A stretch of 64,000 nt of DNA from Streptomyces carminius. Its GTDB lineage: Bacteria; Actinomycetota; Actinomycetes; Streptomycetales; Streptomycetaceae. Below are positions 1 through 64,000 of this stretch, piece after piece; positions within the stretch are counted from its first letter, which is position 1; every line of letters starts with the position of its first letter. The notes beneath the pieces were generated by a model. That model had not been told where the DNA came from. It was given only the letters and a program-made list of their open reading frames with translations, and ran no database searches. The DNA is taken from assembly GCF_002794255.1 (NCBI RefSeq), contig NZ_PGGW01000019.1, positions 126,501 through 190,500 on the forward strand. The letters are read 5' to 3'. The position numbers and the translations under genes were made by a program.

Positions 1-160
1 CCGAGCGCAGATCGGTGAAGGGCGGCAGGACCGCGACCTCGACGGCCTCGTGGTCCTTGTCGTTCAGGGCGAAGGCGAGCTTCTGGACATGGGCGATGGC
101 CTCGAGGTGGTTGAGGTTCATCTTCCAGTTGCCCGCCATCAGCGGGGTGCGGGTGGCCAT
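1..160 (-). CDS. tpiA: triosephosphate isomerase, N-terminal fragment (cut by window edge)
   Basis: Reading the minus strand from the ATG at 160 gives [18 protein letters not shown], the hallmark N-terminus of triosephosphate isomerase; the GNWKMN segment carries the active-site Asn and Lys of the family. The enzyme interconverts dihydroxyacetone phosphate and glyceraldehyde 3-phosphate in the cytosol. Only about 53 codons are present because the gene runs off the left edge. It lies 6 bp downstream of pgk on the same strand, so it is very probably the last gene of a gap-pgk-tpiA glycolytic operon. Confidence 0.95.
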
Positions 161-166
161 CGTGTG

Positions 167-1369
167 TCAGTCCTCCAGTGCGGCGAGGCCGGGAAGTGTC
201 TTGCCCTCGAGGTACTCGAGGCTGGCGCCGCCGCCGGTCGAGATGTGCCCGAAGGCGTTCTCGTCGAAGCCCAGGATGCGGACGGCCGCGGCGGAGTCGC
301 CGCCGCCGACGACGGTGAAGGCGGAGCTGTCGATCAGCGCCCGGGCGACGGTACGGGTGCCGTCGGCGTAGTCCGGGTGCTCGAAGACGCCCATCGGGCC
401 GTTCCAGAAGACGGTGGCGGCGTCGGCGAGGCGGGCCGCGTACAGCTCGCGGCTGCGCGGGCCGATGTCCAGACCCATCAGCTCGGCCGGGATGGCGTCC
501 GCGGCGACGGTGACGGGGTCGGTGGCGGTCTTGGCGCCCAGGTCCGGGAAGGAGGCGGCGGCGACCACGTCCACCGGCAGGACGAACTCCACCCCGCGCT
601 CCTCGGCGCGCTTGAGATAGCCCTGGACGGCCGGGACCTGGTCCTCCTGGAGCAGCGAGGAACCGACCTCGTGGCCCTGCGCCTTCAGGAAGGTGTACGC
701 CATGCCGCCGCCGATGAGGATGCGGTCGGCGCGCTCCAGCAGGTGCTCGATGACACCGAGCTTGTCGGAGACCTTGGCACCGCCCAGGACCACCGCGTAC
801 GGGCGGCTGACGTCGTCGGTGAGCCGGCGCAGGACACCGACCTCGGTGGCGATGAGGTCGCCGGCGGCGTGCGGCAGCCGCGCCGGGAGGTCGTAGACCG
901 AGGCGTGGCGGCGGTGCACGGCGCCGAAGCCGTCACCGACGTAGAGGTCGGCGAGAGCGGCGAGGCGGTCCGCGAAGGCGCCGCGCTCGGCCTCGTCCTT
1001 GCTGGTCTCGCCCGCGTTGAAGCGCAGGTTCTCCAGGACCGCGACCTGCCCGCCGGCGAGGGCGGCGACGGTGGCGGCGGCGGACTCGCCGACGGTGTCG
1101 GAGGCGAACGCCACGTCCTTGCCGAGGAGTTCACCGAGCCGCCCGGCGACGGGGGCGAGGGAGAACTTCGGGTCCGGGGCGCCCTTGGGGCGGCCCAGGT
1201 GGGAGGCGACGATCACCTTCGCACCGGCCTCGGCCAGCCTGGTGATCGTCGGGAGGGCGGCGCGGATACGGCCGTCGTCGGTGATCGTCCCGCCGTCGAG
1301 CGGTACGTTCAGGTCGGCGCGGACGAAGACCCGCCTGCCCGACACGTCCAGATCGTCGATCGTCTTCAA
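167..1369 (-). CDS. pgk: phosphoglycerate kinase
   Basis: The 400-residue product has the usual PGK length and landmarks: the N-terminal substrate loop VRADLNVP (about residues 16-23), NLRFNAGE in the middle of the N-domain, and the C-terminal nucleotide-binding GGGDSAAA near residue 355 followed by [13 protein letters not shown]. It makes ATP from 1,3-bisphosphoglycerate in the cytosol. It sits 114 bp downstream of gap and 6 bp upstream of tpiA on the same strand, consistent with co-transcription of three consecutive glycolytic enzymes. Confidence 0.97.
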
Positions 1370-1483
1370 TGTACGGCTCCGTCAGTGGTGGTTTTCCGCG
1401 AGACGGGGCCCGCCGGGCGCCTCGTCGCGCCCTGCGAGCCCCGCTGTGTCACATCTCGGCGCTGCGGTGGAGCAGCAGCGCGG

Positions 1484-2503
<1,020 letters not shown>

Positions 2504-2660
2504 TTAGGTACGCCGGTGCGGACACCGGCGAATGCTGTTTGGGATGTCCCCGACCACTGCCGACCCTACCGCGCCGGGCGTCCCGGGGTGACATCGGCCA
2601 CCGCCGGGCGCGCTGCGGGCCTCGGGCCGCGGCCGGCCCGGGACGCGCCGGACCGGCGGA

Positions 2661-3638
2661 TCAGCCGACCATCTCCTCGGTCAGGGTGGACTCGGTGCCG
2701 GGGATCCCCAGATCGGCGGCGCGCTTGTCGGCCATGGCCAGCAGCCGGCGGATACGGCCCGCGACCGCGTCCTTGGTCAGCGGCGGGTCGGCGAGCGCGC
2801 CCAGCTCCTCCAGGGATGCCTGCTTGTGCTCCATCCGCAGCCGTCCGGCGGCGGCCAGGTGCTCGGGGACGTCGTCGCCGAGGATCTCCAGCGCGCGCTG
2901 CACCCGGGCCCCCGCGGCCACCGCGGCGCGGGCCGAGCGGCGCAGGTTGGCGTCGTCGAAGTTGGCCAGCCGGTTGGCCGTGGCCCGCACCTCGCGGCGC
3001 ATCCGCCGCTCCTCCCAGGCCAGCACCGACTCGTGGGCGCCCAGCCGGGTGAGCAGCGCGCCGATGGCGTCGCCGTCACGGACGACGACCCGGTCCACGC
3101 CCCGCACCTCACGGGACTTGGCGGCGATCTGGAGCCGCCGGGCGGCACCGACCAGCGCGAGGGCGGCCTCGGGACCGGGGCAGGTGATCTCCAGGGAGGA
3201 GGAGCGGCCGGGCTCGGTGAGCGAGCCGTGGGCGAGGAAGGCCCCGCGCCAGGCCGCCTCGGCGTCGCAGGTGGCGCCGGAGACCACCTGCGGCGGCAGC
3301 CCCCGCACCGGGCGGCCGCGGCCGTCGACCAGCCCGGTCTGCCGGGCGAGCTGGTCACCGCCCGCCACCACCCGTACGACGAAGCGGCTGCCCCTGCGCA
3401 GCCCGCCCGGCGCCATCACCACCAGGTCGGAGGCGTGTCCGAAGATCTCCAGGATGTCCTTGCGGAGTCTGCGGGCGGCGATGCCGGTGTCCAGCTCCGC
3501 CTCGATCACGATCCGGCCGCTCACCAGGTGCAGGCCGCCCGCGAACCGCAGGATCGACGAGACCTCCGCCTTCCGGCAGCAGGTCCTGGTGACGGGGAGC
3601 CGGGAGATCTCGTCCTTCACCGCTGCCGTCATCGCCAT
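2661..3638 (-). CDS. whiA: sporulation transcription factor WhiA
   Basis: The 325-residue protein matches WhiA along its whole length: an N-terminal LAGLIDADG-like fold that has lost nuclease activity (about residues 1-200, with [19 protein letters not shown]) and a C-terminal helix-turn-helix (about 250-310). In Streptomyces WhiA works with WhiB to switch aerial hyphae from growth to septation. Two in-frame starts exist: ATG 3638 (MAMTAAV) and ATG 3632 (MTAAV); the second makes a 4-base ATGA overlap with the upstream yvcK stop, so translational coupling favours it. It is the last gene of the rapZ-yvcK-whiA set. Confidence 0.96.
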
Positions 3639-4648
3639 GGGCCGATCCTTCCATGCATTCGAAAAATCCGGTCGTACGCGGCCGCCAGAAGCTCCGGATC
3701 ATGCCGGGGCACACTGTCCGCACAGGCCACCGGCGCCAGCTCGACCGAGCCGCCGAGCCGCCGGGCGGCGGCACGGAGGCCCTCCTCGTCGGGCACCGCG
3801 GCCCGGTCGGCCAGCACCACGTCGAAGGCGAGTTTAGGGGCGTGTCGGGCCAAAACCTCCAAATGACGCTGCGGGGAGAAGCCCTCGGTCTCGCCCGGCT
3901 GCGGCACCAGGTTGAGCGACAGCACCCGGCGCGCCCTGGTCTCGGTGAGCGCCTGGAGCAGCTCGGGCACCAGCAGGTGCGGAATCACCGAGGAGAACCA
4001 GGAGCCGGGGCCGAGCACCACCCAGTCCGCGTCGAGAACCGCCTCGACGGCCTCCGGGACGGCCGGCGGGTCGTGCGGCACCAGGTGCACCTGCTGCACC
4101 TCGCCGGGGGTGAGGGCGACGGTGGCCTGGCCGCGGACGGTGGTGACCTCGTCGGGCAGGGCCGGATCGTGGCCGCGCACCAGGGCCCGCAGCTCCAGCG
4201 GTACGGCGGACATCGGCAGCACCCGGCCGTGCGCGCCCAGCAGCCTCCCCACCAGGTCCAGCGCCGCCACGTGGTCGCCGAGCTGCTCCCACAGGGCGAC
4301 GATGAGCAGGTTCCCCACGGCGTGCTCGTGCAGTTCGCCCCGGCTGACGAAACGGTGCTGGATCACCCGGGCCCAGGTCTGGCCCCACTCGTCGTCGCCG
4401 CACAGCGCGGCCAGGGCCTTGCGGAGGTCCCCGGGCGGCAGGACGCCCAGCTCGTCGCGGAGCCGCCCGCTGGAGCCCCCGTCGTCGGCGACGGTGACCA
4501 CGGCGGTCAGGTCCCGGGTGATGCGGCGCAGCGCGGCGAGCGAGGCGGACAGCCCCCGGCCGCCGCCCAGCGCCACCACCTTCGGTGTCCCGCCCCGGCT
4601 CGTGCGCGCGGTGACCAGGCGTTTCAGTCTCCGGGTGCGGATGTTCAC
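3629..4648 (-). CDS. yvcK: YvcK/CofD-like gluconeogenesis factor
   Basis: The 339-residue product has the glycine-rich nucleotide-sugar loop GGGRGLSAS (about 28-36) and [11 protein letters not shown] of the CofD/YvcK family. In Bacillus and mycobacteria the homologue binds UDP-sugars and is needed for growth on gluconeogenic carbon and for cell-wall shape; the same role is inferred here. The GTG at 4648 forms a GTGA overlap with the rapZ stop, and the stop overlaps the whiA start, so three consecutive genes are translationally coupled. The upstream in-frame extension to 5443 is only an open shadow of rapZ. Confidence 0.93.
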
Positions 4649-5631
4649 TCGCGTCCCATGTCCCGGTGGACGACGACCGTCTCCACGCCCTCGGCGGCCA
4701 GCCGGCGGGCCAGTTTCTCGGACATCGCGACGCTGCGGTGCTTGCCGCCGGTGCAGCCCACCGCGACGGTCACGTAGCGCTTGCCCTCGCGGCGGTAGCC
4801 GGTGGTGATGAGCTGGAGCAGTTCCGCGTAGCGGTCCAGGAACTCCTTGGCGCCGGGCTGGTCGAAGACGTACCGCGCGACCTCCTCGTTGAGACCGGTG
4901 TACGGCCGCAGCCCGGGCACCCAGTGCGGGTTGGGCAGGAAGCGGCAGTCGACCACGAGGTCGGCGTCGACGGGGAGGCCGTACTTGTAGCCGAAGGACA
5001 TCACCGTCGCCCGCAGTTCGGGCTCCTCCTCGCCCGCGAACTGGGCGTCGAGCTTGGCGCGCAGTTCGTGGACGTTGAGACCGGAGGTGTCGATGACCAG
5101 GTCGGCGTCGCCGCGCAGTTCCCGCAGCAGGTCGCGCTCGGCGGCGATGCCGTCGACGATCCGCCCGTCGCCCTGGAGCGGGTGGGGGCGGCGCACCGAC
5201 TCGAAGCGGCGCACCAGTGCGTCGTCGGAGGCCTCCAGGAAGACGACCCGCCGGGTGACGTTCCTGGCGTCGAGGTCGGCCAGGGACTCGCGCAGGTTGT
5301 CGAAGAAGCGCCGCCCCCGGACGTCGACCACGGCGGCGATCTTCGCGACGTTGCCCTGCGAGCGGGCGCCCAGGTCGACCATGGTCGGGATCAGGGCGGG
5401 CGGCAGGTTGTCCACCACGAACCAGCCGAGGTCCTCCAGGCACTTGGCGGCGGTGCTGCGGCCCGCCCCGGACATGCCGGAGATGATCACCAGTTCGGGG
5501 ATGGCGGCGCTCTTGGCGTTCTCGGCGCTCATGGGGTTCTCGGCGTCGGCCGCGCCCTCGGCGCCCCCGGTGTCCGCCGCCTTGCTCTTGTCCGTGGCCA
5601 CCTGCGCTCCGTGTTCCGTGTGCTCGCTCAT
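4645..5631 (-). CDS. rapZ: RapZ-family nucleotide-binding protein (YvcJ)
   Basis: The 328-residue protein has a Walker A motif GMSGAGRST at residues 52-60 and the RapZ C-terminal domain with [10 protein letters not shown] and [14 protein letters not shown]. In E. coli RapZ controls glucosamine-6-phosphate synthase through small RNAs; in actinobacteria it is an ATP/GTP-binding protein of unsettled target. The first 45 residues are a low-complexity Ala/Glu/Gly tail preceding the conserved domain; an internal Met at residue 34 is a possible alternative start. It heads the rapZ-yvcK-whiA cluster and lies 72 bp downstream of uvrC. Confidence 0.94.
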
Positions 5632-5703
5632 CGGTGTCTCCCCCCGCCGGCCGGCGCGCCGACGGGGCGGCCGGTGCTGTCGTTCGTACTCGTACGTGCG
5701 CGC

Positions 5704-7791
5704 CTACCCGTTCTCGGCGTGCTCGGCGCCCTCCAGGATCTCACCCGTGGCGGTGTTCACCGCCGGGGCGGGCGAGGGCGCCTGCGCCAGGGCCGCGGCG
5801 ACGGCCTCGGCGGTCTTCTGCCCGACGCCCGGCACCTCGCGGATCTGCTCGACGGTGGCGGCGCGCAGCCGTTTCACCGAGCCGAAGTGCTTGATCAGCG
5901 CCTGTCTGCGGGACTCCCCCAGGCCGGGGACGGCGTCGAGGGGGCCCGCCCGCAGCGCCCGCGACCGCTTGCCGCGCTGGTACCGGATGGCGAAGCGGTG
6001 CGCCTCGTCGCGGACCCGCTGGAGCAGGTAGAGCCCCTCGCTGGTGCGGGGCAGGACCACCGGGTCGCTCTCGCCGGGCAGCCACACCTCCTCCAGGCGC
6101 TTGGCCAGCCCGCACACGGCGACGTCGTCGATCCCGAGCTCGTCCAGGGCCCGGCGGGCGGCGGCCACCTGCGGCTGCCCGCCGTCCACCACGACCAGCT
6201 GCGGCGGATAGGCGAACCTGGGCGGCCGTCCCGTACCGGGCCCGGTCTCCTGCTGTCCGGTCACCTCCGGACCGCTCACCTCCGCACCGGTCACGTCCGC
6301 ACCGGGCGCGGCCCGCTCGGCCGGGGCGGGGCCGGCCTCGTCCCGGCCACCGGGGGCCTCCGAGGCGCCGGTGCCCCACTCCCCGGTGCGCTGCCGCTCC
6401 TGGAGATAGCGGCGGAAGCGCCGGAAGACCACCTCGTGCATCGCGCGCACGTCGTCCTGGCCGGCGAAGCCCCTGATCTGGAAGCGGCGGTACTCGCTCT
6501 TGCGGGCCAGGCCGTCCTCGAAGACCACCATCGAGGCGACCACGTCCTCACCCTGGAGATGGGAGACGTCGAAGCACTCGATGCGCAGCGGCGCCGAGTC
6601 CAGCCCCAGCGCCCCGGCGATCTCCTCCAGGGCGCGGGAGCGGGTGGTCAGGTCGGAGGCTCGTTTGGTCTTGTGCAGGACGAGGGCCTGCTGCGCGTTG
6701 CGCTGCACCGTCTCCAGCAGGGCCCGTTTGTCGCCGCGCCGCGGGACGCGCAGGTCCACGGTGGAGCCGCGCCGGTCCGCCAGCCACTGCGCGACCGGCT
6801 CCACCGGCTCCGGCAGGGCGGGGACCAGGACCTCCCTGGGCACGGCGTCGCCCCGCTCCTCGCCGTAGAGCTGCTGGAGGGCGTGCTCGACGAGTCCGGC
6901 GGCGGTGACCTCCTCCACCTTGTCGGTGACCCAGCCGCGCTGGCCGCGCACCCGGCCGCCGCGGACGTGGAAGATCTGCACGGCGGCCTCCAGTTCGTCC
7001 TCGGCGACCGCGATCAGATCGGCGTCGGTGGCGTCGGCGAGGACGACGGCGCTCTTCTCCATCGCGCGCCGCAGCGCCTCGATGTCGTCGCGCAGCCGGG
7101 CCGCCCGCTCGTACTCCGTCTCCTCGGCCGCCTCCCGCATCTCCCGCTCCAGGCGGCGCAGATGGGTCCCGGTGCGCCCGGCCATGAACTCGCAGAACTC
7201 CTCGGCGAGCAGCCGGTGGTCCTCGGCCGAGATCCGGCCGACGCAGGGGGCGGCGCACTTGCCGATGTAGCCGAGCAGGCAGGGGCGGCCGATCTGGGCG
7301 GAACGCTTGAAGACCCCGGCGGAGCAGGTCCGCACCGGGAAGACCCGCAGCAGCAGGTCCACGGTCTCGCGGATCGCCCAGGCGTGCGCGTACGGGCCGA
7401 AGTAGCGCACGCCCTTCTTCTTCGGGCCGCGCATCACCTGCACGCGCGGGAACTCCTCGTTCAGCGTCACCGCGAGGGAGGGGTAGCTCTTGTCGTCGCG
7501 GTACTTGACGTTGAACCGGGGGTCGTACTCCTTGATCCAGGAGTACTCCAGCTGGAGTGCCTCCACCTCGGTGGAGACCACCGTCCACTCCACGGAGGCG
7601 GCCGTGGTGACCATCGTGCGGGTGCGCGGGTGGAGGCCCGCCAGGTCCTGGAAGTAGTTGGCGAGCCGCTGGCGCAGGCTCTTCGCCTTCCCGACGTAGA
7701 TCACCCGGCCGTGCTCGTCGCGGAACCGGTAGACCCCCGGTGAGTCGGGGATCTCGCCCGGCCTGGGACGGTAGCTGGAGGGGTCTGCCAT
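5704..7791 (-). CDS. uvrC: excinuclease ABC subunit C
   Basis: The 695-residue protein shows UvrC architecture: GIY-YIG nuclease (about 14-95, with [19 protein letters not shown]), a Cys-bearing segment ([13 protein letters not shown]), the UvrBC contact helix pair ([17 protein letters not shown]), an RNase H-like nuclease ([10 protein letters not shown]) and C-terminal helix-hairpin-helix motifs. It makes both incisions in nucleotide excision repair with UvrA and UvrB, whose genes are 2 kb and 13 kb away. A low-complexity insertion of roughly 55 residues precedes the RNase H domain and includes a 5-residue repeat; this is longer than I expect for the family. Confidence 0.97.
6259..6303. repeat. 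three 15-bp tandem repeats inside uvrC
   Basis: Three consecutive 15-bp units (6259-6273, 6274-6288, 6289-6303) differ at only one to three positions. On the minus strand they encode the pentapeptides [10 protein letters not shown] and GPEVT. They lie in the interdomain linker of UvrC and probably expanded by slippage. Confidence 0.85.
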
Positions 7792-7889
7792 GCTGCCACC
7801 CTACTGGCGGCGTACGACGGCGGGCGGCGGGGCGCAGCGGGACGGGCGGGATCCCCGCGCCGCCCCGCGGCGGAGCCGTACCGCCGCCG

Positions 7890-8549
7890 TCACCAGCCCC
7901 GTTCGCGCCACTCGGGCAGGTGCGGCCGCTCGGCGCCCAGGGTGGTGTCGGCGCCGTGGCCGGGGTAGACCCAGGTCTCGTCGGGGAGCTCGCCGAAGAG
8001 TTTGGTCTCCACGTCGTGCAGCAGGGCGGCGAAGGCCTCGGCGTCGCCGCGGGTGTTCCCGACGCCGCCCGGGAACAGGCAGTCGCCGGTGAACACGTGC
8101 GGATGGCCGTGCGGGTCGTCGTACACCAGGGCGACGGAGCCGGGGGTGTGGCCGCGCAGGTGCCGGGCGGTGAGGGCGACCCGGCCGACGGTGACGGTGT
8201 CGCCGTCGTCCAGGAGCACGTCGGTGGGGACGGGGATGCCCTCGGCGTCGTGGCGCCCGGCGTGGGTGCGGGCGCCGGTGGCCCGGACGACGGCGTCGAG
8301 CGCCTGCCAGTGGTCGCCGTGCCGGTGGGTGGTGACGACGCCGGCGGCGAGGCCGTCCCCGCCGACGAGGTTCAGCAGGGTGTCGGGCTCGTCGGCGGCG
8401 TCGATCAGGAGCTGCTCGCCGGTGGCGCGGCAGCGCAGCAGGTAGGCGTTGTTCTCCAGGGGGCCGACCGCGGCCTTGGAGATCATCAGGTCGGTCAGCT
8501 CGTGGACGTCCGCCGGGCCGCCGGCCACGACCTTTCCTGTGTACGGCAT
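7890..8549 (-). CDS. metallo-beta-lactamase-fold hydrolase (glyoxalase II-like)
   Basis: The 219-residue protein carries the MBL signature THRHGDH (residues 74-80) plus FTGDCLFPGG and PGHG, which supply the remaining zinc ligands. The layout resembles hydroxyacylglutathione hydrolase-type thioesterases; since actinobacteria use mycothiol, a mycothiol or other thioester substrate is plausible but not shown. It is a cytosolic protein without signal peptide. It is on the same strand as the downstream uvrC (98 bp) and follows the maleylpyruvate-isomerase-family gene, which also belongs to a thiol-dependent family. Confidence 0.88.
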   Translation of the reverse strand: MPYTGKVVAGGPADVHELTDLMISKAAVGPLENNAYLLRCRATGEQLLIDAADEPDTLLNLVGGDGLAAGVVTTHRHGDHWQALDAVVRATGARTHAGRHDAEGIPVPTDVLLDDGDTVTVGRVALTARHLRGHTPGSVALVYDDPHGHPHVFTGDCLFPGGVGNTRGDAEAFAALLHDVETKLFGELPDETWVYPGHGADTTLGAERPHLPEWRERGW

Positions 8550-8615
8550 GAGGCTGCGGAACTCCTTCCGGGACGGGGTGGCACGCGGTCGGTGACCGGT
8601 CCCGCGGTCAGTCTC

Positions 8616-9356
8616 TCAGAGCGGCGGCAGGGCGGGCAGGACACCGCCGGAGACGGTGAGTCCGCCACCCGTGGTGCGTCCGGTGAGCCAGCCCATCAGC
8701 TCGGTGGGCGGTCCCGTGACGACGACCGGCTCCGTCCCGGCCGCGGCCGCGCGTCCGGTGCGCCGGACCCGGCCGTCCCCGGTCCGCAGCTCCAGGGGCG
8801 CCACACCGGGGTGCCCCGCGAAGCGCCGGACCATGTTCTCCAGTTCGCGCTCGGTGAAGTCGGCGGGCAGATCGTGCAGGGTGTAGCCGATACCGAGGTC
8901 GACATGGTGCAGTTCGACCTCGATCCGCCGGCGGAAGGGAAGCGAGGAGGCCAGGTCGGTGACGCCGTTGCGCAGCGCCACGGTGGCCCCCCACCGCTCA
9001 CCGGCGAGGGAGTCCATCGCCCGCCCGAGACGCGCGTCGGCGTCCCGCAGGTCCGCCAGCTGCGCCGCGAGGGGGCGGGGTGCGTCCCGCTCGATGTCGG
9101 CCTCGCGCGCCTCGGCGCTGGGGTACATCGGGCGCCCGGCGAGCACCCCGGCCAGGGCGTCGGCGTTGCGGGCCAGGTGCGCCAGGACATGGCCGCGGGT
9201 CCAGCCGGGCAGCAGCGAGGGCTCGGCGACGGATGCGTCGTCCAGCCCCGCCACGGCGGCCAGGAGACGTTCGGTGGACTCGCGCAGGGCGGCGAGGTCC
9301 GCCGCGGGGACGGTCGAGTCGGCGGGGCCGGCGGGGCCGGCGGCTGGTGACGTCAT
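8616..9356 (-). CDS. maleylpyruvate isomerase / DinB-like mycothiol-dependent family protein
   Basis: The 246-residue product has the N-terminal four-helix DinB/MDMPI-like domain, with LLPGWTRGHVLAHLARNAD carrying the first metal-binding His, HHVDLG further on, and a C-terminal SCP2-like portion. Family members are metal-dependent and several use mycothiol as cofactor (maleylpyruvate isomerase). The substrate here is unknown. The gene is divergent from uvrA and shares a 173-bp intergenic region with it. Confidence 0.85.
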   Translation of the reverse strand: MTSPAAGPAGPADSTVPAADLAALRESTERLLAAVAGLDDASVAEPSLLPGWTRGHVLAHLARNADALAGVLAGRPMYPSAEAREADIERDAPRPLAAQLADLRDADARLGRAMDSLAGERWGATVALRNGVTDLASSLPFRRRIEVELHHVDLGIGYTLHDLPADFTERELENMVRRFAGHPGVAPLELRTGDGRVRRTGRAAAAGTEPVVVTGPPTELMGWLTGRTTGGGLTVSGGVLPALPPL

Positions 9357-9529
9357 GATCCAAAGCTAGCTCCGTCACTCCTCCGGGTGAAGGTGGCGGG
9401 AGATGGCCGTAAATCGAAAGCGCGTGCTATAAGCTCGCGGTGCGCAAGCGATGCGACACCGCGGCGGCGCTCCCTCTACCCTGGGCGGGGGCTCCGTCCC
9501 CTCCTCCCGCACGAAAGGTGCACACCGGC

Positions 9530-12376
9530 GTGGCCGACCGTCTCATCGTCCGTGGGGCTCGCGAGCACAACCTGAAGAACGTCTCGCTCGACCTCCCCCG
9601 TGACTCCCTCATCGTCTTCACCGGGTTGTCCGGATCGGGCAAGTCCTCGCTCGCCTTCGACACCATCTTCGCCGAGGGCCAGCGCCGCTACGTGGAGTCG
9701 CTGTCCTCCTACGCCCGGCAGTTCCTGGGGCAGATGGACAAGCCGGACGTGGATTTCATCGAGGGCCTGTCCCCGGCGGTCTCCATCGACCAGAAGTCCA
9801 CCTCGCGCAACCCCCGCTCGACGGTCGGCACCATCACCGAGGTCTACGACTACCTCAGGCTGCTGTTCGCCCGCATCGGCAAGCCGCACTGCCCCGAGTG
9901 CGGCCGCCCGATCGCCCGGCAGTCCCCGCAGGCCGTCGTCGACAAGGTGCTCTCCCTCGGGGAGGGCAGCCGTTTCCAGGTGCTCTCCCCGCTGGTGCGC
10001 GAGCGCAAGGGCGAGTTCGCCGACCTCTTCGCCGAGCTGCAGGCCAAGGGGTACAGCCGGGCCCGGGTGGACGGGGCCACGGTCCAGCTGTCCGACCCGC
10101 CGAAGCTGAAGAAGCAGGAGAAGCACACGATCGAGGTGGTCGTCGACCGCCTGACGGTGAAGGAGAGCGCCAAGCGGCGGCTGACCGACTCCGTGGAGAC
10201 CGCCCTCGGACTGTCGGGCGGCATGGTGATCCTCGACTTCGTCGACCTGCCCGAGGACGACCCGCAGCGCGAGCGGATGTACTCCGAGCACCTGTACTGC
10301 CCGTACAACGACCTGTCGTTCGAGGAGCTGGAGCCCCGTTCGTTCTCCTTCAACTCGCCCTTCGGCGCCTGTCCGGAGTGCACCGGCATCGGCACCCGGA
10401 TGGAGGTCGACCCGGAGCTGATCGTCCCCGACCCGGACAAGTCACTGGACGAGGGCGCGATCCACCCCTGGTCGCACGGGCACACCAAGGAGTACTTCGG
10501 ACGGCTGGTCTCGGCGCTGGCCGACGCGCTCGGTTTCCGTACCGACATCCCCTTCGGCGGGCTGCCGGCCCGGGCGAGGAAGGCCCTGCTGAACGGCCAC
10601 CGGACCCAGATCGCGGTCCGCTACCGCAACCGCTACGGGCGGGAGCGCTCGTACACCACGGCCTTCGAGGGCGCGGTGCCCTATGTGCGGCGGCGGCACT
10701 CGGAGGCGGAGACGGACTCCAGCCGGGAGCGGTTCGAGGGCTACATGCGCGAGGTGCCCTGTCCGGCCTGCGAGGGCACGCGGCTGAAGCCGGTGGTCCT
10801 GGCCGTGACGGTGCAGGGGAGGTCGATCGCGGAGATCTCCGCGATGTCGATCAGCGAGTGCGCCGACTTCCTGCGCGTCATGGAGCTGACCGACCGGGAG
10901 AAGACCATCGCCGAGCGGGTCCTCAAGGAGGTCAACGAGCGGCTGCGGTTCCTGGTGGACGTCGGTCTGGACTACCTCTCCCTCAACCGCGCCGCCGGGA
11001 CGCTCTCGGGCGGCGAGGCGCAGCGCATCCGGCTGGCGACCCAGATCGGCTCCGGCCTGGTGGGCGTGCTCTACGTGCTGGACGAGCCGTCCATCGGGCT
11101 GCACCAGCGCGACAACCACCGGCTGATCGAGACCCTGGTGCGGCTGCGCGACCTGGGCAACACCCTGATCGTCGTGGAGCACGACGAGGACACCATCCGC
11201 ACCTCCGACTGGGTGGTGGACATCGGCCCGGGCGCGGGCGAGCACGGCGGCAAGGTGGTGCACAGCGGTCCACTGAAGGAGCTGCTCGCCAACGACGCCT
11301 CGCTGACCGGGCAGTACCTGGCGGGGCGGAAGGCGATCCCCACCCCCGCGAAGCGGCGCCCGGTGGACCGCAAGCGGGTGCTGACCGTGCGCGGAGCGCG
11401 GGAGAACAACCTGCGGAACGTCGACGTGTCCTTCCCGCTGGGGGTGCTCACCGCCGTCACGGGTGTCTCCGGCTCGGGCAAGTCCACCCTGGTCAACGAC
11501 ATCCTCTACACCCATCTGGCACGCGAGCTGAACGGCGCCAGGGCGGTACCGGGCCGGCATGTGCGGGTCGAGGGCGACGACCTGGTGGACAAGGTCGTCC
11601 ATGTCGACCAGTCCCCCATCGGCCGCACCCCCCGCTCCAACCCGGCCACCTACACGGGTGTCTTCGACCATGTGCGCAAGCTGTTCGCGGAGACCACCGA
11701 GGCGAAGGTGCGCGGTTACCTGCCGGGGCGGTTCTCCTTCAACGTCAAGGGCGGCCGCTGCGAGAACTGCTCCGGCGACGGCACCATCAAGATCGAGATG
11801 AACTTCCTGCCGGACGTGTACGTGCCGTGCGAGGTCTGCCACGGCGCGCGCTACAACCGGGAGACCCTGGAGGTGCACTACAAGGGCAGGTCCATCGCCG
11901 AGGTGCTGGACATGCCGATCGAGGAGGCGCTGGAGTTCTTCGAGGCGGTCCCGGCCATCGCCCGCCATCTGCGCACCCTCAACGACGTCGGGCTCGGTTA
12001 CGTCCGGCTCGGCCAGTCCGCGCCCACCCTCTCCGGTGGCGAGGCACAGCGGGTGAAGCTCGCCTCGGAACTGCAGCGGCGCTCCACCGGGCGCACGGTC
12101 TACGTGCTGGACGAACCCACCACCGGCCTGCACTTCGAGGACATCCGCAAGCTGATCGGGGTGCTGTCCGGGCTGGTGGACAAGGGCAACACCGTCATCG
12201 TCATCGAGCACAACCTCGATGTGATCAAGACGGCCGACTGGATAGTCGACATGGGCCCGGAGGGTGGCAGCGGCGGCGGCCTGGTCGTCGCCGAGGGCAC
12301 CCCGGAGGAGGTCGCGGCGGCTCCCGAGAGCCACACCGGCAAGTTCCTCCAGAGCCTTCTGCCGCTGAAGCCGTGA
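9530..12376 (+). CDS. uvrA: excinuclease ABC subunit A
   Basis: The protein (948 residues from GTG 9530) has two ABC ATPase halves: Walker [11 protein letters not shown] near residue 31 and [10 protein letters not shown] near 650, each with an LSGGEAQR signature, plus Cys-rich zinc modules ([15 protein letters not shown] with CEVCHG). It recognises DNA damage and loads UvrB. I chose GTG 9530 because [16 protein letters not shown] is the standard UvrA N-terminus; GTG 9518 is also in frame. A TATAAG sequence near 9427 inside TGCTATAAG could be an extended -10 element, but no good -35 partner is visible. Confidence 0.97.
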
Positions 12377-12450
12377 ACGGCCCGGAGGCACACCCCCGGA
12401 GGCAGGAGGGGCCGGAAGAGGCGGGGAGACCCGCAGAGCAGGGAACGAGC

Positions 12451-12876
12451 ATGAACACTCGGCGCCCCGCCCGCCGCACCGTGCTGTGCGGCGCGGCACT
12501 GACCGGAGCCGCCGGCCTCGGTATGACCGGTCTGACCGCCTGTTCGGGTGATCAGAAGCCGCCCGCGACCCCGACCGCCCCCGTGGACCTGGGGGCGGCC
12601 GACGCCGTACCGGTCGGCGGCTCCCGGCTCTACCGCGAGAAGCGGCTGGTCGTCTCGCAGCCCGCCGAGGGCGAGTTCAGGGCGTTCGGCGCGGTGTGCA
12701 CCCACGCGGGCTGTGTGCTGACCTCCGCGGAGGGACTGTCGGCCGACTGCGCCTGCCACGGCAGCCGCTTCGACACCACCACCGGCGAGGTGCTGGCGGG
12801 CCCGGCCGGCTCTCCGCTGCCGGAGGTGCCGGTCCGGACCGACGGCGGCCGGCTCGTCGCGGGCCCCGCGGCCTGA
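12451..12876 (+). CDS. Rieske [2Fe-2S] lipoprotein
   Basis: The 141-residue protein has an RR-containing N-terminus (RRTVLCG) and a lipobox ending at Cys31 (GLTAC), so Tat export with lipid anchoring is likely. The Rieske cluster motifs are CTHAGC (Cys83, His85) and CACHGS (Cys100, His103); Cys88 and Cys102 are placed to form the stabilising disulfide of bc1-type Rieske proteins. It should be a small extracytoplasmic electron-transfer protein of unknown partner. The ATG at 12451 follows a GGGAACGAG Shine-Dalgarno-like stretch. It lies 74 bp behind uvrA and may be co-transcribed with it. Confidence 0.92.
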   Translation: MNTRRPARRTVLCGAALTGAAGLGMTGLTACSGDQKPPATPTAPVDLGAADAVPVGGSRLYREKRLVVSQPAEGEFRAFGAVCTHAGCVLTSAEGLSADCACHGSRFDTTTGEVLAGPAGSPLPEVPVRTDGGRLVAGPAA

Positions 12877-12897
12877 GGCCCGACGGGCTGAGGCCGC

Positions 12898-12929
12898 ACC
12901 GGCCGGTCACCGGCTGAGTGCCGGCCGGT
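12898..12929 (+). terminator. hairpin after Rieske gene
   Basis: A 9-bp perfect stem (12898-12906 with 12921-12929) encloses a 14-base loop, 21 bp after the Rieske stop codon. There is no U-tract, which is usual for Streptomyces. Confidence 0.5.
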
Positions 12930-13080
12930 CCCACGGCCGGACGGGGCAACCGCGCGGTCTCCTCCGGGTTGTTCTCCCCCCTCCCGGGCACGCCCTCCGG
13001 CGCGGTCCGGACCGCCTTGGAAGCCTGGGGCGCCGAGTGCGCGGCAGAGCGCATTCCCGACGGCGTCTGTGGGTGGTCCC

Positions 13081-16000
13081 GTGTCACAAGCGGCCCAGGA
13101 TGAAGGGGAAGGCAGACGGGCCGGAAGGTTCCGCGCGAGAACCGCGGTGCTCCTCGCGGTCCTGGCGGTCCTCGCCGTACTCGGACCGGTACCGGTACCG
13201 GTACAGCAGGCCTTCGCGGTTCCGGGCAGCCGGGCGCCCACCCTCCCGGCGGCCGACCCGGCCGGCCCTCACACCGGCGGCCCGGACACCGCGGACGACG
13301 GCATTGAGCTGTCCCGCACCACCCGGCCCGTCGCGCCCGGCACCACCCTGACCTCGTTCGAGCGGCTGGAACCGGGCGGGTGGCTGCGCGCCGACGCACT
13401 CAGCGTCGACCTCGGTGGCGGCGCCGCGGTGGAACGTCTCTCCTCCGGCCGGGTCTCCGGCCGGGTGGCCGGCCACGCGACCGTCTCGGAGCTGGCCGCC
13501 GCGCACGACCCCGGCCCCGGCAGGCGTACCGTCGCCGCCTTCAACGCCGACTTCTTCGATCTGGGCACCGGCGCACCGCTGGGTCCCGGCGTCGACGGTG
13601 GCGAGCTCGTCCACTCCCCGGCGTCCGGCACCGGGGAGGCGGTCGGCTTCGGCCCGGACGGCGCGGGCCGCGTCCTCGGTCTGCACTTCGAGGGCACTCT
13701 CACCCTGCCCGGCGGGCCCGAGCCGCTGGCCGCCCTCAACGCCGCCGCCGTCCCCACCGGCGGGATCGGCGTCTACGACGCGCGCTGGGGCACGGCCGAC
13801 CGGGCCCTGGCCGTGGCGGACGCCGACGGCACCACCGAGGTCACCGTCACCGACGGCCGGGTCACCGCCGTGTCCGCCGCGCCCGGCCGGGGCGCGGTCC
13901 CGGCGGGCACCACCGTGCTGCTCGGCCGGGAGACGGGCGCGAAGGCGCTGGCCGCCCTCTCTCCGGGGGACCCGGTGAGCTGGGAGTACGGGCTGCGCAC
14001 CGACGACGGTTCGGCGGTGCCGCGCACCGCGGTGGGCGGCCGGGGGGTGCTGGTGAAGGACGGCGAGCCGCAGAACTGGGAGGGCAGACCCAACAACGCC
14101 GCCGCGCCCCGCACCGCCGTCGGCTTCTCCCGGGACGGCTCCACCATGCACGTGCTGACCGTGGACGGCCGCCAGGCCGCCTCCGGGGGCGCCACCCTCA
14201 CCGAACTGGCCGTGCTGATGGCCGGGCTCGGCGCGTACAACGCGCTCAACCTCGACGGCGGCGGCTCCTCGACGCTGCTCGCCCGCGCTCCCGGCTCGGA
14301 CACCCCGCGGCTGGAGAACAGCCCCTCCGACGGGCGGCAGCGCGGTGTGGCCAACGCGCTGGCCGTCACCGTTCCCGGCGGCAGCGGGCAGCCGACGGGC
14401 TTCCGGGTGGAGACGGCCGCGGATCCGGCCGCCGCTCCCTCGGCGGACAACGTGCCCGGCGGGCACCCGGACCGGGTCCTGTCCGGTCTGACCCGCCGGC
14501 TGACCGCCACCGGACACGACGAGACCCACGGCCCGGCGGACGGCACCGCCCGGTGGCGGAGCACCGACCCGCACGTCGGCGAGGTGGACGGCGACGGCGT
14601 CTTCCGCGCCCGCGCGCCCGGCCGCACCGAGGCCGTCGCGCGCAACGGGGCGGCCCGCGGCTCGATCGGGCTGACCGTGCTGGGCGAACCGGCGAGGATC
14701 GCCCCGACCCGGGAGCGGGTGGGGATCGCCGCGCCGGGTGGCGAGGGCTCCTTCGGCCTCGTGGGTTTCGACGCCGAGGGCCACAGCGCCCCGGTCGAAC
14801 CGTCCGACGCCCGGCTGGCGTACGACGAGTCCCTGTTCCGCGTCACCCCCGACCCGGCGCGCGGCACCTTCACCGTCACCGCCCTCCCCGCCGCCGGCTC
14901 CGTCGCCGGGCTGGTCAGGGCGAGTGTGGCGGGCCGGACGGCGGTACTGGCCGTCACCGTCGGCCTGCGCCGGGAGACGGTCGCGGACTTCGCCGATGCC
15001 GGGCAGTGGTCCTTCAGCGCCGCCCGGGCCTCCGGCTCACTGGCCCCCGACCCGGGGCGGGACGGCACCGGGCTGCGGCTGGCGTACGACTTCACCGGTT
15101 CCACCGCCACCCGCGCCGCCTACGCCGCTCCCCCCGCGCCCGTCCCCGTGCCGGGCCAGCCGCAGAGCTTCACGCTCTGGCTGCGGGGCGACGGGGGCGG
15201 CGCCTGGCCCTCGCTCCGGCTCGCGGACGCCGCCGGCACTCCCCAGGTGCTGCGCGGCCCGTACCTCACCTGGACCGGCTGGCGGCGCGTCACCTTCGAG
15301 GTGCCCGAGGGCACCGCGTATCCGCTCACCGTGGAACGGTTCTACCTGGCCGAGACCCGGCCCGGGGCGCGGTACCGCGGCGAGGTGGTGCTGGACGGGC
15401 TGACCGCCCATGTCCCGCCGGACGCCGAGCTGCCCGCCACCGCTCCCCACCGGGACCCGCTGGTCTCGACGGCCGCCGAGACCGCCGGACGCGACTGGCG
15501 GTTCGCGGTGGTCTCCGACGCCCAGTTCGTCGCCCGCGACCCGGAGGGGGAACTGGTGCGCCGGGCCCGCCGCACCCTGCGGGAGGTCAGGGCGGCCCGG
15601 CCCGACTTCGTGGTGGTGAACGGCGACTGGGTGGACGAGGGCTCCCCGGCGGATCTCGCCCTCGCCCGGCGGACGCTCCAGGAGGAGCTCGGCGCCGGGA
15701 CCCCCTGGTACTACGTGCCCGGCAACCACGAGGTGATGGGCGGCTCCGTCGACGGCTTCCGCGCCGAGTTCGGCGACACCCACCGCGTCCTCGACCACCG
15801 GGGCACCCGCCTGGTCACCCTGGACACCTCCTCCCTGACCCTGCGCGGCGGCGGCTGGGAGCAGTTGCGGCGGCTGCGGGAGGCGCTGGACGACGCGGCC
15901 CGCGACGCGGCGACCGGCTCGGTCGTCGTCCTGGCACATGTGCCGCCGCGCGATCCGACCCCGCAGCGGGCGAGCCGGCTCACCGACCGGCTGGAGGCGG

Positions 16001-16560
16001 ACCTGCTGGAGGACTGGCTGGCCGACTTCCGCCGCCGCACCGGCAAGGGCGCCGCGTTCATCGGGGCGCACGCCGGGGTCTTCCACGCCTCACGGGTGGA
16101 CGGTGTGCCGTACCTGGTCAACGGCAACGCGGGCAAGGCACCGGCCGCGCCACCGGGCGAGGGCGGCTTCACCGGCTGGTCGCTGGTGGGGGTGGACCGG
16201 GACATCCGGGGTGCGGAGGCGGACTGGATCTCGGTCCAGACCCACCCCCATGTGGACGGCCTCTCGCTGGACGCCCCCGAGACGGTGCCGACGGGCGGCG
16301 CACCCGGGCGGGTCTCGGCCTCGGTGGCCCAGGAGGACCGGACGGTGCCGGTGGACTGGCCGGTCAGCGCCGACTGGTCCGGCTCGCCCGGGCTGTGCGT
16401 CGCGCCCGTCCCAGCGGCGGAGCGCGAGGACTGCACCGCGCTGCTGGATCCGGCGGCGGGCACCCTGACGGGGCGGCGGGAGGGCACGGTGACCCTGGCG
16501 GTGGCCGTGAGCGGCGAGCGGCGGGAGAAGCGGATCACGGTGGTGCCCGGCGGACGGTGA
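13081..16560 (+). CDS. exported phosphodiester glycosidase / metallophosphoesterase fusion
   Basis: The 1159-residue protein (GTG 13081; GTG 13069 also in frame) starts with a hydrophobic export segment near residues 20-40. A phosphodiester glycosidase (NAGPA-type) domain spans about 75-420, with FNADFFD and NLDGGGSST. A Big2-like bacterial Ig region and a beta-sandwich follow. A calcineurin-type phosphoesterase domain begins near residue 800 (VVSDAQF, NGDWVDEG, PGNHEV, AHVPPRD). The first metal motif reads D-A-Q where D-x-H is usual, so activity may be altered. Combining glycosidic-phosphodiester cleavage with phosphatase activity suggests secreted polymer or teichoic-acid phosphate scavenging (inference). 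It is a single-gene unit ending in a strong hairpin. Confidence 0.85.
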   Translation: MSQAAQDEGEGRRAGRFRARTAVLLAVLAVLAVLGPVPVPVQQAFAVPGSRAPTLPAADPAGPHTGGPDTADDGIELSRTTRPVAPGTTLTSFERLEPGGWLRADALSVDLGGGAAVERLSSGRVSGRVAGHATVSELAAAHDPGPGRRTVAAFNADFFDLGTGAPLGPGVDGGELVHSPASGTGEAVGFGPDGAGRVLGLHFEGTLTLPGGPEPLAALNAAAVPTGGIGVYDARWGTADRALAVADADGTTEVTVTDGRVTAVSAAPGRGAVPAGTTVLLGRETGAKALAALSPGDPVSWEYGLRTDDGSAVPRTAVGGRGVLVKDGEPQNWEGRPNNAAAPRTAVGFSRDGSTMHVLTVDGRQAASGGATLTELAVLMAGLGAYNALNLDGGGSSTLLARAPGSDTPRLENSPSDGRQRGVANALAVTVPGGSGQPTGFRVETAADPAAAPSADNVPGGHPDRVLSGLTRRLTATGHDETHGPADGTARWRSTDPHVGEVDGDGVFRARAPGRTEAVARNGAARGSIGLTVLGEPARIAPTRERVGIAAPGGEGSFGLVGFDAEGHSAPVEPSDARLAYDESLFRVTPDPARGTFTVTALPAAGSVAGLVRASVAGRTAVLAVTVGLRRETVADFADAGQWSFSAARASGSLAPDPGRDGTGLRLAYDFTGSTATRAAYAAPPAPVPVPGQPQSFTLWLRGDGGGAWPSLRLADAAGTPQVLRGPYLTWTGWRRVTFEVPEGTAYPLTVERFYLAETRPGARYRGEVVLDGLTAHVPPDAELPATAPHRDPLVSTAAETAGRDWRFAVVSDAQFVARDPEGELVRRARRTLREVRAARPDFVVVNGDWVDEGSPADLALARRTLQEELGAGTPWYYVPGNHEVMGGSVDGFRAEFGDTHRVLDHRGTRLVTLDTSSLTLRGGGWEQLRRLREALDDAARDAATGSVVVLAHVPPRDPTPQRASRLTDRLEADLLEDWLADFRRRTGKGAAFIGAHAGVFHASRVDGVPYLVNGNAGKAPAAPPGEGGFTGWSLVGVDRDIRGAEADWISVQTHPHVDGLSLDAPETVPTGGAPGRVSASVAQEDRTVPVDWPVSADWSGSPGLCVAPVPAAEREDCTALLDPAAGTLTGRREGTVTLAVAVSGERREKRITVVPGGR

Positions 16561-16621
16561 CACGGCGGCGCACGGCAGGCCCGGTGGAGCCGGTACGGCA
16601 GAGACGGCGGGGAGACGGCGA

Positions 16622-16654
16622 GGAGGCGGCGGGGCCGGGTGCCCCGCCGCCTCC
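16622..16654. terminator. bidirectional terminator between converging genes
   Basis: A perfect 14-bp stem (16622-16635 with 16641-16654) with a 5-base loop lies between the phosphoesterase fusion and terC, which converge here. Confidence 0.85.
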
Positions 16655-16672
16655 CGTGCGGTGTCCGTGCGG

Positions 16673-17674
16673 TCAGTCGCGGGGGGCGGTGGAGGACTCC
16701 CCGCCGGACTGCTGCTTCTCCCACTCCAGCTTGCGGGAGGCCCGAAGGCTCGTGATCGTCGTGATGACCAGAACACCGCAGATCACGCCCAGCGAGACCG
16801 GGATGGAGATCTCCGGAACGTGGACGCCCTGCTCGTGGAGGGCGTGCAGCACGAGCTTGACACCGATGAAGCCCAGGATGATCGACAGCCCGTAGGAGAG
16901 GTGGACCAGCTTCTTCAGCAGCCCGCCGATGAGGAAGTAGAGCTGGCGCAGTCCCATCAGGGCGAAGGCGTTGGCGGTGAAGACGATGTACGGGTCCTGA
17001 GTCAGACCGAAGATCGCGGGGATGGAGTCCAGGGCGAACAGCAGGTCGGTGCTGCCGATGGCCAGCATGACGATCAGCATCGGCGTGATCAGCCGTTTGC
17101 CGTTCTCGACGACGAACAGCTTGGTGCCGTGGTACTGCGAGGTGGAGGGAAAGCGCCGCTCGACCGCCTTCAGCAGGGGGTTCTCCTCGTACGCCTCCTC
17201 CTCGTGCCCGGCGGCCTCGGCGCGGGCCTCACGGACCAGCTTCCAGGCGGTCCAGATCAGGAAGCCGCCGAAGATGAAGAACACCCAGGAGAAGGCGGAG
17301 ATCAGCGCGGCGCCGACCGCGATGAAGATCGCGCGCATCACCAGGGCGAGGATCACGCCGATCATCAGCACCCGCTGCTGGTAGATCGTGGGCACCGCGA
17401 ACTTCGCCATGATGAGCACGAAGACGAAGAGGTTGTCGACGCTGAGGGACTTCTCGGTGATGTAGCCGGCGGCGAACTCACCGGCCGGTTCACCGCCCCC
17501 GGCGGCGTAGAGCCCGACGCAGAACAGGATGGCCAGCACAATCCAGACGATCGTCCAGGTACCGGCCTCCTTGAGGGAGACCTCGTGCGGTTTGCGCCCG
17601 ATGAAGAAGTCGACGGCGATCAGGGCGCTCAGACCGATGATGGTCAGCACCCAGGTGGTCGTGGAGACATCCAT
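16673..17674 (-). CDS. TerC family integral membrane protein
   Basis: The 333-residue protein has about nine hydrophobic helices and the TerC signatures SVDNLFVFVLIM and GSTDLLFALDSIPA, with conserved acidic residues inside membrane helices. TerC/Alx proteins are implicated in manganese efflux or in metallating exported proteins, and in tellurite resistance. I chose ATG 17674 (MDVSTTTW) because GGAGG lies 11 bases upstream; an ATG at 17719 also reads through but would start inside the leader. The leader contains a probable manganese riboswitch, so Mn(II)-dependent expression is expected. Confidence 0.93.
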   Translation of the reverse strand: MDVSTTTWVLTIIGLSALIAVDFFIGRKPHEVSLKEAGTWTIVWIVLAILFCVGLYAAGGGEPAGEFAAGYITEKSLSVDNLFVFVLIMAKFAVPTIYQQRVLMIGVILALVMRAIFIAVGAALISAFSWVFFIFGGFLIWTAWKLVREARAEAAGHEEEAYEENPLLKAVERRFPSTSQYHGTKLFVVENGKRLITPMLIVMLAIGSTDLLFALDSIPAIFGLTQDPYIVFTANAFALMGLRQLYFLIGGLLKKLVHLSYGLSIILGFIGVKLVLHALHEQGVHVPEISIPVSLGVICGVLVITTITSLRASRKLEWEKQQSGGESSTAPRD

Positions 17675-17691
17675 GCGGCAATAATCCTCCG

Positions 17692-17814
17692 GCTTCGGCT
17701 GGCCGGAGGTCTCTTCCACCCGGGCCTGTCGGCCTGCGGGCCGGCGCCCCGGGACCGGTTACACCCGGTCCGTACTGACGGAACGCCGCATTGGTGGGAG
17801 TACTCCCCTCCGCT
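17692..17814 (-). ncRNA. probable yybP-ykoY manganese riboswitch
   Basis: The minus-strand leader of terC contains the conserved blocks of the yybP-ykoY (mn) riboswitch in the right order: GGGGAGTA (17808-17801), a CGTCA-containing segment (17780-17770), then GGTGGAAGAGACCTCCGGC (17720-17702) just before the ribosome-binding site GGAGG (17690-17686). This class binds Mn(II) and typically controls terC/alx, mntP and P-type ATPase genes, which fits the gene below it. The assignment is by eye; a covariance-model search was not possible. Confidence 0.8.
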
Positions 17815-17820
17815 CACGCA

Positions 17821-17849
17821 AGGGTAGAGGAACACCAAGGGAAGGTAAA
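17821..17849 (-). promoter_or_regulatory. predicted promoter of terC leader
   Basis: On the minus strand, TTTACC (17849-17844) and TACCCT (17826-17821) are separated by 17 bp, a reasonable HrdB-type arrangement. Transcription would begin just before the first conserved block of the riboswitch. Confidence 0.6.
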
Positions 17850-17946
17850 GTCCCGATTCCGGCCCCTCGGCCTCCGCGGGCTTCCCGTGCCGACCACGTC
17901 CGGCCGCCGTTCGACCGTCACCCGGCCACCTGCACGGCACGGCACG

Positions 17947-19905
17947 TCAGCGGCCGTACCGCAGCCGCGCCTCGGCCAGCTTCCCCAGCGCCCGGGACAG
18001 GACCGGGCTGCCCGGCGGGACCAGGAGCGGCTCGTACGTCCAGGTGTGGCCCACCCAGGGATCGGCGAGGTGGTCGTCGGGCACCGGGGTGATCCGCAGC
18101 AGCGAGCGCCACAGCGGATCGAGCACCGGACCGTAGCCCCGGGCGTCCTCCCGGTCGGCGACCATCATCAGATGGACCCCGACCGGAGGGCCCTCGTCCG
18201 CCAGATAGCGGAGCTGGGTGACGGCACGGTCGTCGAAGCCGTGCGGGAAGTCGTGGACGATCAGCAGCTGCCCGGCGGTGTCCACGTCCGGCGGGAGGGA
18301 GTCGGCGGCCCGGGTGCGTATCGCCAGCTGCACCAGATCGACGCGCCGGGTCAGCCGCGCGAGCACCGAGGCGACGCCTCCGGACCCCGTGGCGGGCGGT
18401 TCGCGCAGCGCGCCGGAGCCCACCAGCGGCTCCAGGGTGGCCGCGGCGGCGCCCGCCGGGTCGAGCACCTGGACGGTGAAGTCGCCGACCGGGTGGACGG
18501 CCAGCAGCCGGCCCGCGAGGGCGGTGGCCAGTTCGCCCGCCAGCCGGCGCATCTCATGGGGGTCGACCGTGAGGGACGCGGCCGAGTGGGTGCGCCCGGC
18601 GTCGATCCACAGCCCGCGCTCCAGCGGCAGCCGCACCAGCAGGGGAACGCGCAGGTCACCGTGCTCGGGGAGGCCGAGGTCGCCCAGGCGCAGCGCCATC
18701 GGGGTCTCCATCGGCACCTGGTAGGCGTGCCAGCCGGGGCTGTCCCAGCGGGCGAAGGCGGGCGGCAGGGCGGGCTCGACGACCTCGGACTCGGCCGTGA
18801 GCTGGGCCAGGTCACGGTCCAGGGCGTCCCGGGCCAGGCCGGTGAGCTCGTCGCGCCGGGCCTGCGCCCGCGCGCGGGCCTCGTCGGCGGCCGTGCCCAT
18901 CCGGGAGCGCGGGTCGGACAGCACCTTGTCGATTTCCTGCTCCATGCGGGAGTCGGCGAAGTCGACCGCGCTGCGGTAGGCCGCGGTGGTGCGGGCCAGG
19001 TCCTCGAACATGCCCCAGACCTGGTTGTAGAGGCGCTCCTCCATGCTCCAGCCCGCGGCGTCGCCGGCGACGGGCCGTGCGGGCTGCTCCGGCCGGGGCC
19101 GTGCGGGGACCGCCGGTCCCGTCCCGGTCCCGGCGGAGGGTGGCGCGGCCGCCGTACGGCCGGGGTGGCGGTAGTTCACCGGGCCCGTGCCCGTGCCCGC
19201 GGACCGCGGGGCGGGTGTCCCGCCGGGGCCGGGCCGCGTGGCCGGTGCCGTGCCCGGGCCGCCGACCGGGACGGTGCGGCCCGCCCGGTCCCCGCCGCCG
19301 CGGGACGGCTCCGGACCCGAAGCCGCTGCCGGAGCCGGTGCCACGGAGCGGGCCAGGCCCGAGACGACGGCCTCGTTGACGGCGGCGGCCAGTTCGCGGG
19401 CCCGGGGCAGCCCCTGGTCCGCCAGCATGGCGGCGAGCCCGCCCGCGTATCCCTGGCCGACCGCGCGGACCTTCCAGGCGTCCTGTCTTCGGTAGAGCTC
19501 CACCGCGACGACGGCGGACTCGGCGTCGAGGCCGGTGACGGTGTAACCGGCGAGCCGGGTGCCGTCCAGGGCGGTGACGGCGACGAAGGGCGCGGCCAGC
19601 GAGCCGAAGGACAGCGGTCCGCCGATCCCGGTGGGCAGGGCGAGCAGCACGTTGACCCGGTGTACGGCCTCCGGGAGCGCGCCGAGGTCCACCGCGAGGC
19701 GGTGGTCGGCCGCGGCCTGCCGGGAGACCTCCAGGCCGGGCAGGCGGGGGGAGCCGGGGTGGGCGATCCAGTCCGGCTCGCGCAGCCGTCCGTCCGCGTC
19801 GTTGAGTGTCACCCCGGCCACGACCGGTTTCCCGGCGGACACCCGGATCTCCAGCCGGGTCTCGGACAGTGGGTGGTTCTGCCCGCGGACCAGCTCGGCC
19901 GTCAT
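17947..19905 (-). CDS. TerD-domain protein fused to a large C-terminal domain
   Basis: Residues about 1-180 form a TerD (calcium-binding stress protein) domain with VTLNDADGR and YRRQDAWKVRAVGQGY. A Pro/Gly-rich linker (about 190-290) follows, then a 350-residue C-terminal region starting WSMEERLYNQVWGMFEDL with a helical part and a segment (LLIVHDFPHGF, LADEGPPVGVHLMMVAD) that resembles the later strands of FtsK/SpoIIIE-type ATPases but shows no Walker A. I recall a conserved Streptomyces orthologue next to terD. The function is unknown; a scaffold for a Ter-type membrane stress complex is an inference. It is 191 bp downstream of the small terD gene. Confidence 0.8.
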   Translation of the reverse strand: MTAELVRGQNHPLSETRLEIRVSAGKPVVAGVTLNDADGRLREPDWIAHPGSPRLPGLEVSRQAAADHRLAVDLGALPEAVHRVNVLLALPTGIGGPLSFGSLAAPFVAVTALDGTRLAGYTVTGLDAESAVVAVELYRRQDAWKVRAVGQGYAGGLAAMLADQGLPRARELAAAVNEAVVSGLARSVAPAPAAASGPEPSRGGGDRAGRTVPVGGPGTAPATRPGPGGTPAPRSAGTGTGPVNYRHPGRTAAAPPSAGTGTGPAVPARPRPEQPARPVAGDAAGWSMEERLYNQVWGMFEDLARTTAAYRSAVDFADSRMEQEIDKVLSDPRSRMGTAADEARARAQARRDELTGLARDALDRDLAQLTAESEVVEPALPPAFARWDSPGWHAYQVPMETPMALRLGDLGLPEHGDLRVPLLVRLPLERGLWIDAGRTHSAASLTVDPHEMRRLAGELATALAGRLLAVHPVGDFTVQVLDPAGAAAATLEPLVGSGALREPPATGSGGVASVLARLTRRVDLVQLAIRTRAADSLPPDVDTAGQLLIVHDFPHGFDDRAVTQLRYLADEGPPVGVHLMMVADREDARGYGPVLDPLWRSLLRITPVPDDHLADPWVGHTWTYEPLLVPPGSPVLSRALGKLAEARLRYGR

Positions 19906-20096
19906 CGCCGTCTCCCCCTCCTGGTTGTTCCGCTGTCGCTCCGTGGCGCGCCGCCTCGCCCCGCCCTGCCCGCATCGCCGCGGCTGCTCGGGGCTCCCCC
20001 CGGCCCCGCCCCGCGCGGCGCGGCGACGGGCCCGGCGGACGGCGCCGCCGGGCCCGGTGCGGTACGCGGCCCGCCCCGGGCCGCCGACCGTACCGC

Positions 20097-20675
20097 CTAC
20101 AGGTGCGGCAGCATCGACGGCATCAGGTCCTGGAAGGTGCGGCCGTTGGCCTCGGCGCCGATGGCGGTCATCTGCCAGCCGGCGCCCTGGCGGTGCACCT
20201 TGGCCATGATCTGCGCGGTGTACTGGCCCCCGCCGGTCAGGGTGTAGCGCGCCAGCTCCTGGCCGTTGGTCTCGTCCACCAGCCGGCAGAAGGCGTTCTG
20301 CACCTCGGCGAAGGTCTGCCCGGTGAAGGAGTTCACGGTGAAGACGATCTGGTCGATGTGGACCGGCACCCGCTGGAGATCCACCAGGATCGCCTCGTCG
20401 TCGCCGCCCTGCCCGACACCGCCGACCAGGTTGTCGCCGGTGTGCCGCACCGAGCCGTCATCGCTCACCAGGTGCCGGAAGAACACCACGTCCTTCGGCT
20501 CCTGGCCGGCGAAGAGCACGGCCGAGGCGTCGAGGTCGATCTCCTGGGTGCGCCTGCCGAACAGCCCCCGGCGGGGAGCCGCCTGCCAACCGAGTCCCAT
20601 CCGCACCGCGGTCAGGGTGCCCCCGTCGGACTTCTGCAGGCTGATCGCCTGTCCCTTGGACAAGTTGACCGTCAC
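20097..20675 (-). CDS. TerD family stress-response protein
   Basis: The 192-residue protein is a standalone TerD domain: MTVNLSKGQAISLQK at the start, and the calcium-site segment (LVGGVGQGGDDEAILVDL) near the middle. TerD-family proteins bind Ca(II) and are involved in tellurite and oxidative stress tolerance and, in Streptomyces, in differentiation. The GTG start at 20675 has GGGGAA about six bases upstream. It lies 132 bp downstream of the uvrB-side region on the same strand and precedes the TerD fusion gene. Confidence 0.93.
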   Translation of the reverse strand: MTVNLSKGQAISLQKSDGGTLTAVRMGLGWQAAPRRGLFGRRTQEIDLDASAVLFAGQEPKDVVFFRHLVSDDGSVRHTGDNLVGGVGQGGDDEAILVDLQRVPVHIDQIVFTVNSFTGQTFAEVQNAFCRLVDETNGQELARYTLTGGGQYTAQIMAKVHRQGAGWQMTAIGAEANGRTFQDLMPSMLPHL

Positions 20676-20807
20676 GTGCGTTCCCCTTTTGCGTTGCAGC
20701 CAGTGTGACCAACCGCCGTCACCGACGGCTGCCACGAACCCTATGCACTGCGGCTGACGGGCCGGGCAGGGTGTTCCGGGTTTGTGTCGCTCTTGCAACA
20801 CTTCCCG

Positions 20808-22943
20808 TCAGCGCAGGCCCGCCTCCTTCATCTGCCGCAGTTCCTTCTTCAGTTCACCCACCTCGTCCCGCAGCCGGGCGGCCACCTCGAACTTCAGCTC
20901 GGCCGCCGCGGCCCGCATCCGCCCGGTCATCTCCTCGATCAGCGCGGCCAGTTCGGTGGCCGGCCGGTCGGTGGGCCGCTTGGCTCCCCCGCCGCCCGGG
21001 CCCTCGCCGTCCCCTCTCGCCTCGCGGCCCAGCGCCGGCACCGGCGCCCTGCGCTCCCGGCCCGCGCCCGGCTGGCGGTAGCCGCTGTCCAGCAGCTCGT
21101 GGGTGTCGATCTCCTCGCGCGCGATCGTCGCCACGATGTCGTTGATTTTCTTGCGCAGGGGCTGGGGGTCGATGCCGTGCGCCTCGTTGTAGGCGATCTG
21201 CCTGGCCCGGCGCCGGTTGGTCTCGTCGATGGCCTTCGCCATCGACGGGGTCACCCTGTCGGCGTACATGTGCACCTGGCCGGAGACGTTGCGCGCCGCG
21301 CGGCCGATGGTCTGGATCAGGGAGGTCCCCGAGCGCAGGAAGCCCTCCTTGTCCGCGTCGAGGATGGCCACCAGGGAGACCTCGGGCAGGTCCAGTCCCT
21401 CGCGCAGCAGGTTGATGCCGACCAGGACGTCGTACTCGCCGGACCGCAGCTCGCGCAGCAGCTCGATCCGGCGCAGGGTGTCCACGTCGCTGTGCAGGTA
21501 GCGGACCCGGATGTCCAGCTCCTCGAAGTACCCGGTCAGGTCCTCGGCCATCTTCTTGGTCAGCGTGGTGACCAGGACGCGCTCGTCCTTCTCGGCGCGG
21601 GTGCGGATCTCGTGCACCAGATCGTCGATCTGCCCCTCGGTGGGCTTGACGACGACCTCCGGGTCGACCAGCCCGGTGGGGCGGATGATCTGCTCCACCA
21701 CTCCGTCGGAGCGGGACAGCTCGTACGGTCCGGGGGTGGCCGACAGATAGACCGTCTGCCCGATGCGCCCCAGGAACTCCTCCCACTTCAGCGGCCGGTT
21801 GTCCATCGCGGACGGCAGCCGGAAGCCGTGGTCGACCAGGGTGCGCTTGCGGGAGGCGTCACCCTCGTACATGGCGCCGATCTGCGGGACGGTGACATGT
21901 GACTCGTCGATGACCAGCAGGAAGTCGTCGGGGAAGTAGTCGAGCAGGGTGTGCGGAGGGGAGCCCTTCTCGCGGCCGTCGATGTGCAGCGAGTAGTTCT
22001 CGATGCCGGAGCAGGTGCCGATCTGCCGCATCATCTCGATGTCGTAGGTGGTCCGCATGCGCAGCCGCTGGGCCTCCAGCAGCTTGCCCTGCTTCTCCAT
22101 CCGCGCCAGGCTCTCGGCCAGCTCGGCCTCGATCCCGGCGATGGCCCGCTCCATGCGCTCGGGGCCCGCCACGTAGTGGGAGGCGGGGAAGACGTACAGC
22201 GCCTCGTCCTCGGAGACGACCTCGCCGGTGATCGGGTGGAGCGTGGAGAGGGCCTCGACCTCGTCGCCGAACATCTCGATGCGGACGGCCAGCTCCTCGT
22301 AGACCGGAAAGATCTCGATCGTGTCGCCGCGCACCCGGAAGGTGCCCCGGGTGAACGCCAGGTCGTTGCGGGTGTACTGGATGTCGACGAAGCGGCGCAG
22401 CAGCGCGTCCCGGTCGATCTCCTGGCCGACCTTCAGCGGCACCATCCGGTCCACGTACTCCTGCGGGGTGCCCAGGCCGTAGATACAGGAGACGGAGGCG
22501 ACCACCACGACGTCGCGCCGGGTGAGCAGCGAGTTGGTCGCACTGTGCCGCAGCCGCTCGACCTCCTCGTTGATGGAGGAGTCCTTCTCGATGTAGGTGT
22601 CGGTCTGCGGGACGTATGCCTCGGGCTGGTAGTAGTCGTAGTACGACACGAAGTACTCGACGGCGTTGTTCGGCAGCAGCTCACGGAACTCGTTGGCGAG
22701 CTGGGCGGCGAGCGTCTTGTTCGGCGCCATTACCAGGGTCGGCCGCTGGAGCCGCTCGATCATCCACGCGGTCGTCGCCGACTTGCCGGTGCCGGTCGCG
22801 CCGAGCAGGACGACGTCCTTCTCGCCCGCCCCGACGCGCTTGGCCAGCTCGTCGATGGCCGCCGGCTGGTCGCCGCTGGGGCGGTAGGGGCTGACGACCT
22901 CGAAGGGTGCCGTCTTGCGTTCGATATGGGTCACGGGCCGCAT
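20808..22943 (-). CDS. uvrB: excinuclease ABC subunit B
   Basis: The 711-residue protein is full-length UvrB: N-terminal [10 protein letters not shown], Walker A GATGTGKS (48-55), a Tyr-rich beta-hairpin segment ([16 protein letters not shown]), a VIDESH box, motif [10 protein letters not shown], and a C-terminal UVR helix pair (about 660-705) that binds UvrC. A 35-residue Arg/Gly-rich stretch before the UVR motif is variable. It is the central helicase-like component of nucleotide excision repair. The gene is divergent from the GDPD gene; I saw no GAAC-N4-GTTC SOS box in the 223-bp intergenic region. Confidence 0.97.
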
Positions 22944-23166
22944 GTGACCACCGTACGGCTCCGTACTGACATCCGGGACCGGGTCGGACGGCCGGCGCCG
23001 ACGGGGACTTCCGTACGGCGTTCAGGTTCTGTACGCCTCCCGCCCACGTATCCGTTCCCCGATGCCGGAATGTTCCTGGAGCCGGCGCACCGAGGCCGCC
23101 GGACGGCGCCGGAAGACACCGGAGGCCGGAAGAACCCGGAAACACCGAAGCCGCTGAGGAGCCCCC

Positions 23167-24165
23167 GTGCCCGTACGCCCCGCCGCCCTCGCCCCGCTCG
23201 CCGGTCTGTGCCTGCTCGCCCTCACCGCCGTCCCCGCCCATGCCGTCCCCGTCCGGGTGTCCCCCGCGGTGGACACCGCGGGCGCCGTAACCGCCGCCGG
23301 CCGGACGGCCCCCGTGCCGGTCGCGCACCGCGGCGCCTCCGCGTACGCCCCCGAGAACACCCTCGCCGCCGTCGACGCCGCCCGCGAGCTGGGTGTCGAG
23401 TGGGTGGAGAACGACGTACAGCGCACCAGGGACGGCGAACTGGTGGTACTGCACGACGACGGGCTGGCCCGGACCACCGACGTCGAGGAGGTCTTCCCGG
23501 ACCGTGCTCCCTGGAAGGTCGCGGACTTCACCGCCGCCGAGATCGCCCGGCTGGACGCCGGGAGCTGGTTCGCCCCGCAGTACGCGGGCGAGCCGGTGCC
23601 CACCCTGCGGCAGTTCCTGCGGCGGGTGGAGGACAACGGCCAGCGCCTGCTGCTGGAGATCAAGAAGCCCGAGCTGTACCCCGGCATCGAGGCGGACGTC
23701 CTGCGGCAGCTCCGGGAGGAGGGCTGGCTGGACCGGCGGCACGTGCGGAACCGGCTGATCATCCAGAGCTTCGGCGCCGGCTCGGTGCGCGCCGTCCACG
23801 AACAGGCCCCGGCCGTGAGGACCGGCTTCCTGGGCACTCCGGCCGCCGCCGACCTGCCGGACTACGCGCGGTTCGCCGACCAGATCAATCCGCCCCACAC
23901 CACCCTGTCCGCGGAGTACGTGCGGCGGGTCCACGCGCTGAAGGGGCCGCACGGCAAGCCGCTGGAGGTCTTCACCTGGACGGTGAACGACGCGGAGACG
24001 GCCCGGCGGGTCGCCGCCGCGGGCGTGGACGGGATCATCTCCAACAAGCCGGACGTCGTCCGGGACGCCACCGCGGCCCCGGGCGCGGACGCCTCCCCCG
24101 ACAGCGCCGTGGACACCACTCTGGCCGGCCTCCGGGACCTCGTCCGCGGTCTCCTGGGCGGCTGA
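23167..24165 (+). CDS. secreted glycerophosphodiester phosphodiesterase
   Basis: The 332-residue protein has an N-terminal signal peptide (hydrophobic run to about residue 26, ending AHA) and the GDPD catalytic signature HRGAS (54-58) with APENT (61-65), ENDVQRTRDGELVVLHDD and EIKKPELYPG. It should hydrolyse glycerophosphodiesters outside the cell to glycerol 3-phosphate and an alcohol. The GTG at 23167 has GAGGAG six bases upstream. It is followed by ogt 65 bp later on the same strand. Confidence 0.93.
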   Translation: MPVRPAALAPLAGLCLLALTAVPAHAVPVRVSPAVDTAGAVTAAGRTAPVPVAHRGASAYAPENTLAAVDAARELGVEWVENDVQRTRDGELVVLHDDGLARTTDVEEVFPDRAPWKVADFTAAEIARLDAGSWFAPQYAGEPVPTLRQFLRRVEDNGQRLLLEIKKPELYPGIEADVLRQLREEGWLDRRHVRNRLIIQSFGAGSVRAVHEQAPAVRTGFLGTPAAADLPDYARFADQINPPHTTLSAEYVRRVHALKGPHGKPLEVFTWTVNDAETARRVAAAGVDGIISNKPDVVRDATAAPGADASPDSAVDTTLAGLRDLVRGLLGG

Positions 24166-24230
24166 GCGCGGAGCCTCCGGACGGCGGGAACGGCAGGAGC
24201 GCTGTCGGTGCCGGCCCGTAGGCTCGTGCC

Positions 24231-24830
24231 ATGACCGAGAAGGCGGCGGAGGCCCGTGCCACGACCGGGACGGCGACGGGGAACGGCCCTCCGGTCTGGA
24301 CCCTGCACGGCACCCCGGTCGGCCCACTGCTGCTCGCGGCCACCGGCCGGGGGCTGGTGACCGTCGTCTTCCACGCCGACGGGCGGACGGCGGGCCGTGC
24401 CCTGGCACGGCTCGCCGCGCGGCTGGGCGCCGAACCGGTGCGCGCCGGCGCCGGTGCCGGCCGGGGCGGCGCGGTGCTGGCCGGGGCGGTCCGGGAACTG
24501 GACGCGTACTTCGACGGCGGGCTCCGGGAGTTCTCCGTCCCCCTGGACTGGTCGCTGACGTCCGGCTTCAACGAGCGGGTGCTGCGGGAGCTGGCCTCCT
24601 CCGTGCCGTACGGCGGCACCGTCGGCTACCGGACGCTGGCCTGCCGGGTCGGCGAACCGGGCGCGGCGCGCGCGGTGGGGGTGGCCATGGGCTCGAACCC
24701 GCTGCCGGTGGTGGTGCCGTGTCACCGCGTGGTGGAGAGCGGCGGCGGGATCGGCGGCTTCGGCGGCGGGCTGGAGACCAAGCGTGCGCTGCTGGCTCTG
24801 GAGGGCGTCCTTCCCGCACCGCTGTTCTGA
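24231..24830 (+). CDS. ogt: methylated-DNA--protein-cysteine methyltransferase
   Basis: The 199-residue protein ends with the MGMT active site PCHRV (catalytic Cys about 164) inside NPLPVVVPCHRVVESGG, preceded by the helix-turn-helix segment SSVPYGGTVGYRTLA. It repairs O6-alkylguanine by suicidal transfer of the alkyl group to the Cys. There is no Ada-type N-terminal zinc domain, so it is a simple Ogt type. The ribosome-binding site is weak. It may be co-transcribed with the upstream GDPD gene or the downstream transporter gene. Confidence 0.93.
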   Translation: MTEKAAEARATTGTATGNGPPVWTLHGTPVGPLLLAATGRGLVTVVFHADGRTAGRALARLAARLGAEPVRAGAGAGRGGAVLAGAVRELDAYFDGGLREFSVPLDWSLTSGFNERVLRELASSVPYGGTVGYRTLACRVGEPGAARAVGVAMGSNPLPVVVPCHRVVESGGGIGGFGGGLETKRALLALEGVLPAPLF

Positions 24831-24917
24831 GCGCCTCTCCCGGACGCCCCCGGGCCTCTCCGCCCGGGGGCGGAAACCGCTGTCACCTCCCGCCCCTCCC
24901 CTGGCAGACTGCCCACC

Positions 24918-26288
24918 GTGACCGACATCCCCCAAACCACCGACGCTGCTGACGGCGCCGGAGGCGTTCCCACCGCCTCCCCCGCCGCGTACGAGGGCGC
25001 TGCCGAGGGCACCGCCAAGGGCGCCCCGGTGCCGTCCGGGGGCGAGCTGGCCGCGCTGCGCCGCCGTACCTCCGCCGTGCTCGCCGCGAGTCAGGTCCTG
25101 GGCGGTCTGGGCGTGGCCACCGGCATCGCCCTGGCCGCCGTGCTGGCCGAGGAGGTCAGCGGTTCGGAGGGGCTGGCCGGGCTGGCCATGACCTCGTCGG
25201 TCCTCGGCACGGCCGTGCTGTCCCTGCCGCTGGCCGCCCTGATGGCCGCACGCGGCCGCCGCGCGGGGCTGACGCTGGCCTACCTGGTCGGCGCGGCGGG
25301 CGGCGGGGTGGTGGTCCTCGCCGCCGTGCTCGGCAGTTTTCCGCTGCTGCTGGCGGGCATGGCCGCCTTCGGCGCGGGCTCCTGCGCCAACCTCCAGGCC
25401 CGCTTCGCCGCCGCCGACCTCGCCGAGCCCGACCACCGCGGCCGGGCCATCGCCATGGTGGTGTGGGCCACCACCATCGGCGCGGTCCTCGGCCCGAACA
25501 TAGCCGCCCCGGCCGGGCGCAGCGTGGCGGGGCTGGGCGTCCCGCAGGCCGCGGGCCCCTTCCTGTGGGGAGCGGGAGTCTTCCTGCTGGCCGCCGCGCT
25601 GGTGTTCGTCATGCTGCGGCCGGATCCCCTGCTCACCTCCCGGGTCCTGGCCGCCGCCGGTCCGGGCACCCCGGAACCGGTGCGGAGCCGGTCGCTGCGC
25701 GCCGGTCTGTCCGCCGTCACCACCTCGGCACCCGCCCGGCTGGCTCTGGTCACGATCGCGGGCGCGCACACCACCATGGTCTCGATCATGGTGATGACCC
25801 CGGTCGACCTGGACCACCACGGTGCGGGCATCGAGCTGATCGGTCTGGTGATCAGCGGCCATATCGCGGGCATGTACGCCTTCTCACCGCTGATGGGCAG
25901 GCTCTGCGACCGGCTGGGCCGGATTCCGGTCATCTCGGCCGCCGTCGCGCTGCTGGCGTGCGCGGCCCTGGTGGCCGGCACGGCGGACGGCGACCACACC
26001 CGCAGCGCGGTGGGCCTGTTCCTCCTGGGCCTGGGCTGGTCCGCCGGGCTGGTCGGCGGTTCCGCCCTGCTCACCGACTCGGTGCCGCAGGCCGCCCGCG
26101 CGGCCGTCCAGGGGCTCTCCGACCTGGCCATGAACGCCGCGGCGGGGGTGGGCGGCGCGCTCGCCGGCCTGGTCATGGCCCGGGCGGGCTACGGCTGGCT
26201 CAACGCACTGGCCGCCGCCGTCCTGCTGCCGGTCGCCGCACTCGTACTGTTCACCCGGTACCGCCGTCCGACGGCGGCCGGCCGGTGA
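24918..26288 (+). CDS. major facilitator superfamily transporter
   Basis: The 456-residue protein has about 12 hydrophobic helices arranged as two halves. It has an N-terminal cytosolic tail of about 45 residues and a loop after the sixth helix (around 230-260) rich in Pro/Arg. The segment GRLCDRLGRIPV in the second half is the MFS motif-A equivalent (GxxxDRxGRR-like). The substrate is unknown; the layout fits drug:H+ antiporters. GTG 24918 is chosen because it precedes the whole conserved protein; no strong Shine-Dalgarno is seen. It converges with the PIG-L deacetylase gene. Confidence 0.88.
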   Translation: MTDIPQTTDAADGAGGVPTASPAAYEGAAEGTAKGAPVPSGGELAALRRRTSAVLAASQVLGGLGVATGIALAAVLAEEVSGSEGLAGLAMTSSVLGTAVLSLPLAALMAARGRRAGLTLAYLVGAAGGGVVVLAAVLGSFPLLLAGMAAFGAGSCANLQARFAAADLAEPDHRGRAIAMVVWATTIGAVLGPNIAAPAGRSVAGLGVPQAAGPFLWGAGVFLLAAALVFVMLRPDPLLTSRVLAAAGPGTPEPVRSRSLRAGLSAVTTSAPARLALVTIAGAHTTMVSIMVMTPVDLDHHGAGIELIGLVISGHIAGMYAFSPLMGRLCDRLGRIPVISAAVALLACAALVAGTADGDHTRSAVGLFLLGLGWSAGLVGGSALLTDSVPQAARAAVQGLSDLAMNAAAGVGGALAGLVMARAGYGWLNALAAAVLLPVAALVLFTRYRRPTAAGR

Positions 26289-26347
26289 CGGCGGACCGGT
26301 GACGGCGCCGAAGCCGGCCACCCCCGTTCCCGCTCCGTGAACGTCTC

Positions 26348-26406
26348 CGGCCGTCCACCGGTCCTCGCGGCTCCCCGAGGGGCACCCGCCGCGGCCTGGA
26401 CGGCCG
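26348..26406. terminator. inverted repeat between converging genes
   Basis: Two 10-bp perfect arms (26348-26357 and 26397-26406) flank a 39-base loop that has its own CGCGG/CCGCG pairing. It lies between the MFS and PIG-L genes, which converge, so a bidirectional terminator is the likely role. Confidence 0.5.
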
Positions 26407-26448
26407 TCCGCCCCGTTCCCCGTGAGGGACACGGCGGCGGCCGGCCCG

Positions 26449-27186
26449 TCACCCCCTCGGGTACACCTGGAAGGTCACGGCCCGCCGCCCGCCGGTGCGC
26501 CCGGCGGACGTCTCCAGCATCCCGGTGATGAACCCGCGGGCGTACTCGGCGGGCTCCTCGTCGCTGAGCGCCGTGAGGTACGCCCGGTGCTCGGCGAGCG
26601 AGGCGACGGCCCGCTCCACGTCTTCCTCCCCCACCTCCACGGCGTGCGTCGGCTCCGGCGAGCCGGCGACCGCCACCCAGCGCACCCCGTCCCAGGGTGT
26701 CAGCCCCTCGTCGGCCAGGTCCGTGAAGATCCAGCGGTTGCCCGCGTCCCCGGCCGCGTCCAGCACGGCACGTCCGACGGCCCGGTGATCGGGGGTGTTC
26801 CAGAAGCCCGGCCCCCAGGTCTCGTGCTGGTTGAGGGTGATCACCAGCTCGGGCCGGTGGCGGCGGATCGCGGCGGCCAGGTCCCGGCGGAGCGCGACAC
26901 CCTCCTCGATCACCCCGTCCCGGTGGTCCAGGAACTCCACCGCCTCCACCCCCACCACGGCCGCGCTCGCCCGCTGCTCGGCCTCCCGCACCCGTGCCGC
27001 CTCGGCCGGGTCCATGGTGTCGATCCCGGCCTCGCCACGGGTCACCAGCAGATAGGCGATCTCCCGCCCGGCGGTGGTCCACCGGGCGATGGCGGCGGCC
27101 GCTCCGTACTCCAGATCGTCCGGGTGGGCGACGATCGCCAGGGCGCGCTGCCAGTCCTCGGGCATGGGGCTGAGCTGTCCGTCCAT
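26449..27186 (-). CDS. PIG-L family deacetylase
   Basis: The 245-residue protein has the PIG-L/LmbE zinc motif AHPDD at residues 20-24 (HPDDLEYG), and a later [16 protein letters not shown] segment supplying further ligands. Members deacetylate N-acetylglucosaminyl groups, for example MshB and Mca in mycothiol metabolism; the actual substrate here is unknown. The ATG at 27186 is well supported by GAGGAGG six bases upstream. It lies 68 bp downstream of the PemK-like gene. Confidence 0.93.
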
Positions 27187-27254
27187 CGTTGGCCTCCTCG
27201 GCGGTACGCGGTGTGATCGGCTTGGTGCGGCGGTGCGGCGGTGCGGCGGTGCGC

Positions 27255-27686
27255 TCAGTGCCAGCCGTACCGCAGCTGGAGGCTGTGCACGACCCGGTTG
27301 AACCTGGCCCGGTCCAGCGCGCACGCCTCGCGCCGCATCCCCTCCGGGTGGATCCGCAGCACCCGGTCCAGGTCCACCCACGACTCCCGCCCGGAACGGT
27401 CCCAGGGGCCGGAACCGAGCGGCACCCAGGCCTGCCGCCCGTCCCGGGGTCTGCTGGAGAGCTGTACGGCCAGCAGGGTGCCGGCCGGCTCCCGCGCCAC
27501 GACCAGGACGGGACGGTCCTTGCCCCGCCCGTCCAGCTCCTCGTAGGGGACCCAGGTCCACACGATCTCACCGGGATCCGGATCGCCGTCCGGGTCGGGC
27601 GCGTAGGCCGTCCGCACCGCTCCCACCTCGTCGGCGCGCACCTCGGCGGTCGTGGCGGGGCCCGTCGCCCGGGGTTGTGTCGTCAT
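27255..27686 (-). CDS. PemK/MazF-like growth-inhibitor family protein (no antitoxin seen)
   Basis: The 143-residue protein has the beta-barrel core of the PemK/MazF family: [33 protein letters not shown], and a C-terminal [19 protein letters not shown]. Canonical members are sequence-specific mRNA endonucleases. No small antitoxin gene is visible on either side: downstream is the PIG-L gene and upstream is the divergent AIM24 gene, so it may be a solitary or domesticated member. A 35-residue N-terminal extension precedes the barrel. Confidence 0.75.
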
Positions 27687-27873
27687 GGGGCCACGCTAGC
27701 GGCAGGCCCCGCGGCCATGCGGTCCGCACCGCCATGAGCAGCCCGCTCGGCCGGGCCGGACGCGCGGAACGGAAGCCGGCGGGGCCCGCCGCCCAGCCGG
27801 CCGGGACCTTTCTCCGTCTCCCACCGCGCGCGGTGCCTTGGCGGGCGGCGGAACAGCGGGGAGCATACCTGCC

Positions 27874-28551
27874 ATGCGCAGCGACATCTTCGCCTCCGAG
27901 AACACGGTCCGGCCCGCCACCTCCCCCGGTATGGCCCTGCAGAACCCCAAGTCGATCCGGTACGTGGTGAACGGCGAGTGCTACGCCCGGCAGGGGGCCA
28001 TGATCGCCTTCCGCGGCAATCTGGCCTTCGAGAAGAAGGGCCAGGGAGTGGGGAACTTCATCAAGCGGTCGGTCACCGGGGAGGGGCTGGCCCTGATGGC
28101 CGTCCGCGGCCAGGGGGAGGCGTGGTTCGCCCACGAGGCCGCCAACTGTTTCATCATCGACTTCGACCCCGGTGACAGCCTCACCGTCAACGGGCGCAAC
28201 GTCCTGTGCTTCGACGCGAGCCTCGGTTACGAGATAAAGGTCGTCAAGGGCGCGGGCATGGTCGGCGGCGGCCTGTTCAACAGCGTCTTCACCGGACAGG
28301 GCAAACTGGGCGTGATCTGCGAGGGCAGCCCCATCGTCATCCCCGTCGACCCGCAGCAGCCGGTCTTCGTCGACACCGACGCGGTCGTCGGCTGGAGCGC
28401 GCAACTCCAGACCTCCCTGCACCGTTCGCAGAGCTTCGGTTCGATGATCCGCGGTGGTTCCGGCGAGGCGGTGCAGCTCAGGCTGGACGGCCAGGGATTC
28501 GTGATCGTCCGCCCGAGCGAGGCGCGATCGGCGGCCCAGGCCGCGGGCTGA
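27874..28551 (+). CDS. AIM24 family protein
   Basis: The 225-residue protein has the beta-helical AIM24 layout rich in Gly and Val, for example VNGECYARQGAMIAFRGN, GEGLALMAVRGQGEAWF and VCFD-type strands, with GGGLFNSVFTGQG typical of the family. AIM24 proteins are widespread in Streptomyces, frequently near ter genes, and no biochemical function is established. ATG 27874 begins at the conserved MRSDIF; the upstream in-frame start at 27838 lacks a ribosome-binding site. The gene is divergent from the PemK-like gene. Confidence 0.85.
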   Translation: MRSDIFASENTVRPATSPGMALQNPKSIRYVVNGECYARQGAMIAFRGNLAFEKKGQGVGNFIKRSVTGEGLALMAVRGQGEAWFAHEAANCFIIDFDPGDSLTVNGRNVLCFDASLGYEIKVVKGAGMVGGGLFNSVFTGQGKLGVICEGSPIVIPVDPQQPVFVDTDAVVGWSAQLQTSLHRSQSFGSMIRGGSGEAVQLRLDGQGFVIVRPSEARSAAQAAG

Positions 28552-28606
28552 CCGTCCGGCCGCCGGGAGCGGTCCGCACTCGTCATGGCGATACCCCCAC
28601 CTCTTA

Positions 28607-28621
28607 CCGGAAGCCTTCCGG
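28607..28621. promoter_or_regulatory. 15-bp palindrome CCGGAA-N3-TTCCGG, copy 1
   Basis: Perfect 6-bp arms with a GCC spacer. It is identical in arms to copy 2, 119 bp downstream, and further half-sites lie between them (about 28652 and 28685). It looks like an operator for a dimeric regulator. Confidence 0.55.
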
Positions 28622-28725
28622 ATGTTCTTCGGAGAAATTTCCAACACCCGGCCGGAAACCCGCTATTGACGTCCGGTAACCACTTTCCGGGGCGCTTCCT
28701 CCCAGCCCGTCTCGCATTCTGGCTA

Positions 28726-28740
28726 CCGGAAGAATTCCGG
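28726..28740. promoter_or_regulatory. 15-bp palindrome CCGGAA-N3-TTCCGG, copy 2
   Basis: Perfect 6-bp arms with a GAA spacer, ending 9 bp upstream of a -35 box. That position is typical of an activator or operator site. Confidence 0.55.
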
Positions 28741-28749
28741 AAGAACGCA

Positions 28750-28778
28750 TTGACGCTCACCCGCCCCGGGCCCATACT
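28750..28778 (+). promoter_or_regulatory. predicted promoter of the orphan unit
   Basis: TTGACG (28750-28755) and CATACT (28773-28778) are spaced by exactly 17 bp, a good vegetative-type promoter. Transcription would start near 28785. Confidence 0.6.
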
Positions 28779-28868
28779 CCATACCGATCGTCGCCGATCG
28801 TCACGGATTCACATACCGCAGGCCCGGCACACCCGGACGATTCCCACGGTCCCGAGGAAGGGACAGCA

Positions 28869-28949
28869 ATGGTCGGTCCACTCCTTTCCGAACCGGCGTC
28901 ACCGAAGCCGCGACCGCGCGGCACCCGCCGTCCCGGGCCGTGCCGGTGA
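28869..28949 (+). CDS. possible 26-residue small protein or leader peptide
   Basis: ATG 28869 is preceded by GAGGAAGGGA with a 5-base gap, one of the best ribosome-binding sites in the window, and lies about 85 bases after the predicted transcription start. The ORF is 26 codons, starting MVGPLLSEPASPK and then Arg/Pro-rich, and stops at TGA 28947-28949, overlapping a GTG (28946) by GTGA. No homologue is recognised. It could be a leader peptide, a small protein, or a chance ORF in a small RNA. Confidence 0.35.
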   Translation: MVGPLLSEPASPKPRPRGTRRPGPCR

Positions 28950-29068
28950 GGACTCCGGCGGCCCGGCGGGTTTCCGGGACCGGTTCCTGCCCGTTCCCCG
29001 ACCCCGTCCGGCAGCCGGTGACACGGCGGCGTGGCGGTCTTCTCCCCGATCGCCACGCCGCCCGCCCT

Positions 29069-29085
29069 CCGGCGGGCTCCGCCGG
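29069..29085 (+). terminator. hairpin that could end the orphan unit
   Basis: A 7-bp perfect stem (29069-29075 with 29079-29085) with a 3-base loop lies 120 bp after the small ORF. Confidence 0.4.
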
Positions 29086-29436
29086 GCGCACGGGTGCCCA
29101 CAAGGGCCTGCCGGGGACGGGGCGGGGCCGATACGGTGTGAGGGTGCTGCCAACCCCCCGCTCCCCCTTCCCGTCGTCCCCCTCCCCCCGGCTGTGCTGT
29201 CTCAACGAGTCACTGCGGCGACGGCCGAGCCGGGTACGGTGCCGGCCGGTGCGCGAGAGGCGGCCCGGCGACCGTCCGCGGCCGGTGACCGCCCGCGGTA
29301 CCGGTGCCGCCCGGTCCGTGGTCTGCCGCAGGCTGTGCGGTTACCCGGTACCGCCGCCCGGGGCTCCCTGACGGATGACGGACCGGAACCGGCGGACCAG
29401 CGGCCGCCGCTCCTCCCGGGCCCGGGGCGAGGCCGC

Positions 29437-30207
29437 TCAGTCCTCGCACTGCCGCAGCATCGCCGTCCGGTCCGCCGCCGTCACCGGCAGTCCGTACTCG
29501 AGCGCGACCTGCGCGAAGCGCACCGCGTAGGCACAGCGGACCTGCCTGTCCGGCGGCAGCCAGGCGGCCGGTCCGGAGTCGCTCTTGCGGCTGTTGGCCG
29601 CCCCGTCCACGGGCAGCAGGTTCAGCGGGTCGTTGGCGAACCGCTCGCGCCGGTCCTCCGGCCAGCGGGAGGCACCCAGCTGCCAGGCGTACGACAGCGG
29701 CACGACATGGTCGACCTGCACCTCGGCGGCGTCCTGCTTGCGCCACTCGATCGTCTTCCCGGTGTACGGGTCGGCCAGCGTCATGGAGACCACCACGCAG
29801 TCGGAGCCGGATCGGAAGCGCAGCTCCCGGCCGTCTCGTTTCAGCAGGTCGTTGCGGGTGTCGCAGCCGTTGCGCGCCAGCGGTACCCCGTCCACGGAGT
29901 CCTTCCAGGCGTACCCGAACTCGTCCCGGTCGTAGCCGGTCCTCGGCCCGCGCCCCTTGGTCACCAGCTCCCCGATGATCCTCCGCGCCTCCTCCCGCTC
30001 GGCCCCGGATCCGAGGGGCGCGAGGCCCGGCCCGGTGCCCTCCTCGTTCTCCAGCGGGCTGACCGCCCGGCCGTCCCCGGCGGAGGTGGACGGATCGGCG
30101 GAGGAGTCCTCCCCTCCGGGGTTCTCGCAGCCGGTCAGAGCGAGGGCGGCGGTCAGTACGAGGGCGGCGGTCGGAACGGTTCCGCGGCGGAGGTGTCGGG
30201 ATATCAC
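29437..30207 (-). CDS. lipoprotein with C-terminal HNH endonuclease domain (GmrSD-C/DUF1524 type)
   Basis: The 256-residue protein has a lipoprotein signal with lipobox LTGC (Cys27), an acidic Ser/Glu linker (about 28-65), and an HNH domain whose core is QVDHVVPLSYAWQLG followed by NDPLNLLPVDGAANSRKS, with the C-terminal YAVRFAQVALEYGL of the family. Similar secreted or anchored HNH proteins are common in Streptomyces. A metal-dependent extracytoplasmic nuclease for foreign-DNA degradation or nutrient gain is inferred. It is a single-gene unit divergent from the next gene at 30365. Confidence 0.88.
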   Translation of the reverse strand: MISRHLRRGTVPTAALVLTAALALTGCENPGGEDSSADPSTSAGDGRAVSPLENEEGTGPGLAPLGSGAEREEARRIIGELVTKGRGPRTGYDRDEFGYAWKDSVDGVPLARNGCDTRNDLLKRDGRELRFRSGSDCVVVSMTLADPYTGKTIEWRKQDAAEVQVDHVVPLSYAWQLGASRWPEDRRERFANDPLNLLPVDGAANSRKSDSGPAAWLPPDRQVRCAYAVRFAQVALEYGLPVTAADRTAMLRQCED

Positions 30208-30364
30208 GTGGCGGTCCAGGGGTCGGCGGTACGGCGGGGCGTCGGTGCCCTGCCCATGCCAATACTGCCGCCTCGGGAACCCGGAAAACCCGGTTGCCCT
30301 CCGACCGGGGACAAAGGACGGTTGTGCCCGTCACAGTGCTTTTCGTCGACGGGGGTGTTCTGCC

Positions 30365-31141
30365 TTGACCAGCCACTTCGGCACCATCGGGCTTGAGGTC
30401 CACGACCGGGAGGAGTACGCCGGCCTGCTGCGGCGGCTGCACGGGCTGGGACATGCCGAGCCCGTCGGCCCGGGCCTGACCAGGGTGGTGTGGACGGGCA
30501 CGGGCGGAGCGCGCGTGGAACTGGAGATCGACGAGGAGGGTGCGCTGACGTATGCCCTGCCCGCCCTGGTGCCCCGGGGAGCGCCGGTACCGGTGCGCGG
30601 GATCGCCCTGGCCCCGGACGGCACGGCACATGTGGAGCTCCTGGACGGCCCGGGCGGCGAGATGCTGTGTCCGCTGCCGGTGGAGCTGACCGACCGCGCG
30701 GAGCTGCGCGCCCTGGGCTGCGCCCCCGGCGGTGCGCCCACCGAGGGGACGCTGCGGCTTGGCGCGCTCGCCGAGCGGATCGCGCTGCACCCGGACGAGG
30801 CGGCGTACGACGCGGCGCAGGGCGACCGTGAGCCGAGGTTCGCGCCGGACTTCCTCATCCCCGCCGGGCTGTTCCGCCCGGACGACGCCGGTCCGGAGTG
30901 GGCACCGAGCCCTCATGCGCTGTTCGCGGGCGAGGTGGTGGCCGCCGAGCGCGCCGAGAGCGAGCTCACCGGCGGGGTGTTCCACCGGATCAGGGTGCGG
31001 ACCGTCGGCGGGATCGAGGTGGACGTCGCCGCCGCCGACACCCAGCTGCCGCACTCCCCCGCGCCCGGCCAGTGGGCGGAGGGGGCGTTCTTCATGACCG
31101 GCTCCCTGGGACTGCCCGCGCCCTGGAGGGCGGGGCACTGA
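30365..31141 (+). CDS. conserved hypothetical protein, two-part beta-rich
   Basis: I do not recognise the family with confidence. The 258-residue product (TTG 30365 with GGGGG nine bases upstream; no ATG or GTG fits this frame) starts TSHFGTIGLEVHDREEY and contains several short hydrophobic strands. It is acidic, soluble, and has no signal peptide or membrane segment. GC-rich third positions and continuous sequence up to a strong terminator support a real gene. It converges with the TPR gene. Confidence 0.75.
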   Translation: MTSHFGTIGLEVHDREEYAGLLRRLHGLGHAEPVGPGLTRVVWTGTGGARVELEIDEEGALTYALPALVPRGAPVPVRGIALAPDGTAHVELLDGPGGEMLCPLPVELTDRAELRALGCAPGGAPTEGTLRLGALAERIALHPDEAAYDAAQGDREPRFAPDFLIPAGLFRPDDAGPEWAPSPHALFAGEVVAAERAESELTGGVFHRIRVRTVGGIEVDVAAADTQLPHSPAPGQWAEGAFFMTGSLGLPAPWRAGH

Positions 31142-31194
31142 CCGGGTGCCGCACCCGCCGGACGGGGACCATCACGGCGGATGCGGCACCCGGT
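31141..31194. terminator. bidirectional terminator with extended stem
   Basis: A 13-bp perfect stem (31141-31153 with 31182-31194) continues inward with a 6-bp stem (31155-31160 with 31175-31180) after one mismatch. It overlaps the stop codon of the hypothetical gene and separates it from the converging TPR gene. Confidence 0.85.
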
Positions 31195-31218
31195 CGGTGC
31201 CCGGCGGCGGAAGGCGGT

Positions 31219-31590
31219 TCAGGCCGCGCGGTCGCCGAACCGGGCGGCCTCCCAGAAGTCCGGCCGCGGGTCCAGCGCCGCCGCCAGCCGGAAGTGCCGC
31301 AGTGCCTCGTCCTCCCGGCCCGTGCGCTGCAGGGTGCGGCCGAGGGCGAAGTGGGCGAAGGAGTTGTCCGGCTCACGCTCCAGGACGAGCTGGAACTCCT
31401 CCTCGGCGGCGCGCAGCTGGGCGCTGAGGAAGAAGGCCCGGGCACGCAGCAGCCGGACGGAGGTCTTCTCCGGGAAGGCGCTGACCACCGACTCCAGGAG
31501 CTTCAGCGCACCCCTGGGGTCACGGGCGGCCAGCAGCTGCTCGGCGGCACGGTACTGGATGACATGGGTCTCTGGCGTGGTCTCGGGCAC
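31219..31590 (-). CDS. tetratricopeptide-repeat protein
   Basis: The 123-residue protein (GTG 31590, GAGGAGG seven bases upstream) is made of about three TPR helical hairpins: AAEQLLAARDPRGALKLLESV, LRAAEEEFQLVLEREPD and ALRHFRLAAALDP. TPR proteins mediate protein-protein contacts; the partner is unknown. It is 216 bp downstream of coaE on the same strand. The longer in-frame reading to 31758 gives an Arg/Pro-rich nonsense N-terminus and is rejected. Confidence 0.88.
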   Translation of the reverse strand: MPETTPETHVIQYRAAEQLLAARDPRGALKLLESVVSAFPEKTSVRLLRARAFFLSAQLRAAEEEFQLVLEREPDNSFAHFALGRTLQRTGREDEALRHFRLAAALDPRPDFWEAARFGDRAA

Positions 31591-31806
31591 GTCGGCGCCT
31601 CCTCGCCCGGGATCGGCCGCGTACCTGGCGTGGCACGTCCGGGCGTGCCACATCCGCGGGATCACCGGTCCTGGGGTACGGGTTGTGGTTCCGGGGCGCC
31701 GCGGGAATCCCGGACGCCGCGGACACCGTGGTGTACCGCTACGGGAACGTTCCGCCACGCGGCCGTATTCCCCTGTCCGGGTGAGTCTTCCCGGGCCGGG
31801 GAGCGG

Positions 31807-32415
31807 TCAAGCCGCCCGGGCCCGCCCGCTCAGCCGCCGCCACACCTCCGCGACCCGTTCCCGTAGCTCCTCCGGCGAGCCGTCGTTGTCGATGACGATG
31901 TCCGCGGCCGCCAGCCGCCGCTCGCGTGTGGTCTGGGCCGCCATCCGGCTGCGGGCGTCCGCCTCGGTCATACCGCGCAGCCGCACCAGGCGGTCGAGCT
32001 GGGTGCCGGGCGAGGCGTCGACGACCACCACCACGTCGTAGTGGGGCATCAGGTCGTTCTCGACCAGCAGCGGCACGTCGTGGACGACGACCGCGTCCTC
32101 GGTGTCCTCGGCCGCCCGCTGGAGCTCGGCGGAGCGGGCCCCGACCAGGGGATGGACGATCGCGTTGAGGGCCTTCAGCCGCTCCGGGTCGCCGAAGACG
32201 ACGGAGCCCAGCCGGGGGCGGTCCAGGGTGCCCTCCGCGGTGAGGAACTCCTCCCCGAACTCGGCCACCACGGCGGCGAGCCCCTCGGTGCCGGGCGCCA
32301 CGACCTCACGGGCGATCCGGTCGGCGTCGATGATCACCGCTCCGTGCTCGCCGAGCAGCCGGGACACCTCGCTCTTGCCCGTGCCGATCCCGCCTGTCAG
32401 CCCCACCGAGAGCAT
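31807..32415 (-). CDS. coaE: dephospho-CoA kinase
   Basis: The 202-residue protein has Walker A GGIGTGKS (residues 8-15), [12 protein letters not shown], and the LID-type segment [21 protein letters not shown] of CoaE. It performs the last step of CoA synthesis, phosphorylating the 3'-OH of dephospho-CoA. ATG 32415 is chosen over GTG 32421 because GGAGG lies seven bases before the ATG and only one before the GTG. Actinobacterial CoaE proteins often carry a C-terminal UPF0157 domain; this one is the short form. Confidence 0.95.
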
Positions 32416-32561
32416 GCTCACGCCTCCACCCGCTCGACCCGCTCGGTTCCGGTCAGCTCCCCCGCGCCCTGCGGCAGGACCTCGCGCCGCGAGTCGGGTC
32501 CCTCCCGGCCGCGACCGCCGTCCAGCCTATCGGAGCAGGTCGGCGGGCCGGCGCGGAGCGG

Positions 32562-33554
32562 TCAGGCGCCGGGGACGTCTCCGCCGCCGGCCGGGCCGGC
32601 ACCGCCCTCGCCGTCTCCACCGCCCTCGTGCTCGGCGAGGAAGCGTTCGAAGACCTCGCCGAGCTCCTCGGCGGACGGCAGCTCCATGGGCTCGGCCACC
32701 AGGTTGCCGCGGGTCTCGGCTCCGACTATGGCGTCGTACTGCTGCTCCAGTCCTCTCACGACCGCGACCAGCTCCTCGTCCCCCGCCGCCAGTTGCCGCT
32801 CGATCTCGTCACGCACCCGGTGTGCTTCGGTGCGCAGCGCGTGGGTGACCTCGGGCAGGACCAGGCCGGTGGCCGCGGTGATCGACTCGACGACGGCCAG
32901 GGCGGCGTCGGGGTAGGCGGAGCGGGCCAGGTAGTGCGGAACGTGCGCGGCGAAACCCAGCACGTCGTGGCCCGCCTCGGCCAGCCGCAGCTCCAGCAGC
33001 GCTGCCGCGCTGCCCGGCACCTGGGCCTCGTCGAAGGGGCTGGGACGGGCGGGTGTCAGATCGGTGCGGTTGCCGTGCGGCGTGAGGCCGACGGGCCGGG
33101 TGTGGGGGACGCCCATGGGGATTCCGTGAAAGGTCACCGCGAGCCGTACGCCGAGCCGCTCGGTGATCTGGCGCACCGCAGCGGTGAACCGCTCCCACTC
33201 CACATCCGGTTCGGGGCCCGTGAGCAGCAGGAAGGGAGTGCCGGTGGCATCCCGCAACAGGTTCAGTTCCAGCCGGGGCCTCTCGTAGGACGCCCAGTGG
33301 TCACGCCGGAAGGTCATCACCGGGCGACGGGCGCGGTAGTCGACGAGCCGGTCCACGTCGAAACGGGCGACGGTCTCATATGGCCGGTCGTCCAGCAGCC
33401 GCTCGGTGACCTGGCCGCCGGTCTCCCCGGCGTCGATGAAGCCCTCGAAGTGGTAGAGCATGACGAGCCCGGCACTGCCCGGCCCTCCGCCGGCCGCCTC
33501 GCTCTCCTTCAGTCCCTCGGAATCCCACTCGTACAGCTCCTGCGGATCCAGCAC
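32562..33554 (-). CDS. PAC2 family protein
   Basis: The 330-residue protein has the PAC2 fold: [15 protein letters not shown] near residue 30, [11 protein letters not shown] in the middle, [11 protein letters not shown] and [11 protein letters not shown]-like segments later. PAC2 proteins are linked to proteasome assembly by homology, but in actinobacteria their role is not defined. The GTG at 33554 has GGAGGGG five bases upstream. The last 30 residues are Gly/Glu-rich and variable. It lies between coaE and rpsA, a position I recall being conserved in Streptomyces. Confidence 0.9.
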
Positions 33555-33737
33555 TGACGCCCCTCCGTGTCGCTCCTGTCTGCCGGTAACACCGGACACC
33601 GAAGGCGCATTCCCGCACTCGGGTGCCCCGGGGCCCCGGGTGTCCGCGGGGAGGTGCGCCACCTGCCCGGAGCCGGACGGCCGGGAACCGCCGCCGGATG
33701 ATCACGATGGTGCCACGTCCGGCTCCGGAACACACCG

Positions 33738-33771
33738 CAGGGCCCCCTCCCCGGCCGGGGAGGGGGCCCTG
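33738..33771 (-). terminator. strong terminator after rpsA
   Basis: A perfect 15-bp stem (33738-33752 with 33757-33771) closed by a GGCC tetraloop, 83 bp beyond the rpsA stop. It separates rpsA from the PAC2 gene. Confidence 0.9.
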
Positions 33772-33853
33772 CTTGTCCGGTGTTCGTCCGAGCGTCCGGT
33801 GTCCGTCCGGTACCACTCGGTCAGGCGCCGCGCCGTGTCTGCCGACCCTCGGG

Positions 33854-35380
33854 TCAGCTCTGGCCGCCCGCGAGCTTCTCGCGGAGGGCTGCCAGGGCCT
33901 CGTCCGAGGCGAGGGCACCGGAGTTGTCGCCCGACTCCGAGGAGTACGAGCCACCGCCGCCGCCACCGCCGCCGCCCTGCTGGCCGCCGCCGGTACCGCC
34001 GCCGGCAGCGCCGCTGGTCCCCTCGGCCTCCGCCTGCGCGTCGGCCTCACGGGACTTGAGCACCTGCGCCTGGTGCTGCTCGAAGCGCTGCTGCGCCTCG
34101 GCGTACTGGCGCTCCCACTCCTCGCGCTGCTTCTCGTAGCCCGGCAGCCAGTCGTTGGCCTCCGGGTCGAAGCCCTCGGGGTAGATGTAGTTGCCCTGGT
34201 CGTCGTAGGACGCGGCCATGCCGTACAGGGTCGGGTCGAACTCGACCGCCATCGGGTCGGGCCCGAAGGACTCGTTGGCCTGCTTCAGCGAGAGGCTGAT
34301 CCGGCGACGCTCCAGGTCGATGTCGATGACCTTGACGAAGATCTCGTCGTTGACCTGGACGACCTGCTCGGGAATCTCCACGTGGCGCTCGGCCAGCTCG
34401 GAGATGTGGACCAGGCCCTCGATGCCCTCGTCGACCCGGACGAACGCACCGAACGGCACCAGCTTGGTGACCTTGCCGGGGACGACCTGGCCGATCTGGT
34501 GAGTCCGGGCGAACTGCTGCCACGGGTCCTCCTGCGTCGCCTTCAGCGACAGGGAGACCCGCTCGCGGTCCATGTCGACGTCCAGGACCTCGACCGTGAC
34601 CTCCTGGCCGACCTCGACCACCTCGGACGGGTGGTCGATGTGCTTCCAGGACAGCTCGGAGACGTGGACCAGACCGTCCACACCGCCCAGGTCCACGAAG
34701 GCGCCGAAGTTGACGATCGAGGAGACGACGCCGGACCGCACCTGGCCCTTCTGCAGGGTGGTGAGGAAGGTCTGGCGGACCTCGGACTGGGTCTGCTCCA
34801 GCCAGGCGCGGCGGGAGAGAACCACGTTGTTGCGGTTCTTGTCCAGCTCGATGATCTTCGCCTCGAGCTCCTTGCCGACGTACGGCTGGAGGTCGCGGAC
34901 CCGGCGCATCTCCACCAGGGAGGCCGGAAGGAAGCCGCGGAGGCCGATGTCGAGGATCAGGCCGCCCTTGACGACCTCGATGACGGTACCGGTGACGATG
35001 CCGTCCTCTTCCTTGATTTTCTCGATGGTGCCCCAGGCACGTTCGTACTGGGCGCGCTTCTTCGAGAGAATCAGGCGGCCCTCCTTGTCCTCCTTCTGGA
35101 GGACCAGGGCCTCGATCTCGTCGCCGACGGCGACGACCTCGTTCGGATCGACGTCGTGCTTGATCGACAGCTCTCGGGAAGGGATGACACCTTCGGTCTT
35201 GTAACCGATGTCGAGCAGGACCTCGTCCCGGTCGACCTTCACGATGACGCCGTCGACGATGTCGCCGTCGTTGAAGTACTTGATCGTCTCGTCGATCGCG
35301 GCGAGGAAGGCTTCCTCGGAACCGATGTCGTTAACCGCAACCTGCGGGGTGGTCACGGTGGTCTCGGTGCTGCTCGTCAT
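33854..35380 (-). CDS. rpsA: 30S ribosomal protein S1
   Basis: The 508-residue protein has four S1 RNA-binding domains (about 35-110, 120-200, 205-280, 290-370), recognisable by repeated GAFV and VHVSELS/VHISELA segments. This is the usual actinobacterial four-domain form. It helps mRNA binding to the 30S subunit. The tail from about 430 is Gln/Ala/Gly-rich with a run of nine glycines before a conserved acidic end. ATG 35380 starts MTSSTETTVTTPQ. A clear promoter lies about 200 bp upstream, leaving a long leader that could serve autoregulation, as S1 does elsewhere. Confidence 0.97.
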   Translation of the reverse strand: MTSSTETTVTTPQVAVNDIGSEEAFLAAIDETIKYFNDGDIVDGVIVKVDRDEVLLDIGYKTEGVIPSRELSIKHDVDPNEVVAVGDEIEALVLQKEDKEGRLILSKKRAQYERAWGTIEKIKEEDGIVTGTVIEVVKGGLILDIGLRGFLPASLVEMRRVRDLQPYVGKELEAKIIELDKNRNNVVLSRRAWLEQTQSEVRQTFLTTLQKGQVRSGVVSSIVNFGAFVDLGGVDGLVHVSELSWKHIDHPSEVVEVGQEVTVEVLDVDMDRERVSLSLKATQEDPWQQFARTHQIGQVVPGKVTKLVPFGAFVRVDEGIEGLVHISELAERHVEIPEQVVQVNDEIFVKVIDIDLERRRISLSLKQANESFGPDPMAVEFDPTLYGMAASYDDQGNYIYPEGFDPEANDWLPGYEKQREEWERQYAEAQQRFEQHQAQVLKSREADAQAEAEGTSGAAGGGTGGGQQGGGGGGGGGSYSSESGDNSGALASDEALAALREKLAGGQS

Positions 35381-35803
35381 GTGGAAAAGGGCTCCGGTAC
35401 GGACATTGAAATCGTAGGTACTGCCACGCCGTGAGCCCTTATCGCACTGCCGAAGCCGGACAGCCTGAGAGGCACCTGTACAGATCTCCGAGGAAATCAC
35501 CAGCGCCTCGACAACCGAGGGGACATGCAACAGAACGAGCGCGACCTGCTCCGTCCGAGGCGCGCAGGCTCGCAGCGCAACTTGTAGCATACGGGGGCAG
35601 CCGGGCATGGTCAATGCGCGAACGAGTACACCTTGGACTTACCTTCCCATACCCGGCACATGTCGCCGCGTCCCACGGCCGGTCCCCCCGGTTCCGCACC
35701 GGTTCCGCCGGTCCCCGGGCGGCGCATCCCACCGCACAGGCCACGACGACGGACGGCACGGACCAGCCATGAACCCCAGCACGGACGCCGGCACGGACGC
35801 CGC
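35381..35803. other. 423-bp divergent intergenic region of rpsA and the methyltransferase gene
   Basis: It holds the rpsA promoter and a roughly 200-base rpsA leader, plus an unexplained 12-codon ORF (35769-35807) that overlaps the methyltransferase start. I saw no recognisable riboswitch. Confidence 0.6.
35586..35614 (-). promoter_or_regulatory. predicted rpsA promoter
   Basis: On the minus strand TTGACC (35614-35609) and TATGCT (35591-35586) are spaced by 17 bp, close to the HrdB consensus and fitting a highly expressed ribosomal gene. Start of transcription is expected near 35579. Confidence 0.8.
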
Positions 35804-36628
35804 ATGAACCAGGATGACGAGCCCCGGCCCGCGCGCCGCCACGCGGACGGAACGGAGAGCAGCAGGGCGAGCCGGAGCTGGTGGGACCGGAACGCCGACG
35901 ACTACCAGCGCGAGCACGGCACCTTCCTCGGCGGCACCGGCGGCGGCCGCTTCGTGTGGGGCCCGGAGGGGCTGGACGAGGAGCGGGCCGGGCTGCTGGG
36001 CCCGGTGGCGGAGCTGGCCGGGCGGTCCGTGCTGGAGATCGGCGCCGGGGCCGCCCAGTGCTCGCGCTGGCTGGCGGCGCGGGGCGCACGGCCGGTGGCG
36101 CTGGACATCTCCCACCGGCAGCTGCGGCACGCGCTGCCCGCCGGCCCGGGTGCCGGGCCGGCCTTCCCTCTGGTCCAGGCGGACGTGGGGGCACTCCCGT
36201 TCGCCCCCGGCTCCTTCGACCTGGCGTGCTCCTCCTACGGCGCGCTGCCCTTCGTCGCCGACCCGGTACGGGTGCTGCGCGAGGTGCACCGCGTCCTGCG
36301 GCCGGGCGCCCGGTGGGTGTTCTCGGTGACCCACCCGATCCGCTGGGCCTTCCCCGACGAGCCCGGGCCGGAGGGACTGACGGCCACCTCCTCCTACTTC
36401 GACCGCACCCCCTACGTGGAGCAGGACGAACGCGGGCGGGCGGTCTACGTCGAGCACCACCGCACCCTCGGCGACCGGGTGCGCGACCTGGTCGCCGCCG
36501 GCTTCCGGCTGGTGGACCTGGTGGAGCCGGAGTGGCCCGCGGAGAACCGGCAGGAGTGGGGCGGCTGGTCACCGCTGCGCGGGCGGCTGATCCCGGGCAC
36601 GGCGGTCTTCGTCTGCGAGCGCGGCTGA
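35804..36628 (+). CDS. class I SAM-dependent methyltransferase
   Basis: The 274-residue protein has motif I VLEIGAGAAQ (76-85), the motif II acid in ALDISHRQL, the post-motif LVQADVGALPF and VLREVHRVLRPGARWVFS of small-molecule methyltransferases. N-terminal WWDRNADDYQREHG is typical of this Streptomyces family. The substrate is unknown. ATG 35804 has no clear Shine-Dalgarno, but a 12-codon ORF ending ATGA overlaps it, so translation may be coupled. hrpB follows 74 bp later on the same strand. Confidence 0.9.
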   Translation: MNQDDEPRPARRHADGTESSRASRSWWDRNADDYQREHGTFLGGTGGGRFVWGPEGLDEERAGLLGPVAELAGRSVLEIGAGAAQCSRWLAARGARPVALDISHRQLRHALPAGPGAGPAFPLVQADVGALPFAPGSFDLACSSYGALPFVADPVRVLREVHRVLRPGARWVFSVTHPIRWAFPDEPGPEGLTATSSYFDRTPYVEQDERGRAVYVEHHRTLGDRVRDLVAAGFRLVDLVEPEWPAENRQEWGGWSPLRGRLIPGTAVFVCERG

Positions 36629-36701
36629 GCCCCGCGGAGCCCGGGGGCGCCGCGCCGGCGGGGCGGGACGACGGGGCGGGACGACGGGACAGAATGGCGA
36701 C

Positions 36702-39314
36702 ATGCCCCTGCGGACCGACGCCCTCGACCGGCTGCCCGTGCGCTCCGTCCTGCCCGCCCTGGCGGACGCGCTGACCACGCGCGGGGCGGCCGTGCTGTCC
36801 GCGCCGCCGGGCACGGGCAAGACCACGCTGGTGCCGCTCGCCCTGGCCGGACTGGTCTCCCCCGGCACCGGGAGCGCCCGGAGCGCCAAAGACGTCCGGC
36901 GCGTGGTGGTGGCCGAGCCGCGCCGTATCGCGGTGCGGGCCGCGGCACGCCGGATGGCCTGGCTGCTGGGCGAGCGGGTGGGCGAACGGGTCGGCCTCAC
37001 CGTGCGCGGGGAGCGAGTGGTGGGACCCGGGTGCGTGGTGGAGGTGGTCACCACCGGAGTGCTGCTCCAGCGGCTCCAGCGCGACCCGGAGCTGCCGGGG
37101 GTGGACACGGTGATGCTGGACGAGTGCCACGAACGGCACCTGGACGCGGACACCGCCGCCGCCTTCCTGCTGGACGTACGGGCCGCGCTGCGGCCGGAGC
37201 TGCGCCTGGTCGCCGCCTCGGCCACCACCGACACCGAGGCCTGGGCCCGGCTGCTGGACGCGCCGGTGGTGGCGGCCCCCGGTGTGGCACACCCGGTGCG
37301 GACGGTGTGGGCGCCGCCCACCGGAGCACGCCCGGTGCGCCCCGCGCACGGCACCCGGGTGGACCCGGCCCTGCTCGCCCATGTCGCGGACACCGTGCGG
37401 CGGGCGCTGCGGGAGGAGGACGGCGATGTGCTGTGCTTCCTGCCCGGCGTCGGGGAGATCGCGCGGGTGGCCGCGCTGCTGGGAGCCGGCGGCGCGGGAG
37501 GAGCCGGTACGGACGCCGAGGTGCTCCAGGTGCACGGCCGGGCTCCGGCCGCCGTCCAGGACGCGGTGCTGGCCGGCTCCGCCGGACGGCGCCGGGTGGT
37601 GCTGGCCACCGCGGTCGCGGAGTCCAGCCTGACGGTGCCGGGAGTGCGGGTGGTGGTGGACTCCGGGCTGGCCCGTGAGCCGCGCACCGACCACGCCCGC
37701 GGCCTCGGCGCGCTGACGACGGTGCGGGTCTCGCGGGCCTCGGCCGAACAGCGCGCGGGCCGGGCCGGGCGCGAGGCGCCGGGCGTGGTGTACCGCTGCT
37801 GGACCGAGGCCGGGCACGGGCGGCTGCCGCGTTTCCCCTCCCCCGAGATCGCGGTCGCGGACCTCACCCCGTTCGCCCTCCGCGCGGCGTGCTGGGGCGA
37901 TCCGGACGCGCGCGGTCTGGCCCTGCCGGACCCGCCGCCGGCCGGGGCGATGGCCGCGGCCCGCGAGGTGCTGCGCGCGATCGGCGCCGTGGACGGTGAC
38001 GGACGGGCCACCGGGCGCGGCAGGCGGATGGCCGCGACGGGTCTGCACCCCCGGCTGGCCCGCGCCCTGCTGGACGGCGCGTCCCTGGTGGGGGCGCGCC
38101 GCGCGGCGGAGGTGGTGGCGCTGCTGAGCGAGGAACCGCCCCGGGAGTACGGCACGGAGGTCGCGGCCGTCTGGCGCGCCGCGCGCCGCGGCGGGGACGG
38201 GTACACCGCCCGCTGGCGCCGGGAGACACGCCGGCTGGTGGCGGCCCTGCCCGGACCGGACGGGGCCGGACCGGCGGACGCCGCGGCAGCGGCGGGGACA
38301 CCGGACGACACGGCCGCGGGGCTGGTGGTGGCGCTGGCCTACCCCGAGCGGGTGGCACGCTCCCGCGGCGAACGGACGTATCTGATGGTCTCCGGGACCC
38401 GGGCGGAGACCGCCCCCGACTCCGGGCTGCGTGACGTTCCCTGGCTGGCGGTCGCCGCCGCGGACCGGCCGGTGGGCTCGGCCTCCGCCCGGATACGGCT
38501 GGCCGCGGTGATCGACGAGGACACCGCGCGGCGGGCCGCCGGGGCGCTGTACTCCGAGGACGAGGAGGTCGGGTGGTCGGCGCCGCGGCGCGGCGCCGGG
38601 GATGTCACCGCCCGGCGGGTGGCACGGCTGGGCGCGGTCGAACTGGCCGCCGCACCACTGGAGCGGCCGGACCCCGCGCTGGTGCGGACGGCGCTGCTGG
38701 ACGGGCTCCGGAGCGAGGGACCGGGGCTGCTGCGCTGGACCCGCGAGGCCCTCTCGCTGCGACAGCGGCTGGCCTTCCTCCACCGGGAGCTGGGTGAGCC
38801 CTGGCCCGAAGTGTCGGACGCGGCACTGCTGGCGCGGGCGGAGGAGTGGCTGGGCCCGGTGCTGGGAGCCGCCCGGCGCCGGGACGATCTGGCACGGGCG
38901 GACGCCGGGCGGCTGCTGACCGCCCTGCTGCCGTGGGCCACCGGTGAGGCCGCCCGGCTGGAGGAACTGGCACCGGAACGGGTCGAGGTGCCCTCCGGGT
39001 CACGGATCCGGGTGGACTACGGCGGTGAGCGGCCGGTCCTGGCGGTCAAGCTGCAGGAACTGTTCGGCTGGCGTGAGGCGCCGCGGCTGGCCGGGGGGCG
39101 GGTACCGCTGCTGGTGCACCTCCTGTCGCCCGCCGGGCGGCCCGCCGCGGTGACGGCGGACCTGGCATCGTTCTGGCGCGACGGCTACCGCTCGGTGCGG
39201 GCCGAACTGCGCGGCCGCTACCCCAGGCACCCCTGGCCCGAGGACCCGGCGACGGCGCAACCGACCCGGCGTACGACGGCCGCGGCACGCGGCGGAACGG
39301 GCCGGGCCCGCTGA
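36702..39314 (+). CDS. hrpB: ATP-dependent helicase HrpB
   Basis: The 870-residue DEAH/RHA helicase has Walker A APPGTGKTTLV (about 34-44), the DECHER box near residue 140, SATTDTE (motif III), SEQRAGRAGRE (motif VI), and the HrpB C-terminal domain. The usual HrpB length is about 800-850. In E. coli HrpB shows no essential role and its RNA substrate is unknown. The gene converges with the lytic transglycosylase gene with only 24 bp between stops and no obvious hairpin. Confidence 0.93.
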   Translation: MPLRTDALDRLPVRSVLPALADALTTRGAAVLSAPPGTGKTTLVPLALAGLVSPGTGSARSAKDVRRVVVAEPRRIAVRAAARRMAWLLGERVGERVGLTVRGERVVGPGCVVEVVTTGVLLQRLQRDPELPGVDTVMLDECHERHLDADTAAAFLLDVRAALRPELRLVAASATTDTEAWARLLDAPVVAAPGVAHPVRTVWAPPTGARPVRPAHGTRVDPALLAHVADTVRRALREEDGDVLCFLPGVGEIARVAALLGAGGAGGAGTDAEVLQVHGRAPAAVQDAVLAGSAGRRRVVLATAVAESSLTVPGVRVVVDSGLAREPRTDHARGLGALTTVRVSRASAEQRAGRAGREAPGVVYRCWTEAGHGRLPRFPSPEIAVADLTPFALRAACWGDPDARGLALPDPPPAGAMAAAREVLRAIGAVDGDGRATGRGRRMAATGLHPRLARALLDGASLVGARRAAEVVALLSEEPPREYGTEVAAVWRAARRGGDGYTARWRRETRRLVAALPGPDGAGPADAAAAAGTPDDTAAGLVVALAYPERVARSRGERTYLMVSGTRAETAPDSGLRDVPWLAVAAADRPVGSASARIRLAAVIDEDTARRAAGALYSEDEEVGWSAPRRGAGDVTARRVARLGAVELAAAPLERPDPALVRTALLDGLRSEGPGLLRWTREALSLRQRLAFLHRELGEPWPEVSDAALLARAEEWLGPVLGAARRRDDLARADAGRLLTALLPWATGEAARLEELAPERVEVPSGSRIRVDYGGERPVLAVKLQELFGWREAPRLAGGRVPLLVHLLSPAGRPAAVTADLASFWRDGYRSVRAELRGRYPRHPWPEDPATAQPTRRTTAAARGGTGRAR

Positions 39315-39338
39315 CGCGCGGGGTGGCCCGTCAGTGCG

Positions 39339-40751
39339 TCAGTCCGGGCGTCCGGAGGTGGACAGGCTGATGGACGGGGTGGGCGTGGAGGCCGGCTCGC
39401 CGTCGCTGTCCTCCTCGCCGTCCTCCTCGTCCTCGCCGTCCTCCTCGTCCTCTTCGCCGCAGGGGTCCTCCTCCGGCTCCTCGGGATCGCCGGACTCCTC
39501 CTCGCCGTCCTCGCCGTCCTCGCCTTCATCGGCGGTCCCGGTGGGGGTGGGAGTGGGAGTGGGAGTGGGAGTGGGAGTGGGGGTTCCGGAGGGCTCGCCG
39601 GGCTCGGTGGGCGTGGGCTCCGGCTCCACCGGGCAGACGGGCGGCTCACCGGGGTCGGTCGGCTCACCCGGGTCAGTGGTACCGGGATCGGTCGGCTCAC
39701 CCGGGTCAGTGGTACCGGGATCGGTCGGCTTGACGGGGTTGCTGGGCTTGACGGGCTCGACGCTGCCCTCTTCCGTGACTCCTGGCTTGGGCGCGGTGGT
39801 GCCCTTGTCCTTCTCCCTGCCCTTGCCGTCCTCGTCCCCGCCACGCTCCGGGCCGCCCGGATCGGCCTGCGGGCGGGAGGTGGAGTCGGTGACCGGCTCG
39901 GAGGACGGCCGGGCGGGCCGGCGCTCGTTGCCCGCGCCGGGGGTCACGGGCAGCACACCCTCGCCGTCGGGCACCTCGTGGACGCCCTTGCGGTAGTACT
40001 CCAGCCAGGACAGCACCGTGCGCAGGTACTCCCGGGAGCGGTTGTAGCTGAGAACGGCCTGTTCCAGATCGCCCGGCCGGGACAGGTCCCGGTCGTTGGC
40101 ACACAGGTAGCGCCCCGCGGCGAGCGCGGCGTCGTAGATGTTGTTGGGGTCCTCGCGGCCGTCGCCGTTGCCGTCCGCGCCCCAGCTCTTCCAGGTGGAC
40201 GGGATGAACTGCATCGGTCCGACAGCCCGGTCGTACCGGGTGTCGCCGTCGTGCGCGCCGTTGTCGGTGTCGGAGATGTGCGCGAAGCCCACACCGTTGA
40301 GGGCGGGACCCAGGATCGGCCTGAGGGTGGTGCCCCGGGAGTCCACCGCACCGCCGCGGGCCTGACCGGACTCCACCTTGCCTATCGCGGCGAGGAGTTG
40401 CCAGGGCAGGTTGCAGCCGGGCCGCTCGACGTTCATCGTCCGCTCCGCCTGCTTGTAGGCGGCCAGGACGGTGGCGGGTATGCCCGCCTCGGCGGCGCCG
40501 GGGTCCCCCGGCAGGATGTTGGAGGCACCGGGCCTGTCCGGCTTGACCAGCGGCGGAAGCTCCGTGTGGTACGGGGAGTCGCCGTCGGCGGGCAGATCGG
40601 GCAGCTCCGGGGAGGAGGTGTTGTCCCTGCCGCCGGGCTGGACCAACTCCAGACCGGGCCCCTGCGAAGCGGTGAGCGCGGCCATCGCCGCCGCCGCGAC
40701 CGCGGTGCTGGTCACGCCCCTCCGGACCCTGCCCCCGAGACGAGCCGACAT
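39339..40751 (-). CDS. secreted lytic murein transglycosylase with long acidic low-complexity tail
   Basis: The 470-residue protein has a signal peptide, then an SLT-type transglycosylase core (about 85-265): LPWQLLAAIGKVESGQ carries the catalytic Glu, followed by RAVGPMQFIPSTWKSWG and AALAAGRYLCAND. It should cleave peptidoglycan glycan strands outside the membrane. Residues from about 275 to the end are disordered Pro/Thr/Asp/Glu-rich sequence with PT repeats and 11-residue repeats, probably a wall-spanning linker. Such hydrolases in Streptomyces act in growth and spore germination. The start is ATG 40751. Confidence 0.92.
   Translation of the reverse strand: MSARLGGRVRRGVTSTAVAAAAMAALTASQGPGLELVQPGGRDNTSSPELPDLPADGDSPYHTELPPLVKPDRPGASNILPGDPGAAEAGIPATVLAAYKQAERTMNVERPGCNLPWQLLAAIGKVESGQARGGAVDSRGTTLRPILGPALNGVGFAHISDTDNGAHDGDTRYDRAVGPMQFIPSTWKSWGADGNGDGREDPNNIYDAALAAGRYLCANDRDLSRPGDLEQAVLSYNRSREYLRTVLSWLEYYRKGVHEVPDGEGVLPVTPGAGNERRPARPSSEPVTDSTSRPQADPGGPERGGDEDGKGREKDKGTTAPKPGVTEEGSVEPVKPSNPVKPTDPGTTDPGEPTDPGTTDPGEPTDPGEPPVCPVEPEPTPTEPGEPSGTPTPTPTPTPTPTPTGTADEGEDGEDGEEESGDPEEPEEDPCGEEDEEDGEDEEDGEEDSDGEPASTPTPSISLSTSGRPD
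39541..39582. repeat. seven 6-bp GTGGGR units, potential G-quadruplex
   Basis: Seven consecutive hexamers (GTGGGG, five of GTGGGA, GTGGGG) lie on the plus strand, the template of the transglycosylase gene; the protein reads (PT)n. With at least four GGG runs and 3-base loops, the plus strand matches a G-quadruplex pattern. Confidence 0.9.
39661..39726. repeat. two exact 33-bp tandem repeats in the transglycosylase tail
   Basis: Units 39661-39693 and 39694-39726 are identical and encode the 11-residue repeat containing TDPGTTDPGEP. A partial third copy begins at 39643. Confidence 0.95.
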
Positions 40752-41065
40752 CTGACAGACCCCTCCACGCTGCTGTTCCGTTGTCCCGTGTCACCACGCC
40801 AACGGCACGTCCTGCTTGCCGTGCGCCCGTGCTTCCTCGCCGTGCGCCCCGCCCGCCGGCCGCTCCGCCTCACCACGGGTCCCCGTGCTTCCCCGGGTGC
40901 GGCAACGCTCGTGACGTTACGGCAAGTTCGGCACCCGATCCACCACATCCCGCCACCGTGCCCCAATGGGCACCGCCGTTCCACCGGATGTTCACCACCG
41001 CCCACCGCGACCGGGCGGACAGACGGACAGAGGGTCCTCCGCGGCCGGCCCCGGTCCGGAACCGC
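40752..41065. other. 314-bp upstream region of the transglycosylase gene
   Basis: It separates the polA stop from the transglycosylase start. I see short direct repeats of GCCGTGCGCCC (around 40818 and 40840) and no convincing promoter hexamers. I looked for a ydaO-type c-di-AMP riboswitch, common before Streptomyces cell-wall hydrolases, and found only a vague resemblance. Confidence 0.5.
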
Positions 41066-43804
41066 TCAGTGAGCGGCCTCCTCCCAGTTCCCCCCGGAAC
41101 CGACGGACACGTCCAGCGGCGCCCGCAGCCGGACCGCCCCGGCCATCTCGCGCCGCACCAGTTCCTCCACCCGCTCCCGCTCGCCCGGGGCGACCTCCAG
41201 CACGATCTCGTCGTGCACCTGGAGCAGCATCCGCGAGCGCAGTTCCGCTCCGGCCAGCGCCCGGTCCACCTTCAGCATCGCGATCTTCACGATGTCCGCG
41301 GCGGTGCCCTGGATCGGGGCGTTGAGCGCCATCCGCTCGGCCATCTCGCGGCGCTGCCGGTTGTCGCTGTTGAGGTCGGGCAGATAGCGGCGGCGGCCGA
41401 GGATGGTGGAGGTGTAGCCGGTGGCCCGCGCCTCCTCCACCACCCGGTACAGATAGTCGCTGACCCCGCCGAAGCGCTCGAAGTAGGCGTCCATCAGCCG
41501 GCGCGCCTCCTCGGCCGTGATGCCCAGCTGCTGCGAGAGGCCGAACGCCGACAGCCCGTAGGCGAGTCCGTACGACATGGCCTTGATCTTGCGGCGCATC
41601 TCCGGGTCCACCCGGTCCTTGGGCACCCCGAAGACCTGGGAGGCCGCCGTGGTGTGGAGGTCCTCACCGGAGGTGAACGCCTCGATCAGGCCCTCGTCCT
41701 CCGAGAGATGGGCCATCACCCGCAGCTCGATCTGGCTGTAGTCGGCCGTCAGCAGCGCCTCGTAGCCCTCGCCGACCACGAAGCCCCGGCGGATGGCCCG
41801 GCCCTCGTCGGTGCGCACCGGGATGTTCTGCAGGTTCGGGTCGGTCGACGACAGCCGCCCGGTCGCGGCGACCGTCTGGTTGAAGGTGGTGTGGATACGG
41901 CCGTCGGCGGCGATCGTCTTGATCAGCCCCTCGACGGTGGTGCGCAGTCTGGACTGCTCGCGGTGGCGCAGCATGATCACCGGCAGTTCGTGCTCGGTCT
42001 GCCCCGCCAGCCACGCCAGCGCGTCCGCGTCCGTGGTGTACCCCGTCTTGGTCCGCTTCGTCTTCGGCAGGCCCAGCTCGCCGAAGAGCACCTCCTGCAG
42101 CTGCTTGGGCGAACCGAGGTTGAACTCGCGGCCCACCGAGGCGTGCGCCTCCCGCACCGCCTGCTGGACGGCCGCGGCGAACTGCTGCTCCATGTCCTCC
42201 AGCCAGGACCGGTCCGCGGCGATCCCGGCCCGCTCCATACGCGCCAGCAGCTCGGAGACCGGCAACTCCACGTCCTTGAGCAGCTCGGCCGCGCCCACCT
42301 GGTCCAGCCGTCCGGCCAGCGCACCGCCCAGGTCGAGGATGGTGCGGGCCCGGCCCATCAGGGCGTCCGCCTCGGCCTGCTCGTCCATGCCGAAGGCCAG
42401 CTGCCCGTCGCTCTCGACGGCCCGGGCCGGCTCCCGGCCCAGGAACTCCACCGACAGCGCGTCCAGCGCGAAGGAACGGCGACCCGGCTGCACCAGATAG
42501 GCGGCGAGCGCGGTGTCCGTCTCCACCCCGGCGATCCGCCAGCCCTGCTCCGCGAAGACCCGCATCGCCGCCTTGGCGTCGTGCAGGACCTTCGGCCGCT
42601 TGCCGTCGGCGAGCCAGTCGGCGAACGCCTTCTCGTCGGCCTCGTCCAGCCCGGCGGGGTCGAACCACACCGCCGGGCCCCCGGCGGTGGCCAGGGCGAT
42701 CTCGGTGACACCGCCCGCACCGAGCTCCCAGGTGTCGACGGCGGCCATCCCCAGCGGCCCGGCGCCGGGCGCGGCGTGCTCCGCCAGCCAGGGCGCCAGC
42801 TCGCCGGCGCCCAGCACCGCCCCGTCGACCTCGACCCCGTCCGCCGGGGCCGTCTCCTCCTGGGCCGCCCCCGGGTCCACCGCGTACAGCCGGTCGCGGA
42901 AGTTGGTGTTGCGGAACTCCAGGGAATCCAGCACCGTCGCCAGCTCGTCGCGGTCGTACGGCGTCCGCGCCAGATCCGCCGGGGCGGACGGCAGCGGCAC
43001 GTCGCACACCAGCTCCGTCAGCCGCCGGTTGAGGCGGACGGAGTCCAGGTGCTCGCGCAGCTTCTCCCCGACCTTGCCCTTGACCTCGTCGGCGCGCTCC
43101 AGCAGCTCCGCCAGGGAGCCGAACTGCCGGATCCACTTCGCGGCCGTCTTCTCCCCCACACCGGGGATACCGGGCAGGTTGTCCGACGGGTCACCGCGCA
43201 GCGCGGCGAAGTCCGGGTACTGCCGCGGCGTCAGACCGTACTTCTCCTCGACCATCGAAGGGGTGAAGCGCGTCAGCTCCGACACCCCGCGGGTGGGGTA
43301 CAGCACCGTGACCGCGTCGGCGACGAGCTGGAAGGAATCCCGGTCGCCGGTGACGATCGACACCTGGAAGCCCTCGTCCGCCGCCCGGGTGGCCAGGGTG
43401 GCGATGATGTCGTCCGCCTCGTAGCCCTCCACCGCGAACCGCGGCACCTTCATCGCGTCCAGCAGCTGGCCGATCAGCTCGACCTGCCCCTTGAAACCGT
43501 CCGGGGTCTTGGCGCGGTTCGCCTTGTAGTCGGCGAACTCCCCGGTGCGCCAGGTCGTGCGCGACACGTCGAAGGCGACCGCCAGGTGGGTGGGTGCCTC
43601 GTCCCGCAGGGTGTTCGCCAGCATCGAGGCGAATCCGTAGACGGCGTTCGTCGGCTGTCCCGTGGTGGTGGAGAAGTTCTCCTCGGGCAGCGCGTAGAAC
43701 GCCCGGTAGGCGAGGGAGTGCCCGTCCAGCAGGAGCAGGCGCCTCCCCGGTGACGCTGCCGGTGCCGTCGGTGCCGCGGTCGCTGTCGATGCTTTGTCTG
43801 CCAC
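41066..43804 (-). CDS. polA: DNA polymerase I
   Basis: The 912-residue protein has an N-terminal 5'-3' exonuclease (about 20-310: LLDGHSLAYRAFYAL, VTGDRDSFQLV, GIPGVGEKTAAKWI), a middle 3'-5' exonuclease-like domain, and a C-terminal polymerase domain with motif A TADYSQIELR, motif B RRKIKAMSYGLAYG and motif C VHDEIVLE. The usual proofreading DxE residues are not evident in the middle domain, as in other actinobacterial Pol I enzymes. GTG 43804 is supported by AGGA seven bases upstream. It is divergent from the FdhF-type gene. Confidence 0.96.
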   Translation of the reverse strand: MADKASTATAAPTAPAASPGRRLLLLDGHSLAYRAFYALPEENFSTTTGQPTNAVYGFASMLANTLRDEAPTHLAVAFDVSRTTWRTGEFADYKANRAKTPDGFKGQVELIGQLLDAMKVPRFAVEGYEADDIIATLATRAADEGFQVSIVTGDRDSFQLVADAVTVLYPTRGVSELTRFTPSMVEEKYGLTPRQYPDFAALRGDPSDNLPGIPGVGEKTAAKWIRQFGSLAELLERADEVKGKVGEKLREHLDSVRLNRRLTELVCDVPLPSAPADLARTPYDRDELATVLDSLEFRNTNFRDRLYAVDPGAAQEETAPADGVEVDGAVLGAGELAPWLAEHAAPGAGPLGMAAVDTWELGAGGVTEIALATAGGPAVWFDPAGLDEADEKAFADWLADGKRPKVLHDAKAAMRVFAEQGWRIAGVETDTALAAYLVQPGRRSFALDALSVEFLGREPARAVESDGQLAFGMDEQAEADALMGRARTILDLGGALAGRLDQVGAAELLKDVELPVSELLARMERAGIAADRSWLEDMEQQFAAAVQQAVREAHASVGREFNLGSPKQLQEVLFGELGLPKTKRTKTGYTTDADALAWLAGQTEHELPVIMLRHREQSRLRTTVEGLIKTIAADGRIHTTFNQTVAATGRLSSTDPNLQNIPVRTDEGRAIRRGFVVGEGYEALLTADYSQIELRVMAHLSEDEGLIEAFTSGEDLHTTAASQVFGVPKDRVDPEMRRKIKAMSYGLAYGLSAFGLSQQLGITAEEARRLMDAYFERFGGVSDYLYRVVEEARATGYTSTILGRRRYLPDLNSDNRQRREMAERMALNAPIQGTAADIVKIAMLKVDRALAGAELRSRMLLQVHDEIVLEVAPGERERVEELVRREMAGAVRLRAPLDVSVGSGGNWEEAAH

Positions 43805-43900
43805 GCCCCGATCCTGCCATGGAGCACCGACAATCCCGTCCCCGGACCACCCGCACGGCGCCGCCGCACACCGGTGGGAGACGGGATCCGCCGCGCGGCG

Positions 43901-43940
43901 CGCGGACAGGCACGAGCGGCACGCGGACAGGCACGGGCGG
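43901..43940. repeat. two near-identical 19-bp direct repeats in the polA/fdhF promoter region
   Basis: Copies at 43901-43919 and 43922-43940 match at 18 of 19 positions and recur every 21 bp. They lie between the divergent starts of polA and the FdhF-type gene; either slippage or an operator could explain them. Confidence 0.7.
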
Positions 43941-43978
43941 GTGCCGTTCCCCACCGGCCCGTGGCAGGATCGGCGGCC

Positions 43979-46300
43979 ATGAAGCGCAAGCCGCCCGAGA
44001 CCGATCCCGTCCAGGACGCCCCCCGGGTCGGCGCACCGCGCCGCTCCGCCGCCGGGCTGCCCGCCGTCGCCCACTCCCTGCGCACGGCACAGCGGCAGAT
44101 GGGCACGCGGCGCACCGCGCTGACCCTGCTCGGCGTCAACCAGGACGGCGGCTTCGACTGCCCCGGCTGCGCCTGGCCGGAGCCGGAGCGGCGGCACCGG
44201 GCCGAGTTCTGCGAGAACGGCGCCAAGGCCGTCGCCGAGGAGGCCACCCTCCAGCGCGTCACCCCCGCCTTCTTCGCGGAGCACCCGGTGGCCGACCTCG
44301 CCCGCCGCTCCGGCTACTGGCTGGGCCGGCAGGGGCGGCTGACCCACCCGATGTACCTGGCCGAGGGCGCCGACCACTACGAGCCGGTCGGCTGGGAGCG
44401 GGCCCTCGACATCGTCGCCGGGGAACTGGACGCCCTCGACTCCCCCGACGAGGCCCTCTTCTACACCTCCGGCCGCACCAGCAACGAGGCCGCCTTCCTC
44501 TACCAGCTCTTCGCCCGCTGCTTCGGCACCAACAACCTGCCCGACTGCTCCAACCTGTGCCACGAGTCCTCCGGCGCGGCCCTGACCGAGACCCTCGGCG
44601 TCGGCAAGGGCAGCGTGCTGCTGGAGGACCTGCACCGCGCCGACCTGATCATCGTCGCCGGGCAGAACCCGGGCACCAACCACCCGCGGATGCTCTCCGC
44701 GCTGGAGAAGGCCAAACGGGGTGGGGCGCGGATCATCGCCGTCAACCCGCTGCCCGAGGCCGGTCTGGAGCGGTTCGACAACCCGCAGACCCTGCGCGGC
44801 CTGGCCGGCCGCGGCACGGCGCTCACCGACCTGTTCCTGCAGATCCGGCTCGGCGGCGACCAGGCGCTCTTCCGCGAGCTGTGCCGCCGGGTCATCGAGG
44901 CCGACGGCGGGGTCGACGAGGCGTTCGTCCGCGAGCACACCCACGGCTACGAGGAGTTCGCCGCGGCCGCCCGCGCCACCGATCCGGCGGAGGTGCTGCG
45001 TGCCACCGGCCTGGCGGCGGCCGACATCGACCGCGCCGCCGAGCTGGTGCTGGCCTCGGAGCGCACCGTGGTGTGCTGGGCCATGGGCCTGACCCAGCAC
45101 AAGCACGCCGTGCCCACCATCCGGGAGGTCGTCAACCTGCTGCTGCTGCGGGGGGCCGTCGGCCGCCCCGGCGCCGGGGTCTGCCCGGTGCGCGGCCACA
45201 GCAACGTCCAGGGCGACCGCACCATGGGCATCGTCGAGAAACCCGCACCGGCCCTGCTGGACGCCATGGAGGGGGAGTTCGGCGTCCCCATGCCGCGCGA
45301 GCACGGCCTGGACGCGGTGAACGCCGTCCGCGCCCTGCGCGACGGGCGGGCGAAGGTGTTCTTCGCCCTGGGCGGCAACTTCGTCGCCGCCTCCCCCGAC
45401 ACCTCGGTGACCGAGGCAGCGATGCGGCGGGCCCGGCTGACCGTGCACGTGTCCACCAAGCTCAACCGCTCGCACTGCGTCACCGGCGCCCGCGCCCTGA
45501 TCCTGCCCGTCCTCGGCCGCACCGAGCGGGACGTCCAGGCCACCGGCGAGCAGTTCGTCACCGTCGAGGACTCCATGGGCATGGTCCACGCCTCCCGCGG
45601 CCGGCTGGCCCCCGCGGGCGGGCACCTGCTGTCCGAGCCCGCCCTGGTCTGCCGGCTGGCCCGCCGCGTACTGGGCCCGGACCACTCGGTGCCCTGGGAG
45701 GAGTTCGAGGCCGACTACGCCGCGATCCGCGACCGCATCGCCCGTGTCGTCCCCGGCTTCGAGGACTTCAACGCCCGCGTCGCCCGGCCCGGCGGCTTCA
45801 CGCTGCCCCACGCCCCGCGCGACGAACGCCGCTTCCCCACCGCCACCGGGAAGGCCAACTTCACCGCCGCGCCCCTTCAGTACCCGCGCCTGCCACCCGG
45901 ACGGCTGCTGCTGCAGACACTGCGCTCCCACGACCAGTACAACACCACGGTCTACGGCCTCGACGACCGTTACCGCGGCATCACCGGAGGCCGCCGCGTG
46001 GTGCTCGTCCACCCCGCCGACGCCGACGCCCTCGGCCTGCCCGACGGGTCGTACGCCGACCTCACCGGCGAGTGGGACGACGGCGTGGAGCGCACCGCGC
46101 CCGGTTTCCGCGTCGTCCACTACCCCACCGCACCCGGCTGCGCCGCCGCCTACTTCCCCGAGACCAACGTCCTGGTCCCCCTCGACGCCACCGCCGACGT
46201 CAGCAACACCCCCGCCAGCAAATCCGTGGTGATCCGCCTCACCCCGTGCGCGGACCCCCGCCCGGCCGCCGGCGGGCCGGCCTCTGATAAGACGGTGTAG
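43979..46300 (+). CDS. FdhF/YdeP-type molybdopterin oxidoreductase
   Basis: The 773-residue protein has the N-terminal Cys cluster of the YdeP/FdhF group (GGFDCPGCAWPE, then FCENGAKA), the Mo-bis-MGD binding core (YTSGRTSNEAAFLYQLFAR, NLCHESSG, GQNPGTNHPRML), and the C-terminal molybdopterin dinucleotide domain (HDQYNTTVYGLDDRYRG). Members are related to formate dehydrogenase alpha subunits and are linked to acid or formate metabolism, but the reaction here is not known. ATG 43979 has AGGA nine bases upstream. The thioesterase gene follows 49 bp later and may share its transcript. Confidence 0.9.
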   Translation: MKRKPPETDPVQDAPRVGAPRRSAAGLPAVAHSLRTAQRQMGTRRTALTLLGVNQDGGFDCPGCAWPEPERRHRAEFCENGAKAVAEEATLQRVTPAFFAEHPVADLARRSGYWLGRQGRLTHPMYLAEGADHYEPVGWERALDIVAGELDALDSPDEALFYTSGRTSNEAAFLYQLFARCFGTNNLPDCSNLCHESSGAALTETLGVGKGSVLLEDLHRADLIIVAGQNPGTNHPRMLSALEKAKRGGARIIAVNPLPEAGLERFDNPQTLRGLAGRGTALTDLFLQIRLGGDQALFRELCRRVIEADGGVDEAFVREHTHGYEEFAAAARATDPAEVLRATGLAAADIDRAAELVLASERTVVCWAMGLTQHKHAVPTIREVVNLLLLRGAVGRPGAGVCPVRGHSNVQGDRTMGIVEKPAPALLDAMEGEFGVPMPREHGLDAVNAVRALRDGRAKVFFALGGNFVAASPDTSVTEAAMRRARLTVHVSTKLNRSHCVTGARALILPVLGRTERDVQATGEQFVTVEDSMGMVHASRGRLAPAGGHLLSEPALVCRLARRVLGPDHSVPWEEFEADYAAIRDRIARVVPGFEDFNARVARPGGFTLPHAPRDERRFPTATGKANFTAAPLQYPRLPPGRLLLQTLRSHDQYNTTVYGLDDRYRGITGGRRVVLVHPADADALGLPDGSYADLTGEWDDGVERTAPGFRVVHYPTAPGCAAAYFPETNVLVPLDATADVSNTPASKSVVIRLTPCADPRPAAGGPASDKTV

Positions 46301-46349
46301 CACGGGTGCAGCACACGCCCAGCACCGCGTACGACGATCGGAGCCGGCC

Positions 46350-46823
46350 ATGGACGAGCAGCGGACCAGCAGCGTCTTCCCGCGGGAGATCCTCGACCGG
46401 TGGGCCGGACTCGGCATCGACCTGCCCGCCCTGTTCTCCGCCGGGCACCTGGGCGAGCGCATGGGCCTGACGATCACCGAGGCCTCCCCCGAGAAGGTCG
46501 TCGGCACCCTCCCCGTGGAGGGCAACACCCAGCCCTACGGACTGCTGCACGGCGGCGCCTCCGCCGTCCTGGCCGAGACTCTCGGCTCGGTCGGCGCCAT
46601 GCTCCACGGCGGCCCCGGCAGGCTCGCCGTCGGGGTGGACCTCAGCTGCACCCACCACCGCTCACTGCGCTCCGGCACCGTCACCGGCACCGCCGTACCG
46701 CTGCACCGCGGCCGGACCACCGCCACCTACGACATCGCCGTCACCGACGAGCAGGGCCGGCGGGTGTGCTCCGCCCGGCTCACCTGTCTGCTGCGCGACG
46801 CCCCGGCCGACGCGTACCGCTGA
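46350..46823 (+). CDS. PaaI family (hotdog-fold) thioesterase
   Basis: The 157-residue protein has the PaaI/4HBT signature QPYGLLHGGASAVLAETLGS with the conserved HGG and acidic catalytic residue, and VDLSCTHHRSLRSGTV after it. It hydrolyses acyl-CoA thioesters, with phenylacetate-type or related aryl-CoA substrates likely. The ATG at 46350 begins MDEQRTSS. It follows the FdhF-type gene and converges with livF across a strong terminator. Confidence 0.9.
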   Translation: MDEQRTSSVFPREILDRWAGLGIDLPALFSAGHLGERMGLTITEASPEKVVGTLPVEGNTQPYGLLHGGASAVLAETLGSVGAMLHGGPGRLAVGVDLSCTHHRSLRSGTVTGTAVPLHRGRTTATYDIAVTDEQGRRVCSARLTCLLRDAPADAYR

Positions 46824-46849
46824 CGACGGCACCGGACCACCGGCCCGCA

Positions 46850-46893
46850 CGGCGGTACGGCGGGCGGTGGTGGTGCCGCCCGCCGTACCGCCG
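46850..46893. terminator. 18-bp perfect hairpin, bidirectional terminator
   Basis: Arms 46850-46867 and 46876-46893 pair perfectly around an 8-base loop, between the converging thioesterase gene and the liv operon. Confidence 0.9.
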
Positions 46894-46899
46894 GAGCCG

Positions 46900-47667
46900 C
46901 TACGCGGCGCCCTCGCCCAGATACGCCGCCCGCACCCGGGGATCGGAGAGCAGCCCGGCGGCCTCGCCCTCCATCACCACCGAACCCGTCTCCAGCACAT
47001 AGCCGCGGTCCGCCATCCGGAGCGCCTGCGCGGCGTTCTGCTCCACCAGCAGCACCGTGGTGCCCTGCTCGTTGATCTCCCGCAGGATGTCGAAGATCTG
47101 CCGCACGATCAGCGGCGCCAGACCCATCGACGGCTCGTCCAGCAGCAGGATCTCCGGCTTGCCCATCAGCGCGCGGCCGATCGCCAGCATCTGCTGCTCA
47201 CCGCCGGAGAGCGTCCCGCCGAGCTGGCTCCTGCGCTCCCCCAGCCTCGGGAAGAGCGTGAACACCCGGTCCATGACCTCCTTGTCGGCGGTCTTGAACC
47301 GGTAAGCCCCCATCTGGAGGTTCTCCCGCACCGTCATCCGCGGGAAGACCCGGCGTCCCTCGGGGACGTGGCCGATGCCGAACCGGACCAGGTCGTGCGA
47401 CTTGATGCCGTCGACCCGCTCCCCGTGCAGCAGCACCTGCCCCTCACGCGGGGTGATCATCCCGGAGGCCGTCCGCAGGGTGGTCGACTTCCCCGCGCCG
47501 TTGGCACCGAGCAGCGCGACCACCTCACCGCGGCGGACCGTCAGATTGACGCCCTTGAGCGCCTCGATGGCGCCGTAGAACACATGCAGGTCGCGGAGCT
47601 CGAGCACCACCGGAGAGGTCGGCTCGCCGCGCCCGGTCTCCTTCTTCAGCTGCGTGCCGCCGCTCAT
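46900..47667 (-). CDS. livF: branched-chain amino-acid ABC transporter, ATP-binding protein LivF
   Basis: The 255-residue ATPase has Walker A GANGAGKST, signature LSGGEQQML and Walker B ILLLDEPSMGLAP, with the LivF-type start LHVFYGAIEALKGV. It is one of two cytoplasmic ATPases that power import of leucine, isoleucine and valine or related amino acids. Its ATG overlaps the livG stop by 4 bases, and it is the last gene of the livKHMGF operon. Confidence 0.95.
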   Translation of the reverse strand: MSGGTQLKKETGRGEPTSPVVLELRDLHVFYGAIEALKGVNLTVRRGEVVALLGANGAGKSTTLRTASGMITPREGQVLLHGERVDGIKSHDLVRFGIGHVPEGRRVFPRMTVRENLQMGAYRFKTADKEVMDRVFTLFPRLGERRSQLGGTLSGGEQQMLAIGRALMGKPEILLLDEPSMGLAPLIVRQIFDILREINEQGTTVLLVEQNAAQALRMADRGYVLETGSVVMEGEAAGLLSDPRVRAAYLGEGAA

Positions 47668-48629
47668 TCGCGCTCCTCGCCGTCCCGTGCCCGCTCCCCG
47701 GACCCACCGGTCCCGGTGCCGTCGTCGGCGCCGGTGCCGTGACCGGCCTCCGCCTCCGCCACCACCTCCGCGACCGCGGCCTTCTCGTCCTCGGCCGCCG
47801 CGCCCAGATACGCCTCGATCACCGCCGGGTCCCGCTGGACCTCGGACGGGGACCCCTCGGCGATCCTCCTGCCGAAGTTGAGCACCATCACCCGGTCCGC
47901 CACCGACATCACCAGCCGCATGTCGTGCTCGATCAGCAGCACGCTCACGCCCAGCTCGGTGTTGATCCGCCGGATCAGCTCCTCCAGCTCCAGCTTCTCC
48001 GTCGGGTTGGTGCCCGCCGCCGGCTCGTCCAGCAGCAGCACCTCCGGGTCGGTCGCCAGCGCCCGCGCGATCTCCAGCCGCCGCTGGTCGCCGTAGCTCA
48101 GCGACCCGGCCAGCTCGTTGATCCGGTCGAGCAGCCCGACGAACGACAGCACCTCGTGCGCCCTGCGGTCACTGGCACGTTCCGCCCGCCGCGCGTTCGG
48201 CAGCCCCAGCATCACCGACACCGGACCGGCCGTCAGCCGCGTCTCCGCCGCGATCTTGACGTTCTCCAGCGCCGTCAGCGCGCCGAACAGCCGGATGTTC
48301 TGGAAGGTGCGCGCCAGACCCAGCCGGCTCACCACATGCGGTTTGCGCCCCAGCAGGGAGTGCTCCCCGCCGGCCCGCGGCCGGAAGACGATCCTTCCCT
48401 CCTGCGGTACGTACGCACCGGTCAGCGAGTTGAACAGCGAGGTCTTGCCCGCGCCGTTGGGCCCGATGACCGCCAGCACCTCACCGCGCCGCATCCGCAG
48501 CCCGATGTCGTCCAGGCTGGTCAGACCGCCGAACCGCAGCGTCACACCCGACGCCTCCAGCACGGTGCCGTCGGCGTCCGCGGCCGCTCCCGCCGGCCCC
48601 CGGTCCGTCTTCCTCACCTCGGTGCTCAC
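47664..48629 (-). CDS. livG: branched-chain amino-acid ABC transporter, ATP-binding protein LivG
   Basis: The 321-residue ATPase has Walker A GPNGAGKTSLFNSLTG, signature LSYGDQRRLE and LLDEPAAGTNPTEK, which is typical LivG. A C-terminal Glu/Ala/Gly-rich tail of about 45 residues extends it beyond the usual 255-280. The GTG start overlaps the livM stop (GTGA) and the stop overlaps the livF start (ATGA), so the three are translationally coupled. Confidence 0.95.
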   Translation of the reverse strand: MSTEVRKTDRGPAGAAADADGTVLEASGVTLRFGGLTSLDDIGLRMRRGEVLAVIGPNGAGKTSLFNSLTGAYVPQEGRIVFRPRAGGEHSLLGRKPHVVSRLGLARTFQNIRLFGALTALENVKIAAETRLTAGPVSVMLGLPNARRAERASDRRAHEVLSFVGLLDRINELAGSLSYGDQRRLEIARALATDPEVLLLDEPAAGTNPTEKLELEELIRRINTELGVSVLLIEHDMRLVMSVADRVMVLNFGRRIAEGSPSEVQRDPAVIEAYLGAAAEDEKAAVAEVVAEAEAGHGTGADDGTGTGGSGERARDGEERE

Positions 48630-50005
48630 TGCCGCCTGCCTTCCGCCGGGCCGGTCGCGTCCGCTCCGCCGATCCCCGCCTCCGCCATCGAAAGCTCACG
48701 CTTGCGGCGGCGGGAGGGCCACACGCCCTGCGGCCGGTAGATCATCATGATGACGAGCAGGGCGCCCAGGTACATGTAGCGGTCCTTGGGATCCACCCAG
48801 TCCCGCAGTGCCTCCGGCAGCCACACCAGGAACGCGGCGCCGAACAGCACGCCCGGGATCGAGCCCATGCCGCCGAAGATGACATACGCCAGCACCAGGA
48901 TCGACAGCAGGATCGCGAAGTTCTCCGGGTTGAAGTAGCCCGCCTTGCTCGCGTACGCCACACCCGCCACACCGGAGGTCGACGCGCCGATGGCGAACGC
49001 CATCAGCTTGTACCGCACCGTGTTCACGCCCGTCGCCGCCGCGGCCACCTCGTCCTCGCGGACCGCGGTCCAGGCCCTGCCCACCTTGGAGTGCTCCAGC
49101 CGCAGGAACAGGAAGATGGCCAGCACCGTGAACCCGATCAGCAGCCAGTAGTACGGCATCGGGTCCAGCTTCCACTCGTAGGAGAAGAAACCCAGGTCGA
49201 CGCTGAACCGCTCGACCTTGACACCGCGCGCGCCCTCCGTGACGCCCTCGGCGTTCTTCGCCAGCAGATAGACGATCTCGTGGAAACCGAGCGTCACGAT
49301 CGCCAGGTAGTCACCGCGCAGCCGCAGCGTCGGCGCGCCCAGGATCACCCCCGCCACCAGACAGGTCACCACCGCGATCGGCAGCACCAGGAAGTTGTTC
49401 AGCGCCACCGGCGGCTGGACCGGCAGCGAGCCCGTCCAGTACGCCGCGCTGTACGCGCCGATGGCGAAGAACGCGATGAAGCCCAGGTCCAGCAGCCCCG
49501 CCCAGCCGATCACCACGTTCAGGCCGATCGCCAGCAGCACGAAGATGGCGATCTGGTCCACCAGCACCTGCTGCCAGTACCGCTCCACCCCCAGCGGCCC
49601 GAACACCACCAGCGCCAGCAGCGCCGTCAGCACCCCCGCACGCACCCGGCGGTCCGTCTCCCAGCGGCGCCGCGCCTCGCCGAGCGGGCCCGACGCCGTC
49701 CGCCTGGTCCACCGCACCGCGCCGCTCGTCTGCTCGGCGAGGAACTCGCGCGCCGCCCACACGGCCACCGCGACCGCCACCCAGATCCACAGCGCGGGCC
49801 CGGTGAAGTCCTCGCGCAGCGCGAAGAACAGGTCCCGGGTGGTGCCCTCCTCACCGGTCACCAGGGTGAGGGTCACCGCGACCGCCAGCAGCGCGCCCAG
49901 CCGCCGCCAGCGCGGCTCCTGGTACCAGCGCGTCCGCCGCAGCCGGGCGGCCGCCGACGGCGCGGACTCCGGGGGCCGCGCCGAGGTCGAGGTCTTCATG
50001 CTCAT
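48626..50005 (-). CDS. livM: branched-chain amino-acid ABC transporter permease LivM
   Basis: The 459-residue protein has about ten membrane helices and the LivM signatures GLNVVIGWAGLLDLGFIAFFAIGAY and LRLRGDYLAIVTLGFHEIV-type loop. Its first 110 residues hold two extra hydrophobic helices and a charged loop not found in E. coli LivM, a feature also of other actinobacterial members I recall. It forms the channel with LivH. Its ATG overlaps the livH stop by ATGA. Confidence 0.95.
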   Translation of the reverse strand: MSMKTSTSARPPESAPSAAARLRRTRWYQEPRWRRLGALLAVAVTLTLVTGEEGTTRDLFFALREDFTGPALWIWVAVAVAVWAAREFLAEQTSGAVRWTRRTASGPLGEARRRWETDRRVRAGVLTALLALVVFGPLGVERYWQQVLVDQIAIFVLLAIGLNVVIGWAGLLDLGFIAFFAIGAYSAAYWTGSLPVQPPVALNNFLVLPIAVVTCLVAGVILGAPTLRLRGDYLAIVTLGFHEIVYLLAKNAEGVTEGARGVKVERFSVDLGFFSYEWKLDPMPYYWLLIGFTVLAIFLFLRLEHSKVGRAWTAVREDEVAAAATGVNTVRYKLMAFAIGASTSGVAGVAYASKAGYFNPENFAILLSILVLAYVIFGGMGSIPGVLFGAAFLVWLPEALRDWVDPKDRYMYLGALLVIMMIYRPQGVWPSRRRKRELSMAEAGIGGADATGPAEGRRQ

Positions 50006-50925
50006 GCCGTCCTCCCCAGACGCTCACCGAGAATGCCGGTCGGACGGACCATCAGCACCAGCACCAGCACCACGAAGGCCCCGACATAACGCCAGTCGTC
50101 GCCCCACAGACCCACCGTCATGGTCTCCACCACGCCCAGCAGCAGACCGCCGAGCATCGCGCCGCGCACATTGCCGATACCGCCCAGCACCGCCGCGGCG
50201 AAGGCCGTGATACCCGGCAGGAAGCCCATCGTGTACCAGACCTGGCTGTTCGCGCCGAACAGGAAGCCGGCCGCGCCGCCCAGCAGACCGCCGAGCACGA
50301 ACGTCCGGGACACCACCTTGTCGATGTCCACACCCATCAGCGACGCGACCTCCGGGTCCTGCGCCACCGCGCGGATGCCCGAACCCATCTTCGTGCGGTT
50401 CACCACGTAGTCCAGACCGAGCATCATCGCCACCGCCGACCCCAGGATCAGCAGCTGTGTGATGGTCAGCTCCGCGCCGAAGACCGACACCACCCGCCTG
50501 TTCTCGTACATCGACGGCATCGGCAGCGGATTGCGGCCGAACAGCTTGCCCGCCAGGTTGTACAGGAAGAACGAGGCACCGATCGCGGTGATCAGGAACA
50601 CCAGCCGGGGCGCGTGGTGTCTGCGCAGCGGCCGGTAGGCCACTCTCTCCAGCCCGAACGCGACCGCGCCGCCCAGCGCGGCCCCCGCCAGCATGCCGAC
50701 CGCGACATAGCCGACGGAGCCCAGCCCGGTGGGAGTCGTCTCCGGTATCAGGGCGGTCAGGGCCAGCAGGCCCCCGTAACCACCGAACATGAAGACCTCG
50801 CTGTGCGCGAAGTTCAGAAGCTGCAGCACGCCGTAGACCAGCGTGTAACCGATGGCGATGACGGCGTAGAGACTGCCGAGCACCACCCCTAGGACGAGAA
50901 AGTCCCAGAACTCACTGAGGGACAT
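50002..50925 (-). CDS. livH: branched-chain amino-acid ABC transporter permease LivH
   Basis: The 307-residue protein has about eight membrane helices and LivH signatures: IAIGYTLVYGVLQLLNFAHSEVFMFGGYGG at the start and GGLLGGAAGFLFG further on. It partners LivM in the membrane. It lies 222 bp after livK, which leaves room for a processing or attenuation site between the abundant binding protein and the transporter genes. Confidence 0.95.
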   Translation of the reverse strand: MSLSEFWDFLVLGVVLGSLYAVIAIGYTLVYGVLQLLNFAHSEVFMFGGYGGLLALTALIPETTPTGLGSVGYVAVGMLAGAALGGAVAFGLERVAYRPLRRHHAPRLVFLITAIGASFFLYNLAGKLFGRNPLPMPSMYENRRVVSVFGAELTITQLLILGSAVAMMLGLDYVVNRTKMGSGIRAVAQDPEVASLMGVDIDKVVSRTFVLGGLLGGAAGFLFGANSQVWYTMGFLPGITAFAAAVLGGIGNVRGAMLGGLLLGVVETMTVGLWGDDWRYVGAFVVLVLVLMVRPTGILGERLGRTA

Positions 50926-51147
50926 CGAACTGTCTTCCTTGTGGGAATGTGCCGCCGTGCCGTGCGTTCGGCACCGGACAGGCGGCGTCGGGAGGAAGGC
51001 GGCGGACGCGGCGCCCGGACCCCGGGGACCAGGGCAGGGGCAGCAGGAGGGGGAGGAACGCCCGCCGGGGTGTCACACCGGGCGGCGCGGCGGGACCGGT
51101 CCCCCGGACCCCGCCGCGCCGCCCGGACACAAGCGCCGGCCGGGACC

Positions 51148-52308
51148 TCAGCCCGCCAGCTCGTCGATGTTGCCCTGGTACTCGATGGCGTCACCCTTGA
51201 CCTGGTACATGTAGATGGTCTGGTTGGTGAACTCGCCCTTGTCGTCGAAGGAGAACTCCTTCGTCAGTCCCTTGTACTTCACCCCGCGCAGGGCCTCCAT
51301 CAGCGCCTCGCGCTCGACGCCGCCCTCCGCGTGGAGCTTCTCGATCTCCTCGACGATCATGTTGGCGACGTCGTACGACTCGGCCGAGTACGTGCCCGGA
51401 GCCTGCTTGAACTCCTTCTCGTAGTCCGCGGCGAACTTCTTCGTCGCGTCCTCCTTGGTGGCGTCCGTGCACGGGCAGGTCAGGTACCAGCCGTCCGAGG
51501 CATCGCCGGCCAGCTCGATGAACTGCGCGTCGTTGGTGCCGTCGCCCGACATCGCGACCCCGTCGAAACCCGCCTCCTTGAGCTTCGTCGCGAACGGACC
51601 CGCGTCCTGGTAGTAACCCGCGTAGACCAGGGCGTCCGGGCTGTTCTTGAGAACGTTCTTCGCCGCGGCGCTGTAGTCCGGGGTCTTCTGCGGGACGCTC
51701 TGGCGCACCACGCTGACACCGGCGGCCTTCAGGTCCTTCTCGGCGACGTCCGCCAGCCCGATGCCGTAGTCGGTCTTGTCGTCGACCACCACGACCTTCT
51801 TGGCGCCGACCTTGCCGGCCAGGAACTTCGCCATGCCGGCGCCCTGGGCGCTGTCGTTCGGCACCGCCCGCAGGAACGTCTCGTAGCCCTTGGTCGTCAG
51901 GTCCGGGCGCGTCGCCGACGACGACACCGCCGCCAGCCCGACCGCCCCGTACACCTCGGCGGCGGTGTCCGCCGGGCCGGAGAACGCCGGACCGATCACC
52001 GCGACCACGTCGGTGTCGTCGATCGCCTTCTGCGCGGCGGTCGTCGCCTTGTCCGGCAGGCCCTGGTCGTCCACCGGCAGGTACTCGATCTCGAAGTCCA
52101 GCTCGTCCGAGGCGTTCGCCTGGTCGATGGCGAGCTTGATGCCGTTCTCCATGTTCTGGCCGAGCTGGACGTTGTCGCCGGAGAGCGGGCCCTGGAAAGC
52201 GATCTTGTAGACGTCGCCGCCGCTGCCGCTGTCCCCTCCGCATCCCGTGAGCGCAAGCGCGCCGACGGCCATCGGAATGGCCAGCTTGACGATGGTCTTG
52301 TTGAGCAC
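51148..52308 (-). CDS. livK: branched-chain amino-acid ABC transporter substrate-binding lipoprotein LivK
   Basis: The 386-residue protein is a periplasmic-binding-fold lipoprotein with lipobox LTGC (Cys23) and the Leu/Ile/Val-binding family segments FQGPLSGDNVQLGQNMENGI, VAVIGPAFSGPADTAAEVYG and YDVANMIVEEIEKL. A CPC pair (about residue 280) is unusual and might form a disulfide. GTG 52308 has AGGGGG six bases upstream. It captures branched-chain amino acids outside the membrane for LivHMGF. Confidence 0.95.
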   Translation of the reverse strand: MLNKTIVKLAIPMAVGALALTGCGGDSGSGGDVYKIAFQGPLSGDNVQLGQNMENGIKLAIDQANASDELDFEIEYLPVDDQGLPDKATTAAQKAIDDTDVVAVIGPAFSGPADTAAEVYGAVGLAAVSSSATRPDLTTKGYETFLRAVPNDSAQGAGMAKFLAGKVGAKKVVVVDDKTDYGIGLADVAEKDLKAAGVSVVRQSVPQKTPDYSAAAKNVLKNSPDALVYAGYYQDAGPFATKLKEAGFDGVAMSGDGTNDAQFIELAGDASDGWYLTCPCTDATKEDATKKFAADYEKEFKQAPGTYSAESYDVANMIVEEIEKLHAEGGVEREALMEALRGVKYKGLTKEFSFDDKGEFTNQTIYMYQVKGDAIEYQGNIDELAG

Positions 52309-52827
52309 GTGGTACCCCCTGAGCCAGCTCAGATCACGACGACCGCCGAACCCTCCGGCGTCGCAGTCCGCACATACATGCGGCGTGGCCCGGAATCTAT
52401 TGCCCGAGAAGCTGACCAGATAGGGCAGAGCGACAGATGTGATCTCCCTGTGACCTCTGCCATGCGCCGGAAACAGAACAGTCCTTACCGAAGAGCGGAC
52501 GGAAACGGGGAGTCCGGCAGAAGCCGGACCCGCCCGCACCCCCGGCGCCCGGCACCTCCCCGCCACCGGCCCGCCGCGCTTGCCGCCGCACACGAACCGC
52601 ACACCGGCCCACCCGGTCCGCCCACCCCCGCACCCACAGCTCACCACCGGCACGGCACCGTCGCACCGCCCCGGCCGCGCCTTTGCGCTCCGCCAAGGCA
52701 ACGCCCCGCGGGCCGGGCATCCGGCACCTCCGCCCCGCGGCCCGCCCCCTGCCGGACGGGCACCGCACGGAGCACCCGGCACACCGCGCGACGGAACACC
52801 GCGGCGCGTCCGGAAAACACCGGAAAT

Positions 52828-52845
52828 CCGGGGAGTCCTCCCCGG
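52828..52845 (-). terminator. hairpin downstream of the ANTAR regulator
   Basis: Perfect 8-bp arms (52828-52835 with 52838-52845) separated by 2 bases, 48 bp past the response-regulator stop. It is flanked by several CCGGAAA motifs. Confidence 0.5.
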
Positions 52846-52853
52846 AAAACGCC

Positions 52854-52880
52854 GGGAGAACCCAGGAGAACCCGGGAGAA
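52854..52880. repeat. three 10-bp tandem repeats of RGGAGAACCC
   Basis: GGGAGAACCC, AGGAGAACCC and GGGAGAAC- lie head to tail just beyond the response-regulator stop codon. Confidence 0.75.
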
Positions 52881-52892
52881 CAGCGCCCGCCG

Positions 52893-53594
52893 CTACTGCC
52901 CGCTCTTCTCCCGCTTCTTCTCCTCCGCGTCCTCGATGACGGCCTCCGCCACCTGCCGCATGGACATCCGGCGGTCCATCGAGGTCTTCTGGATCCACCG
53001 GAAGGCGGCCGGCTCGGACAGCCCGTACTGCGTCTGCAGCAGCCCCTTGGCCCGGTCCACCAGCTTCCGCGTCTCCAGCCGCTGCGAGAGGTCCGCGACC
53101 TCCTCCGCCAGCACCCGCAGCTCGTTGAACCGCGACACCGCCATCTCGATCGCCGGCACGACGTCGCTCTTGCTGAACGGCTTCACCAGATACGCCATCG
53201 CCCCGGCGTCCCGGGCCCGCTCCACCAGCTCGCGCTGCGAGAAGGCGGTCAGCATCAGCACCGGGGCGATGGACTCCCCGGCGATCTGCTCGGCGGCCGA
53301 GATGCCGTCGAGCACGGGCATCTTCACGTCCAGGATCACCAGGTCCGGCCGGTGCTCCCGGGCCAGTTCCACGGCCGTCTGACCGTCCCCGGCCTCCCCT
53401 ACGACGCTGTAGCCCTCCTCCTCCAGCATCTCCTTGAGATCCAGACGGATCAGCGCCTCGTCCTCGGCGATGACGACACGTGTCGTCTGCGGCGGCACAT
53501 GCGCCCGCTCGACGGCGTCACCGCCGTCGGCGGGGGCGGGGGTGGTGACGGGCTCGGGGGTGGTGACGGGCTCGGGGGTGTCCGCGGTGCTCAC
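52893..53594 (-). CDS. ANTAR-domain response regulator (PdtaR-like)
   Basis: The 233-residue protein has a receiver domain (about 38-155) with acidic pocket EDE (44-46), phosphoacceptor Asp89 in VILDVKMP and Lys138 in LVKPF. A C-terminal ANTAR domain (about 165-225: AKGLLQTQYGLSEPAAFRWIQKTSM) follows. ANTAR proteins bind paired RNA hairpins and act as antiterminators; in mycobacteria PdtaR is activated by PdtaS. No sensor kinase is adjacent. The first 30 residues contain a repeated PEPVTT. GTG 53594 has GAGGAG four bases upstream. Confidence 0.92.
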   Translation of the reverse strand: MSTADTPEPVTTPEPVTTPAPADGGDAVERAHVPPQTTRVVIAEDEALIRLDLKEMLEEEGYSVVGEAGDGQTAVELAREHRPDLVILDVKMPVLDGISAAEQIAGESIAPVLMLTAFSQRELVERARDAGAMAYLVKPFSKSDVVPAIEMAVSRFNELRVLAEEVADLSQRLETRKLVDRAKGLLQTQYGLSEPAAFRWIQKTSMDRRMSMRQVAEAVIEDAEEKKREKSGQ

Positions 53595-53651
53595 TGGGCT
53601 CCTCGTGTTCCGGCCAGGTGGACCACATGAGCCTACCTAGCTCCTGTATGT

Positions 53652-53679
53652 TTGAGATACTGCGGTCATCCGCTAGCCT
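53652..53679 (+). promoter_or_regulatory. predicted promoter of the tRNA gene
   Basis: TTGAGA (53652-53657) and TAGCCT (53674-53679) are 16 bp apart. The expected start near 53686 gives a leader of about 8 bases before the mature tRNA, which is normal for tRNA genes. Confidence 0.65.
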
Positions 53680-53781
53680 TCATTTCGAAGGAAGCCCCGG
53701 TAGTCCAGCGGAAGAGACACGGTGCTCAAACCACCGACAGCGTGGGTTCGAATCCCACCCGGGGCACATTGCCTTCATTTC
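53676..53781 (+). repeat. 11-bp direct repeats flanking the tRNA gene
   Basis: GCCTTCATTTC occurs at 53676-53686 and again at 53771-53781, 95 bp apart, on either side of the tRNA. With a few mismatches the similarity continues about 7 bases further (AAG and AA shared). This could be the scar of a tandem tRNA duplication or an insertion footprint. Confidence 0.7.
53694..53766 (+). tRNA. tRNA with anticodon CAA (Leu by anticodon) but class I variable loop
   Basis: The 73-base sequence folds as a cloverleaf: acceptor stem GCCCCGG with CCGGGGC plus A73, a short D arm (GTC with GAC), anticodon stem CGGTG with CACCG around loop CTCAAAC (anticodon CAA at 53727-53729), and T arm GTGGG-TTCGAAT-CCCAC. 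No CCA is encoded. The variable loop is only ACAGC; genuine bacterial tRNA-Leu has a long variable arm. So the anticodon says Leu(TTG codons), while the body is class I. It is preceded by a plausible promoter. Confidence 0.85.
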
Positions 53782-53796
53782 CAAGAAATGCCTTGG

Positions 53797-53832
53797 TTGG
53801 GGATCTTCACTCTTTGAGGTGACCAGCCCCAA
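53797..53832 (+). terminator. possible hairpin downstream of the tRNA
   Basis: TTGGGG (53797-53802) pairs with CCCCAA (53827-53832), with an inner TCAC/GTGA pairing. It lies 31 bp after the tRNA and could end its transcript. Confidence 0.4.
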
Positions 53833-53874
53833 GATTCGCCACACAGCGACGGTCACGCTCTCAGAATCGCGAGC

Positions 53875-54658
53875 ATGTACGACCTCCGCACTCGCAGGCG
53901 TGCACTTGCACTCGTCGAGCAGGGCCGCAGTCTCAACTCCGTCAGCAAGCAGACCGGAATATCCCGTTTCGCCATTCGCTCCTGGCAGACCCGGCTTGAG
54001 CCCCTCCCCCGCGTTTCCCGTGAGGCCGACTGCTTCCGTTGTGCGCCCGAGCCGTCCCTGCCGCCGAACGGCCCTGCCTACGCGTATCTTGCTCGGCCTC
54101 TACCTCGGCGACGGCTGTGTCAGCTCACATCCGCGGCGCGGCGGCCACTATCTGCGGATCGCCTGCGCGAACACCTGGCCCGGGCTGATCACCGAGTGCG
54201 CGGAGGCGATCACGGCCGTCCTCCCGGACCGAAGTTCCTGCCGCGTGCAGGCCGAGGGGTGCGTCATGGTCATCTCCTACGGCCACCACTGGCTCTGCCT
54301 GTTCCCCCAGCACGGTCCGGGCCGGAAGCACGAGCGGCGCATCGCCCTCGCCCCCTGGCAGCGAAAGGTCGTCAACCGGCACTCCTGGGAACTGCTCCGG
54401 GGACTCGTCCACTCCGACGGCTGCCGGATCACCAACTGGACCACGCGCCTGGTGGCGGGCGAGCGGAAACGCTACGAATACCCGAGGTACTTCTTCACCA
54501 ACACCTCCGGGGACATCGTCCGGCTCTACTGCGAGACCCTGGACCGCGTCGGAGTGGAGTGGAAGGCGGTGCGCCGCCCCGCCGGGGCGTACAACGTCTC
54601 CGTCGCCCGGCGGGCGTCCGTGGCGCTGATGGACGAGCACATCGGGCCGAAGCACTGA
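53875..54658 (+). pseudogene. HTH plus LAGLIDADG-like protein gene, broken by a one-base frameshift
   Basis: The first part (ATG 53875) reads MYDLRTRRRALALVEQG with a helix-turn-helix (about residues 8-38: GRSLNSVSKQTGISRFAIRSW) and continues to AYAYL. At 54088-54090 the frame changes: one extra T in TATCTTGCTCGG. Removing it joins AYAYL directly to LGLYLGDGC, a LAGLIDADG motif, and the reading then continues in the other frame (IACANTWPGLI, GLVHSDGCRITNW, RYEYPRYFFTN, a second LAGLIDADG-like half) to TGA 54658. I recall an intact Streptomyces family of this layout. So this is a pseudogene, a programmed frameshift or a sequencing error. It resembles homing-endonuclease relatives and sits next to a tRNA. 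Confidence 0.8.
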
Positions 54659-54703
54659 GCCCGCCGCACAGCCGTGGTCGCCGGCGGGTGGCGGGCGGCG
54701 GCG

Positions 54704-54746
54704 GGGAGCCCGGTCACCGGTGGCGCGAGACGGTGACCGGGCTCCG
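54704..54746. terminator. bidirectional terminator between the HTH gene and pyk
   Basis: A perfect 14-bp stem (54705-54718 with 54732-54745), extendable by one G-C pair, encloses an 11-13-base loop. It serves two converging genes. Confidence 0.85.
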
Positions 54747-54789
54747 GTCCAGGAGGCCCTGCCCGGGCCGGGCGGGCGGTTCGGCGGGG

Positions 54790-56223
54790 TCAGCGGAGGG
54801 TGTGCGCCTCGCCGATGTGGTGGACGCGCACCATGTTGGAGGTGCCGGGTGTCCCGGGCGGCGAGCCCGCGGTGATGATCACCTTGTCCCCCTCCTGACA
54901 GCGGCCGATCCGCAGCAGCAGTTCGTCCACCTGCTCCACCATCTCGTCGGTGCTCTCGACCATGGGACCGAGGAAGGTCTCCACTCCCCAGGTGAGGTTG
55001 AGCTGGGCGCGGGTGGCCGGGTCGGGGGTGAAGGCGAGGACGGGGACCGGTGAGCGGTAGCGGGACAGCCGCCGTACGGTGTCGCCGGACTGGGTGAAGG
55101 CGACGAGGAACTTGGCGCCGAGGAAGTCGCCCAGCTCGGCCGCCGCGCGGGCCACCGCGCCGCCCTGGGTGCGGGGCTTGTGGCTCTGGCTCAGCGGGGG
55201 CAGGCCCTTGGCGAGCATGTCCTCCTCGGCGGCGGCGACGATCCGGCCCATGGTCTTGACCGTCTCGATCGGGTACTTGCCGACGCTGGTCTCGCCGGAG
55301 AGCATCACGGCGTCGGTGCCGTCCATGACGGCGTTGGCCACGTCGGACGCCTCGGCGCGGGTGGGACGGGAGGAGTCGATCATCGAGTCGAGCATCTGGG
55401 TGGCGACGATGACCGGTTTGGCGTTGCGCCGCGCGAGCTTGACGGCGCGCTTCTGCACCAGCGGGACGGTCTGCAGGGGCATTTCGACGCCGAGGTCGCC
55501 GCGGGCGACCATCAATCCGTCGAACGCGGCGACGATCTCGTCGAGGTTCTCCACCGCCTGGGGCTTCTCGATCTTGGCTATGACGGGGAGGTGCCGCCCC
55601 TCCTCCTTCATCACCCGGTGGACGTCGGCTACGTCGCGTCCGCTGCGGACGAAGGAGAGGGCTATGACGTCCACGCCCGTGCGCAGGGCCCAGCGCAGGT
55701 CCTCGATGTCCTTGTCGGACAGGGCGGGCACGGAGACGGCGACGCCGGGGAGGTTGAGGCCCTTGTGGTCGGAGACCATGCCGCCCTCGGTGACCAGGGT
55801 GCGGACGCGGGGGCCGTCCACGGCGGTGACCCGCAGCGCGACCCGGCCGTCGTCGACGAGGATGGCCTCCCCGGGCCCGATGTCCTCGGCCAGGCCCTCG
55901 TAGGTGGTGCCGCACTGCTCGCGGTCGCCCTCGACGTTCTCGGTGGTGATGGTGAACTCGTCGCCGCGTTCGAGGAGTACGGGGCCCTCGCGGAACCGGC
56001 CGAGCCGGATCTTCGGCCCCTGGAGATCGGCGAGGATGCCGACGCTGCGGCCGGTGGCCTCGGACGCCCTGCGCACCCGGCGGTAGCGCTCCTCGTGCTC
56101 GGTATGGCTGCCGTGGCTGAGGTTGAGCCGGGCCACGTCCATGCCGGCTTCCACGAGCGTCTTGATCTGCTCGTACGAGTCGGTGGCCGGTCCGAGTGTG
56201 CAGACGATTTTCGCGCGGCGCAT
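54790..56223 (-). CDS. pyk: pyruvate kinase
   Basis: The 477-residue enzyme has MRRAKIVCTLGPATDSYEQI at the start, NLSHGSHTEH, MVARGDLGVE, the active-site IAKIEKPQAVEN and MLSGETSVGKYP, all standard pyruvate kinase. It converts phosphoenolpyruvate and ADP to pyruvate and ATP. ATG 56223 is the natural start; the longer in-frame reading to 56280 lacks a ribosome-binding site. Streptomyces generally has two pyk genes; I recall this position as the pyk2 locus. TTGACG occurs in the upstream region but without a good -10. Confidence 0.96.
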   Translation of the reverse strand: MRRAKIVCTLGPATDSYEQIKTLVEAGMDVARLNLSHGSHTEHEERYRRVRRASEATGRSVGILADLQGPKIRLGRFREGPVLLERGDEFTITTENVEGDREQCGTTYEGLAEDIGPGEAILVDDGRVALRVTAVDGPRVRTLVTEGGMVSDHKGLNLPGVAVSVPALSDKDIEDLRWALRTGVDVIALSFVRSGRDVADVHRVMKEEGRHLPVIAKIEKPQAVENLDEIVAAFDGLMVARGDLGVEMPLQTVPLVQKRAVKLARRNAKPVIVATQMLDSMIDSSRPTRAEASDVANAVMDGTDAVMLSGETSVGKYPIETVKTMGRIVAAAEEDMLAKGLPPLSQSHKPRTQGGAVARAAAELGDFLGAKFLVAFTQSGDTVRRLSRYRSPVPVLAFTPDPATRAQLNLTWGVETFLGPMVESTDEMVEQVDELLLRIGRCQEGDKVIITAGSPPGTPGTSNMVRVHHIGEAHTLR

Positions 56224-56609
56224 AAGGCCGACCCTATGACTTACCTGCGGGTAACGAGTTATGGGATACCCACTGTTCAACAGCCGTTGTCCGCTGGAGC
56301 GTCAACAAATCGCAAAGTGGGCGGCAGGCCGCTCGAATGAGCGCTTCGCCTTGCCGGAGAAACATGCCGGAGGCGTATTCCGGGGGAACGACGAGACCGG
56401 CCCGGCACCCCGGAGGCACTCTCCCCGGCACTGACGGGCAGCAGACACAGTCGGGGCGCCCCACCGTATGCATATTTGCCCTTGTCCGGCTTGTTCGCGG
56501 TGTTAAGGAGAGGAGAGTCCGCGCCCTGGAACCGATGCGTGTATGCCGCCGCCGAACTGTTAACTTCGGGCTACTGCCGGTGACGGACTCCGGCGGCACG
56601 GGAGGGTTC
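56224..56609. other. 386-bp divergent region between pyk and the three-gene cassette
   Basis: Around 56465-56575 it becomes markedly AT-richer than the surroundings (GCATATTTGCC, GTTAAGGAGAGGAGAG, GTTAACTT), as expected of a promoter region for the cassette. A strong purine-rich AAGGAGAGGAG near 56506 is not followed at the right distance by a start codon. Confidence 0.5.
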
Positions 56610-57059
56610 ATGTCGTTCGACGAGGAGTGGGCCGCCCTCGTGGCCAAGGCCTCGGCCCAGGACAGCAACCGGATGCGGTTGAACAACGCCGACCCCGGCG
56701 GGGGCGGCGGGACATCGGATCTGACGGTCGTCCAGGACGAGTTGGGAGCGATCGGGCACGAGGCGTTCGAACTGTTCGGCCGGCTGCGGAAGGACGGTGA
56801 CACCGCACGCGAGTCCAGCGGTACCGCGGCCTCCGTGCTCCGGACGAACAACTTCACCCTGGGCGGGGAACTCGGCACCACTGTCGGTATGTGGGAGTCA
56901 CAGCTCAAGACGCTGCTGCAGTCCTGTGCGCACATCTCCAACCACCTCGACTACAGCGCGAACTCCTACACCAAGGAGGACAAAAGGATCGAGGCCCAGA
57001 TGAGGCACCGCAACGGCGCGGCCATGGCGGTGTCCGAGATCGAGAAATTCTACAAGTGA
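56610..57059 (+). CDS. small helical protein, first gene of an unknown three-gene cassette
   Basis: The 149-residue protein (ATG 56610, GGAGGG just upstream) starts MSFDEEWAALVAKASAQ, has a Gly-rich turn near 30-37, and is otherwise predicted helical: DELGAIGHEAFELFGRL, LGTTVGMWESQLKTLLQS, ISNHLDYSANSYTKED. The size, helix-turn-helix form and central W resemble WXG100/ESX partners loosely, but there is no clear WxG motif. I recall similar unnamed proteins in Streptomyces. It lies 25 bp before the large gene and is very probably co-transcribed. Function unknown; possible partner or chaperone of the 763-residue protein. Confidence 0.8.
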   Translation: MSFDEEWAALVAKASAQDSNRMRLNNADPGGGGGTSDLTVVQDELGAIGHEAFELFGRLRKDGDTARESSGTAASVLRTNNFTLGGELGTTVGMWESQLKTLLQSCAHISNHLDYSANSYTKEDKRIEAQMRHRNGAAMAVSEIEKFYK

Positions 57060-57084
57060 CGGGCGGAGGGCCAGGAGCAGCGCC

Positions 57085-59376
57085 ATACCCAAACTGACCT
57101 ACAGCGATCTGTACGGCGTCTCCCTGTCGGAACTGGCCTCGGCGGCCGCGGACTGGGGGTCGATGGTCGCCAAGCTGGAGAAGCTGGCGGAGGACGCCCG
57201 CTCCGGCATGCTGGCCAAGTCTGAGAAGACCGAGTGGAGAGGTGAGAACGCCGGGGTCACCAAGCCTTTCGTCAAGAAGACCGTCAAGGAGTTCGACGAC
57301 GCGGCCGCTCAGGCGAAGAGCATCAAGAACGTCCTCAAGGACGCGCACACCGACCTGAAGGCCGTCCAGTCCGAACTGAAGACCGCGGTGACGGACGGCG
57401 GAAAGCAGGGCATCCGGGTACAGGACAAGGGCGACGGTACCGTGTGGTGCGTCATTGAGCACGCACCGGACAACGGCGACCCCACCGAACAGCAGCGGGA
57501 AGCTCGGAAAGGTCTGGAAGACCGGATCAACAAGCTGATCGCACGGGCGGAGGAGATCGACGACTCGGCAGCCCGGGCACTGAAGAAAAGCCACGGTGGC
57601 GACACCCACAACTTCGGCCATGCGAAGTACTCCTCGCTGGACGACGCTCAGGCCGAGCGGGCTCTTGAGCTGGCGGCCCTCGGCCCCGGTATGAACAAGC
57701 AGCAGTACGCCGAGTTCAACACCCTGATGTCGTTCAACTCGAAGGACCCTGAGTTCTCCACCACGTTCTACAAGGGGCTGGGCGGACCGGAGCAGGCGCT
57801 GAGGTTCTACGGCCGGATGTCGCTCGACGGCACCCTGGGAGACGACAAGGAGCGGCTGGCGCTGGCGAAGGATTTCCAGCGCAACATGGGTGTCGCGCTG
57901 GCCACGGCCACCGACCCGGACAACAAGAGCCGTCTCCCGGCCAGTTGGGGTGAGAAGTTCCGCGAACTCGGCACCCGGCAGATCGAGTTGGAGCAGGGGG
58001 CGTTCGGCCGAGAGTACTACGGTTACCAGCTCCTCGGCGGAATGCTCCGCCACGGCAACTACGACGCGGACTTCCTCACCCCGATCGCTGAGCACATCAC
58101 CCAGCTCCACCACGAGGAACCCATGCGGTTCATGTCGACCAAGCCGACCGGCATGGGTGACCCCGACTACGGCTTCAACCCCTCCGGGAAGAACGGTGCG
58201 GGCTACGCCCCGCTGACGAGCGTGCTGGAGGCATTGGGACACAGTCCGGAGGCGTCGGAGAGGTTCTTCACGGGCGAGCCGACGGTGTACCGGGAGAACG
58301 GCACCGTCGACAAGGATGCGAGGCTGGACTACAAGTACCTGGACGAGTTCACCAAGGAAGACTTCGAGTGGCCGCCGGACACCCTGGCACCGCCCGGCAC
58401 GGACGGCGCGGAGGACGCCTTCAACCACGGGCCCAACGCCCTCGGCCACGCGCTGGAGGCCGCGACCACCGGGCGCGCGTATGACAGTCAGTCGACTGCC
58501 CCGGTCGAGCACACGCGGAAGGGCGCGGAACTCACCGAGCGTCTGGTGTCGTACTTCGGCGACCATCCCGAGTTGATCCGCCACAACGAGAACGGGGAGG
58601 CGGAGGACCTGAAGACAGGGCCCCTCCACGCCCTGCGAGACAGCCTCGGCAACATCACCGCCGATTACATGGGGGACTTCCAGCGGGTGATGTACGGGGG
58701 TGACGTGTCCTCGGGGCGTTTCCCGGTCCCCGGCGAGGCCGCAGTCTTCGCCGATTCCGGCCAGGTTCAGCGATTCCTCGCCGAAGTGGGCCAGGACCCG
58801 GACGCATACGCTTCCATCACCACCGCGCAGCAGGCTTATACGAGCCTGTTGGTGGATGAGGTCGTCAATGGAGAGAGCCAGTCAACGGTTTCTCTGGAGC
58901 AGAGAGTCAGCAATTCCGTCGCCCCCGGCGCTCTGATTGCCGGCATCATGAGCGAGGCTCGGGCGGATGCCGTCCTCGACTATCACGCGGCATCAGCCAA
59001 AGACTTCAACGAGGCTGCGGCTGACAAGGGCAAGTGGGCCAATCGTGTCGTCGAACTGGGCACCTCGGCCATTCCGCCACGGGTCCCGGTAGTGGGTGAG
59101 GTGATCAACTGGGTAGCCGAAGACATCACCGAAAGTGTGGTGAAGAGCGTCGAGAAGGATGTCGTGACCGCAGGAGAGGAAGAGGGCAGCCGCGACTACA
59201 GCAGGGCACGGCAAGCCACCGTCGATGCGACCGAAGAAATCGTCAGACGTGCGCTTCTCAATCGCTCCGACATCAATTCCGATACTGCCTTGGACATCAG
59301 AGAGACGGCAAGCACCCAGGCGGGCAACAGTTACGGTGAGGGGTCGATGTGGGAAGCCTCCGGAGACGCGTCATGA
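57085..59376 (+). CDS. 763-residue helical protein of unknown function with apparent ATA start
   Basis: Starting at ATA 57085 (AGGAG seven bases upstream) the product begins IPKLTYSDLYGVSLSELASAA and WGSMVAKLEKLA; the first canonical start, ATG 57163, would remove 26 residues that look like real coding sequence. Residues 1-120 are an ESX/LXG-like helical hairpin (WGSMV; GVTKPFVKKTVKEFDDAAAQAK), followed by about 500 mixed residues and a helical C-terminus (DITESVVKSVEKD). I recall similar Streptomyces proteins (possibly DUF6571). No toxin motif is seen. The stop overlaps the lipoprotein start by ATGA. Base composition towards the 3' end is less GC-rich than neighbouring genes. Confidence 0.8.
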   Translation: MPKLTYSDLYGVSLSELASAAADWGSMVAKLEKLAEDARSGMLAKSEKTEWRGENAGVTKPFVKKTVKEFDDAAAQAKSIKNVLKDAHTDLKAVQSELKTAVTDGGKQGIRVQDKGDGTVWCVIEHAPDNGDPTEQQREARKGLEDRINKLIARAEEIDDSAARALKKSHGGDTHNFGHAKYSSLDDAQAERALELAALGPGMNKQQYAEFNTLMSFNSKDPEFSTTFYKGLGGPEQALRFYGRMSLDGTLGDDKERLALAKDFQRNMGVALATATDPDNKSRLPASWGEKFRELGTRQIELEQGAFGREYYGYQLLGGMLRHGNYDADFLTPIAEHITQLHHEEPMRFMSTKPTGMGDPDYGFNPSGKNGAGYAPLTSVLEALGHSPEASERFFTGEPTVYRENGTVDKDARLDYKYLDEFTKEDFEWPPDTLAPPGTDGAEDAFNHGPNALGHALEAATTGRAYDSQSTAPVEHTRKGAELTERLVSYFGDHPELIRHNENGEAEDLKTGPLHALRDSLGNITADYMGDFQRVMYGGDVSSGRFPVPGEAAVFADSGQVQRFLAEVGQDPDAYASITTAQQAYTSLLVDEVVNGESQSTVSLEQRVSNSVAPGALIAGIMSEARADAVLDYHAASAKDFNEAAADKGKWANRVVELGTSAIPPRVPVVGEVINWVAEDITESVVKSVEKDVVTAGEEEGSRDYSRARQATVDATEEIVRRALLNRSDINSDTALDIRETASTQAGNSYGEGSMWEASGDAS

Positions 59377-59909
59377 GGGCGGGGCACTCCAGGTCGAGAA
59401 ATACACTCGCCTCGTTGGCGACCGTTCTGCTCCTGGCGCTGACCGGCTGCACAGAAGGAGAGGAGGAGAAAAGGGAGTACTCCATACCGGAGTCCCTGTG
59501 CGGCGTGAATATCGACACCGACCTGACCGAGCCCTTCATGCCACCGGGAAAGCGGATCCACCAGGAAGAAGAGAACAGTCTCATCATCTGGTCCTGCGAT
59601 ATATCGGTAGACGGCGAGGATGTCTTCCGGATCTCCCGGGACAGTTGGGAGCCTGGCTGGTCCACACGGCGCTTCGCTGTCAGGCATGCCTATGTGAAGC
59701 CGGAGCACGAATCCGAAGACAAATCCTACGTTTACTCGGATAATGGCGCGGTGGCCACTGTTCGATGTACTGAGCAGGGGGGGGACCGAGACCTGTTTCT
59801 CGCGGCCAAGGCGGATGAAAACTCTGCTGACGAAAAGGCCATGGAGAAACTCATCACCGCGTACCGCGAGGAGTTCCTGAAGAACGATCCGTGCGCCGAC
59901 GAGAGATGA
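59373..59909 (+). CDS. 178-residue lipoprotein, third gene of the cassette
   Basis: ATG 59373 overlaps the preceding stop codon (ATGA), so translation is coupled. The protein has a lipoprotein signal with lipobox LTGC (Cys26), an acidic stretch (EGEEEK), and a compact domain with three or four Cys (LCGVN, IWSCDIS, VRCTEQGG, DPCADE) that could form disulfides outside the membrane. No family is recognised with confidence. Its company with two helical proteins suggests a surface-exposed partner. It is less GC-rich than its neighbours. Confidence 0.85.
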   Translation: MRAGHSRSRNTLASLATVLLLALTGCTEGEEEKREYSIPESLCGVNIDTDLTEPFMPPGKRIHQEEENSLIIWSCDISVDGEDVFRISRDSWEPGWSTRRFAVRHAYVKPEHESEDKSYVYSDNGAVATVRCTEQGGDRDLFLAAKADENSADEKAMEKLITAYREEFLKNDPCADER

Positions 59910-59916
59910 GTGGCCC

Positions 59917-59950
59917 GGGGTGCCGGGCCCCGCCCACGGGGCCCGGCACC
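59917..59950. terminator. bidirectional terminator between cassette and pepN
   Basis: Perfect 14-bp stem (59917-59930 with 59937-59950) with a 6-base loop between converging genes. Confidence 0.9.
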
Positions 59951-59957
59951 CGGCGCG

Positions 59958-62474
59958 TCAGTGCGCCCCGCGCACGCGCAGGTAGCGGGCCAGGTCGTCG
60001 AGTTCGTCGGCCAGGGGGCGGCGCAGGGCGGGGAGCAGGTCGGGGTGGTCCAGGCAGCGCTCCCCCGCCGCCAGGGTGCCGGGGTCGGTGAAGGGGCGGG
60101 GGAAGCCGTACCGGACCAGGGAGTCGGCGATGGCGGGGCCTCGGCGGGCGGTGAGGGTGGGGGCCTGCTCGAAGTAGCGGGGAACGTAGTCGCTCAGGAT
60201 CTCGCGCTGTTCGGGGTGCCAGAAGCCCTGGAGGGTGGCGGCGAACAGGTAGTTGGAGAGGGTGTCGGCCGGGTCGAGCAGGGCCTGCCAGGCGGCGGCC
60301 TTGGCCTCGGGGTCCGGCAGGGCGGCGCGGCAGCGGGCGGCGCTCTCGGTGCCAGTGGCGCCGGGGTCGGCGGCGAGGGCGGCGTCGATGTCGCCGGGGT
60401 CGGCGGCGTCGAGGACGGCGAGGCGGTGCAGCAGCCGCCAGCGCAGCTCGTGGTCGAGGGGGATGCCGCCGGGGAGGGTGCCCTCGGTCCACCACCGGCG
60501 TGCCTCGCCGGGGTCGGTGGCGCTGTCGACGAGGGTGCGTACGGCGGTCAGCCGCAGTCCGTCGTCCGGGGTGTTCTCCAGGAGGGTGCAGGCGATACCG
60601 GTGAGGGTCTCCAGCGCGGCGGTGCGCATCTCCGGCGGCAGGAGGCGGTCGGCGACCGTCTGGCGGGCGAAGCGCAGGACCCCGCCGACGACGGCGGTGT
60701 CGGTCTCCCCCGGCAGCTGGCTGCGGGCGGTTTCCAGGTACTCGGCGGGCGGCAGTTCGCCGTCGCGGACCATGTCGCGGACGGCGTTCCAGACGGTGGC
60801 GCGCGCCAGCGGGTCGGGCAGGCCGGACAGGGCGCTCCGCGCGGTCTCCCGGGAGCCGTCGTCCAGGCGGATCTTGGCGTAGGTCAGATCGCGGTCGTTG
60901 ACCAGGATCAGGTCGGGGCGGAAGCCGGGCAGGGGCAGGACGTGGTGCTCCTCGTCGGCGGCCAGCTCGGTCTCCAGGCGCTCGCGCAGCACCAGGCCCT
61001 CCCCGGCGCCCGCTGTGCCGGCCCGGTCGTACAGGCCGACGGCGATGCGGTGGGGGCGGCCGCCGGAGTGGGTGATCTCCAGGCGCGGGCCGTCCGCCGT
61101 GTCGGTGACGCGCGGGGTGAGGGTGTCGACGCCGGTGGTGCGCAGCCAGTGTCCGGCCCAGGTGTGGACGGCGCGGCCGGAGGCGCGGGCGAGGGAGTCG
61201 AGGAAGTCCTCCAGGGTGGCGTTGCCGAAGCGGTGGCGGGCGAAGTGGTCGTTGATGCCGGCGAGGAAGGCCTTCTCGCCGAGCCAGGCGACCAGTTGGC
61301 GCAGGGCCGAGGCGCCCTTGGCGTAGGAGATGCCGTCGAAGTTGAGCCGGGCGGCGGCGGTGTCGGGCACGGCCTCGGCCGCGGGGGCGACGGGGTGGGT
61401 GGAGGGGCGCTGGTCGCTGTCGTAGCCCCAGGACTTGCGGTTGGCCGCGAAGTCGGTCCAGGTGTCGGTGAAGCGGGTGGCCTCGGCGAGGACCTGGTAG
61501 CCCATGTACTCGGCGAAGGACTCGTTGAGCCAGATGTCGTCCCACCAGCGCAGGGTGACCAGGTCGCCGAACCACATGTGGGCCATCTCGTGGGCGATGA
61601 CCATGCCGCGGGTCTGGCGTTCGGTGTCGGTGACGGCGGAGCGGTAGACGAACTCGTCGCGGAGGACGACCAGTCCGGGGTTCTCCATGGCTCCGGAGTT
61701 GAACTCGGGGGCGAACACCTGGTCGTAGGAGTCGAAGGGGTAGGGCTCGTCGAAGATCTCGTGGTAGCGGTCGAAGCAGCGGCGGGTGATGTCGAGCAGT
61801 TCGGCGGCGTCCGCGTCGAGGTGGGCGGCGAGGGACTGCCGTACGTGCAGGCCGAAGGGGAGGTCGGCGTGCCGGGTGCGCACCGAGTGCCAGGGGCCGG
61901 CGGCCAGCGCCATGAGGTAGGTGCTCAGCGGCGGGGTGGGGGCGCACTCCCAGCGGCCGGGTTCGTCCTCGACGCGCCGGGCGATGCCGTTGCCGAGGAC
62001 GGTCCACTCCTCGGGCGCGGTAACGGTGACGGCGAGGACGGCCTTGAGGTCGGGCTGGTCGAAGGCGGCGAAGACGAGGGAGGCTTCGGTCTCGCAGCAC
62101 ATGGTGTAGAGGTAGGTGCGGCCGTCGGCGGGGTCGGTGAAGCGGTGCATGCCCTCGCCGGTGCGGGAGTAGGGCATGTCGGCCTCGACGCGCAGTTCGT
62201 GTTCGCCCGCGGCCAGTCCGGTCAGCGGCAGACGGCCGTCGGCGAGGGCGGCGGTGTCGAGGTCGTGTCCGTCGAGGACGGCCCGGTGGAGGGTGCGGGG
62301 CCGCAGCTCGACGAAGGTGTCGCCGGCTTCGCGAGTGGTGAAGCGGACGGTGGTGGTGGAGCCGAAGACCTCCTCGCCACGGGTGAGGTCGAGGTCGATC
62401 GTGTACTGCCGGACGTCGAGGAACCGGGCTCGGCTGCGGGCTTCGTCGCGGGTGAGTGCGGGCATGGCGTTCAT
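59958..62474 (-). CDS. pepN: aminopeptidase N (M1 family)
   Basis: The 838-residue protein has the M1 exopeptidase motif GAMEN and the zinc site HEMAHMWFGDLV with downstream NESFAE that gives the third ligand, as well as the C-terminal ERAP1-like helical domain. It removes N-terminal residues from peptides in the cytosol. ATG 62474 is chosen (GGAGG about 11 bases upstream); ATG 62465 is three codons downstream. Further in-frame sequence upstream is Arg/His-rich and noncoding. It is transcribed in the same direction as the chorismate mutase gene 77 bp upstream. Confidence 0.95.
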   Translation of the reverse strand: MNAMPALTRDEARSRARFLDVRQYTIDLDLTRGEEVFGSTTTVRFTTREAGDTFVELRPRTLHRAVLDGHDLDTAALADGRLPLTGLAAGEHELRVEADMPYSRTGEGMHRFTDPADGRTYLYTMCCETEASLVFAAFDQPDLKAVLAVTVTAPEEWTVLGNGIARRVEDEPGRWECAPTPPLSTYLMALAAGPWHSVRTRHADLPFGLHVRQSLAAHLDADAAELLDITRRCFDRYHEIFDEPYPFDSYDQVFAPEFNSGAMENPGLVVLRDEFVYRSAVTDTERQTRGMVIAHEMAHMWFGDLVTLRWWDDIWLNESFAEYMGYQVLAEATRFTDTWTDFAANRKSWGYDSDQRPSTHPVAPAAEAVPDTAAARLNFDGISYAKGASALRQLVAWLGEKAFLAGINDHFARHRFGNATLEDFLDSLARASGRAVHTWAGHWLRTTGVDTLTPRVTDTADGPRLEITHSGGRPHRIAVGLYDRAGTAGAGEGLVLRERLETELAADEEHHVLPLPGFRPDLILVNDRDLTYAKIRLDDGSRETARSALSGLPDPLARATVWNAVRDMVRDGELPPAEYLETARSQLPGETDTAVVGGVLRFARQTVADRLLPPEMRTAALETLTGIACTLLENTPDDGLRLTAVRTLVDSATDPGEARRWWTEGTLPGGIPLDHELRWRLLHRLAVLDAADPGDIDAALAADPGATGTESAARCRAALPDPEAKAAAWQALLDPADTLSNYLFAATLQGFWHPEQREILSDYVPRYFEQAPTLTARRGPAIADSLVRYGFPRPFTDPGTLAAGERCLDHPDLLPALRRPLADELDDLARYLRVRGAH

Positions 62475-62551
62475 GCTGCCGTACACCTCCGTGGACGCGC
62501 ACCGGGGGTGTTCCCCGGCGTGCCCGCCCCCGGGGCCCGGGGGCCCGTGGT

Positions 62552-62857
62552 TCAGGAGCGGGCGATCGTCTCGTGGTGGCGGATCACCTCGGCGATGATG
62601 AAGTTGAGGAGTTTCTCGGCGAAGCCCGGGTCGAGTCTGGCGCTCTCGGCGAGGGTGCGCAGCCGGGCGATCTGGCGTGCCTCGCGGGCGGGATCGGCGG
62701 GGGGCAGGTCGTGCTCGGCCTTGAGGCGGCCGACCTGCTGGGTGCACTTGAAGCGCTCGGCGAGCATGTGGACCACGGCCGCGTCGATGTTGTCGATGCT
62801 CTCGCGCAGCCGGGTGAGCTCGGTCTGGACCGCGGGATCGATCTCGCTGTTGTTCAT
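62552..62857 (-). CDS. chorismate mutase (AroQ type)
   Basis: The 101-residue helical protein has the AroQ core: LTRLRESIDNIDAAVVHMLAERF, KCTQQVGRLKAEHDLPPADPAREA and FAEKLLNFIIAEVIRHHE, with the Arg and Lys residues that bind chorismate. It rearranges chorismate to prephenate for Phe/Tyr synthesis. It is a single-domain enzyme without signal peptide. It precedes pepN and is divergent from the metalloprotease-like gene, with 126 bp between them. Confidence 0.92.
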   Translation of the reverse strand: MNNSEIDPAVQTELTRLRESIDNIDAAVVHMLAERFKCTQQVGRLKAEHDLPPADPAREARQIARLRTLAESARLDPGFAEKLLNFIIAEVIRHHETIARS

Positions 62858-62983
62858 GGCCACCGACTCTATGCCGTCCCGGCCACCCGGTCCGCCGCCC
62901 CCCGTGGGCGCCGTCCCCCGCCGTACAGTGGCAGGAGGCGGTGGCGGCACCCACGGGATTCCCGGGAGGAAGTGGGCGGGCGC

Positions 62984-63913
62984 ATGGCGGTACGCGGTGG
63001 TGGTCCCGGTCACGGGTGGGATCCCGTCGAGCACGGTTTTCCGCACCTGCCGGTGGTGCGGGCGTCGATCACCGCGCTGTACCGGCGGCTGTCGTGCGAC
63101 ACGGTGCGCACCTTCTCCACCAGTGTCGCCGCGGGCGAGGTGGCCTTCGCCGACGCCGACGAGCTGTACACCGGCGCGCAGCGGGTGGCGCGGGTGCTGG
63201 TGGGGTGCCTGCGGCTGCCGGACGCGCGGCTGGTGGTGGGTTTCCGGGACATGGCGCACGCGGCGAACGTGGAGCTGGCGGCGGGCCCGGAGTACTTCGT
63301 GGAGCTGAACTCGCGGTTCCGGGGCCACCGCCGGGACATCGGGGCGGCGCTGGCGCACGAAGTGACGCACGTCTTCCTGCACCGGCTGGGGCTGTCCTTC
63401 CCCGGGGAGCGGGAGAACGAGATCCTCACCGACACGGCGGCGGCGTACCTGGGGGTGGGCTGGCTGCTGCTGGACGCGTTCCGGCAGGACGAGCTGACCT
63501 CGCAGAAGCTGGGGTATCTGACGCCGGAGGAGTTCGGGTACGTGCTGGCCAAGCGGGCGGAGCTGTTCGGCGAGGATCCGGCGGTGTGGTTCACCAGTCC
63601 GCAGGCGTACCGGGCGTATGCGCGGGGACGGGAGACCGCCCGCCGGGACGCGCTGCGGCCGCCGCTGGTGGCCGGGGGGTGGGCGGGGCGGCAGCGGTAC
63701 GCGCTGGACCGGCGGTACGCGCGGGCGCATCCGGAGCGCACGCCCTTCCCGGCCGGTGCGGCCGACGCGGGCGGTTACGTCTTCGAGGCGTGTTCCCCGC
63801 CGCGGGTGTCGTTCCCCTGCCCGACGTGCCACCAGCGGATCCGGGTGCCGGTGCGGGGGCGGCTGCGGGCTCGGTGCGGGCTGTGCCGCAGTGTGCTGGA
63901 GTGCGACACCTGA
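62984..63913 (+). CDS. zinc-metalloprotease-like protein with C-terminal zinc ribbon
   Basis: The 309-residue protein has an HExxH zinc motif (AHEVTHVFLH, His125/Glu126/His129) followed by ENEILTDTAAAYLG, where the Glu or Asp may complete the site, so a gluzincin/minigluzincin-like fold is plausible. The last 31 residues hold two CxxC pairs (CPTC at 279-282, CGLC at 298-301) that look like a zinc ribbon. There is no signal peptide, so a cytosolic role is expected. ATG 62984 is chosen; GTG 62972 in frame is four codons earlier. Function unknown. Confidence 0.85.
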   Translation: MAVRGGGPGHGWDPVEHGFPHLPVVRASITALYRRLSCDTVRTFSTSVAAGEVAFADADELYTGAQRVARVLVGCLRLPDARLVVGFRDMAHAANVELAAGPEYFVELNSRFRGHRRDIGAALAHEVTHVFLHRLGLSFPGERENEILTDTAAAYLGVGWLLLDAFRQDELTSQKLGYLTPEEFGYVLAKRAELFGEDPAVWFTSPQAYRAYARGRETARRDALRPPLVAGGWAGRQRYALDRRYARAHPERTPFPAGAADAGGYVFEACSPPRVSFPCPTCHQRIRVPVRGRLRARCGLCRSVLECDT

Positions 63914-64000
63914 GGTGTGCGGGGCGGTCGGGCCGGGTGGGGCCTCTCGTCTCTCTTCCGGTGCGGGTGGCGGGTGCGCCCGGGCGTGCGGGGGCGTTCC

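Follow-up and report, generated by a model that had tools for sequence, protein, structure and literature searches.

A short-armed tRNA-Leu(CAA) that appears to alternate with a long-armed form at one Actinomycetes locus, in linkage with a LAGLIDADG homing-endonuclease-like gene

In phage T4, the GIY-YIG homing endonuclease SegB reportedly gives the T4 tRNA region an advantage in inheritance, by an account attributed to Brok-Volchanskaya in 2008. The locus analysed here is similar in that a free-standing gene of homing-endonuclease type lies beside a tRNA gene, the inheritance of which SegB is said to bias, but it differs in that the gene is of the LAGLIDADG kind, lies on a bacterial chromosome at one tRNA locus with alternative alleles, and has a putative activity. 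Deliberate-mistranslation tRNA systems also exist, with a dedicated second synthetase. In mycobacteria, according to one report, horizontally acquired tRNA clusters contain a short-looped tRNA-Leu(TAG) and HNH endonucleases (PMC6582537). The tRNA-Leu of phages and of these clusters has a short variable loop like that of the tRNA described here, but the cluster gene is an extra copy accompanied by HNH homing endonucleases, whereas here a single chromosomal gene apparently replaces the host isoacceptor and the neighbour is a LAGLIDADG gene with a helix-turn-helix part (PMC6582537). For E. coli tRNA-Leu, a review names as leucine elements A73, the A15-U48 pair, G18G19 and A20a, and describes the long arm as not crucial, variants without long arm and anticodon arm still being active (PMC9976931). 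By the same review, human mitochondrial tRNA-Leu(UUR) receives leucine although it has no long variable arm, its main elements being A73 and A14; in this it is like the present case, but it has a weak anticodon stem, whereas the tRNA described here is bacterial with a strong cloverleaf (PMC9976931). Searches of open-licence papers, judged by titles and abstract openings, brought up no description of the Streptomyces tRNA and none of a LAGLIDADG gene linked to tRNA-Leu.

The present study analyzes a tRNA gene at 53694-53766 on the forward strand of a 64,000-nucleotide stretch of Streptomyces carminius DNA, the whole of which is called the window below. It is the sole tRNA that ARAGORN finds in the window (53694-53767, +, called tRNA-Leu(CAA)), and its match to Rfam RF00005 (53694-53766, +; 55.5 bits, E 3.1e-9) exceeds the gathering score of 29. 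The variable loop, ACAGC, has 5 nt only and is thus not the long arm of class II; ARAGORN, RF00005 and the parsed structure all agree with an earlier note on this DNA, which had described a CAA anticodon with a class I variable loop. That note called the cloverleaf otherwise regular. The acceptor (7/7), anticodon (5/5) and T (5/5) stems are fully paired and position 73 is A; the D stem has three pairs (10-25, 11-24 and 12-23) and a C13.A22 mismatch. Pair 31-39 is intact and CCA is absent from the gene (GGGGCACAT). An allo-tRNA can be set aside since these are defined by an 8/4 or 9/3 acceptor/T-stem architecture, and that of the window tRNA is 7/5 (PMC7609411). The 5′ flank at 53640-53693 (+), a probable promoter and leader, is exchanged together with the tRNA; its approximate boundary is given by a drop in identity, at about -100 to -20, between sister genomes of different class and by the flanking sequences. 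In the flanks at three loci (L001, L089 and L146) the leader and trailer of the short gene look complementary by eye (AAGG...CCTT adjoining the acceptor stem), and this may produce a longer acceptor helix in the precursor of the short-armed gene.

The chromosomal surroundings are conserved. A divergent response regulator gene with an ANTAR domain by Pfam (52893-53594, -) is a marker of the locus: of 65 CAA loci left after de-duplication, 62 have it upstream of the tRNA gene (41/43 with the short form and 21/22 with the long form), and on the other side a pyruvate kinase gene (54790-56280, -; Pfam PK, 405.8 bits) also lies downstream in 54 of the 65 (37 short, 17 long); at the other loci the sequence ends too soon or the gene is missing. 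A further neighbour is a branched-chain amino-acid transporter set. With the conserved regulator, the transporter set and pyruvate kinase as flanks, the surroundings lend no support to a prophage or an integrated island. The suggestion of the earlier note that the tRNA was captured by an accessory element is partly apt: the locus is conserved and chromosomal, but its allele is exchanged between genomes, belongs to a type often met in phages, and has a homing-endonuclease-like gene linked to it.

There were 63 RF00005 matches in the genome from which the window derives, and the other leucine tRNAs among them (CAG, two GAG, UAA and UAG) are all class II. The earlier note had treated the gene as an extra CAA tRNA and had proposed a search of the same genome for a normal class II tRNA-Leu(CAA); none was found among the 63 matches or with two class II Leu(CAA) queries, so that the window tRNA is not an extra copy beside a normal one but the only Leu(CAA) found. 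Since the assembly consists of 71 contigs with 96.6% completeness and 6.3% contamination, a second Leu(CAA) is likely, but not certainly, missing. The UAA tRNA (L082) could share reading of UUG by wobble. Elsewhere in the genome (L061, G000 C61:130041-130400) there are two adjacent tRNA-like sequences, one called as Pro(CGG) and the other as Glu(CTC), which resemble each other closely and differ from the remaining Pro and Glu genes.

Comparison was extended to 187 distinct Leu(CAA) sequences, of which 185 could be parsed, the two dropped being long forms. The variable loop was 5 nt in 139 and 13–15 nt in 46, with no intermediates. A73, A14 and a 15-48 pair were present in all 139 short forms, the pair being A-U in 118 and G-C in 21, and the window tRNA belongs to this latter G15-C48 group. 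All stem pairs tested besides 31-39 and 13-22 were standard in 135 to 139 of the short forms, with compensatory changes; thus 10-25 and 11-24 were standard in 139/139 with four pair types each and 27-43 paired in 135/139, with 31-39 standard in merely 98/139. That 139 distinct sequences carry compensatory changes indicates that the short form is not a chance product, and on the same covariation a pseudogene was rejected. The short form has in common with bacterial class II tRNA-Leu(CAA) the anticodon, A73, A14, the 15-48 pair, the D-loop layout and an unpaired 13-22 (paired in 0/139 short and 0/46 long forms), as well as the locus and an apparent single copy. It differs in the length of the variable loop, in having U8-A9 (137/139) where the long form has U8-G9 (45/46), in having C at positions 12 and 13, which are both G in the long form, and in an unlike acceptor stem and upstream region.

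The earlier note presumed that bacterial tRNA-Leu needs the long arm, and proposed that this tRNA may be charged with another amino acid; the premise fails because the arm is dispensable in E. coli, where variants lacking it and the anticodon arm are active (PMC9976931). The window tRNA has the leucine set A73, A14, 15-48 pair, G18G19 and A20a (this last position assigned by counting back from the anticodon), with G15-C48 rather than the A15-U48 element given for E. coli (PMC9976931). The dinucleotide AG directly before position 22 occurs in 6 of 53 parsed tRNAs of the same genome, all six Leu; the unpaired 13-22 is less specific there, occurring also in Cys, 3/4 Ser and Tyr and not in Leu(UAG). 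Anticodon and body shape do conflict by textbook rules, and it could be argued from this that the tRNA carries something other than leucine, making the meaning of UUG ambiguous or reassigned in the manner of deliberate-mistranslation systems. Several observations make this very improbable. Among the tRNAs parsed in the genome, the leucine D-loop motif is confined to Leu, the other anticodons found on short-armed relatives, CAG (three loci of another family, sited elsewhere than the ANTAR/pyruvate kinase locus) and UAA (L108), are also leucine, and in a search confined to the LeuRS family one gene was over the family cut-off and no second. In addition, codons of the ANTAR and pyruvate kinase genes were scored by the commonest residue of their alignment column, and TTG fell in Leu-majority columns in 28/32 cases at short-form and 15/17 at long-form loci in the set of 65 (43 short, 22 long), and in 209/274 and 33/41, respectively, in a wider set of 231 (187 short, 44 long). 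TTG in non-Leu columns of the wider set amounted to 65/274 at short-form loci (V, I or M columns in 48 cases, other residues in 17) versus 8/41 at long-form loci. UUG appears to mean leucine in these genomes. From A73, A14, the 15-48 pair, G18G19, the Leu-only D-loop motif and the TTG columns, the window tRNA can most likely be taken as a genuine leucine tRNA. We think it very probable that the short-armed gene is a functional decoder of UUG, and the window tRNA itself would serve as the working UUG tRNA of its genome, charged by LeuRS. The UAA relative (L108:1500-1576, genome G009) has its CCA encoded.

The two forms seem to exclude each other within genomes. The Leu(CAA) anticodon and T-arm pattern matched 193 of 199 Streptomyces genomes, and among the matches listed (110 genomes) 68 had the short form, 41 the long form, none both, and one was without Leu(CAA), G134 having a Met-like match only among those listed. 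A second genome, G174, was a candidate holder of both forms and was rejected, ARAGORN finding no tRNA at its second match. For named loci, among the matches listed, 79/80 were called Leu(CAA), with the ANTAR gene within approximately 410 bp in 71 of the 79. In a class-wide sample of 138 Actinomycetes genomes, 117 had a pattern match, tRNA-like in 114, and typing by match length and string gave 68 short, 39 long and 7 of a second short type, with no genome having two kinds and more than one kind occurring within 8 of 33 families. The second short type was confined in this sample to family f21, in which loci L362-L367 have a short-armed Leu(CAA) (GGCCCGGTAGGC...) adjoining the ANTAR gene; the arm may have been lost there independently. 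Beyond Actinomycetes nearly all matches look long by string, short ones being seen in families f62, f49 and f64. Among named records the short form was present, irrespective of copy number, in Streptomyces, Mycobacterium, Bifidobacterium, Nocardioides, Micromonospora and Nanopelagicales. One record titled as a Bifidobacterium breve MAG (L283) has a Leu(CAA) resembling that of Nanopelagicales loci and is perhaps mis-binned.

Patterns detected in trees and alignments are consistent with exchange of the two forms in place. On the ANTAR tree (63 loci) there were 18 changes of tRNA class compared with 17.8 in shuffles, 11 of them forced by well-supported branches, and on the pyruvate kinase tree (52 loci) 15 compared with 13.9, nine forced. 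The tree of the unlinked LeuRS, from 30 genomes picked by hand and enriched for discordant sisters (one sequence being half-length), gave 10 changes compared with 10.4, all 10 forced. The tRNA class seems therefore to change along gene trees as if at random. Breakpoints were sought in ten pairs whose alleles differ (nine pairs join a short and a long form, and in one both are long) and in ten same-class pairs. The different-allele pairs were 92–100% identical at -200 to -150, fell in identity somewhere between -150 and -20, and were 40–73% identical in the tRNA; at +1,100 to +1,300 identity was 86–95% in five and near 47% in two, with gapped alignment in three. Same-class pairs had 64–100% identity in the tRNA, at least 86% in five of them. 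These identity profiles of sister pairs indicate that the upstream region and the tRNA are exchanged as one block with a downstream reach that varies. Trees and breakpoints together show allele exchange at the ANTAR/pyruvate kinase locus, with short- and long-armed tRNA-Leu(CAA) as interchangeable alleles at one Actinomycetes locus. Flanks of 600 bp contained no remnants of the other tRNA class, the best scores being no better than those of shuffled flanks.

Between the tRNA and pyruvate kinase is a LAGLIDADG homing-endonuclease-like gene (53875-54655, +) with a frameshift near 54090, possibly a sequencing error given that the assembly is a draft. The N-terminal, helix-turn-helix part (53875-54090, +) is 64% identical to an intact relative (L093), and the LAGLIDADG part lies in another frame (54089-54655, +), assigned by a match to profile A1 (E 4.1e-101), the Pfam matches of intact relatives and a modelled fold. 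Of the 65 CAA loci, 33 have an intact gene of about 260 residues (19 short, 14 long); it is broken at 9, only a remnant is left at 2, and at 21 it was not seen. The acidic residues of both LAGLIDADG motifs, D80 and D181, were invariant in 33/33 intact relatives, and all four intact relatives scanned reached Pfam PF14528 (LAGLIDADG_3), narrowly, at 22.5–24.9 bits with a cut-off of 22.5. A model of the L093 relative (pLDDT 88.9) had as its best PDB match by Foldseek the homing endonuclease I-Tsp061I (2dch, E 4.1e-8), with I-AniI and I-DmoI also matched, but some matches were to WhiA, which shares the fold and is a transcription factor, and fold alone is therefore no proof of cutting. NCBIfam gave no useful name for the gene, a PDB sequence search with the endonuclease profile had weak matches only (an unrelated HTH chain at E 0.0043 and a putative homing endonuclease at 0.013), and tblastn of the C-terminal frame against plasmids and phages gave no match. 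Relatives were found in 22 of the 138 class genomes, 19 beside tRNA-Leu(CAA), one beside tRNA-Leu(UAG) (G054) and two at contig edges; in G309 and G054 the relative is upstream of the tRNA in opposite orientation. At one locus (L089:1968-3539) two tandem endonuclease-like genes lie behind one short-armed tRNA-Leu(CAA).

The short-armed body is common among phages. There were 120 viral stretches chosen by a Leu(CAA) pattern in a search built so as to favour the short form, and by that construction 118 have a short Leu(CAA). In the same stretches the arm was also short in 36/45 Leu(UAG), 36/48 Leu(UAA), 14/26 Leu(GAG) and 9/16 Leu(CAG), and the long arm was kept in 93/94 Ser and 31/33 Tyr tRNAs. 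A D-arm and variable-loop motif links the window type to 102 of the 118 viral Leu(CAA). One viral short tRNA matched 140 phage records, and four of these records, from phages of Streptomyces, Rhodococcus and Corynebacterium, were examined: the tRNA-Leu at the match was 75–77 nt with anticodon CAA or UAG. Neither blastn of the window tRNA region against plasmids and phages nor tblastn of a viral endonuclease relative against phages gave a match. Four viral endonuclease relatives were found, all adjoining or overlapping tRNA-Leu genes, with two (L527 and L528) seemingly the same stretch; in viral stretch L416 a relative is next to a Leu(CAA) pattern match. Alleles of phage type may thus be taking the place of the host gene, with homing as a possible route. 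In one viral contig (L525:1936-2735) a complete short-armed tRNA-Leu(CAA) lies inside the endonuclease reading frame between the HTH and LAGLIDADG parts, and by eye an apparent 5′ part of a long-armed tRNA-Leu precedes that frame. Corynebacterium phage StAB (L531) has a short-armed tRNA-Leu(CAA) with an annotated HNH endonuclease 46 bases on.

Jointly, the explanation we favour, and consider fairly probable on genomic grounds, is that of a working UUG tRNA on a phage-common short-armed body, of interchangeable alleles at one locus, and of an accompanying LAGLIDADG gene. What moves the alleles is less firm. The endonuclease would cut the resident tRNA-Leu allele and recombination would then swap it, a role suggested by physical linkage and one that we judge evenly poised. 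Ordinary homologous recombination or phage transduction might instead swap two ancient alleles, the endonuclease being a passenger that settles near tRNA-Leu genes, and this has a real though less than even probability. Many loci of both classes lack the gene (15/43 short and 6/22 long; one of the short, L094, had just 115 bp downstream), and exchange may therefore be able to proceed without the endonuclease. Several short-form loci, by eye, have a terminator-like sequence in common with long-form loci, so that exchange can stop short of the endonuclease gene, and at L161 a long-form tRNA is joined to an endonuclease with the N-terminal part of type A. A passenger would not be expected from the finding that endonuclease clades follow tRNA class, with exceptions (6 changes versus 10.9 in shuffles, with 2/500 as low), nor from the presence of this family next to tRNA-Leu in viral contigs and even with no ANTAR match near, as at L358, outside the class, where a relative follows Leu(CAA). 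N-terminal types, assigned by eye, were associated with tRNA class but not strictly (short:long, 15:1 for type A and 4:13 for type B). If the endonuclease is indeed the driver, the system could be a natural form of cleave-and-rescue, in which a putative homing endonuclease attacks the sole host tRNA-Leu(CAA) and the cassette supplies a differently built, uncuttable one; we offer this tentatively, as somewhat doubtful. It would be the natural counterpart of engineered cleave-and-rescue drives. Loss of the arm and rapid change of the stems would then represent escape from cutting, and drive would explain the swaps of tRNA alleles across Actinomycetes, with phages as carriers.

The long arm, a defining trait of bacterial leucine tRNA, looks optional for what is apparently the only tRNA reading UUG in many Actinomycetes, 68 of the 114 class-sample genomes with a tRNA-like match, and what LeuRS reads can be tested on natural variants. 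Should the exchange be driven by homing, a selfish nuclease would be reshaping the machinery of the genetic code by replacing, and not by breaking, one of its pieces.
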